From: an uncultured Bacteroidales bacterium
Lineage (GTDB): Bacteria; Bacteroidota; Bacteroidia; Bacteroidales; Bacteroidaceae
DNA: 33,985 nucleotides
Assembly: GCA_945787885.1 (NCBI GenBank)
Contig: CALZJF010000025.1
Span: 1-33,985 of the forward strand
Direction of reading: 5' to 3'
A program made the position numbers and the translations under genes. Position 1 is the first letter of the stretch. The number at the start of each line of letters is the position of its first letter. Shown here piece after piece: positions 1-33,985 of the stretch. The notes under the pieces are model-generated. The model had not been told where the DNA came from. It was given only the letters and a program-made list of their open reading frames with translations, and searched no databases.

Positions 1-58
1 ACATCCAAGCAAGACAGAAACACTGCCTTACATTGAAAACTAATTTATAGAACCTGCC
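1..58 (+). repeat. Palindromic element copy A, right end only (truncated by window start)
   Basis: This is the terminal 58 bp of the roughly 190-bp palindromic repeat found at 1536, 6978, 11147, 32440 and elsewhere. It contains the shared right-arm words ACATCCAAG, AACACTGCCTTACATTG and the terminal inverted repeat CTAATTTATAGAACCTGCC, which has one mismatch to the consensus end. The rest of the copy lies before the window. It stands 33 bp before the dtd start codon, in the same orientation as copies D, E and G, which also precede genes. Confidence 0.9.
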
Positions 59-91
59 TAAACTCATTTTTTCCTATATAACCCACACGCC

Positions 92-544
92 ATGCGCACT
101 GTACTACAACGCGTCAGCCATGCCAGCGTCGGCATCAACGGGGAGATTCACGGCCAGATAGGCCCTGGAATGCTCTGCCTGTTAGGCATTTCGCCCGAAG
201 ACAATGAGGACGACATTGCCTGGATGGTGAAGAAAATCACGCAGCTCCGCATCTTCGACGATGCTGAGGGCGTGATGAACCGCAGCGTCATCGACACGGG
301 GGGCGATGTCCTCGTCGTCAGCCAGTTTACCCTCTTCGCAAGCACGAAAAAGGGGAACCGCCCCAGCTATATCAAGGCTGCGGGCCCCGACATCGCCATA
401 CCGCTCTACGAACGCTTCGTGGCGACGCTATCGAGCGTCCTGCAACGCCCCGTCCCAACTGGCCAGTTTGGCGCAGACATGCAGGTTTCGCTGCTCAACG
501 ATGGCCCCGTGACCATCATCATCGACTCTAAAAACCGGGAATAA
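92..544 (+). CDS. dtd: D-aminoacyl-tRNA deacylase
   Basis: A cytoplasmic editing enzyme that hydrolyses D-amino acids (and glycine on tRNA-Ala) from mischarged tRNA. The 150-residue length is the usual one for the family. Both signature segments are present: the SQFTLFASTKKGNRPSY block that lines the active site, and the C-terminal NDGPVTI motif carrying the Gly-Pro pair that enforces chirality. The start MRTVLQRVS matches the family N-terminus. The gene is followed 48 bp later by deoC on the same strand, so they may be co-transcribed. The only thing visible upstream is the end of a palindromic repeat. Identification is confident. Confidence 0.96.
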   Translation: MRTVLQRVSHASVGINGEIHGQIGPGMLCLLGISPEDNEDDIAWMVKKITQLRIFDDAEGVMNRSVIDTGGDVLVVSQFTLFASTKKGNRPSYIKAAGPDIAIPLYERFVATLSSVLQRPVPTGQFGADMQVSLLNDGPVTIIIDSKNRE

Positions 545-592
545 GCTCCCTCAAATCTCTCAAAGGAACAGTAAAAACACCATTTATATATC

Positions 593-1483
593 ATGGAAGA
601 AACGAACAAATACTACGAGGCGTTCAATCTCTACGACCTGACCATGAGCGACCGGCAGGTGCACGATGCCGTTTCGCAACTCATTGCCGACCATCGTCAT
701 GCCTACGACACGCCCCAAGTGCTGCGGCAACTGCTCGGCACTATCGAACTCACCACGCTCACTGTCACAGACAGTCAGGAGAGCGTGATGCGCTTCACCG
801 AACGCGTAAACCGCTGGGCGAACGACTATCCTGAACTGCCGCCATTGGCCACTATCTGCGTCTATCCCAACTTCGCCGGCATCGTGAGCAATACGCTCGA
901 AGCCGACGGCATACGCGTGGCGTGCGTCAGCGGCGGATTTCCCAGCAGCCAGACCTTCCTGGAGGTGAAAACGATAGAGACCGCACTCGCCCTCAAGGAC
1001 GGTGCCGACGAAATCGACATGGTGCTGAGCGTCGGTGCCTTCCTCAGCGAAGACTTTGAAACCTGCGCCGACGAGATTGCAGAGCTGAAGGAGGTATGCG
1101 GTGAACATCCCTTGAAGGTGATTCTTGAGACGGGCGAGCTGAAATCAGCCTATAACATCAAGAAGGCCAGCATCTTGGCGATGTACGCGGGTGCTGATTT
1201 CATCAAGACCTCCACGGGAAAAGTCAGCGTATCTGCTACTCCCGAAGCTGCCTACACGATGTGTCGGGCCATCAGGGAATATCATGAAAAGACGGGCCGA
1301 TGGGTAGGCTTCAAGGCTGCGGGTGGCATCAAGACTGTGGCAGAAGCCATCGACTATTATACCATCGTGGCAGAAATTCTGGGCGAGGACTATATCCGCC
1401 GCGGGCTTTTCAGAATCGGCACAAGCCGTCTGGCAAACCTCTTGGCTCAGGCCATCACGAACGAGGACGTCACGCCCTTCTGA
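593..1483 (+). CDS. deoC: Deoxyribose-phosphate aldolase
   Basis: Cleaves 2-deoxyribose-5-phosphate to glyceraldehyde-3-phosphate and acetaldehyde in deoxynucleoside catabolism, in the cytoplasm. The Schiff-base lysine lies in FIKTSTGK (K205) and the second active-site lysine in GFKAAGGIKT (K241). The ADEIDMVLSVGAF strand carries the conserved catalytic aspartate region of this TIM barrel. At 296 residues it is longer than the E. coli enzyme and has an N-terminal extension of about 40 residues, which I believe is common in Bacteroidota. It follows dtd by 48 bp. Downstream come a palindromic repeat (copy B) and a bidirectional terminator. Confidence 0.96.
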   Translation: MEETNKYYEAFNLYDLTMSDRQVHDAVSQLIADHRHAYDTPQVLRQLLGTIELTTLTVTDSQESVMRFTERVNRWANDYPELPPLATICVYPNFAGIVSNTLEADGIRVACVSGGFPSSQTFLEVKTIETALALKDGADEIDMVLSVGAFLSEDFETCADEIAELKEVCGEHPLKVILETGELKSAYNIKKASILAMYAGADFIKTSTGKVSVSATPEAAYTMCRAIREYHEKTGRWVGFKAAGGIKTVAEAIDYYTIVAEILGEDYIRRGLFRIGTSRLANLLAQAITNEDVTPF

Positions 1484-1535
1484 TTGCCCTCCGCTCCCCC
1501 ACTCTCCCCGCATCCCGGCGGGAGATTTCATATAC

Positions 1536-1723
1536 GGTAGGTTCTATCAATTAGTTTTCAAGGGAAGGCAGTGTTCATGTTTTACTTGGATGCCTTCACG
1601 CCTCTCGCACCGTATCTTTTGGTTTTCATTCAGTCACGTAGCCCGCTACGCTCCCTCATGAAAACCAAAAATCTACGGCACGATAGTCGCAAATACATCG
1701 CAAGCTAATTGATAGAACCTACC
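1536..1723 (-). repeat. Palindromic element copy B (188 bp, complete)
   Basis: The ends are the inverted repeats GGTAGGTTCTATCAATTAG (1536-1554) and CTAATTGATAGAACCTACC (1705-1723), a perfect 19-bp pair. The whole element is an imperfect palindrome folding around the core CGTAGCCCGCTACG near 1638-1651. Relative to copy D it is inverted. It lies between convergent deoC and the polyprenyl synthase gene. Flanking tetramers (ATAC left, GAAA right) do not match, so no target duplication is visible here. Confidence 0.93.
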
Positions 1724-1726
1724 GAA

Positions 1727-1775
1727 AAAAACGTCACACATAGCAGGATTTGCATCTGCCATGTGTGACGTTTTT
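1727..1775. terminator. Bidirectional rho-independent terminator
   Basis: A perfect 15-bp stem (1727-1741 with 1761-1775) begins with five A and ends with five T, so it reads as a terminator on both strands. The loop contains a further GCAG/CTGC pairing. It sits between convergent deoC (plus) and the polyprenyl synthase gene (minus), exactly where a shared terminator is expected. Confidence 0.88.
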
Positions 1776-1796
1776 GCTTTATCTGTCAGCGCGCCG

Positions 1797-2774
1797 TCAA
1801 TAATCGCGCCCGATGACGAAGTCGATATATGCCTTCAGCGACTCGCGTACGGCTTCGTTTCTGAAATGCCCAAGCAGCAGCTCTGCCTCACTGCGGAGCT
1901 TTTCCATCGCCTCGCGGGCATACTCTATACCACCGTTGGCCTTGGCAAAAGCTATGAGCTCTGCCATTTCCTCGCGCGTGGCCTTCAACGCCTTCACACG
2001 CCGCGCCAGCTCTGCGGCCCTCGCATCGCCCGTATGGTTTACGGCGTAGATGGCAGGGAGGGTCAGTTTGCCTTCTGCCATATCATTTCCGCGCGGTTTC
2101 CCTATCGCAGCATCGTCGAAATAATCGAAAATGTCATCGCGAATCTGGAAGCATAGCCCGACTATCTCACCAAATCGCCGCGCCGTCTGGCAAAATTCGC
2201 CGTCGGCATCTTGCGCCAATGCTCCGAGCAGGCCGCAAGTGGCAAAGAGGGCTGAAGTCTTATTGCGGATAATGCGGAAATATGCCTCTTCACTGAGCGT
2301 TGCCGATTCCACGTTGGCAAGCTGGAAAATTTCGCCTTCGGAGAGCGTGGCTCCCAATGCCGCCACTTGCTCCACGATTTCCACCTTCCCCGTCAATGCT
2401 GCCTGATGGAGAGAGCGTGCAAGCATGTAATCGCCAAGCAACACTGCCACTTTGTTGTCGAACACTGCGCGCAGACTCGCCTGCCCACGCCGCTCCGGAC
2501 TTTCGTCCACCACATCGTCGTGAACGAGCGAAGCCGTGTGGAGCAACTCCAATGTCACCGCGCAACGCAAGGCTTTCTCATCCACCGCACCGCATTCCTT
2601 CGCCATGAGCAGCACGAGAATCGGGCGCATCATCTTGCCCTTTCTGCTGCGCACATGCTCCAAAACCCGATCCATAAAACGTTCGTCATGGGTCAGGACT
2701 GCGTCGAACAGCGCGCTATAACGCGACAATTCGGGCTCTATCGGACGTCGAATAGTCAGTAACGGGGTATTCAT
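1797..2774 (-). CDS. Polyprenyl diphosphate synthase (octaprenyl-type, trans)
   Basis: Condenses isopentenyl diphosphate units onto an allylic diphosphate to make the long isoprenoid tail, probably of menaquinone. The first aspartate-rich motif is in VHDDVVDESPERRGQ (DDxxD) and the second is in FQIRDDIFDYFDD. Both bind magnesium-diphosphate and identify the family. The open frame extends to 2822, but I choose ATG at 2774 (MNTPLLTIRRP; 2780 is also possible). The region upstream encodes no family-like sequence, and a -7 box (TAATTTTG, 2797-2790) lies just before these starts. The resulting protein is about 325 residues, normal for the family. It is divergent from polA. Confidence 0.9.
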   Translation of the reverse strand: MNTPLLTIRRPIEPELSRYSALFDAVLTHDERFMDRVLEHVRSRKGKMMRPILVLLMAKECGAVDEKALRCAVTLELLHTASLVHDDVVDESPERRGQASLRAVFDNKVAVLLGDYMLARSLHQAALTGKVEIVEQVAALGATLSEGEIFQLANVESATLSEEAYFRIIRNKTSALFATCGLLGALAQDADGEFCQTARRFGEIVGLCFQIRDDIFDYFDDAAIGKPRGNDMAEGKLTLPAIYAVNHTGDARAAELARRVKALKATREEMAELIAFAKANGGIEYAREAMEKLRSEAELLLGHFRNEAVRESLKAYIDFVIGRDY

Positions 2775-2789
2775 AGGCATTTCAAGGCG

Positions 2790-2797
2790 CAAAATTA
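2790..2797 (-). promoter_or_regulatory. Putative Bacteroidota -7 box for the polyprenyl synthase gene
   Basis: On the minus strand the sequence is TAATTTTG, an exact TAnnTTTG match. It lies only 10-16 nt before the candidate start codons, implying a very short 5' leader. I see no clear -33 TTTG partner at the usual spacing. Confidence 0.5.
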
Positions 2798-2829
2798 CAA
2801 AAAAGCGCGTACATTTGATCATATTTTTG

Positions 2830-2837
2830 TACCTTTG
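2830..2837 (+). promoter_or_regulatory. Putative Bacteroidota -7 box for polA
   Basis: TACCTTTG matches TAnnTTTG exactly and lies 22 bp before the polA ATG. A TTTG at 2814-2817 is closer than the usual -33 spacing, so the -33 element is uncertain. Confidence 0.5.
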
Positions 2838-2859
2838 ACCACAAATAAACCGAATTTTT

Positions 2860-5733
2860 ATGAAAAAACTCGTCCTTCTCGATGCCTACGCGCTGATTTT
2901 CCGCGCCTACTATGCCTTCATACGTAGCCCGCGAATCAATTCGCAGGGGCAGAACACTTCTGCCATCTTTGGCTTCGTCAATACGCTCGACGACATTCTC
3001 CGCACGGAGCAGCCTGACTATGTAGCGGTGGCGTTCGACCCTCCCGGCGGAACTTTCCGCCATGAGGCCTACCCTGCCTATAAGGCTCAGCGCGAGGCTA
3101 CGCCGGAAGACATCAAATGGGCTGTCCCCCGCATCAAGGAAATCATCGAAGCCTATCGCATTCCCATCATCGAGGTGGCGGGCTATGAGGCGGACGATGT
3201 CATCGGCACGCTCGCCATGAGGGCGGCAGAGGCGGGACTGCAGGTGGAGATGATTACGCCCGACAAAGACTATGCGCAGCTCGTCAGACCGAACGTGACG
3301 ATGTGCCGACCCGGCAACGGGGCTAAGGCGATGGAACGCCTCGGCGTGGAAGAGGTGTGCGAAAAGTATGGGCTGGCGAATCCTCGCCAAGTCATCGACT
3401 TGCTCGGACTCATGGGCGATGCTGCCGACAACATACCGGGCTGTCCGGGTGTGGGCGAGAAAACTGCCGCCAAGCTCCTTCAGGAATTTTCTGACATTGA
3501 GACGCTCCTCGACAACACTGCAAACCTGAAGGGGGCTGTCAGGAAAAAGCTGGAGGAGAACATGGAGAAAATTCGCTTTTCAAAGTTTCTCGCCACCATC
3601 AAGACGGACGTCCCGCTCGAAACGACCGTATGCTGCCCCGATGCCGACGGACTTCCCAACTTCGAGGCACTGAGAAAGACGGAGCCCGACACTGCGCGCC
3701 TCACCGCGCTCTTTACGCAACTGGAATTTCGCACATTCGTTGCTCGCCTGCAGGGCGAAGCACTGCCCTCCCCTGCCCCGACGGCTTCGCGAAGCCGCAA
3801 GAAGGCTACGGACGACGACATGGGCGATTTGTTTGCCGGACTTGACAATTCCACCGAAAACGACTGCGAAAAAACCGCCGAAAATCCGACGGATGTACAG
3901 GAAAGTCAGAAAGACGGGGGTTTTTCGACATTACAAAATTCGGATTTCTCTTACCATCTTATTGAAAACATAGAGCTTGCGCAAAATTTATGCAAAGAAT
4001 TGATGACATTCGCGACCGTTGCGTTTGACACCGAAACGACGTCTCTGGACGCTCTGAATGCCGAATTGGTGGGTATGTCATTCGCAGTGGAGGGCCGGAG
4101 GGCATGGTACGTCGCCGTTCCCTCTGCCCGTGCCGAAGCGCAAGCCATTGTGGATGCCTTCAAGCCTTTCTTTGAAAATCCTGACATACGGAAGGTGGGG
4201 CAAAACATGAAGTACGATTTGCTCGTACTGTCGAATTATGGCGTAGAAGTAGTCGGCCCACTTTTTGACACCATGCTGGCTCACTACGTCGTGCAGCCCG
4301 AAATGCCCCACAACCTTGATGTTCTGGCGGAGACCTACCTTCGCTACCGCACCATCCACATCGAAGAGCTCATCGGGAAAGCGGGGAAGAAACAGAAAAA
4401 CATGCGCGAACTCGCTCCCGCCGACATTCGCGACTATGCCTGCGAAGATGCCGACGTGGCACTCCGCCTCATGGAACCGCTGAAACGCGAGATGGAGGAA
4501 ACGGGCGTGACGGCTGTCTTCCGCGACATTGAGATGCCCCTCCTCCCCGTCCTGCTTCGCATGGAGTGCAACGGCGTGTGCCTCGACCGCGAAGCACTGG
4601 AGCGCACGGGTAACGACTTCAGGAAACGCATGGAAGCTCTCGAACGGGAAATCTACGAAATGGCGGGCGAAGAGTTTCTGCTCACGAGTCCGAGGCAGGT
4701 GGGGAACATTCTCTTCGAGAAACTCGCCATCAGCAGCAAGGCGAAGAAGACGAAGAGCGGACAATACTCCACTTCGGAGGAGGTGCTGGAATCGCTGCGG
4801 ACGAAACACCCCATCGTGGAACTCATCTTACGCCACCGCGGTCTGAAAAAGCTCCTCTCCACGTATATCGATGCCTTACCCCGGCTGGTGAACGTGCGGA
4901 CGGGGCATATTCACACTTCATTCAATCAGGCGGTGACTGCCACGGGCCGACTCAGTTCGAGCAACCCGAACCTGCAGAACATTCCCGTTCGCGGCGACGA
5001 CGGCCGAGAGATTCGGCGCGCCTTCATACCGGAAGCGGGCTGCACCTTCCTCAGTGCCGACTATTCGCAAATCGAGCTCCGCATCATGGCACATCTGAGC
5101 CAGGACGAAAAGATGATTGCCGACTTCAACGCGGGTGCCGACATCCATGCTGCCACTGCGGCACGCATCTTCAAAAAGCCCATCGAAGACATCACGCGCG
5201 ATGAACGACGGAAGGCAAAGACTGCCAACTTCGGCATCATCTATGGCATCTCTGCCTTCGGATTAGCGGAACGGATGGAGGTAAGCCGCACGGAAGCTAA
5301 GGAACTGATAGACACGTATTTCCAAACCTACCCCAAGGTGAAGGAATATATGAACAAGAGCGTCGCACTGGCGCGCGAGCGGGGTTATATACTGACCGAG
5401 TTCGGCCGTCGCCGCTATCTGCCAGACATCAGCAGTCGCAACGCCACGGTGAGGGGTTATGCGGAGCGCAACGCCGTCAATGCTCCCATTCAGGGCACGG
5501 CGGCAGACATCATCAAGCTGGCGATGGTCAGCATAGACCGGCGGATGCGCGAGGAGCACCTGCGGAGCAAGATGATTCTGCAAGTTCACGACGAACTCAA
5601 CTTCTCTGTCTTTCCCGACGAGCTGGAGCGAATGCGCTCTATCGTGACGGCAGAGATGGAGCGTGCCTATAAGATGTGCGTGCCCCTCATCGCAGAATGC
5701 GGTGTGGGCGACAACTGGCTGGAGGCGCACTAA
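2860..5733 (+). CDS. polA: DNA polymerase I
   Basis: A replication and repair polymerase that removes RNA primers and fills gaps. Three domains are visible in 957 residues. The N-terminal 5'-3' flap nuclease (about 1-300) has DAYALIFRAYYA, GYEADDVIGT and LMGDAADNIPG. A low-complexity acidic linker (about 305-365) follows. The 3'-5' exonuclease has its DEDD residues, with FDTETT at D390/E392 and YACED at Y526/D530, so proofreading looks intact. The polymerase has motif A LSADYSQIELR (D734), motif B RRKAKTANFGIIYG and motif C QVHDELN (D911/E912). A strong hairpin terminator follows 17 bp after the stop. It is divergent from the polyprenyl synthase gene. Confidence 0.98.
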   Translation: MKKLVLLDAYALIFRAYYAFIRSPRINSQGQNTSAIFGFVNTLDDILRTEQPDYVAVAFDPPGGTFRHEAYPAYKAQREATPEDIKWAVPRIKEIIEAYRIPIIEVAGYEADDVIGTLAMRAAEAGLQVEMITPDKDYAQLVRPNVTMCRPGNGAKAMERLGVEEVCEKYGLANPRQVIDLLGLMGDAADNIPGCPGVGEKTAAKLLQEFSDIETLLDNTANLKGAVRKKLEENMEKIRFSKFLATIKTDVPLETTVCCPDADGLPNFEALRKTEPDTARLTALFTQLEFRTFVARLQGEALPSPAPTASRSRKKATDDDMGDLFAGLDNSTENDCEKTAENPTDVQESQKDGGFSTLQNSDFSYHLIENIELAQNLCKELMTFATVAFDTETTSLDALNAELVGMSFAVEGRRAWYVAVPSARAEAQAIVDAFKPFFENPDIRKVGQNMKYDLLVLSNYGVEVVGPLFDTMLAHYVVQPEMPHNLDVLAETYLRYRTIHIEELIGKAGKKQKNMRELAPADIRDYACEDADVALRLMEPLKREMEETGVTAVFRDIEMPLLPVLLRMECNGVCLDREALERTGNDFRKRMEALEREIYEMAGEEFLLTSPRQVGNILFEKLAISSKAKKTKSGQYSTSEEVLESLRTKHPIVELILRHRGLKKLLSTYIDALPRLVNVRTGHIHTSFNQAVTATGRLSSSNPNLQNIPVRGDDGREIRRAFIPEAGCTFLSADYSQIELRIMAHLSQDEKMIADFNAGADIHAATAARIFKKPIEDITRDERRKAKTANFGIIYGISAFGLAERMEVSRTEAKELIDTYFQTYPKVKEYMNKSVALARERGYILTEFGRRRYLPDISSRNATVRGYAERNAVNAPIQGTAADIIKLAMVSIDRRMREEHLRSKMILQVHDELNFSVFPDELERMRSIVTAEMERAYKMCVPLIAECGVGDNWLEAH

Positions 5734-5750
5734 GTAAGGCTACATAAAGA

Positions 5751-5781
5751 ACCCGTTGGCGGAATTAAATCGCCAACGGGT
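5751..5781 (+). terminator. polA terminator hairpin
   Basis: ACCCGTTGGCG (5751-5761) pairs perfectly with CGCCAACGGGT (5771-5781) around a 9-nt AT-rich loop. Only a short T run follows, so efficiency is uncertain. It begins 17 bp after the polA stop. It also lies in the same open frame as the truncated gene that follows, which suggests that the homologous part of that gene begins only after it. Confidence 0.75.
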
Positions 5782-5790
5782 TTCGATACC

Positions 5791-6972
5791 GTGGCTGGTG
5801 TGTTGATGTTTGGCAAGACTGATTCTATAACCGACCCAGAGTGTACACCTTACTTCTCGCCAGATTATCAGGAGCATCTGACAGAGGATGAAGATGTCAG
5901 GTGGACATATCGCCTGCATGCCGATGGAACTTGGGAGGCCAATCTTTTCAATTTCTATCAAAGGGTGTTGCCTCGTCTTCAGGCTGCATTGCCAAAACCC
6001 TTCAAACTGGAAGGCAACATCAGAAAAGAGGAAACTCCTGCACATGTTGCACTCAGAGAAGCATTGACCAACCTATGCGTACACCCCGATTTTACGGTAA
6101 ATGCCTCATTATTGGTAAAGCATGAGTTGCACCGTTTTGTATTCTCCAATCCCGGCACAATGCTTGTATCTCGTAATCAGTACTATACTGGAGGTGAGAG
6201 CGTGTGCCGCAATAAATCTCTGCAGAAAATGTTTTCGATGCTTGGTGTTGCAGAGAAAGCTGGCAGTGGTACTGACAAAATAATGAAAGGTTGGCGTGAA
6301 GCAAATTGGCGTTCGCCAAACATTGAGGAACTACAGGCTCCGGACAAAGTAGTATTGACAATGCCTATGGAGTCATTCCTGTCAGAAGAGTCAAAAAGGA
6401 AACTCACGGAGATATTTGGCATCATAGCAAATAGCTTTGACCATCATGTACTCACGACATTGGCTCTCGCCTGCGACGAGGGCTATGTGACAAACACACG
6501 TCTAAGATATTCCCTGAACCTTCATAAATCTGAAATATCCAATATGCTGAAACTGATGAGTCAGAAAGGTCTTCTTGTCTCTGAAGGATATGGCAGAGGC
6601 ACGAGATACTCCCTTCCAGTCAATAGCATAAACGTACTAAGAGAAAATTCATCTAATGTTGCAACCTCAAGTGATAATGTTGCAAGCTCAAGTGATAATG
6701 TTGCAAGCTCTGATAATGCCAATGTTGCAACCTCTTATGATGCCAATGTTGCAACCTATCCATCCCCAAAAAGAATGCCACATGAGGAATTGCAAAAACT
6801 CATACTAAAGAACTGTCAGGAATGGATTTCGCTTGAAGAACTGGCAAGATTGATAGACAGGAAACCCAGCTATCTGCGCAATCATGTGATGCCTATCCTC
6901 CTTGCAGCCAATCAGATTCAGATGTTATATCCCAAAAACCATCCGAAACAGCTGTACAAAGTGAAAGACTAA
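5791..6972 (+). pseudogene. 5'-truncated AlbA_2/ATP-binding (Schlafen-like divergent AAA-4 group) transcriptional regulator-like protein
   Basis: The 393-residue frame corresponds to the C-terminal two thirds of a family that usually begins with a 150-200-residue AlbA_2 DNA-binding domain. That domain is absent here. What remains is GVLMFGK, the RADGTWEANLF-like segment (here RLHADGTWEANLFNFY), a GHKL-type N-box ALREALTNLCVHPDF, the GSGTDKIMKGWREANW box, and a winged helix near residue 220-275. A repetitive spacer built on NVATSSD units (about residues 288-325) and a final helix-turn-helix-like segment (LEELARLIDRKPSYLRNHV) follow. The listed start is GTG; the frame is open upstream to just after the polA stop, but there it runs through a terminator hairpin. 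Codons are visibly AT-richer than the neighbours, which suggests transfer. It is most likely a decayed remnant, though expression of a short form cannot be excluded. Confidence 0.75.
6650..6755 (+). repeat. 21-bp imperfect tandem repeat inside the truncated gene
   Basis: Units of the type AATGTTGCAACCTCAAGTGAT recur about five times, some with 3-nt or 6-nt changes that keep the frame. They encode repeating Asn-Val-Ala-Ser/Thr-Ser-Ser-Asp. They sit between the winged-helix region and the C-terminal helix-turn-helix-like segment and probably form a flexible linker. Confidence 0.8.
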
Positions 6973-6977
6973 ATAAT

Positions 6978-7166
6978 GGTAGGTTCTATAAATTAGTTTT
7001 CAATGTAAGGCAGTGTTTCTGCTTTACTTGGATGTCTTCACGCCTCTCGCACCGTATCTTTTTGTCTTTCATTCGGTCACGTAGCCCGCTACGCTCCCTC
7101 ATGAAAAACAAAAACCTACGGCACGATAGTCGCAAATACATCGCAAGCTAATTTATAGAACCTACC
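6978..7166 (-). repeat. Palindromic element copy C (189 bp, complete, with 4-bp flanking duplication)
   Basis: The ends are GGTAGGTTCTATAAATTAG (6978-6996) and its complement ending at 7166. The tetramer TAAT occurs immediately outside both ends, as expected for a target-site duplication. The orientation is the same as copy B and opposite to D. The central palindrome CGTAGCCCGCTACG is intact. It begins 5 bp after the stop of the truncated gene. Confidence 0.94.
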
Positions 7167-7347
7167 TAATAAGTTAAGTAATAAAAATTATTTCATAGCA
7201 AATATATAGTAGGAAATATTTTGAATTGCCAAGTGCGTCCACGCCGAACACTACATTGGACCATAAGGGTTAGAATACGAATGGCATACAGGCCACACGA
7301 CTTTCCTTTCGACGACTGGCTTTAGATTTCCCGACAACATATTTCAC
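7167..7347. other. Intergenic stretch with no recognised gene
   Basis: AT-rich sequence directly after copy C includes AGTAATAAAAATTATTT, similar to the end of the second repeat family (17329-17524). It could be a remnant of such an element. I see no coding frame with family-like sequence here. Confidence 0.5.
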
Positions 7348-7451
7348 CTCAGAGTGACCATTTCGAGGGGTGAAAATGGCCAGTTTTTGGGGGCGAAATG
7401 ATGACTTTTGGGGTGAAAATGATGACTTGCGAAGCCGAAGCTCTGCTGATG
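7348..7451 (+). repeat. Intergenic repeat family 3, copy 1
   Basis: This is about 100 bp beginning CTCAGAGTGACCATTTCGAG and built of short imperfect direct repeats of the type GGGGTGAAAATGATGACTT. It ends in GAAGCCGAAGCTCTGCTGATGG. It matches 16241-16345 on the same strand and 24060-24155 on the other strand in the same order of words. The flanking open frame at 7398-7763 reads through it and is probably not a gene. Confidence 0.7.
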
Positions 7452-7645
7452 GAGCGCGAGGCTCATACGTTGCGCCCCGGATTTCAGTTTCATCGCGCGC
7501 AAAACGATGGATGCCAAGGGATTAGAACAGACAAAGCTGGGATGCCAAAGCCCCATTTTTCAACAAGCACTAACGCTACCGGGAGTATGCCGCGTGAGGC
7601 AGGGTGCAACAATATTGCGCCTTGGGCAAGTGCGCCCCGAAAAGA

Positions 7646-7711
7646 GCAGCACATCATAGCCCGGGGCAAGCGGAACGCAGTGGAGCGACACCCTGGGCTA
7701 CGATGTGTTGC
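7646..7711. repeat. Long stem-loop in intergenic DNA
   Basis: Positions 7646-7665 and 7691-7711 form an approximately 20-bp inverted repeat (GCAGCACATCATAGCCCGGG against CCCTGGGCTACGATGTGTTGC) with a few mismatches, around a GC-rich 25-nt loop. The translation in one frame (IIARGKRNAVERHPGLR) resembles spurious ORFs I remember as recurring between genes in Bacteroidales. That recollection is unverified. Confidence 0.55.
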
Positions 7712-8090
7712 CCTTTCAGAGCGTAACCATGCGGCTTATATAGAGACAATTACCCACGATTAAAGAAGAACTTTCACTAACAACTATTTCGGACATCACG
7801 ACCACGGGGGCGCACACGCAAAACACCATGTCGGGCATCCTGCCTGCATGGGCAGCACATGGCCTGCCTACTTTCATCACCCACTTAGAAGCACCATAAA
7901 CGCGGAATGAAAAGGAAACAAAGGGGGCTGGCTATACAACGAAAGTCAAAAAAAAAAGAATAGAAGGGATATTCTACAAAAAACTTAGTATATTTGCACG
8001 ACAAACGAACTCTCACAACTGATAGTTTTTCCATAACCAACGCGCAGAAGGAACTGTTCAGCTAATCTGCGCCTTTCTATCCCTACATAC
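7712..8090. other. rpoN upstream region
   Basis: No coding frame is convincing here. An exact -7 box lies at 7989-7996. The remainder is unassigned AT-rich spacer with an A9 run near 7949-7957. Confidence 0.4.
7989..7996 (+). promoter_or_regulatory. Putative -7 box upstream of rpoN
   Basis: TATATTTG matches TAnnTTTG exactly, about 95 bp before the rpoN ATG. I do not see a good TTTG at the -33 position. Confidence 0.45.
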
Positions 8091-9683
8091 ATGTCTATGG
8101 GCAACGGATTCAGCCAACGCCAGGAGATGCGGCAGAAGATGCAGCAGACCGCAAATGCCTCGCAGGTGATGCTCTCCAACATCATCGAAATGCCACTCGC
8201 TGACTTTGAACAGCACGTGCAGAACGAACTGGAGAGCAACGAGGCTCTCGAAATATCTGCGCAGGACAATGAGGCAGGAAACGACAAGGCAGACCTGCCT
8301 TCGCCCTACCCTGACTATAGCGAAAACGATGAATACAGCGTGCCGCGAAGCAATACGACGGACGAAGACTACAGCAACTTCATCACCATCGACCAAGTGC
8401 CTGAGGATATGCGGCAACGCTATAACAAGGACATCAGCGCCGGCTTCGCGCCAAGCCATAGCAACAACAGCAGCGGCGAGGACATGATAAACGACAACAG
8501 CGGGACGAGCTACGACAGCCTGCTGGCACAGATAGGCGAGCTCGACCTGACGGAGACGGAGCAGAAAGCCATGGAATATCTCGTAGGCTCGCTTGACGAA
8601 AATGGCTATCTGTCAAAAGACGACGACACGCTGCTTGACGAACTGGCTTTTCAGGAATACATTGACATTGACCACGATACGCTCCACCGCCTCGTGGCTG
8701 CGCTGCAGACGTTCGAGCCGCGTGGCATCGGCGCGCACAACTTGCAGGAGTGCATGCTCCTGCAGCTCAACGACACGGAGGGCGATGCCAACCGCAACAA
8801 TCTGACGCGGCGCCTGGCACGAAAGGTCGTGAGAGACCTCTTCGACCATCTGGCACACGCACGCTGGCAGAAGATTCAGGACATCCTCGATGTTGATAAT
8901 GCCACCATCGGCGAGATACAAAGCCTCATCAGACGCCTGAACCCGCGCCCGGGCTACGGGCTCTACGAGAGCGCAAGCTATAGCGCGCCAAGCATCATCC
9001 CGGACTTCTACGTCAGCGTCGATAAGGCGGGCGAGGTCAGCGTGAGGATGGAAAACGGCAGCCTGCCTCCGCTAAAGGTCAGCACCTCGCATCAGGAAAT
9101 CGTGGAGGAGCACGACAGCGCACTGCTTCGGGCCAAGCGCGAGGGCAAAACCCTGCAGTTCAACCGCAGGCAACAGGAGGCTTACGACTATGCCATACAC
9201 AAGGTGGAGGCTGCCAAGGCTTTCATTGACTGCGTGCGACGACGTCAGGCCACGCTGCTCGGCGTGATGACGTGCATTGCGCAGCGACAGCGCGACTTCT
9301 TCGTATCTGAAGACGACGAAACGCTCCTCAAACCTCTTCGCCTTCAGGACATTGCCGACGAGGTTCAGGTAGATACGAGCACCGTCTCGCGGGCGGTGAA
9401 TGCGAAATTCGTGCGGACGGACTATGGCACGTATCCGCTGAAGTTCTTCTTCGTCTCTGAGTTTGTCAGCGCAAGCGGCGAAACGGTGGTGCAGCGCAAG
9501 GCGATGATGGCGGTGAAAAGCATCATCGAAGGCGAAGACCCCGTGGCTCCCTTCTCTGACAGCAGGATTGCGGAAATCCTGAAAGAGCAGGAGGGACTCG
9601 ACGTGGCACGCCGCACCGTGGCAAAGTATCGCGAACGCCTGAAAATTCCCGTGGCACAACTGAGGAGGAAGATCAGCAAGTAA
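8091..9683 (+). CDS. rpoN: RNA polymerase sigma-54 factor
   Basis: The alternative sigma factor that needs AAA+ enhancer-binding proteins to open promoters. The 530-residue protein has the three expected regions. First is a Gln-rich N-terminal activator-interacting region (FSQRQEMRQKMQQ, then SNIIEMPLADFEQHVQNELESNEALE). An acidic linker (about 60-140) follows. The core-binding and DNA-binding regions contain a helix-turn-helix (LRLQDIADEVQVDTSTVSRAVNAKFVRT) and the diagnostic RpoN box ARRTVAKYRE (residues 506-515). ATG at 8091 is used; the third codon is also Met and could be the start. No sigma-54 activator is in the window. A 21-bp minisatellite starts one base after the stop. Confidence 0.97.
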   Translation: MSMGNGFSQRQEMRQKMQQTANASQVMLSNIIEMPLADFEQHVQNELESNEALEISAQDNEAGNDKADLPSPYPDYSENDEYSVPRSNTTDEDYSNFITIDQVPEDMRQRYNKDISAGFAPSHSNNSSGEDMINDNSGTSYDSLLAQIGELDLTETEQKAMEYLVGSLDENGYLSKDDDTLLDELAFQEYIDIDHDTLHRLVAALQTFEPRGIGAHNLQECMLLQLNDTEGDANRNNLTRRLARKVVRDLFDHLAHARWQKIQDILDVDNATIGEIQSLIRRLNPRPGYGLYESASYSAPSIIPDFYVSVDKAGEVSVRMENGSLPPLKVSTSHQEIVEEHDSALLRAKREGKTLQFNRRQQEAYDYAIHKVEAAKAFIDCVRRRQATLLGVMTCIAQRQRDFFVSEDDETLLKPLRLQDIADEVQVDTSTVSRAVNAKFVRTDYGTYPLKFFFVSEFVSASGETVVQRKAMMAVKSIIEGEDPVAPFSDSRIAEILKEQEGLDVARRTVAKYRERLKIPVAQLRRKISK

Positions 9684-9841
9684 CCGTTTCCCATAGGTAG
9701 GCAACCGTTCCCCATAGGTAGGCAAACGTTCCCCATAGGTGGGCAAACATTCCCCATAGATAGGCAAACGTTCCTCATAGGTGGGCAAACATTCCTCATA
9801 GGTAGGCAAACGTTCCCCATAGGTAGGCAAACGCTTCCCAT
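9684..9841. repeat. 21-bp minisatellite (about 7.5 units)
   Basis: Seven full 21-bp units plus a partial one follow the rpoN stop directly. The unit is close to ACGTTCCCCATAGGTAGGCAA, with scattered single-base changes (CGT/CAT, CCC/CTC, GTAGG/GTGGG). Because 21 is divisible by three, a minus-strand frame stays open through it, reading PMGNVCL repeats, but I see no gene there. The copy number is likely to vary between strains. Confidence 0.95.
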
Positions 9842-9886
9842 CCACTCTTTCCCCCTCGCCCTACTCCACCCCCTTTTCTCCCCATC

Positions 9887-10504
9887 ATGAACAACCGCTA
9901 CATCCTGCTTGCAGCACGCCTTATCTCTGTTCTCTTCACACCGTTCTATCTGCCGACGGTGGCATTCATTGTGCTCCTGATGTTCAGCTATCTGAAAGCA
10001 CTGCCCGTGAGCTATAAGTGTGCCATGGTGGGCTTCGTCTATATCTTCACCGTGCTCCTCCCGCGAATGCTGATTTATATCTATCGGCGCGTGAACGGAT
10101 GGACGCAGCACCAGATGAGCCGCCGGGAACGCCGATACGTGCCTTACACCATCAGCATCGTCTGCTACTCTGCCCTGCTCATCATCATGGAGTCGCTCCA
10201 TCTTCCCCACTTCACGTCTGCCATCGTAGCGGCGGCGCTGCTGATACAGGTGATATGCGCCTTCGTGAACAATTGGCTGAAAGTCAGCACGCACGCTGCG
10301 GCATCGGGAGGAGTCATTGGAATGCTCTTCGCCTTCTCCATCATCTTCAACTTCAATGCCGTCAATTGGCTGGCGCTCTGCGTATTTCTCTGCGGATGCG
10401 TCTGCACGGCGCGAATGCTCCTGAGGCAACACACCTACAGCGAACTCCTCTTCGGCGTTCTCATTGGCATTGCCAGCGGATGCGGAGCCGTCATTGTCCT
10501 ATAG
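9887..10504 (+). CDS. PAP2-like integral membrane protein
   Basis: A 205-residue, highly hydrophobic protein with five or six predicted transmembrane helices (for example LISVLFTPFYLPTVAFIVLLMF, MVGFVYIFTVLLPRMLIYIY, YTISIVCYSALLIIM). The segment KVSTHAAASGG followed by RQHTYSELLFGVLIGIASG resembles the motifs of PAP2-type phosphatases (an S-x-H near a Gly pair, then R...H with a downstream acidic residue). I infer a membrane lipid or isoprenoid phosphatase. The first PAP2 motif (KxxxxxxRP) is not clear, so activity is uncertain. It is preceded by the minisatellite and followed 60 bp later by purE. Confidence 0.6.
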   Translation: MNNRYILLAARLISVLFTPFYLPTVAFIVLLMFSYLKALPVSYKCAMVGFVYIFTVLLPRMLIYIYRRVNGWTQHQMSRRERRYVPYTISIVCYSALLIIMESLHLPHFTSAIVAAALLIQVICAFVNNWLKVSTHAAASGGVIGMLFAFSIIFNFNAVNWLALCVFLCGCVCTARMLLRQHTYSELLFGVLIGIASGCGAVIVL

Positions 10505-10564
10505 TCCATACATAAGCTGAACACACTACATATCCTGACAACAAACCCCATATACACAATACAC

Positions 10565-11071
10565 ATGAAACCCTTAGTAAGCATCATCATGGGCAGTACC
10601 AGCGACCTGCCCGTCATGGAAAAAGCCGCCAAATATCTTGATGAAATGCACATCCCCTTTGAGATGAACGCTCTCTCCGCACACCGCACGCCGCAGGAGG
10701 TGGAGGAATTTGCCCGCGGCGCAGCTGCCCGCGGCCTGAAGGTCATCATCGCGGGAGCCGGCATGGCGGCAGCACTGCCCGGAGTCATTGCGGCAGGCAC
10801 GACGCTCCCCGTCATCGGAGTGCCCATCAAGGGTATGCTCGACGGCCTCGACGCCTTGCTCAGCATCGTGCAGATGCCTCCCGGAATACCCGTGGCCACG
10901 ACGGGCGTGAACGGCGCACTCAACGCTGCCATTCTGGCTTCTGAAATGCTCGCCCTCGCTGACGAGGAGCTGGCGGCGCGCGTGGCTGACTACAAGGAGG
11001 CGCTGAAGCAGAAGATCGTAAAGGCCAACGCCGAGCTGGCCGACGTACACTACGAATACAAATGCAACTGA
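10565..11071 (+). CDS. purE: N5-carboxyaminoimidazole ribonucleotide mutase (PurE class I)
   Basis: Converts N5-CAIR to CAIR in purine synthesis. The 168-residue protein opens with the nucleotide-binding loop MGSTSDLPVMEKA and contains the active-site SAHRTP motif and the IAGAGMAAALPGV loop, both hallmark features. Its length is normal. It lies upstream of ispG, an arrangement I recognise from other Bacteroidales, but here a palindromic repeat (copy D) has been inserted between the two. Confidence 0.97.
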   Translation: MKPLVSIIMGSTSDLPVMEKAAKYLDEMHIPFEMNALSAHRTPQEVEEFARGAAARGLKVIIAGAGMAAALPGVIAAGTTLPVIGVPIKGMLDGLDALLSIVQMPPGIPVATTGVNGALNAAILASEMLALADEELAARVADYKEALKQKIVKANAELADVHYEYKCN

Positions 11072-11146
11072 AGCGGGAGAAATTCCGCTGACGACGCACC
11101 ATCGCAGCACGCCGCTTCACACGGCAGCACGCCGCTTCACACGTAT

Positions 11147-11335
11147 GGTAGGTTCTATAAATTAGCTTGCGATGTATTTGCGACTATCGTGCCGTAGGCT
11201 TTTGTTTTTCACGAGGGAGCGTAGCGGGCTACGTGACTGAATGAAAGACAAAAAGATACGGTGCGAGAGGCGTGAAGACATCCAAGTAAAACAGAAACAC
11301 TGCCTTACATTGAAAACTAATTGATAGAACCTACC
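11147..11335 (+). repeat. Palindromic element copy D (189 bp, complete, with 4-bp flanking duplication)
   Basis: I use this copy as the orientation reference. The left end is GGTAGGTTCTATAAATTAG, the core is CGTAGCGGGCTACG (around 11220-11233), and the right end is CTAATTGATAGAACCTACC (11317-11335). GTAT directly abuts both ends, a perfect 4-bp direct duplication. The left arm (GATGTATTTGCGACTATCGTGCCGTA) and the complement of the right arm are similar along their length, so a transcript would fold into one long imperfect hairpin. It ends 23 bp before the ispG start. Confidence 0.95.
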
Positions 11336-11358
11336 GTATAACTACTTGACATTCAATC

Positions 11359-13170
11359 ATGGCGACAAACCTTTTCAACTATACGCCGCGCAAAAGCCAC
11401 GTCATTCGCATAGGCGGCATGACGCTGGGCGGAGGCTCGCCCCTCCGTCTGCAAAGCATGACGACACGCGCCACTACCGACACGGAGGGCTGCGTAGAAC
11501 AGTGCATCCGCATCATTGAGGCGGGAGGCGACATCGTACGCCTCACCACGCAGGGAACACGCGAAGCCGAAAATCTGCGAAACATCAAGGCGGAGCTGCG
11601 CAGACGAGGCTACGCTACCCCACTCGTCGCCGACGTCCACTTCAATCCCAACGTGGCCGACGTGGCAGCAGGAATCGTGGAAAAGGTGCGTATCAACCCC
11701 GGAAACTACATTGATCCTGCCCGAACCTTCAAGAGTCTGGAATATACCGACGAGGAATATGCGGCTGAACTACAACGCTTAGAGGAACGCTTCACCCGTC
11801 TGCTCGACATTTGCCGCGAGCACCACACTGCCCTGCGCATCGGCGTGAACCACGGCAGCCTATCTGACCGCATCATGTCGCGATACGGCGATACGCCGGA
11901 AGGCATCGTGGAGAGCTGCATGGAGTTTCTCAGGGTCTGCCAGCACCAGCAATTCAGCGACGTCGTCATCAGCATCAAGGCGAGCAACACCGTCGTCATG
12001 GTGCAGAGCGTGAGGATGCTCGCAGAAGCTATGGAGCAGGAAGGCATGGACTATCCTCTCCACCTCGGAGTGACGGAGGCGGGCGAGGGCGAGGACGGGC
12101 GCATCAAGAGCGCGGTGGGCATCGGAGCACTGCTGGCAGACGGCATTGGCGACACCATCCGTGTCTCGCTGAGCGAGGAGCCAGAGGCTGAGATTCCCGT
12201 GGCATACAAGCTGGCGGCGTACATCGCACAGACGCGGTCAGGACATCCGCACATTCCCGCCCTGCCAGCACCCGAATTTTCCTACGCTCATCCGAAACGC
12301 CGGCACGACGTTGTGCCGGAGGTCATCAGCTATGGCAGCGAAGGCGCGGGAAAGGCGGATTTGATTTATGGCCATGACATCGTTGACGCTCCGAACTGGA
12401 CGCCGGCCGAAGGCACATATCCTGCCTATACGCCTCAGACTCTGCTGTTTGCGCCGATGCACCGCGCCAGGCGGAAATTCCTCTTCCTCAGCTATCCGCA
12501 ACTGACGGAGGAGGTGCGGGCTGCACTGCGTGCCATGCCAGAGTTCACGGTCATCGCTCAATCCGCACACCGAAATCCCACGGGGGAGATACGCGCGCTG
12601 ATTCATGAGTTGTGGCGCGAGGGAATCGACAATCGCGTCGTCGTCTGCCTGCAATCGCAGATGGACAATCGTGAGGACTTCCAGATCTCCGTTGCTGCCG
12701 ACTTGGGCGGACTGCTATTCGATGGGCTCTGCGACGGACTGATGCTGATGGACGAGAGGCTTCCTAACAGCCTCGTCGTAGATACGGCCTTCAGCATCCT
12801 TCAGGCGGCACGCCTGCGCATGACTAAGACGGAATACATTTCCTGCCCTGGCTGCGGACGCACGCTCTACGACCTGCAAGGCACCATCGCACGCATCAAG
12901 ACTGCAACGCAACACCTGAAGGGACTGAAGATTGGCATCATGGGATGTATCGTAAACGGGCCGGGCGAAATGGCAGACGCCGACTATGGCTACGTGGGTG
13001 CGGCACGCGGAAAGGTGAGTCTCTATCGCGGAAAAACCTGCGTGGAGAAGAATATTCCTGAGTCAGAGGCTGTGGCCCGCCTGCTCGAACTCATCGAAAG
13101 TGACCGCGCGGCAGAAAAGGGTGGGGCAGACGCGCCGCCCGCCGATGGCGAGGCTGCCTGCCGACAATAG
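11359..13170 (+). CDS. ispG: 4-hydroxy-3-methylbut-2-en-1-yl diphosphate synthase, long form
   Basis: The penultimate step of the MEP isoprenoid pathway, converting MEcPP to HMBPP with a [4Fe-4S] cluster. The 603-residue form is the long type with an insertion domain between the TIM barrel and the Fe-S domain, as known from Bacteroidota, Chlamydiae and plants. The N-terminal barrel has IGGMTLGGGSPLRLQSMT and LVADVHFNPNVA. The C-terminal domain carries the cluster ligands C496 and C499 (SCPGCGRTLYDLQ), C530 (IMGCIVNGPGE) and E537. The bulk of the insertion lies about residues 290-480. It makes precursors for the polyprenyl synthase encoded at 1797-2774. Copy D of the palindromic repeat abuts its 5' side, so any promoter must lie in the repeat or upstream of purE. 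Confidence 0.97.
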   Translation: MATNLFNYTPRKSHVIRIGGMTLGGGSPLRLQSMTTRATTDTEGCVEQCIRIIEAGGDIVRLTTQGTREAENLRNIKAELRRRGYATPLVADVHFNPNVADVAAGIVEKVRINPGNYIDPARTFKSLEYTDEEYAAELQRLEERFTRLLDICREHHTALRIGVNHGSLSDRIMSRYGDTPEGIVESCMEFLRVCQHQQFSDVVISIKASNTVVMVQSVRMLAEAMEQEGMDYPLHLGVTEAGEGEDGRIKSAVGIGALLADGIGDTIRVSLSEEPEAEIPVAYKLAAYIAQTRSGHPHIPALPAPEFSYAHPKRRHDVVPEVISYGSEGAGKADLIYGHDIVDAPNWTPAEGTYPAYTPQTLLFAPMHRARRKFLFLSYPQLTEEVRAALRAMPEFTVIAQSAHRNPTGEIRALIHELWREGIDNRVVVCLQSQMDNREDFQISVAADLGGLLFDGLCDGLMLMDERLPNSLVVDTAFSILQAARLRMTKTEYISCPGCGRTLYDLQGTIARIKTATQHLKGLKIGIMGCIVNGPGEMADADYGYVGAARGKVSLYRGKTCVEKNIPESEAVARLLELIESDRAAEKGGADAPPADGEAACRQ

Positions 13171-13270
13171 GCCGCACGCCCGAACGCCTGAACTTGTCGG
13201 GGCCGCAGGCAGCGCGGCTACCGCCTACGCCTGCCGTCTTTCCTTTGCTGACTGCTGACTATCCATATTT
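13171..13270. other. Spacer after ispG
   Basis: GC-rich sequence with a weak hairpin (GCAGGC near 13206 with GCCTGC near 13229) that may end ispG transcription. There is no T tract, and I see no gene here. Confidence 0.3.
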
Positions 13271-13484
13271 TAGTAGGTGATGAAAATGATTTTCATGCTT
13301 GAACGCACTGCTTGGAGGCAGGCTTTTGTCTTGAAATACAGGAGCATGGCGGCTATGTGACTGAATGAAAGACAAAAAGATACGGTGCGAGAGGCGTGAA
13401 GACATCCAAGCAAGACAGAAACACTGCCTTACATTGAAAACTAATTGACAGAACCTACCTGAAATAATCTTTATTACCTACTTA
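13271..13484 (+). repeat. Palindromic element copy E: chimera of families 1 and 2
   Basis: The left part (TAGTAGGTGATGAAAAT through CTTGAAATACAGGAGCATGG) matches the family-2 element at 17329-17524. From GGCTATGTGACTGAATGAAA onward the sequence is the family-1 right half, ending in CTAATTGACAGAACCTACC (13441-13459). A family-2 end, AATAATCTTTATTACCTACTTA (split here as AATAATCTTT and ATTACCTACTTA), then closes it. The switch occurs at the shared GC-rich core. The downstream start codon lies 4 nt past its end. Confidence 0.85.
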
Positions 13485-13487
13485 TAT

Positions 13488-14753
13488 ATGTCCACGGCTT
13501 CCCCCTTCTCGCACCTTTTCTATCTGATGGCCAAACCTGCCGGCCCGCTGTGCAACATGAAGTGCGAATACTGCTACTACCTTGAAAAAGAACGCCTCTA
13601 CCGCAGCGAAAAGCCTGAGGGGGAGGGTAGCGGCGGACTCTTCATGAGCGATGAGCTGCTGGAGAAATTCATCCGCGACTATATCGGTGCCCACACGCGC
13701 CGCGAGGTTCTCTTCACGTGGCACGGCGGCGAGGCGCTGCTCCGCCCGCTCAGCTTCTACGAGCGCATTGTCCGGCTACAGAAAAAGTATGCAGGCGAAC
13801 ACGTCATCGACAACTGCATTCAGACGAACGGCACGCTGCTGAACGACGATTGGTGCAGATTCTTCAGAAGAAACCATTGGCTCGTGGGCATCAGCATTGA
13901 CGGGCCCGAGGAGTTTCACAATGAATTTCGACGGATGAAGGGGGGCGCGCCATCGTGGAAGAAGGTGATGGGAGGCATACATCTGCTCAAACGCCACGGT
14001 GTGGAATGGAATGCCATGGCGGTAGTGAATGATTTTAATGCTGACTATCCCCTGGATTTCTACCGCTTCTTCCGCGACATGGGGTGCCGCTACTTGCAAT
14101 TCACCCCCATCGTCGAGCGGCTTCTGCCCCACAGCGATGGCAGACAGCTGGCTGCGGCAGACGAAACGCAGGGCGAAGTGGCAGATTTCTCCGTCACGCC
14201 AGAGCAGTGGGGCAACTTCCTCTGCAAAATCTTCGACGAATGGGTGCGCCACGATGTCGGCACCATGTTCGTGCAAATCTTCGACGCCACTCTTGCCAAC
14301 TGGGTGGGGGCGACGCCCGGACTTTGCAGCATGGCGCGCACCTGCGGACATGCCGGAGCCATGGAATGGAATGGCGATGTCTATTCATGCGACCATTTCG
14401 TGTTTCCGGCGTATCGCTTGGGAAACATCTTGACTGACAATATCCTGGACATGATGCTCTCCGAACGCCAGACGCGCTTCGGAATGGCGAAGGCCTCACT
14501 GCCGCGGCTCTGCAGGGAATGCCGATGGCGCAATCTCTGCAACGGCGAATGTCCGAAAAACCGCTTCTGCACGACGCCGGACGGCGAGCCGGGCTGGAAC
14601 TATCTCTGCGCGGGCTACCGGCAATACTTCGAACACACCGCACCTTACATGGAATACATGAAACAGCGGCTTGAACGACACGAACCGCCTGCCATGATCA
14701 TGGATGCCATTGCGCGCGGAGAACTTCTACCGCCAAGAAATCATCAGAACTGA
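13488..14753 (+). CDS. Anaerobic sulfatase-maturating enzyme (radical SAM, SPASM)
   Basis: Oxidises an active-site Cys or Ser of sulfatases to formylglycine, using S-adenosylmethionine and three [4Fe-4S] clusters. The radical SAM motif is C22-N-M-K-C26-E-Y-C29 near the N-terminus, in the PAGPLCNMKCEYCYYL context typical of these maturases. FTWHGGEALLRP, QTNGTLLNDDW and GISIDGPEEFHN are further family blocks. The C-terminal SPASM region has the Cys series CSMARTCGHAG, YSCDHFV, LCRECRWRNLCNGECPKNRF. At 421 residues it is of normal length. No sulfatase is in the window, so the substrates are encoded elsewhere. ATG 13488 directly follows a chimeric repeat. The sialidase gene follows after 76 bp. 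Confidence 0.92.
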   Translation: MSTASPFSHLFYLMAKPAGPLCNMKCEYCYYLEKERLYRSEKPEGEGSGGLFMSDELLEKFIRDYIGAHTRREVLFTWHGGEALLRPLSFYERIVRLQKKYAGEHVIDNCIQTNGTLLNDDWCRFFRRNHWLVGISIDGPEEFHNEFRRMKGGAPSWKKVMGGIHLLKRHGVEWNAMAVVNDFNADYPLDFYRFFRDMGCRYLQFTPIVERLLPHSDGRQLAAADETQGEVADFSVTPEQWGNFLCKIFDEWVRHDVGTMFVQIFDATLANWVGATPGLCSMARTCGHAGAMEWNGDVYSCDHFVFPAYRLGNILTDNILDMMLSERQTRFGMAKASLPRLCRECRWRNLCNGECPKNRFCTTPDGEPGWNYLCAGYRQYFEHTAPYMEYMKQRLERHEPPAMIMDAIARGELLPPRNHQN

Positions 14754-14829
14754 TGACGGCGGGACACTGCAGAACCTGCCTTCTGAAAATCTTGCCTTTT
14801 GAAATTTCACACATCACAACCATCTTACT

Positions 14830-16161
14830 ATGAAAAGACTCCTTACATTCATCATTTGCATGGCAGCTGCCACGGCAGTCATGGCGCAGCAGGCGGAGAC
14901 CACTGTCCCTGCCGCCAAGAGCATCTGCACGCTCTCCGTGGAGCAACCACTGTTCAAGACCTATCAGGGAGCCAAAGTGCCTTACCGTATTCCTGCCATC
15001 GCCACTGCCCACAATGGCAATCTCATTGCCGTCAGCGATTATCGCTACTGCGGCGGAGACATTGGCTTCGGGCGCGTAGATCTTCACTATCGCATCTCTG
15101 ACGACAACGGACTTCACTGGTCGAAGGAATTTACCATGGCTGAGGGTGACGGCATAGACGGCAGCACACGCTGCGGCTACGGCGATGCCGCCATCGTGGC
15201 CGACAGTCGTTCGAGCGAGGTGCTCGTGGTTTGTGTCACGGGAAACACCGTCTATGGGCATTCCACCACTACACGGCAGAACCCCAACCGTGTGGCCATC
15301 ATCCGCTCGTATGACAATGGCGAAACTTGGAATGCCCCGGAGGAAATCACGGAGAGCATCTACAGCCTGTTCGACAAGAGCAAGCTCGGCCCCGTCCAGA
15401 GTCTCTTCTTCGGCAGCGGAAGAATTTGCCAGAGCCGCATCATCAAGGTGGGGAAATACTATCGCATCTACGCCGCCCTCTGCGCTCGTCCGGGCGGCAA
15501 CCGCGTGGTGTATTCCGACGACTTCGGACGCTCCTGGCATTCGCTGGGCACCATCGACGAAAGCCCTGCTCCCGCGGGCGACGAGCCTAAGATTGAGGAG
15601 CTGCCGAGCGGCGATGTCGTGCTCTCCAGCCGTGCTTGGGGCGGACGCCACTACAATATCTTCAATTACATATCGCGCCGCAAGGCCACGGGGCTTTGGC
15701 AGGAGGTGGCCGTCAGCAATGAGCAGGAGGGTGGAGTAGTGGCGCAGCAGAATGCCTGCAACGGCGAGATTCTCATCGTTGACTGCATCTGCAACGCCAA
15801 TGGCAAAACCATCCCCGTCGCCCTGCAAAGCGTTCCGCTCGGGCCTGGGCGCAGCCGCGTGGGCATCTATTACAAGCCGCTGCACTCTAAGTTTGACTAC
15901 GCCACTCCCGTCAATTTCGCGTCTGACTGGCGAGGCCCCTATCTCGTCAGCGAAATCAACAGTGCCTACTCCACGATGACCCTCCAGTCTGACGGCCGCA
16001 TCGGATTCTTCTATGAGGAAGAGACCTACGGACCGGGAGCTGCCTATACGGAAATGTATATCCCCATATCCGTCAGCGAGATAACGAAGGGCGAATATCG
16101 CGTAAAGCCCTTCAACGACAAGGTGCTGATGCGGCTGCTCACTCCGCAAAAGAAGAAATAA
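14830..16161 (+). CDS. Exo-alpha-sialidase (GH33, BNR/Asp-box)
   Basis: Removes terminal sialic acid from host glycans. MKRLLTFIICMAAATAVMAQ is a signal peptide, so the enzyme is exported. The catalytic-triad arginine lies in the YRIPAI motif (R53). Three Asp-boxes stabilise the six-bladed propeller: SDDNGLHW (90-97), SYDNGETW (160-167) and SDDFGRSW (229-236). A later R-bearing strand is LSSRAWGGRHYN, and the SAYSTM segment is a candidate for the nucleophile tyrosine region. At 443 residues it has only the catalytic propeller and lacks the extra N-terminal domain seen in longer Bacteroidales sialidases. No sialic-acid uptake or catabolism genes are adjacent. Confidence 0.92.
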   Translation: MKRLLTFIICMAAATAVMAQQAETTVPAAKSICTLSVEQPLFKTYQGAKVPYRIPAIATAHNGNLIAVSDYRYCGGDIGFGRVDLHYRISDDNGLHWSKEFTMAEGDGIDGSTRCGYGDAAIVADSRSSEVLVVCVTGNTVYGHSTTTRQNPNRVAIIRSYDNGETWNAPEEITESIYSLFDKSKLGPVQSLFFGSGRICQSRIIKVGKYYRIYAALCARPGGNRVVYSDDFGRSWHSLGTIDESPAPAGDEPKIEELPSGDVVLSSRAWGGRHYNIFNYISRRKATGLWQEVAVSNEQEGGVVAQQNACNGEILIVDCICNANGKTIPVALQSVPLGPGRSRVGIYYKPLHSKFDYATPVNFASDWRGPYLVSEINSAYSTMTLQSDGRIGFFYEEETYGPGAAYTEMYIPISVSEITKGEYRVKPFNDKVLMRLLTPQKKK

Positions 16162-16240
16162 GCGGGGCTATCACAGCCTGTTTGGCAAGGATTCTTCGGG
16201 GCTCGCATGTAGGATGACTTGCTTCTACAGCACATTGCAT
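16162..16240. other. Spacer after the sialidase gene
   Basis: No gene or clear terminator is visible. The stretch leads directly into a family-3 intergenic repeat. Confidence 0.3.
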
Positions 16241-16345
16241 CTCAGAGTGACCATCTTGAGGCGAAAAACGGCCATTTTCCGGGGTCAAGGCAATCACTTT
16301 CCGGGGTGAAAACAATCACTTGGGAAGCCGGAGCTCAGCTGAAGG
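16241..16345 (+). repeat. Intergenic repeat family 3, copy 2
   Basis: It begins CTCAGAGTGACCATCTTGAG and contains short direct repeats around CAATCACTTTCCGGGGTGAA. It ends GAAGCCGGAGCTCAGCTGAAGG. The order of words is the same as at 7348-7451. The remaining sequence to 16629 shows no convincing gene. Confidence 0.7.
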
Positions 16346-16629
16346 ATTCCAAAGCCCACGACTTTCGCCACGGCCGCACACTTCATGCCAGCCCGAACTG
16401 AGCGGATTTCATGCGCTGGGGGGGAGCAAAATTGGATTTCCTGAGTCAGATTCATCAACGGCACAACAGGAATCACGCCCCGCATAGTTCCGCGGATGAA
16501 GGCTGCCCACTCGCCACTTCCCAAAGACCAATTCTTGCCGCTTGCCTGCCTACCTGAAAATCCGCCTTGTGCCTAAGAAAAATTGAAAACCACTAAACCC
16601 TCATTTTCATCACCTGCATAAAAAACCCT
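16346..16629. other. Intergenic stretch without recognised features
   Basis: I see no coding frame, promoter box or terminator that I can support. A GC-rich stretch near 16410-16425 (CTGGGGGGG) precedes an AT-rich leader ahead of the methyltransferase start. Confidence 0.3.
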
Positions 16630-17196
16630 ATGGCTCAGCAGAAACTCACCGTCGAAGAGATGGGGCGCATGGATGTCGCTGCCTTCAGGCAGGCTTCCAA
16701 GCTCCCGCTCGTCATGGTGCTTGACAATGTTCGCTCGCTCCACAACATCGGCAGCATATTCCGTACGGCAGATGCCTTCCGCCTCTCAGGCCTTTGGCTC
16801 TGCGGCATCACCGCCACGCCGGAGCGCAACCTCGTGGAAATCCACAAGACTGCGCTGGGAGCCGAAGAGAGCGTGGAATGGCACTATGCTGCCCATACGC
16901 TCGACGCCGTTGAAGAGCTACGCCGGGAGGGCTATACCATCGTTGCCATCGAGCAATGCCACGGCAGCACGATGCTCAACGAATGGAGGGCATGGCAAGA
17001 CCTGAGGCCGCGCAGGCCCTATGCCTTCATCATGGGCAACGAGGTGAAGGGCGTCGATCAGCGCGTAGTGGATGCTGCCGACCTCGTCATAGAAATTCCG
17101 CAGTACGGCACGAAGCATTCCCTCAACGTGAGCGTCACGGCGGGCATCGTCATGTGGGAGGTCATTCGCCAGGCTCTGCTTTGCGGGATGATTTAA
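16630..17196 (+). CDS. TrmH/SpoU-family RNA 2'-O-methyltransferase
   Basis: A SPOUT-fold, AdoMet-dependent enzyme that methylates a ribose 2'-OH in tRNA or rRNA. The three SpoU motifs are all present: DNVRSLHNIGSIFRTADAF (motif 1, with the catalytic Asn/Arg region), FIMGNEVKGVDQ (motif 2) and IPQYGTKHSLNVSVTAGIVMWE (motif 3, the trefoil-knot cofactor site). At 188 residues it is a minimal catalytic domain without the N-terminal RNA-binding extension of RlmB. The exact target nucleotide cannot be read from sequence. A hairpin near 17207-17247 follows the stop. Confidence 0.93.
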   Translation: MAQQKLTVEEMGRMDVAAFRQASKLPLVMVLDNVRSLHNIGSIFRTADAFRLSGLWLCGITATPERNLVEIHKTALGAEESVEWHYAAHTLDAVEELRREGYTIVAIEQCHGSTMLNEWRAWQDLRPRRPYAFIMGNEVKGVDQRVVDAADLVIEIPQYGTKHSLNVSVTAGIVMWEVIRQALLCGMI

Positions 17197-17205
17197 GAAA
17201 AAAAA

Positions 17206-17247
17206 GAGAGAGGAGGCAGGTTGCACGAACAACCTTACCTCCCCTCT
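17206..17247. terminator. Putative terminator after the methyltransferase gene
   Basis: GGTTG (17219-17223) pairs with CAACC (17230-17234), and GGAGG with CCTCC, with a small internal loop between them and an outer AGAG/CTCT pairing. The left side begins with an A run and the right side has only a short T run, so it may work mainly on the minus strand. Confidence 0.45.
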
Positions 17248-17328
17248 GTTAATTCTGTATATCACGCCTTACTTCCGTTATACGTAATATATACATTACC
17301 ATATAATATATATAGCACACCTATAACA

Positions 17329-17524
17329 TAAGTAGGTAATGAAAATTAGTTTTATGTTTGAATGCTCTATTTGGATGCAGGTTTTAGTCTTGAAATAAAG
17401 GAGCATAGCGCGCTATGTGACTGTTTTCAAGGCTAAAAGATGCGCCAAAGAGAGCGTTCAAACATACAAACCATAATAATTCCTACTATATACTTACTAT
17501 AAAATAATTTTTATTACCTACTTA
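17329..17524 (+). repeat. Palindromic element family 2, copy F (196 bp)
   Basis: The ends are TAAGTAGGTAAT (17329-17340) and ATTACCTACTTA (17513-17524), a perfect inverted pair that continues imperfectly for about 25 bp. The arms are complementary along their length (for example TATGTTTGAA against TTCAAACATA), and the centre is the perfect palindrome CATAGCGCGCTATG. The core GGAGCATAGCG..GCTATGTGACTG is clearly related to the family-1 core GGAGCGTAGCG..GCTACGTGACTG. It ends 6 bp beyond the prmC stop codon. Confidence 0.88.
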
Positions 17525-17530
17525 TATATA

Positions 17531-18388
17531 TTACACCTTACCGAGCCATTGCGCCTTGACCATTCGGGGCAGGCCGAAGCAGTCGTTCAGCACGGCAGCA
17601 TCAGCAAACCCCTCCGCGCTCCACAGCGCAGCCACATCGGCAGCATAGCGCGTGTTGCATTCAGCCATTAACCATCCGCCGTGCCGCAGCAGGCGTCGTC
17701 CCAGTTTCGACAGGGCTTTGTAGAACCGCAGGGCATCGGCATCGGGCACAAAGAGGGCAAGATGGGGCTCGCAGTCAAGCACCACGGCCTCCATATCCTC
17801 TGCTTCCGACTCGCAGATGTAGGGCGGATTGCTCACGATGAGGTCGAAACGCTCCGCTTCACCCCACTCCGCCACATCGAGCATGGAGCGGAGCAGGAAG
17901 TTCACGCGGGCTCCATGCCGCCGGGCATTGTCGCGGGCAATTTCGAGGGCTGCTTCTGAGATATCGCAAGCCCACACCTCACTCCCCGGCAGGGCAAGGG
18001 CGATGCTGACGGCTATGCAGCCACTGCCCGTGCCGCAGTCAATCGCCCGCTTCGGCTGAGCTTCTACCGCCATCTCCACGAGTTGCTCCGTCTCCGGGCG
18101 TGGTATCAGCACGGCGGGAGTGACGCGGAAGTAGCGATTGCAGAATCTGGCACGTCCTGCCACATACTGCATCGCCTCGCCGCGCTCAAGGGCTTCGAGA
18201 ACTGAAGCCCACGCCTGCTCGCCTGCCGCGTCGAACGCGATGCTTCGCCCCATCAACACATCCGTCCGGCTTGCGCCATACATATCTTCCAGCAGGGCAA
18301 AAGCCTGCGCCTGCGCCTCGCTGCGGCCGAACCTGCTGCCAAGCAGGCTGCACAAACTGCGGTAAAGAGTTTCGTAAGTATGTTCCAT
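17531..18388 (-). CDS. prmC: Peptide chain release factor N5-glutamine methyltransferase
   Basis: Methylates the glutamine of the GGQ motif of release factors RF1/RF2. The Rossmann AdoMet motif is DCGTGSGCIAVSIAL and the catalytic motif is SNPPYICESEAEDM, with NPPY as the hallmark. The N-terminal helical domain (TYETLYRSLCSLLG) and the linker RPETEQLVE are also recognisable. The frame is open to 18448, but I place the start at ATG 18388 (MEHTYETL). This matches the family N-terminus and lies just after a -7 box at 18401-18394. The protein is then 285 residues, the usual size. It is divergent from ribD. Confidence 0.93.
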   Translation of the reverse strand: MEHTYETLYRSLCSLLGSRFGRSEAQAQAFALLEDMYGASRTDVLMGRSIAFDAAGEQAWASVLEALERGEAMQYVAGRARFCNRYFRVTPAVLIPRPETEQLVEMAVEAQPKRAIDCGTGSGCIAVSIALALPGSEVWACDISEAALEIARDNARRHGARVNFLLRSMLDVAEWGEAERFDLIVSNPPYICESEAEDMEAVVLDCEPHLALFVPDADALRFYKALSKLGRRLLRHGGWLMAECNTRYAADVAALWSAEGFADAAVLNDCFGLPRMVKAQWLGKV

Positions 18389-18393
18389 GGCGG

Positions 18394-18401
18394 CAAAGTT
18401 A
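18394..18401 (-). promoter_or_regulatory. Putative -7 box for prmC, nearly leaderless
   Basis: On the minus strand TAACTTTG matches TAnnTTTG exactly. It ends 6 nt before the chosen ATG, so the transcript would start at or within a few bases of the start codon. Confidence 0.5.
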
Positions 18402-18506
18402 CGCATATTTTTTTGTTTCATGGGAAACATTCTCGTTTCCGACAGCATTTTCCTTGTCAGGAACCATTCCTGCGTTTTCCTTCATCTACGTTCCATTTAG
18501 CAAGCA

Positions 18507-19514
18507 ATGACAAACCATACCGACGAACAGTGGATGCGGCGAGCCCTCCAAATAGCCCGCAATGGCGAACTGACGGCTCACCCCAATCCCATGGTGGGCG
18601 CGGTCATCGTCCATGACGACCGCATTCTGGGCGAGGGCTGGCATCATCAGGCTGGCGAGCCCCACGCCGAGGTGATGGCAGTGCGGAGCGTGCGCCCTGA
18701 AGACTTGGCCTTGCTCCATGAAGCCACCATCTATGTCACGCTCGAACCCTGCGCCCACTATGGCCGCACGCCGCCCTGCGCTGAGATGCTCGTTCGCCAA
18801 GGCCTTCGCCGCGCCGTCGTGGGCTGTGTCGATCCCTTCTCAAAGGTTGGCGGACGCGGCATTGCCATGATGCAGGAGGGGGGCATCGAGGTCAGCGTGG
18901 GCATTTTGCGCGAGGAATGCCTTGACCTCGTCTCGCACTTCCTCTGCTTCCAACTGCTGCGGCGCCCCTTCATCACGCTGAAATGGGCGGCGAGCACTGA
19001 CGGATACATTGACCGCCTGCGCCATTCCTACGACGATGGGCCTGCCGCGCGCTTTTCCACCCCGCTTTCCGCGATTCACGTGCATCATCTGCGCGCCGCA
19101 CATCAGGCGATTTTGGTGGGCCGCCGCACGTTTGAGCTTGACCGCCCACGCCTGAATGTGCGTGCCTATGGGGGCAGAAATCCTTTGCGATGCGTATTGG
19201 GAAGTGTCGGTGAGGAGGCGTTGAATGCTGGCTTTCAGGCCTACGCCGACGTCGATGCACTGCTGGACAGCCTTCGGCGCGACAACATTCAGTCTCTGCT
19301 CGTAGAGGGTGGGGCGGCTACGCTTCAGACCTTCATCGAGCGCGATCTTTGGGACGAGGCATGGGAGGAGCAAAGCCCCGTCATGCTGGGCGATGGCGTG
19401 GCCGCGCCGCAGATGCCCGCAGCCTTCACGCCTGAGCTCGAAACGCATTTCGGGGCGCAATTCCGCCATTGGAAAAGCCCCGTCCGACGGCTCCACTACG
19501 TCGATTTCAAATAA
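18507..19514 (+). CDS. ribD: Bifunctional riboflavin deaminase/reductase
   Basis: Catalyses the second and third steps of riboflavin synthesis. The N-terminal deaminase domain binds zinc through H53 (EPHAEVMAV, with catalytic E55), C82 and C91 (TLEPCAHYGRTPPC). The C-terminal reductase domain begins near residue 150 with RPFITLKWAASTDGYID and includes VGRRTFELDRPRLNVR and the SLLVEGGAATLQTFIE substrate and NADPH region. At 335 residues it is slightly short compared with E. coli RibD but has both domains. The ATG at 18507 gives the normal MRRALQIARNGELTAHPNPMVG start region. It is divergent from prmC. The downstream 21-bp repeats separate it from the next operon. Confidence 0.96.
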   Translation: MTNHTDEQWMRRALQIARNGELTAHPNPMVGAVIVHDDRILGEGWHHQAGEPHAEVMAVRSVRPEDLALLHEATIYVTLEPCAHYGRTPPCAEMLVRQGLRRAVVGCVDPFSKVGGRGIAMMQEGGIEVSVGILREECLDLVSHFLCFQLLRRPFITLKWAASTDGYIDRLRHSYDDGPAARFSTPLSAIHVHHLRAAHQAILVGRRTFELDRPRLNVRAYGGRNPLRCVLGSVGEEALNAGFQAYADVDALLDSLRRDNIQSLLVEGGAATLQTFIERDLWDEAWEEQSPVMLGDGVAAPQMPAAFTPELETHFGAQFRHWKSPVRRLHYVDFK

Positions 19515-19521
19515 TCTTCCC

Positions 19522-19608
19522 TTCCTTTATATATAGACATCGCTTCCTTTATATATAGATGTTCTTCCTTTATATATAGACCTCCTTCCTTTATATATAG
19601 ACCTCCGG
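19522..19608 (+). repeat. Four direct repeats at 21-22-bp spacing upstream of the LRR-M60 operon
   Basis: TTCCTTTATATATAGA occurs four times, starting at 19522, 19544, 19565 and 19586. The intervals are 22, 21 and 21 bp, about two helical turns, so all four copies would face the same side of DNA. The variable spacers are short (CATCGC, TGTTC, CCTCC). The array ends 33 bp before the LRR gene start and could be a regulator binding array or a simple expansion. Confidence 0.9.
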
Positions 19609-19641
19609 AAAATCCTCAGCTAATCCAAAAATTCTCATACT

Positions 19642-20802
19642 ATGAAACATTGCAAACTCGCTTCGCTTTTCCTCCTTGCTGCTGCGGCCTTTGGCACGAT
19701 GGCAGCAAATGCGGAGAACTTCACACTGAAGACCGCACTTCCCGTCGGGAGCGAACTCACGCTCACCCTTGATGCGGGGCTGAATGTCTCCTTTGAATGG
19801 GGAGACGGCTCTACGCATCACGCCACTTCCGATGGCCTTCCCATGACGCTCACCGTTGCCGACGCTGCCCTCACTGTCACCACGGATGGCACCATCACGC
19901 AGCTCTACGTCAATGACAACGCCGTGGAAGAACTCGGACTGACGAATCTGAAAAACCTCATCGTCCTTGACTGCAACGACAATCAGCTTTCTGCCCTCGC
20001 CCTCAGCCGCCAGACGCTGCTTCAGACACTCTGGTGCGCCCGCAATCAGATTACCGCGCTCGACCTATCCAAACTTACCGCACTCGAAAAGCTCAACGCC
20101 AGCGACAACCGTCTGCAGGAGCTCAAGCTCAACAGCAAGAACCTCACCGACGTGTGGGTGGAGAACAATGCGCTGCAGGGCACGCTCGACCTCTCTGACG
20201 TCACGCAGCTCTACAGCTTTGCAGCTGACCACAACGACCTGAGCAAAATAGCCCTCAACGCTGAGAGCACTGCCAAGAAGGCATTGAAATTCTTCTATGC
20301 CAATGACAACGCGCTCTTCTTCAACTCCTTCCCCACCGTCTATGACAAGGCAAAGGGGGAATACACCATTCACAATGTCCTCAAGCCCCAGCGTCCGTAC
20401 TATTACACCAACGGCCTGCAGACGCAGGTGCAGCACGACCTGAGCGACCTCATACGCTACAACGCCTGGGCTACTGCCATCACTCCCACCGTCACACTCA
20501 CCGACGAGCAGACGTCGGCAGTTTTGGAGAAAGGCACTGACTTCACCATGTCCGGCAGCTACAAGTTCACCTTTACCACTGAGCACCGCTACGTCGTGGC
20601 ATCGCTCACCACTGCGCTCTATCCCGACGTGGAACTTTCCACACAGCACTTCGCCATTCTCTCTGACCTTTCCGGCATCACTGCCCCCACCGTCGAAGCC
20701 GCTGTGCCTGCTGCCACCTTCGACCTTCAGGGACGCAGCATCCAGCCCTCCTCTGCGCTCAAGGGAATCTACATACAGAACGGAAAGAAAATCATATTCT
20801 AA
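19642..20802 (+). CDS. Secreted leucine-rich-repeat protein
   Basis: A 386-residue exported protein; MKHCKLASLFLLAAAAFGTMAANA is a signal peptide. About residues 75-210 form short LRR units of the type LxxLxxLxxLDCNDNQLSAL (for example NQITALDLSKLTALEKLNASDNRLQEL). Such repeats normally make a curved binding surface. A beta-rich region follows. The C-terminus (FDLQGRSIQPSSALKGIYIQNGKKIIF, shown here only by its key words DLQGR, KGIYI and NGKK) resembles the short C-terminal tails common on exported Prevotella-type proteins. A type IX sorting role is possible but unproven. The M60 protease gene starts 14 bp after its stop, so the two are almost certainly co-expressed. The ligand is unknown. 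Confidence 0.85.
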   Translation: MKHCKLASLFLLAAAAFGTMAANAENFTLKTALPVGSELTLTLDAGLNVSFEWGDGSTHHATSDGLPMTLTVADAALTVTTDGTITQLYVNDNAVEELGLTNLKNLIVLDCNDNQLSALALSRQTLLQTLWCARNQITALDLSKLTALEKLNASDNRLQELKLNSKNLTDVWVENNALQGTLDLSDVTQLYSFAADHNDLSKIALNAESTAKKALKFFYANDNALFFNSFPTVYDKAKGEYTIHNVLKPQRPYYYTNGLQTQVQHDLSDLIRYNAWATAITPTVTLTDEQTSAVLEKGTDFTMSGSYKFTFTTEHRYVVASLTTALYPDVELSTQHFAILSDLSGITAPTVEAAVPAATFDLQGRSIQPSSALKGIYIQNGKKIIF

Positions 20803-20816
20803 GTAGGCAATATCAC

Positions 20817-23423
20817 ATGAGAAAACAACTTTTCAACACCATACTTCTGGGCGCGGCATCTGCTCTCGGCGCATTCGCCCAGACTTCCGCGCAGCACGAG
20901 ATGCTCACCACCGATTCCTCCAAAGCTCCCATCGTAGAGCCTGCGCTGAATCATCTCGACGTGGATTTTGAGGCGGGCGAAACCTTCCTCGGAATCATGG
21001 CGAACACTGACTATTCCGTCAACACCGATGCAGAATGGGTGAGCGTGCGCCCCGTGAAGGGCGGCCTCGCCATCAAGACGGACTATTCTTACCTCATCGA
21101 CCCGCGCACTGCCAGCCTGACGCTCACCGCCGACAATGGGGCTTTCACCCGCGAGGTCAGCATCACGCAGCGCGCCAACAACAGCGCGGCATACATTCAG
21201 GGCGACTATTTCCTCGCCATCGGCAGCGCGGAGGCCAACCAGTCGCAGTCGGGGCAGGGCATCAAGAACACTTACGACGGCAACACCAACACGCTCTACC
21301 ATTCGCCCTACAGCATGGGCTCCACCTCCTTCCCCGTCACGCTCACTTATACGCTGAAGGAGGCTTCGCACGTGGACTACATGGTCTATACGCCACGGCA
21401 AGACGGCAACACGAATGGCAACTTCCGGGAAATCACCGTCGAGGTGGCTCTCGCCAGCAGTCCTTCCACCTGGACGAAGGTCTGCGATGAAGACCTCGGA
21501 GGCTCGTCGGCGGCATCGCGCATTGACTTCGGACAGACGGGCATGGACGATGTGAAGAAGATTCGCATCAGCGTCAGGAGCGGACAGAACAATTTTGCAT
21601 CCTGCGCCGAGATGGGCTTCTACGCGCGTAATTCAGAATTTTCTGACCTCGTGAAGAAATACTTCAAGAACTCCCTCTGCACCGAGCTTGCCGATGGCAT
21701 CGAGGCTGCCGATGCTGAGCAGATTTCCGACCCCTTTGTGCGGCAGCTCGTCAGCTACATGCTCTCCGGCAACTATTCCACGAAATACCGCGTCGGGGAA
21801 TACGAGGCCTACAAGCCGATCTACACCCTCCGCGATGAACTGAAGAACTCCAACCCCTACTGCGCCTACGAAAACCCCACGGGCATCTACTTCGAAAAGG
21901 GCCAGACGCTGGCCGTCTTCGTCGAGGGCATCACCACCATGGCTCCCATGCTCCGCATCTACTGCTTCGGGGAGGGCAACGATTTCCAGACCACGAGCAC
22001 GTATCCCCTCACGAATGGCGTGAACATCATTCAGACCACCACGCGCGGCAACGGCTATATCAGTTATTACACGCAGGATTGGGAGACGATTCCGCCCGTG
22101 AAGATGCACTTCGCCATGGCTACCGAGAATGGCTACTTCGACCTCGAACGCGGCGATACGAACGAAGACTGGGTCAACCTCCTTGCCAACGCCAAGAGCG
22201 ATGTCATTGACATCCGCTGCAAGCGCATGCAGGTGCCGGCACCGCTCAGCATCCTCCGCCAGCGCTGCCCGAAGAAGGGCGTAGAACTCGCCACCATCTA
22301 CGACAATGTCATCTATCGCGAACGCGAGGTGATGGGGCTTGTGCAGGGACTGCCGGGCTTCACGCCGGAACCCAAGAACCGCCAGTTCGCCCGCCCGACG
22401 GCATCGGGCATGTATGCCAGCACGGAGGGTGCCTACGCTGCCTTCGGATCCTTCGGCGAATGGTGCGACCCTGACAACTTCGGATTCTGGGGCATCGGCC
22501 ACGAACTGGGCCACAACAATCAGATCTGGAACGGCTTCAAATGGTCCGGATGCGGCGAGACCACGAACAACATCTACGCTTCCTGGGTGGAACACTGTCT
22601 GGGCAACGGCTACCACCGTCTGGAAGACGAAATCTCCGGCATCGAGGCTTACGCCAACATGCGCGGCGGACGCTTCAACGCCTACCTCGAAGAGGGCGTA
22701 CGCAAGGGTAAATCGTGGCAGCTGCAGGAGGGTCCGGACTACTACGGCAGCGAACTCAATGCCAACAATTCGCGCAACTATGACCATTTCGTCAAGGTCG
22801 TGCCGCTCTATCAGCTCAACCTCTGGACGCAAGACTGCCAGAAGTCGCCCAACGCCTTCGGCAAGGTCATCCAGGGCTATCGCACGCTGACCAACAATCC
22901 CTCTGACAATGGCAAGCAGCAAATCAACTTCATGCGCAACTTCTGCGATTCCACGCAGATTGACTTCCTCGACTTCTTCGAGCGCGCTGGCATGCTCCGC
23001 CCCATCAAGGCTTACATCGAAGACTATTCGCCGGGCTGGAACATCATCACTGAGGAGCAAATAGCCGAACTCCGCGCTTACATCGCTGAGAAGAACTATC
23101 CGAAAGCTCCCGCCGGGCTCAACTTTATCAACGCCTACAACATCGACAACTTCCGCAACGAGGTGCCGCTCGACACGGATCAGACCTTGGGCAAGGGTTG
23201 CGCTAAGGCGGGCAACTTCGTCACCGTCACGCACTCCTACTGGAAGGGTGCCGTCGGCTTCGAGGCCTACGATGCTGACGGCAATCTCACGGCCATCAGC
23301 ATGTACGGCCTGGGCGACAGCCAGAAATCGTCGAAGCGCACGAAGGCTCTCTTCCCTGCCGGCTCTGCCTACCTCATGGCGGTGGGCTACGATGGCACTC
23401 GCGTGAAGATTTATTCCAAGTAA
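20817..23423 (+). CDS. Secreted M60-family metalloprotease with BACON and discoidin-like domains (mucinase-like)
   Basis: An 868-residue exported protease. After the signal peptide (MRKQLFNTILLGAASALGAFAQ), residues about 40-125 look like a BACON domain (TDAEWVSVRP ... SLTLTADNGAFTREVSITQ). Residues about 130-265 look like an F5/8-type or CBM32 carbohydrate-binding domain. The M60 zinc motif is HELGH (H562, E563, H566) with the third ligand E581 in WSGCGETTNNIY, fitting HExxHx(8-28)E. M60 proteins of gut Bacteroides cleave mucin-type O-glycoproteins, so I infer mucin or O-glycoprotein as the substrate. It is the second gene of an operon with the LRR protein and is followed by a good terminator. 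Confidence 0.92.
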   Translation: MRKQLFNTILLGAASALGAFAQTSAQHEMLTTDSSKAPIVEPALNHLDVDFEAGETFLGIMANTDYSVNTDAEWVSVRPVKGGLAIKTDYSYLIDPRTASLTLTADNGAFTREVSITQRANNSAAYIQGDYFLAIGSAEANQSQSGQGIKNTYDGNTNTLYHSPYSMGSTSFPVTLTYTLKEASHVDYMVYTPRQDGNTNGNFREITVEVALASSPSTWTKVCDEDLGGSSAASRIDFGQTGMDDVKKIRISVRSGQNNFASCAEMGFYARNSEFSDLVKKYFKNSLCTELADGIEAADAEQISDPFVRQLVSYMLSGNYSTKYRVGEYEAYKPIYTLRDELKNSNPYCAYENPTGIYFEKGQTLAVFVEGITTMAPMLRIYCFGEGNDFQTTSTYPLTNGVNIIQTTTRGNGYISYYTQDWETIPPVKMHFAMATENGYFDLERGDTNEDWVNLLANAKSDVIDIRCKRMQVPAPLSILRQRCPKKGVELATIYDNVIYREREVMGLVQGLPGFTPEPKNRQFARPTASGMYASTEGAYAAFGSFGEWCDPDNFGFWGIGHELGHNNQIWNGFKWSGCGETTNNIYASWVEHCLGNGYHRLEDEISGIEAYANMRGGRFNAYLEEGVRKGKSWQLQEGPDYYGSELNANNSRNYDHFVKVVPLYQLNLWTQDCQKSPNAFGKVIQGYRTLTNNPSDNGKQQINFMRNFCDSTQIDFLDFFERAGMLRPIKAYIEDYSPGWNIITEEQIAELRAYIAEKNYPKAPAGLNFINAYNIDNFRNEVPLDTDQTLGKGCAKAGNFVTVTHSYWKGAVGFEAYDADGNLTAISMYGLGDSQKSSKRTKALFPAGSAYLMAVGYDGTRVKIYSK

Positions 23424-23476
23424 GGCATTCTCAGCGTCGCCCCGACGCTGACCGTCGTCCCTCTCTGAAACACCGT

Positions 23477-23515
23477 CAGCGGCATCCTCTTCCTACAGGG
23501 GGTGCCGCTGTTTTT
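23477..23515 (+). terminator. Rho-independent terminator of the LRR-M60 operon
   Basis: CAGCGGCA (23477-23484) pairs with TGCCGCTG (23503-23510), extended by CC/GG across a bulge, and is followed immediately by TTTTT. It lies 54 bp after the M60 stop codon. Confidence 0.88.
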
Positions 23516-23740
23516 GGCCATACGTCTGGCTTCGCCATGAAAACACCAAAGGGGAAGCACGGCATCCCATGACATCCTTCTTACACCTTTTACACACTTT
23601 CCCCCAAGCTATATACACCAAATTAACATTCAGAATTTTTGACAGCAAAAATGCCATGTCAGCTGATAAAATATGCCAAAATAAATTAACAACACCCCTC
23701 TTATTGATAATTCCTGCCCTATACCACTGCGTTTGCCCCC
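23516..23740. other. Intergenic stretch, no supported gene
   Basis: AT-rich DNA with a short open frame (23569-23790) that has no family-like sequence and runs through a promoter-like box. I do not call it a gene. Confidence 0.4.
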
Positions 23741-23748
23741 TAACTTTG
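23741..23748 (+). promoter_or_regulatory. Putative -7 box for a small RNA
   Basis: TAACTTTG matches TAnnTTTG exactly. A TTTG at 23732-23735 is too close to be the -33 element, so support is partial. Confidence 0.4.
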
Positions 23749-23754
23749 CAACAG

Positions 23755-23926
23755 GAAACAACTAAGGAAACCTGCTTGCTGTACCCCTAAACTATCTGAC
23801 GAGGAACCTTGGCTTTCCTCCTTTTCTTTGAGACAAAGTTATCCGACTATCACGATTCTCAGCAAAGGTTTCCAGCATTAGCCTCCCCTCCTTGTTCCAT
23901 GATGATGGAACGGATGGGAGGCTTTA
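23755..23926 (+). ncRNA. Candidate structured small RNA (about 170 nt)
   Basis: Between a -7 box and a strong terminator lies a self-complementary segment. A closing stem pairs GGAAACCT (23766-23773) with AGGTTTCC (23866-23873) and is extended by GCT/AGC. Inside are GAGGAA (23801-23806) with TTCCTC (23815-23820), and CTTTG (23826-23830) with CAAAG (23834-23838). The 3' end is a double-stemmed terminator: AGCCTCCC (23880-23887) with GGGAGGCT (23916-23923), enclosing GTTCCAT/ATGGAAC, followed by a short T run. The shape (long closing helix, internal bubble, terminator) could suit a 6S-like RNA, but I cannot assign a family. Confidence 0.45.
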
Positions 23927-23931
23927 CCGTT

Positions 23932-24016
23932 TGCCTGCGCCGCTCGCTGCTGCACATGAACTTTCTGCCATTTTGCCTGCACCGCTCACCGCTGCGCACG
24001 AACCTTCTGCTCCCCT
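23932..24016 (+). repeat. Imperfect tandem duplication (about 42 bp unit)
   Basis: GCCTGCGCCGCTCGCTGCTG and its following ACATGAACTTTCTGCC recur about 42 bp later as GCCTGCACCGCTCACCGCTG and CACGAACCTTCTGCTCC. It leads into family-3 repeat copy 3. No gene is evident. Confidence 0.6.
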
Positions 24017-24059
24017 TGCAGGCGTTTCTGGCTGCGGCTATGGCGCACTGCTTCCTGCC

Positions 24060-24155
24060 GCTGAGCTTCTGCCTCCCCGGCAATCACTTTCCACCCCAAA
24101 AGTGAGCATTTCCTGCCCTCAAAATGGTCATTTCCTGCCCTCAAACTGACCACCT
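24060..24155 (-). repeat. Intergenic repeat family 3, copy 3 (inverted)
   Basis: Read on the minus strand, it contains GGTGGTCAG, AAATGACCATTTTGAGGG, CACTTTTGGGGTGGAAAGTGA and GGCAGAAGCTCAGC in the same order as copies 1 and 2. The distances between blocks vary. Confidence 0.6.
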
Positions 24156-24437
24156 GAAACACGAAAATGCTCTCGAAAATCTGAATTGCCTTGAGGTGCG
24201 GACTGCAAGCAAATCTCCTCACCACTGCCTAACGGTCAAATGTGCCCTTTGCCACATCTATTTTCCCAGACACTCGTATAATCCGTGCGCCACAACACCC
24301 ACACATAATTTTTATTTGACCACGAATTGCACGGATTACACGAATATAGCGCGGCGGCATCCATACACATTCGGGAAATTCGCACTATTCGCGTTCAACA
24401 AAGACGCTATCTGCGGGACACGGCATTATAGTTGGCT
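24156..24437. other. Intergenic stretch with one inverted repeat
   Basis: TCGTATAATCCGTGC (24274-24288) and GCACGGATTACACGA (24329-24343) are inverted copies with one mismatch, about 40 bp apart. ATTCG words follow (24380-24400). Such GGATTAC/ACGAAT intergenic repeats are, as I recall, common in Bacteroidales. No gene is supported. The adjacent minus-strand gene ends at 24438. Confidence 0.5.
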
Positions 24438-25463
24438 TTAGAATTGCAGGGTGGTAAGGACGGGGAGATGGTCGCTCAGACCGCCATGCCACACCGTGCC
24501 GAGGAAGGTGCGACGGGGCTTATACAGACCGGGGGCAGGGGATTCGAGGAGATAATCGCGGACGAAAATCTGAGAGGAGGCGGCACGGAAGACTCCGCCG
24601 ACAAGACAATGGTCGATGTTCGACCACGCTCCGCGGTAGAAATAGCTGCCGCCTGCGCCCGAAGTCCTATCAACGGTGGGGGAGAGGAGGGTGAAACCTG
24701 CCTGACGGAGAGGCAGAAGGGCGGAATCGTCTGCCTCGGCATTCATGTCCCCCATGACAACGATGCGACACCGCTGCCGCACGCGCCGCAGGCTGTCGGC
24801 GGCGGCGACGACGGTCTGTACGGCTGCCTGACGAAAGGGGTGGGAACGGGCACTGCCGCCGCGCCGCGAGGGGAAATGCACTTGCAGGACATCGAGGGTG
24901 TCGCCTCGGAGGGTGACGCCTGTGCAGAGCAGGACGTCGCGCGTGGGGCGCGCCGCCGCCCGCGGAAGGCTGACGCGCAGCGAACGGTGGCTGATAAGGC
25001 GGAAGGTGAGGGGATGATAGAGCAGGGCGACGTTGATGCCGCGAGCGTCGGCTCCGCTCGCACACACATATTCATAGCCGAGGCGTGCGAGACGCGTGTG
25101 GCGCACGAGGGCTTCGAGTACGCTGTCGCCCTCCACCTCACACAGCCCGACCACGTCTATCGGCTCCAGTCCGCCGGCATCGAGCACCACGCGGGCTATG
25201 CCGTGGAGCTTTTGCGAAAAACGCCGGCGCGTCCAGGCGCAGGGGCCTTGTGGGAGGAAGTCGTCGTCGAGCGTCAGGGGGTTGTCGATGGTGTCGAAGA
25301 GGTTCTCCACGTTGTACGTCAGGAGTCGCAACGCTGTGCTGCCTCCATGATTGGCGTGGGCGGTGGCTGAGAGCCAGTCTTGCGCGGAGGCGACTCGGGG
25401 GGACATAAATGGGAAAGGGCAGAGGAGGAACAGGAAGAGGCTGAGGCGAAGCAGTGTTTTCAT
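24438..25463 (-). CDS. Secreted endonuclease/exonuclease/phosphatase-family protein
   Basis: An EEP-fold phosphodiesterase-like protein. Blocks in order are LRLLTYNVENLF, VVGLCEVEGD (metal-binding Glu), a conserved His-rich middle, IVVMGDMNAEADD (catalytic Asp/Asn), SNIDHCLVGG, and C-terminal GGLSDHLPVLTTLQF (SDH catalytic motif). The substrate could be DNA, RNA or a phospholipid head group; it cannot be told from sequence. The frame is open to 25577, but I choose ATG 25463. That gives a clean signal peptide (MKTLLRLSLFLFLLCPFPF ... ASAQ) and places the -7 box at 25539-25532 upstream. The mature protein is therefore probably periplasmic or secreted. It is divergent from the tubulin-like operon. 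Confidence 0.87.
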   Translation of the reverse strand: MKTLLRLSLFLFLLCPFPFMSPRVASAQDWLSATAHANHGGSTALRLLTYNVENLFDTIDNPLTLDDDFLPQGPCAWTRRRFSQKLHGIARVVLDAGGLEPIDVVGLCEVEGDSVLEALVRHTRLARLGYEYVCASGADARGINVALLYHPLTFRLISHRSLRVSLPRAAARPTRDVLLCTGVTLRGDTLDVLQVHFPSRRGGSARSHPFRQAAVQTVVAAADSLRRVRQRCRIVVMGDMNAEADDSALLPLRQAGFTLLSPTVDRTSGAGGSYFYRGAWSNIDHCLVGGVFRAASSQIFVRDYLLESPAPGLYKPRRTFLGTVWHGGLSDHLPVLTTLQF

Positions 25464-25531
25464 GGAGGTGAGGGCTTTAAGGCTATGAACGTGATGCACG
25501 AAACTGCGGGCGGGGAGGCGGCACCCCACTA

Positions 25532-25539
25532 CAAATTTA
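25532..25539 (-). promoter_or_regulatory. Putative -7 box for the EEP-family gene
   Basis: Minus-strand TAAATTTG is an exact TAnnTTTG match, about 70 nt before the chosen ATG at 25463. It lies inside the longer open frame, which supports the shorter start. Confidence 0.5.
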
Positions 25540-25721
25540 CGCACAACTGCCCACTCCGACGCTACGGGCAGGGACATATCTGCTGAAAAATCAAGACAGG
25601 GCGGAGATTTTCCATGTACGACGCACTCAAAACCTTATGGTAGAAACGACTCGGAAAGAAGAGTTTTTACGCTGATTCCTCTACAAAAACCTTCAAAAAA
25701 GCCTTTTTCCACAGACAAAAA

Positions 25722-25751
25722 TTGGACAGAAGGATATAATTTGTAAATTTG
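25722..25751 (+). promoter_or_regulatory. Putative promoter of the tubulin-like operon
   Basis: TAAATTTG (25744-25751) is an exact -7 box. TTGG at 25722-25725 lies 18 bp upstream, near the spacing expected for the -33 element. The first gene of the operon starts 67 bp downstream. Confidence 0.6.
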
Positions 25752-25818
25752 CAGTGCCAACTATAGGCTCTTTCTGTAAAAAACATCAACTATCCTTCAC
25801 AAAACAACATCTTGGTTT

Positions 25819-26364
25819 ATGCTCAGCCTCATCACTCCCAGCTTCGCCGACTTGCTGCTTGGCCTTCTCATCGGCTTCGGAGCCATCGTCGTGCTCATTG
25901 TCATCAGTCAGCTTCTGCGGCAACGCAGCTCTCACAGCATCTACAGCATCGGCATCAGCATAGCGGCGGGACTCTTCATCGCCGTGCAGGCAGGACTCTG
26001 GCTCAAGGCCGACGAACTCATAGAAGAGGCGGAACGAAAGGCAGCGATGCTGAACGGGGTGAAAGACATGGTGGACAACACCGTGCCGACGGACAGCATC
26101 GCCAACAGGATGGGCGAAGAGGTGGGGGAGATAGTCAGTGCGGGCAAGGAGGGACTGTTCAATCTGTTCTCCCTCTATGGCGCCGACATGATTGACCGCC
26201 TGCGCGACTTCCGCAATCACCGCATACTCTGGGGCGGCGTGGCGATGGCGCTGGGCCTCGTGCTGACGATGCTTGCCATGGGCGCTGGCGGCAGAAGCGG
26301 CGCGTCGAGGCGCGTCAGGCCCGTGGGCATGCACTCGTCGCGGGGCGGCAGAGGCAGGAGATAG
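25819..26364 (+). CDS. Small membrane protein, first gene of the tubulin-like operon
   Basis: I do not recognise a family. The 181-residue protein has two N-terminal transmembrane helices (about residues 7-31 and 41-62). A polar middle of about 65 residues with many Asp/Glu/Lys follows (DELIEEAERKAAMLNGVKDM). A third helix (ILWGGVAMALGLVLTMLAMGAGG, about 132-155, quoted by its first and last words) and a strongly basic, Gly/Arg-rich tail of about 25 residues complete it. The tail could contact nucleic acid, lipid head groups or acidic proteins. It precedes the tubulin-like gene by 68 bp on the same strand, behind a good promoter. I infer that it is a membrane partner of the GTPase. Confidence 0.8.
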   Translation: MLSLITPSFADLLLGLLIGFGAIVVLIVISQLLRQRSSHSIYSIGISIAAGLFIAVQAGLWLKADELIEEAERKAAMLNGVKDMVDNTVPTDSIANRMGEEVGEIVSAGKEGLFNLFSLYGADMIDRLRDFRNHRILWGGVAMALGLVLTMLAMGAGGRSGASRRVRPVGMHSSRGGRGRR

Positions 26365-26432
26365 AAGAAGAGAGGGGAGAAGAGAAAAGACAAACGCGAA
26401 ATACACATATATATAATATAAACCTTAACACT

Positions 26433-29400
26433 ATGGCAGAAAACCACATTATCGTAGGACTTGGCGGTACGGGCGGAAAAGTGTTGCGTACCTTCAAGAT
26501 GAGAATGTTTGAGGAATTCCCCAAATTTGAAGAACGCCAGAAGCAATCGGTAGCACTGCTCTACGTCGATACCACGATGGAGATGATGGGCATCGGACGC
26601 GATGACTTCAACGTGATGGGTCAGGATGCGTCGTTCACACAGAATGAGTTTCTCTTTATCAAGAGCAGCGCAGTGACGGAGATTATCGACAATGTAGAGA
26701 ACTATCCGCAGCTGAGGGGCATCGTCGGCAATGCTGCTGCCACTCGCAATGCCATCGGAAATCTTGGCGAGGCTGCCGGACAGAAGCGCCGCGCCGGACG
26801 CTTGCTCTTTGCAAAGAACGCCACGGAATACGTGAATGCGCTGAGAGATGCCTTCGCGCGCTGCAATACGGTGTCGCACAATAACAGCAAAATCGTACAC
26901 ATCATCGCGGGTCTGTGCGGCGGAACGGGTTCGGGCTCCATCATCGATGCCGTGGCCCAGACGCGCAAGACATGGCCCGACGCGAAAATCCTTGTCTATG
27001 TGATGATTCCGGAGCGCGACCTCCCGAAATCTGACATGGACAAGGGCAGATACTACCAGAACGGCTATGCCGCCCTCAGAGAACTCAACGCGCTGCAGAC
27101 GGGACAGCTCAAGCCGCACGATGTGTCGGGCAACGGCGAACCGCTCGACCTCTTCAATCCCGCTATCAAGGGCGTGGCAAACGGCATCACCGTCTATAGC
27201 AACGACAACGAGAACGGCATCACCGTCAATTCGTTTGAAGACCTTCCGAAAATCGTCAGCGACTATATCTATGCGCGCGTCTTCATCATCGACCCCACTA
27301 CGCCGGGAGTAGGCGACATCATCCGTGCCTACAACTCTGAGAACATGGACGACTTCGCCTATGAGTTTGACGAGGCTTACCCCGTGGAAGACGGCGTGGA
27401 AATGCCCATCAAGCGCACGAAGCTCGTCAGCTCGTTCGGACTCAAGCGCGTGGTCTATCCGGAATTCCGCATCCTGAAGCATATCGTCTATACCACGGGC
27501 GTGGATGTGCTCGAACAGAGCCTCTACGGAAACTGGGTGGAGAATGTGGGCTATGTGGATGAGGAGGTGAACAAGGACTATCGCGGCACGTATCTCAAGG
27601 AGGAGAACCTGGAACGCTGGAAGCTGAAGCTCGAATATCTGAGCTACGACAAGAAGGTGCTGGAGAACGATGAGCCCGTAGATACCTTCCGCGACATCTG
27701 GCAACGCCGCGTGCAGGACTGGGCGGAAGACTGCAAGCAGTACAGCTGCCCCCTGACGGAACTTCGCAACACGATCGACAAGATGTTCTGCACTGACTTC
27801 CGCGGCACGCAGAAATCCGTGGTCGATTACTTCAAGGGAAAGGTGCAGGCCCGAAAGGACATTGCCAGCGAAATCCGCAGAAACATTGAACGCGAAATCT
27901 TTGAACTCTGGAAGACGGGCGTCATCTCCATACTCGAACTCAAGCGCATCAGCGAAACGCTCTATGACTACGTCAACCAAAACCTACAGCAGGATCTCCG
28001 CAAGGCTATCAGCGAGAACGACAAGAAGAAGAAGGAACTGGACGAAACACTCGCAGCCATCCTCGACGACTGGCGCAACGTGGCCATCCTGCTACGCGCC
28101 CTGAACCGTCCGAAGTACTATGTGGAGTATCAGGAATGCCTCGTGAACTACTATGAGGTGTGTACGAAGGTGGAGGCTTATCAGTTTGCCCGCCAAATCC
28201 ATGCTTCGCTCGATGCTGAAATGCTGGCCATGCGCGACGAGATTGCGCAGTTCTGCGAGTTTATCTCTAAGGCTATCACCTCGACGAAGGAACTCGTGGC
28301 GGCTCAGCGCAAGAAGAACCCCGGGCTTGAGGATATGCGCGGAGCAGAAATAGAGGTCAGCGAGGAGCAGGGCATTGTCAGGTTTGAAGAGAAGCTACGC
28401 ATTGACAAGCAGGTGATTGACACCATGTCGGCAAGCCTGCGCAGGGAAATCGTGGGCGAGGCTCCCTTCACCAGCTTCGCACGCCTCATGCAGGGAAAGA
28501 CCATACAGAGCATACGCGCTGCCTTCGACACCACCATCGCCGAACAGGTGAAGGAGCGGCACAACGAGTTGCCTAAGACGGAGACGAAGGTGCTCGGACT
28601 GAGTGTGCTCACGCAGCTGCAGCAAAAGCTTGACGACAACAAGAAAATCAATGAGTTCGCTCACGACATCTTGCAGCAAAGCGGCGTTTACATCAATCTC
28701 GACAAGAACCAAATGACCATGTCGCTCGACAACAACCCGCTGCCGCAGGAGGGAACGAATGTCAATATGAGCGAAATCTTTGTCTGCCTGCCGAAACCTG
28801 AAACGGACGAACAGAAAGAGTTTGCGAAAGAACTCGCCACGGCTTTCAGAAATCAGGCTCCGCAGGGCATAAAGGCTCCGACCGTCTATACCGAGAGCAC
28901 GCGGAAGAACGAAATCTTCATCGTCACCATCAAATATGGCTTCCCCATGCGTGCCATCAGCTGGCTGGCTGACTATAAGAAGCGTTACGAGAACCTTCTC
29001 AACCAGCGCGACGACAACTCTAACCGCACGAACCGCATACTCCTCCACAGTGAGGGAACAGGCGAAACGCTGCCGAGCATATACGCGCTCCCCGCTGAGG
29101 CTGCACGCCGCCGCAAGGAGGAGATTCGCCAGCAGTTGCAGGCAGAACGCCAGCAGCCGCAGCAACAGCCGTTTGGGCCGCAGCAACAGCCGTATGGGCC
29201 GCAGCAACAGCCGTATGGGCCGCAGCAACAGCCGTATGGGCCGCAGCAACAGCCGTACGGGCCGCAGCAACAGCCGTACGGGCCGCAGCAACAGCCGTAT
29301 GGGCCGCAGCAACAGCCGTATGGGCCGCAGCAACAGCCGTACGGGCCACAGCAACAGCCGTACGGGCCACAGCAAACCATGAACAAGGGAGTAGTGCCTC

Positions 29401-29675
29401 CTCCGCCGCCGCAGCCCGTAGTGAACCTGCACCTCTATGTCAATGGCGTGACGGAAGGTCCATACGACTGGAATGTCTGCAAGCAGAAGGTGGCTTTCGG
29501 ACAACTGACGAAAGACACCCTCGTCTGGGAAGATGGCATGGCAGGATGGATGCCTGCAGGACAAGTGGCAAAGCTGCAACTCCTCTTCGCGCCCACACCG
29601 CCGCCACCGCCCGTGCAGACTACGCCGCCTACACCGCCTACTCCCCCCATGCCGCCTACACCGCCCATGCCGTGA
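26433..29675 (+). CDS. Tubulin/FtsZ-like GTPase (Tubulin_2 type) with heptad tail, GYF_2 domain and proline-rich end
   Basis: A 1080-residue cytoplasmic protein. The N-terminal GLGGTGGKVLR (residues 9-19) is the first nucleotide loop. CGGTGSGS (162-169) is the tubulin signature loop that binds GTP phosphates, followed by DAV and MIPERDLPKS typical of the Tubulin_2 group. Residues about 440-700 are long, charged and helical. Residues 910-979 are ten heptads QQQPFGP/QQQPYGP. A short PPPPP stretch leads to a GYF_2 domain (about 999-1053: LYVNGVTEGPYDW ... LVWEDGMAGWMPAGQV), and the end is PPPPPVQTTPPTPPTPPMPP-like. Related bacterial FtsZ-like families have been proposed to remodel membranes rather than drive division. 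Here polymerisation is an inference. Membrane and MORN-protein genes flank it. Confidence 0.88.
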   Translation: MAENHIIVGLGGTGGKVLRTFKMRMFEEFPKFEERQKQSVALLYVDTTMEMMGIGRDDFNVMGQDASFTQNEFLFIKSSAVTEIIDNVENYPQLRGIVGNAAATRNAIGNLGEAAGQKRRAGRLLFAKNATEYVNALRDAFARCNTVSHNNSKIVHIIAGLCGGTGSGSIIDAVAQTRKTWPDAKILVYVMIPERDLPKSDMDKGRYYQNGYAALRELNALQTGQLKPHDVSGNGEPLDLFNPAIKGVANGITVYSNDNENGITVNSFEDLPKIVSDYIYARVFIIDPTTPGVGDIIRAYNSENMDDFAYEFDEAYPVEDGVEMPIKRTKLVSSFGLKRVVYPEFRILKHIVYTTGVDVLEQSLYGNWVENVGYVDEEVNKDYRGTYLKEENLERWKLKLEYLSYDKKVLENDEPVDTFRDIWQRRVQDWAEDCKQYSCPLTELRNTIDKMFCTDFRGTQKSVVDYFKGKVQARKDIASEIRRNIEREIFELWKTGVISILELKRISETLYDYVNQNLQQDLRKAISENDKKKKELDETLAAILDDWRNVAILLRALNRPKYYVEYQECLVNYYEVCTKVEAYQFARQIHASLDAEMLAMRDEIAQFCEFISKAITSTKELVAAQRKKNPGLEDMRGAEIEVSEEQGIVRFEEKLRIDKQVIDTMSASLRREIVGEAPFTSFARLMQGKTIQSIRAAFDTTIAEQVKERHNELPKTETKVLGLSVLTQLQQKLDDNKKINEFAHDILQQSGVYINLDKNQMTMSLDNNPLPQEGTNVNMSEIFVCLPKPETDEQKEFAKELATAFRNQAPQGIKAPTVYTESTRKNEIFIVTIKYGFPMRAISWLADYKKRYENLLNQRDDNSNRTNRILLHSEGTGETLPSIYALPAEAARRRKEEIRQQLQAERQQPQQQPFGPQQQPYGPQQQPYGPQQQPYGPQQQPYGPQQQPYGPQQQPYGPQQQPYGPQQQPYGPQQQPYGPQQTMNKGVVPPPPPQPVVNLHLYVNGVTEGPYDWNVCKQKVAFGQLTKDTLVWEDGMAGWMPAGQVAKLQLLFAPTPPPPPVQTTPPTPPTPPMPPTPPMP
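29160..29369 (+). repeat. In-frame 21-bp tandem repeat encoding ten QQQPYGP heptads
   Basis: Ten 21-bp units, nearly identical to CAGCAACAGCCGTATGGGCC(G), encode one QQQPFGP and nine QQQPYGP. Differences are almost all synonymous (TAT/TAC, CCG/CCA), suggesting recent expansion under protein-level constraint. The copy number could vary between strains. Confidence 0.97.
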
Positions 29676-29712
29676 GAAGGGGGACGATAACAGAAATAAC
29701 ATCACTTAACGT

Positions 29713-29748
29713 TCAGGTCGCAGGGCGAAGAAGGCCCTGCGGCCCTGA
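29713..29748 (+). terminator. Intercistronic hairpin after the tubulin-like gene
   Basis: CGCAGGGC (29719-29726) pairs perfectly with GCCCTGCG (29734-29741) around a 7-nt loop. TCAGG and CCTGA extend it. No T tract follows, so it is more likely an RNA-stability or partial-termination element between the tubulin-like and zinc-ribbon genes than a full terminator. Confidence 0.6.
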
Positions 29749-29785
29749 CTAATCCTTACATACACATATATATATATATAATATT

Positions 29786-30556
29786 ATGAGAAAGAGCGAA
29801 AGAAGAATACAGAAATACGGCAAGTGCATGAAGGAAGGATGCGAGAACTATCGCAAAGCACTACCCGTCGTGGGCGAAATGATTTGCCCGAAGTGTAAGC
29901 AGAAACTCATCGAATGCCCGCCACCGACTCCTCCAACGCCCATCTGGAAATATGTTGCTGGGGGCTGTCTCGCTCTGGCAGTATGCGTGGGCGGATATTA
30001 CGGCATTTCGAGCTGGCTGAACAGCTCCGACACGCCGAACACGGTGGTAGAAGAAAATCAAGGTGCTGCGAACGCGCCCGAACAGCTGCCTCAAACCGCT
30101 AACGAGCCAAAGGGAAAACAGCAGGAAGAACCGAAAGCACAGACTGACGACGATGGCGAAAAGCTCGTGGACCAAACGCTGAAGAACAAGGAAGCTGCTG
30201 AGGCTGAAGCTGCCGCCAAGGCAAAGGCTGAGGCTGAGGCCAAGGCTAAAGCTGCAGCTGAGGCGAAGAAGAAAAAGCAGCAGACATCCACCTCCACAAA
30301 GACTACTACCGAGACTACTCCTGCTGTGGCTGGCTCCATCAACCTGGGCTACGCCACCTACACGGGACAGACGAAGAACGGAAAGCCACACGGAAAGGGT
30401 AAGCTCGTCTATAAACAGACGCGCAAAATCGTGGCTTCCCAAAGTCATACCGCTGCGCCGGGCGACACCTACGAGGGACAATTCCGCGACGGAAAGGTTT
30501 CGGGAGGTCCAGGCGTATGGACGCATGGTGGCGTACAGACCACTATCAACCCATGA
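29786..30556 (+). CDS. Zinc ribbon - transmembrane - MORN repeat protein
   Basis: I know of no named function. The 256-residue protein begins with a putative zinc ribbon (C14-x4-C19 and C34-x2-C37, with C44 nearby). A juxtamembrane proline stretch, CPPPTPPTP (44-52), is followed by one transmembrane helix (about 56-75). A Gln/Glu-rich stretch and an Ala/Glu/Lys helix likely to be coiled (about 128-166) follow. The end has two MORN-like repeats (YTGQTKNGKPHGKGKLVY and YEGQFRDGKVSGGPGVW). The predicted topology puts the zinc ribbon in the cytoplasm and MORN outside. The N-terminal part would be available to the tubulin-like protein. Its stop overlaps the next start (ATGA at 30553-30556). Confidence 0.82.
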   Translation: MRKSERRIQKYGKCMKEGCENYRKALPVVGEMICPKCKQKLIECPPPTPPTPIWKYVAGGCLALAVCVGGYYGISSWLNSSDTPNTVVEENQGAANAPEQLPQTANEPKGKQQEEPKAQTDDDGEKLVDQTLKNKEAAEAEAAAKAKAEAEAKAKAAAEAKKKKQQTSTSTKTTTETTPAVAGSINLGYATYTGQTKNGKPHGKGKLVYKQTRKIVASQSHTAAPGDTYEGQFRDGKVSGGPGVWTHGGVQTTINP

Positions 30557-31644
30557 AACGCTTTTTCCTGACCGCACTGCTGGGGCTGGCAGCCATGATG
30601 GCCGTGGCTGCCGGCTTCCGCACTGTGCGGCTGGCAGAGATTGCACGAGCAGTCAGCCTGCCCACTAAGGCTATGGAGGGAAGCACTGACAGTATCTTCT
30701 TCCGTAACCGCCCGCTGCGCATTTGCTATAACCAGACGGGAGACATCGCACACATCGGCTACAAAATCTTCTCTGACCCGCAGCTGGAATATGCAGCACC
30801 GCGGCCCTTGCTCATCTATCTCGAACGCTATCTCCTCGAAACGCAGATTCCGCACCTCAACGACCGTCTGGTCTATGCTGAAGAAGTGAAGGTGAGAGAG
30901 GGCAAAATCAACATGCTCTTCCGCGTCAAGGACGATACGCCCATAGGCGTCGAGGAGAAACAACGCAAAATGTATCGCATCACCTTTGGAATGACCGAGG
31001 GCGAGAACCTTGTGCTGGACGTGAAGTGTAACAGCCAGTTCATGCTGGGGGCAGACATCGTGGAACTGGAACGCAATATGATGCGCGACTTGCCCAGATT
31101 TCCCCAAACACTGACGGCTGAAGACTGGAGTGCTGAGGCTACGACGCGCATTGATGACAATCTGTTGATTTGCAGAGAAGCTGCCTTCTTGGACAAGGAC
31201 ATTCGGAGCGATGTGTATCTAACGGTCGATGGAAAAGGCAAACGCAGCATTTACTGCAACACCAAGAATCCTTGGCGCAGCACACAAAACATTTTCCTCA
31301 CGGGCGAGACGGAAATGCCCGTGCCCGTGAAGGCATACGTCAGATGCTACGAGGCGAGCGCCGATACGCTCAGCATTTCGCTGCAACAGCTCCTGGGCTA
31401 CTGCCGACAGGAGGGGTGCCGACTCTATTTCGGCATCAAAAGCCAGGACGACTCGCTCGTTCACGCCACGCTCTATGCCCTTTCAAACGAAATGTCATTC
31501 TGCCACGTCGTTTCCGCAGAGATTCCTACCTCGTTCATACAGCAAATAGCGCAGAAAAGCCTCACCGCGCCCATCGCCTGCACCATCTATCCCTACGTGC
31601 CACTCCACTATCTGGACGAAAAATTCTTCAGGATAGCTGACTAA
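30553..31644 (+). CDS. Exported or membrane-anchored protein of unknown function
   Basis: I do not recognise a family. I choose ATG 30553, twelve codons inside the longest frame. It overlaps the upstream stop as ATGA, indicating translational coupling, and it opens with a signal or anchor sequence (MKRFFLTALLGLAAMMAVAAG). The 363-residue mature part is mixed alpha/beta with no recognisable catalytic motif. It includes repeated charged segments (YAEEVKVREGKINMLFRVKDDTP) and several Cys (CNSQ, CREA, CNTK, CYEA, CRQEGC). Repeated beta-strand patterns in residues 120-230 suggest a beta-sandwich-like part. Tight coupling to the zinc ribbon-MORN gene suggests they form a complex across the inner membrane. 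Confidence 0.78.
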   Translation: MKRFFLTALLGLAAMMAVAAGFRTVRLAEIARAVSLPTKAMEGSTDSIFFRNRPLRICYNQTGDIAHIGYKIFSDPQLEYAAPRPLLIYLERYLLETQIPHLNDRLVYAEEVKVREGKINMLFRVKDDTPIGVEEKQRKMYRITFGMTEGENLVLDVKCNSQFMLGADIVELERNMMRDLPRFPQTLTAEDWSAEATTRIDDNLLICREAAFLDKDIRSDVYLTVDGKGKRSIYCNTKNPWRSTQNIFLTGETEMPVPVKAYVRCYEASADTLSISLQQLLGYCRQEGCRLYFGIKSQDDSLVHATLYALSNEMSFCHVVSAEIPTSFIQQIAQKSLTAPIACTIYPYVPLHYLDEKFFRIAD

Positions 31645-31703
31645 GCCATCGCATGCCGCCCCCCTACTCCCAACGAACCATCTAACCCCACTGAAAACGA
31701 GAC

Positions 31704-32405
31704 ATGAAACAGAGACTAACATCCATCATCACGATGGTCTGCGCGCTCTTCATACACTGCTCCCTACTTTCTGCACAGAACAATGAAGAGATGAAGCGCA
31801 CCATCAACAGCATCAAGAAAGACAATAGCTATATCTATGCTGAAACCACCGCCGAAACGCCAGAGGCCTCGCAGAAATTGGCAGAGGAAATCCTGATGAA
31901 GAACGTCAAAGAGTGGGCCATGAGCCAGAGAAAACTCAAGAAAGCTGACCACCTCATCATCAAAAACACCAAAAACGCCATGGAGAGCATGGCTCTGCCG
32001 AGAGGAAACATGTTCAGATGCTTCGTCTATGTCAGCAAGAAGAACATCGAAGGCGCAGACAATGCCATGACCACTGCCAACGAGGGCAAGGCCGATGCCA
32101 ATGCTCCTGCCGCAACGCCCTCGCCTGCCACTCCCGACATCGTGACAAAAGTGATGGCATGCAAGAATTTCAATGAGCTGAAGGCTTGCATGACGAAGGC
32201 AAAGATAGACAAAGCCATCGAAAACTATGATGCCTTCGAGAACATTGACAATCACGACCCTTACTATATGGCCATCTACAACCGCCAGTATCAGGTGGTG
32301 GCAGTGCTTACGCCTGGCCCTGACCGCACGAACGTAGCGACGGGACAGCCTGACGCCGTCAAGAACTATAGCGGATGCGGTGCCATCTGCTTCCGCCTGC
32401 CATAA
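31704..32405 (+). CDS. Secreted protein of unknown function
   Basis: A 233-residue protein with a clear signal peptide (MKQRLTSIITMVCALFIHCSLLSAQ). The first mature half is helical and polar (NSIKKDNSYIYAETTAETPEASQKLAEEILMKNVKEW). This 'YIYAET..T..EAS..A...L' pattern faintly resembles small envelope proteins of the LPP20/DUF-type, but I cannot assign it. An Ala/Pro/Thr-rich linker (about 128-150) precedes a C-terminal domain with the block MACKNFNELKACMTKAKIDKAIENYDAF. It ends in SGCGAICFRLP, whose two Cys could form a disulfide. It lies 59 bp after the previous gene on the same strand. Confidence 0.78.
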   Translation: MKQRLTSIITMVCALFIHCSLLSAQNNEEMKRTINSIKKDNSYIYAETTAETPEASQKLAEEILMKNVKEWAMSQRKLKKADHLIIKNTKNAMESMALPRGNMFRCFVYVSKKNIEGADNAMTTANEGKADANAPAATPSPATPDIVTKVMACKNFNELKACMTKAKIDKAIENYDAFENIDNHDPYYMAIYNRQYQVVAVLTPGPDRTNVATGQPDAVKNYSGCGAICFRLP

Positions 32406-32439
32406 ATTCTCGCCAAGATAAATAGAAAGACGGACTAAA

Positions 32440-32630
32440 GGTAGGTTCCATCAATTAGCTGGTGATGTGTTCGCGGCTATCGTGCCGTAGGTCCTTGATT
32501 TTCATGAGGGAGCGTAGCGGGCTACGTGACCGGATGAAAACCCCAAAAGCCTACGGTGCGGGAGGCGTGAAGGCATCCAAGTGAAACAAGAACACTGCCT
32601 TCCCTTGAAAACTAACTTACAGAATCTACC
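32440..32630 (+). repeat. Palindromic element copy G (191 bp, complete, with 4-bp flanking duplication)
   Basis: The left end is GGTAGGTTCCATCAATTAG. The right end CTAACTTACAGAATCTACC (32612-32630) has diverged from it. TAAA abuts both ends as a direct duplication. The core GTAGCGGGCTAC is intact and the orientation equals copy D. It splits the last two genes of the tubulin-like cluster and ends 13 bp before the next ATG. Confidence 0.93.
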
Positions 32631-32643
32631 TAAAGACTAACAT

Positions 32644-33654
32644 ATGAGACGCAACATCCTCTTGTTTTTCCTCACGCTCATCACCATCCTCACGGCCCGC
32701 GCCGGCGATGTGAACGTGACGCTGACGACGTATGAATATGAATCGCGCCCCGCCCACGTGGATGTGGCAGCGCAGAATCTTGCCAAGCTCCTCACCGAAA
32801 TCAACCGCGCACAGGCTGCCAACCGCAGCGTCAATACGAGCGGCATCGCCATCGATGAATTGGGAAAGCAGACCATCGACGATATTTGGAAAACCTCTCC
32901 CTTCTACGTCGATGACGAAGAAATCGTAGAACGCTGCTGGGTGTTCTCCAACGGGGAACTCATGGTGTCGCACATTCCCCTCATCATCACACCGCAGGGT
33001 GAAGACTTCGGCAATGGCAGCTATCAGGAAGCCGTCGTGGAGTTCGACAAACGGGGCAGAATCAGCGATTTCCGCTTCGCCCTCAGCGCACAAATGAGCG
33101 AAAGCATGGAGCGCGCCGGCACCATCGCCACGAAAGAGCAGCAGATGATTATACTGAAAAACGTGGAATACTTCCGCACTGCCTACAATCGTAAGGACAT
33201 CGACTACATCGAAAGGATGTTTAGCGACGACGCGCTCATCATCACGGGCCGAGTGGTGAAGAAAGCCACCAACCTCGACGGGCGCATCACGCAGAAAAGC
33301 CGTGTAGAATACACCAAACAGTCGAAGGAACAATACATTGCCAACCTGAAAAAAGCCTTCCTCCGCAACAAGTGGATTGACGTTCAGTTTGAACCCATAC
33401 AGATTGGCGATACGCCGGAAGACGTTGTCTCGCGTTCGCAGAAGGACCCCACCAAGTTCGGCATTCGCCTCCGCCAGACTTGGCGTTCTTCCGGCTATAG
33501 CGATGAGGGATATCTCTTCCTGCTCTGGGAAATTCCTGAAAACGGCGGCGACCCCATCATACACGTCCGCACTTGGCAGCCTGACATCGTGGATGGCATC
33601 CGCGTAGAGCCTGACCCCGAAACCACCACCCTCGCAGGATTCGGAATACCCTGA
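32644..33654 (+). CDS. Secreted protein with NTF2-like region
   Basis: A 336-residue exported protein (signal peptide MRRNILLFFLTLITILTARAG). Residues about 175-285 contain LKNVEYFRTAYNRKDIDYIERMFSDDALIITGRVV, whose pattern (Y..AYN..D...I...F.DDA.I) is typical of the NTF2-like/SnoaL fold used as a binding cone. The N-terminal half (YEYESRPAHVDVAAQNLAKLLTEINRA) is unassigned. The final part has a Trp-rich strand pattern (RLRQTWRSSGYSDEGYLFLLWE). Proteins of this type are typical Bacteroidales envelope unknowns. It is the last gene of the tubulin-like cluster, separated from the rest only by repeat copy G. Whether it still shares a transcript is uncertain. Confidence 0.75.
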   Translation: MRRNILLFFLTLITILTARAGDVNVTLTTYEYESRPAHVDVAAQNLAKLLTEINRAQAANRSVNTSGIAIDELGKQTIDDIWKTSPFYVDDEEIVERCWVFSNGELMVSHIPLIITPQGEDFGNGSYQEAVVEFDKRGRISDFRFALSAQMSESMERAGTIATKEQQMIILKNVEYFRTAYNRKDIDYIERMFSDDALIITGRVVKKATNLDGRITQKSRVEYTKQSKEQYIANLKKAFLRNKWIDVQFEPIQIGDTPEDVVSRSQKDPTKFGIRLRQTWRSSGYSDEGYLFLLWEIPENGGDPIIHVRTWQPDIVDGIRVEPDPETTTLAGFGIP

Positions 33655-33670
33655 TAATTTTTTTTGCAAA

Positions 33671-33830
33671 GGTAGGTTCCATCAATTGGCTTGCGATGGC
33701 TGCGCGGCCATCGCGCCGCAGGGGTTTGTTTTTCATGAGGGAGCGTAGCGGACTATGCTACTGAATGAAAACCGATAACCTACGGTGCAAAAGGCATGAA
33801 GACATCGCAAGCTAATTGATGGAACCTACC
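33671..33830 (+). repeat. Palindromic element copy H (160 bp, rearranged)
   Basis: Both ends carry the same arm type (GGTAGGTTCCATCAATT then GCTTGCGATG on the left, and its complement CATCGCAAGC then AATTGATGGAACCTACC on the right). The inverted pair is thus about 28 bp with one mismatch. The usual right arm (AACACTGCCTTACATTG) is missing, which explains the shorter length. The flanking tetramers are CAAA and TAAA, three of four identical. The core has changed to GTAGCGGACTATGC. Confidence 0.88.
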
Positions 33831-33878
33831 TAAAATAATTTTTATTACCTATTTTCCATTAGTAGCCGCAAGAATTAG
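33831..33878. repeat. Family-2 end fragment between copies H and I
   Basis: AAATAATTTTTATTACCTA is the same word that ends the family-2 element at 17504-17524 and the chimera at 13464-13484. Here it stands alone between two family-1 copies. Confidence 0.6.
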
Positions 33879-33985
33879 GGTAGGTTCTATAAATTAGCTT
33901 GCGATGTATTTGCGGCTATCGTGCCGTAGTTTTTTGTTTTTCACGAGGGAGCGTAGCGGGCTACGTGACTGAATGAAAAACAAAA
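33879..33985 (+). repeat. Palindromic element copy I (left part, truncated by window end)
   Basis: It begins GGTAGGTTCTATAAATTAG, continues GCTTGCGATGTATTTGCGG, and reaches past the core CGTAGCGGGCTACG. The right half lies beyond the window. Its orientation is that of copy D. Confidence 0.92.

Follow-up and report, generated by a model that had tools for sequence, protein, structure and literature searches.

A conserved Bacteroidales gene cluster that places a Tubulin_2 protein beside a putative membrane-crossing adaptor and exported proteins

The described systems closest to the locus reported here are the FtsZl1 operons, set out in 2010 by Makarova and Koonin with other partners, among which a von Willebrand A (vWA) gene occurs in the majority of operons (PMC2875224). 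In both cases a protein of about 1000 residues has at its N-terminus a Tubulin_2 domain that contains the T1 and T4 loops, is accompanied by membrane and exported partners and is separate from the division FtsZ, whereas the present partners are the proteins designated below TM3, ZMORN, X1, X2, X3, C0 and C1, the Tubulin_2 protein (TUB) has a C-terminal GYF domain, and the window proteins and the scanned X1, X2, X3, ZMORN, C0 and C1 members gave no match to vWA, kinases or P-loop GTPases. In Synechocystis, the Tubulin_2 protein Sll0445 is likewise linked to an envelope machine, co-fractionating with pilus assembly proteins and impairing phototaxis when interrupted (PMC9880817); its partners Sll0446 and Sll0447, however, are annotated as FtsA-like and DivIC-like, and the account in section 9 of that paper mentions none of the present partners (PMC9880817). 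The first-pass annotation knew of no system with this exact combination, and no description of the gene set was found in the literature searched, the supplementary gene tables of the 2010 paper (PMC2875224) lying outside that search.

The window, that is, the whole stretch of 33,985 nucleotides analysed (contig CALZJF010000025.1 of an uncultured Bacteroidales gut bacterium), contains the following features.

25722..25751, + strand: promoter-like site, Bacteroidota-type, TTG-N19-TAAATTTG (sequence; pattern count)
25819..26364, + strand: TM3, 181 aa, inner-membrane protein with three hydrophobic helices (ORF; hydropathy; homologues)
26433..29675, + strand: TUB, 1080 aa, Tubulin_2 (FtsZl1-type) protein, Pro/Gln-rich repeats, GYF_2 domain at the C-terminus (ORF; Pfam)
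26448..27509, + strand: Tubulin_2 GTPase-like domain of TUB (PF13809)
29430..29576, + strand: GYF_2 domain of TUB, residues 1000-1048 (PF14237, 2.1e-13)
29786..30556, + strand: ZMORN, 256 aa, with zinc ribbon, proline-rich stretch, one transmembrane helix (TM), Ala/Lys/Glu-rich linker and C-terminal MORN
29825..29896, + strand: zinc ribbon of ZMORN, four cysteines (C14, C19, C34 and C37, invariant)
30359..30412, + strand: MORN repeat of ZMORN (PF02493, 2.7e-5)
30553..31644, + strand: X1, exported, 363 aa, without known family, ATGA overlap with ZMORN
31704..32405, + strand: X2, exported, 233 aa, faint LPP20 likeness
32644..33654, + strand: X3, exported, 336 aa, NTF2-like C-terminal half, signal-like N-terminus

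All six ORFs of the run proposed in the first-pass annotation were found on the + strand between 25819 and 33654, together with the ATGA overlap at the ZMORN/X1 junction (30553-30556); the listed ORF of X1 starts at 30517, but its signal peptide begins at the ATG at 30553. The six genes are real, although their count was incomplete: the operon probably comprises eight genes, the seventh and eighth of which (C0 and C1, both exported) sit on a different contig of the same genome because the window terminates in a repeat. The promoter proposed in front of the cluster (-7/-33) is present as a site and may plausibly be functional, but it is not conserved: of 68 loci, 9 carry a site of the same form 5' of the first gene, compared with 7 among 1360 mononucleotide shuffles. 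No site in the window fitted a more stringent promoter pattern. The dN/dS ratios against the closest relative (L027) were 0.12-0.21 for the three of the six genes in which dS was unsaturated.

A survey of 69 public loci, selected by the TUB gene only, revealed near-complete conservation of the partners in one order. Among loci with room for each gene, TM3 was found in 57 of 65, in each case directly 5' of the TUB gene, ZMORN in 58/58, X1 in 55/56, X2 in 53/55 and X3 in 55/55, followed by C0 (50/52) and C1 (29/47); loci lacking enough DNA were excluded per gene, as was L063, which is without a usable TUB frame, and, since the profiles derive from these very loci, the counts are not independent of them. 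An independent search, with the window proteins alone as queries, detected all four downstream partners in 52 of the 55 loci having at least 4 kb downstream, and the gene set is therefore more than a chance assembly. The surroundings are shuffled, any other neighbour family occurring in at most 5 loci. Moreover, a further set of 251 family genomes, partly shared with the first sample, contained 27 with a strong TUB-core hit, and X3 lay near TUB in 26 of these (G207 being the exception, and the operon of G132 being split over two contigs); a 28th genome, G112, gave a weak TUB hit of another type and was without X3. TUB homologues are present on contigs of Xylanibacter brevis ATCC 19188, Phocaeicola faecium Sa1YUN3 and Caecibacteroides pullorum AN421. 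On a Paraburkholderia plasmid, the gene after TUB (profile E 3.9e-128) encodes a zinc-ribbon-TM protein, matched at 1.8e-9 in its ribbon/TM part only, and the accompanying exported genes differ from the Bacteroidales set; one product, glycine-zipper-like by eye, gave no significant match to the C1 profile.

The cassette is patchy, with TUB in 1 of 16 genomes of the same genus, and variable in location, as might be expected of an anti-phage or conflict system that kills the cell or seals the envelope upon attack. TIR proteins adjoining the TUB-less X1-X3 operons L128 and L147 would agree with such a role, as would another Tubulin_2 type that adjoins vWA and brxL genes on a Meiothermus plasmid. 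We nevertheless regard this explanation as very unlikely, since none of the six window proteins matched any PADLOC-DB 2.0.0 model at E<=1, no relative was found in viral contigs and phages, and a flank scan of 96 of 241 proteins, run without a matched control, matched 43 families, of which, among the matches listed, each of 25 was matched by one protein only.

The alignments used below comprised the window protein with 57 of 63 TUB, 55 of 56 X1, 51 of 52 X2, 47 of 54 X3, 51 of 57 ZMORN and 47 of 58 TM3 relatives, and the NTF2 alignment the window sequence with 42 of 52; those of C0 and C1, both limited in length range, comprised the genome's protein with 30 of 33 and 26 of 29 relatives, respectively.

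The 1080-residue protein has the tubulin loops ascribed to it, GLGGTGG at residues 9-15 and CGGTGSGS at residues 162-169, and the profile search assigned it to Tubulin_2: its N-terminus matched PF13809 over profile positions 1-354 of 356 with 167.3-169.1 bits (E 1.2e-49 to 7.6e-49), above the Pfam cut-off of 27. GLGGTGG, GGTGSG and the glycines of both loops are invariant in 58 aligned TUB proteins; among 69, GGTGSG is still invariant and the L of GLGGTGG varies, and all loop glycines except G15 and G168 are kept in 4 more distant Tubulin_2 proteins. TUB is not the division FtsZ, as the two FtsZ genes of the genome are located elsewhere, in a tandem pair adjoining a gene that is FtsA-like by eye. 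It shares with FtsZ the superfamily and the T4 loop but not, as far as was found, the T7 loop: comparison by hhalign with 29 FtsZ proteins gave a probability of 21-23% (P ~0.001) and an alignment reliable only near the T4 loop, in which T6-H7-T7 equivalents were not found. FtsZ needs the T7 loop for hydrolysis, and Makarova and Koonin ran into the same limit for the FtsZl1 family in 2010 (PMC2875224).

That the T7 loop was not identified would suit a non-polymerising GTPase switch, in which TUB would do no more than bind nucleotide and transmit the state of the exported sensors X1-X3 inwards or outwards. A tandem TUB copy without the T4 loop in L143 and L155, like a regulatory pseudo-enzyme pair, and the reuse of the exported module with other partners point in the same direction. 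The 1080 residues, scaffold-like build and long tail of TUB are, however, unusual for a simple switch, and filament formation is common to every characterised superfamily member, as the 2010 authors stated in reply to a reviewer (PMC2875224); we consider a switch of this kind unlikely.

TM3 has the three hydrophobic helices first described, helices 2 and 3 being separated by a large loop and the C-terminal tail being rich in Arg (a median of 10 Lys plus Arg versus 2 Asp plus Glu in the last 35 residues of 73 homologues); it scored 21.7 bits against DUF2919, below the cut-off of 27.2. The zinc ribbon-TM-MORN architecture of ZMORN was also borne out: the four ribbon cysteines are invariant in 52 aligned proteins, the TM is clear in the family (67 of 69 reach at least 1.6 in 19-residue hydropathy; the window protein is marginal, with 1.56 over 19 and 1.64 over 17 residues), and, besides the Pfam MORN match, the family profile matches MORN1 structures (best 1.6e-9). 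Pfam matches within the family were to MORN in 28, Zn_Ribbon_TF in 14 and Big_2 in 6 of the 52 proteins. Because the TM3 tail is Arg-rich, the Ig-like Big_2 domains are located in the linker of those six ZMORNs, and the MORN part in a TUB-less region (L146) belongs to a protein that by eye has a lipobox and that adjoins X1, X3, C0 and C1, a topology is supported in which the MORN part would lie outside the inner membrane and the zinc ribbon inside. With this predicted orientation, the link across the membrane between the cytoplasm and the exported proteins, as conceived in the first-pass annotation, is better founded.

The C-terminal GYF_2 domain of TUB was absent from the earlier description. 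Its best solved match is 7z3c (1.2e-7), deposited as 'Adventurous gliding motility protein X', and the nearest solved GYF is thus that of Myxococcus xanthus GltJ/AgmX. Both TUB and ZMORN also gave weak matches to the NCBIfam GltJ equivalog NF033761, the level of 450 bits not being reached (18.7 and 20.4 bits) and the ZMORN match falling in low-complexity sequence; none of the six window proteins exceeded an NCBIfam cut-off. GltJ combines a zinc ribbon, a GYF domain and a TM, whereas here the zinc ribbon and GYF reside on two proteins, and the GTPase is tubulin-like here but Ras-like in the Glt machine. GltJ serves as an effector to the GTPase MglA (PMC12288465); a TonB-like C-terminus has been reported for it (PMC8262864), a feature not seen here. 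Prolines are clustered next to the zinc ribbon in 46 of 54 GYF-bearing versus 2 of 15 GYF-less systems (Fisher's p 4e-7); because GYF status switches just once across the tree, providing one independent pair, that p rests on a single change, and the link is weak and was dropped as proof. The 69 systems kept, window included, left out TUBs of <=950 aa, loci without a called ZMORN, five loci that were fragmentary or duplicates, and copies sharing the same first 400 residues, and the tree was a quick one with long branches flagged (among them L156, L158 and L051).

The ORFs of X1, X2 and X3 have signal-like N-termini, in line with the three exported proteins first proposed. Solved-structure searches with X1, X2 and C0 gave chance-level matches or none, and no resemblance of X1 to known families was found. 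In the X3 family, DUF4440 matched 26 and Cds6_C 20 of 48 aligned proteins (E<=0.01; best Cds6_C 2.5e-6), and in another scan 7 of 9 X3-type proteins matched Cds6_C, the top score being 27.0 bits against a cut-off of 27 and the X3 matches being mostly below it; the X3 of the window gave no match to Cds6_C at E<=1, and the best PDB match was Bd1075 (7o21), with an E of only 0.2. These matches weakly suggest a resemblance of X3 to the peptidoglycan-binding NTF2 domain of Csd6/Pgp2. Like Csd6, Pgp2 and Bd1075, which are periplasmic peptidoglycan-trimming enzymes, X3 is exported and has a C-terminal half like Cds6_C in the above 20 of 48 members, but the X3 family has no LD-carboxypeptidase match. 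The NTF2 domains of Pgp2 bind peptidoglycan (PMC8038945), and that of Bd1075 targets the enzyme in the periplasm (PMC8938487). Elsewhere, in L136 and L137, one and the same protein combines an LPP20-like with an NTF2 part. As X3 occurs in 81 of the 251 family genomes, mostly without TUB, and X1-X3 pairs are also present in TUB-less regions, X1-X3 are not dedicated to TUB.

Some members of C0 have PEGA, TPR or Sel1 matches, with a weak outer-membrane barrel match in 1 of 31, and some members of C1 have a glycine zipper (Gly-zipper_YMGG in 8 of 27). The barrel and zipper matches would be compatible with membrane remodelling or vesicle budding, in which a TUB polymer bends the inner membrane and the exported proteins work at the outer membrane as vesicles are released; polymerisation and membrane bending were proposed for FtsZl1 in 2010, and the present system has the same family and membrane partners (PMC2875224). 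This process seems an improbable one for the present locus, however, since the vWA, kinase and P-loop GTPase partners were not found in the scanned proteins, hhalign did not identify the filament loops, and the bending itself is inferred.

Collectively, the position of TUB beside a membrane-crossing adaptor and exported proteins points to a possible inner scaffold connected with the wall or the outer membrane. We tentatively favour, at somewhat less than even confidence, a trans-envelope machine in which a cytoplasmic tubulin-superfamily scaffold is coupled through the zinc-ribbon adaptor to the exported proteins. TUB would reside in the cytoplasm, bound to GTP and perhaps assembled into a filament or patch, and would be anchored at the inner membrane by TM3 and by ZMORN's zinc ribbon; in this subfamily its GYF domain probably grips a proline-rich stretch, either that of ZMORN near the ribbon or the proline tail of TUB itself. 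ZMORN would span the inner membrane once, and its periplasmic linker and MORN domain may contact X1, X2, X3, C0 and C1, which are probably wall- or outer-membrane-bound; of these, X3, C0 and C1 may be the ones that hold peptidoglycan or the outer membrane. The nucleotide state or assembly of TUB might then bring the exported proteins together, or place them, at a single envelope site, locally organising the wall or outer membrane; alternatively, engagement of the exported proteins might be signalled inwards. A bolder form, possible but rather doubtful, is a tubulin-superfamily cytoskeleton acting through the whole Gram-negative envelope, in which TUB pulls the adaptor, the adaptor clamps the exported proteins, and the exported set is exchangeable between lineages, as X1-X3-C0-C1 in Bacteroidales versus the different set in Paraburkholderia might illustrate. 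Such a cytoskeleton would be a tubulin-based equivalent of Tol-Pal, Glt or bactofilin-linked wall editing, all of them trans-envelope machines.

The Tubulin_2/FtsZl1 family has been known since 2010, and one experimental report was found in the literature searched, that on Sll0445, which ties the protein to pilus proteins and phototaxis, the account in PMC9880817 giving no mechanism. The present operon supplies a fixed, testable list of partners for a Tubulin_2 protein, and the adaptor pair of TUB and a zinc-ribbon-TM protein occurs in two phyla. If TUB indeed organises the exported proteins, it would constitute a tubulin-based route for controlling the envelope from inside the cell.

All six ORFs that the first-pass annotation had placed at 25819..33654 are present on the + strand; in order, they encode a three-helix membrane protein (TM3), a 1080-aa tubulin-like protein (TUB), a zinc ribbon/TM/MORN protein (ZMORN), and three exported proteins (X1, X2, and X3). 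The start of the fourth ORF, X1, was set at 30553, not 30517, because the ATG from which the signal peptide begins is the one within the ATGA shared with ZMORN, the third gene. The promoter claimed in front of the cluster also finds its counterpart, a site matching the -33/-7 form:

25722-25751: promoter-like site, -33/-7 form

Much of the cluster is overlapped by long antisense ORFs; homologues, domains, and low dN/dS (0.12-0.21 in three of the six genes, those with unsaturated dS) support the + strand frames. A profile search of TUB against Pfam Tubulin_2 gave 7.6e-49, upholding that part of its earlier description, from which a GYF_2 domain at residues 1000-1048 (Pfam, 2.1e-13) had been missing. 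Elsewhere in the window, 20817-23423 encodes an M60 peptidase that also matches F5/8 type C and, slightly below the cut-off, BACON; M60 peptidases with such domains often act on mucins.

The gene neighbourhoods of homologues were surveyed in 69 loci collected from public genome contigs by a search with TUB residues 1-489, TUB being the sole selection criterion. Identity to the TUB query in the best segment was 48-88%, and the loci bear the names of Bacteroidota groups apart from L035 and L051, which are labelled Clostridium sp. and Lachnospiraceae, possibly in error. When the window proteins served as queries, ZMORN, X1, X2, and X3 were all found in 52 of the 55 loci with at least 4 kb downstream, the exceptions being L055, L064, and L082; with family-built profiles, TM3 was present in 57/65, ZMORN in 58/58, X1 in 55/56, X2 in 53/55, and X3 in 55/55. 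Median intergenic gaps of 37 bases for TM3-TUB, and then of 39.5, 5, -4, and 15 bases along TUB-ZMORN-X1-X2-X3, are spaced as in an operon. No neighbouring family besides the operon genes occurred in more than five loci, as judged mainly on the upstream side, over as much as 8 kb. Thus, the cassette stays together while its location changes.

The claim of a six-gene cluster holds as to those six genes but falls short of the operon in relatives, which continues 3' of X3 with genes for two further exported proteins, C0 (~500 aa; 50/52 loci) and C1 (~250 aa; 29/47 loci), both detected with family-built profiles. The window stops 331 bases past X3, within copies of a repeat. In its genome, C0 (72% identical to C0 of the nearest locus) and C1 adjoin each other near the end of contig C43, where an apparent edge of the same repeat is seen. 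From this synteny, we infer that C43 continues the window's contig C25, the two being separate in the assembly. The repeat itself is ~100 bp long and partly palindromic, with copies in the window at 1621-1723, 32440-32542, 33671-33773, and 33879-33979, one lying between X2 and X3 and two 3' of X3 at the contig end; at least 42 matches, at least 41 of them near full length, occur in the genome, as counted with 40 of 185 candidates scored.

TUB-core matches were found in 28 of the 251 genomes of a family sample, which overlaps the 69-locus set, and 27 of these were strong; among the 82 genomes listed from this sample, those beyond the 28 match, as read by range, the TUB C-terminal part only, mostly GYF. 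X3 lies near TUB in 26 of the 27 strong-match genomes (G207, without X3, is the exception), and the operon of G132 is split over two contigs. An order sample gave TUB-core matches in 5/295 genomes, the window's included, and GYF matches only in 11 more; in a phylum sample, 1/296 genomes, the window's own, passed E 1e-20. Of the 16 genomes in the family sample that belong to the window's genus, one has the operon. By these counts, it is therefore an accessory operon confined to one family and near kin. No relative appeared in the viral contigs or the phages searched. Neither these searches, nor a PADLOC comparison of the six proteins (no match at E<=1), nor a scan of flanking proteins (96 of 241) lends support to a possible defence role for the operon.

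The T1 and T4 glycines do not vary among the 69 proteins of the TUB group and are mostly conserved in four other members of Tubulin_2; across the full set of 73, residues D46, R119, and N210 are invariant. Comparison with 29 FtsZ proteins by hhalign gave a probability of 21-23%, with confident alignment only near T4; passages of Makarova and Koonin's account describe the same alignment limit and leave filament formation open (PMC2875224). Two loci contain a second TUB copy of 774 aa directly 5' of the full one (L143 5480-7804 and L155 2087-4411). In this copy the T4 loop is missing and the T1 loop altered; it could possibly be an inactive partner of a two-subunit assembly. A tandem FtsZ pair is found beside an FtsA-like gene in the window's genome (G000:C4:63249-65921; L162 3250-5922), both genes carrying the T7 motif (NLDFRD and NLDFQD). 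In the genus, 18 of 21 genomes have at least two PF00091 matches that exceed the cut-off (side by side in 13), compared with one in a phylum sample of 41 genomes, that of the window.

In ZMORN, four invariant cysteines and a proline-rich stretch precede the TM segment, after which come a linker that varies and a terminal MORN part; searching with the family profile recovers MORN1 structures (best, 1.6e-9), and 6/52 ZMORN proteins contain Big_2 Ig-like domains. A proline cluster beside the zinc ribbon is found in 46/54 systems with a GYF-bearing TUB, versus 2/15 GYF-less ones; because the GYF state changes only once on the tree, this association amounts to a single event and falls short of statistical proof. 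Among solved structures, the closest GYF match (7z3c; 1.2e-7) belongs to a gliding-motility protein. That protein presumably joins a zinc ribbon, GYF, and TM. TM3 matches DUF2919 under the cut-off, and its last 35 residues have a median of 10 K+R versus 2 D+E in 73 homologues; by the positive-inside rule, such a tail would be cytoplasmic and the long loop outside.

As for the exported proteins, X1 showed no domain match beyond a single chance-like one in 1/56 proteins, X2 is faintly LPP20-like (1/52, at 0.0096), and the C-terminal half of X3 is NTF2-like (DUF4440 in 26/48, Cds6_C in 20/48). C0 matches CarboxypepD_reg (5/31), PEGA (4/31), Sel1 (4/31), and TPR, and C1 has glycine-zipper matches (Gly-zipper_YMGG, 8/27). 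The NTF2 half of X3 also terminates ~620-aa proteins, which begin with an LPP20-like part in some cases (L136, L137) and have WG repeats in others (L133, L135); the fusion of LPP20-like and NTF2 parts in single proteins suggests that X2 and X3 work together. In a TUB-less region (L146), a lipobox protein (lipobox by eye) with only the MORN part of ZMORN lies beside X1, X3, C0, and C1, an arrangement by which the MORN part and the X proteins appear to be one exported module, with ZMORN as its putative membrane-crossing form. Parts of this module also recur elsewhere: pairs of X1 and X3 occur in six more TUB-less regions (L128-L132 and L147), some in genomes with TUB elsewhere; in L129, the sole region whose neighbours were scanned, Sel1 and TPR proteins adjoin the pair. 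TIR-domain proteins with weak Lcl_C matches adjoin two TUB-less X1-X3 operons (L128 5239-6540 and L147 10167-11462).

Conversely, a Paraburkholderia plasmid, a single record unannotated in that region, combines the cytoplasmic half (TUB plus a zinc-ribbon-TM protein) with a different set of exported genes. Its TUB (26% identity across 91% of the query; profile, 3.9e-128) precedes the zinc-ribbon-TM protein, in which the ZMORN-profile match spans the ribbon and TM only and the end is TPR-like by eye. The exported protein encoded upstream shows, by eye, a stretch resembling a glycine zipper; the C1 profile did not match it significantly.

TUB belongs to the Tubulin_2/FtsZl1 family, and its operon differs from the vWA type of the 2010 FtsZl1 description. 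A different Tubulin_2 operon, found in another species of the window's genus (L139 5830-11187; G128), encodes an exported protein that probably has a VWA domain (2e-4, slightly below the cut-off). A further type of Tubulin_2 gene adjoins a vWA gene on the Meiothermus taiwanensis plasmid NZ_CP021131.1 (L180 4294-12371), where an annotated brxL gene nearby and a Swt1-type HEPN gene upstream form a seemingly defence-like setting. The literature searched contained no account of the TM3-TUB-ZMORN-X1-X2-X3 gene set; since the supplementary gene tables of the 2010 paper were outside that scope and its alignment, in the part available, includes a Bacteroides caccae member (PMC2875224), some of these partners may already figure there, within families left unnamed.

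The sole experimental work on Tubulin_2 members found in the literature searched concerns Synechocystis Sll0445, which, according to portions of that report, co-fractionates with pilus assembly and photosystem proteins, phototaxis being impaired when Sll0445 or its neighbours are interrupted (PMC9880817). By analogy, these data would fit a tie of TUB to an envelope machine, and they are silent on the partners TM3, ZMORN, X1-X3, C0, and C1. X3 weakly resembles the NTF2 domain of Csd6/Pgp2/Bd1075, and the NTF2 domains of Pgp2 and Bd1075 are described as binding peptidoglycan or as targeting the protein to one side of the periplasm (PMC8038945, PMC8938487). Given this NTF2 likeness of X3, and since the operon also encodes proteins with PEGA and glycine-zipper matches, the likeliest use of the system would be a hold on the wall or outer membrane.
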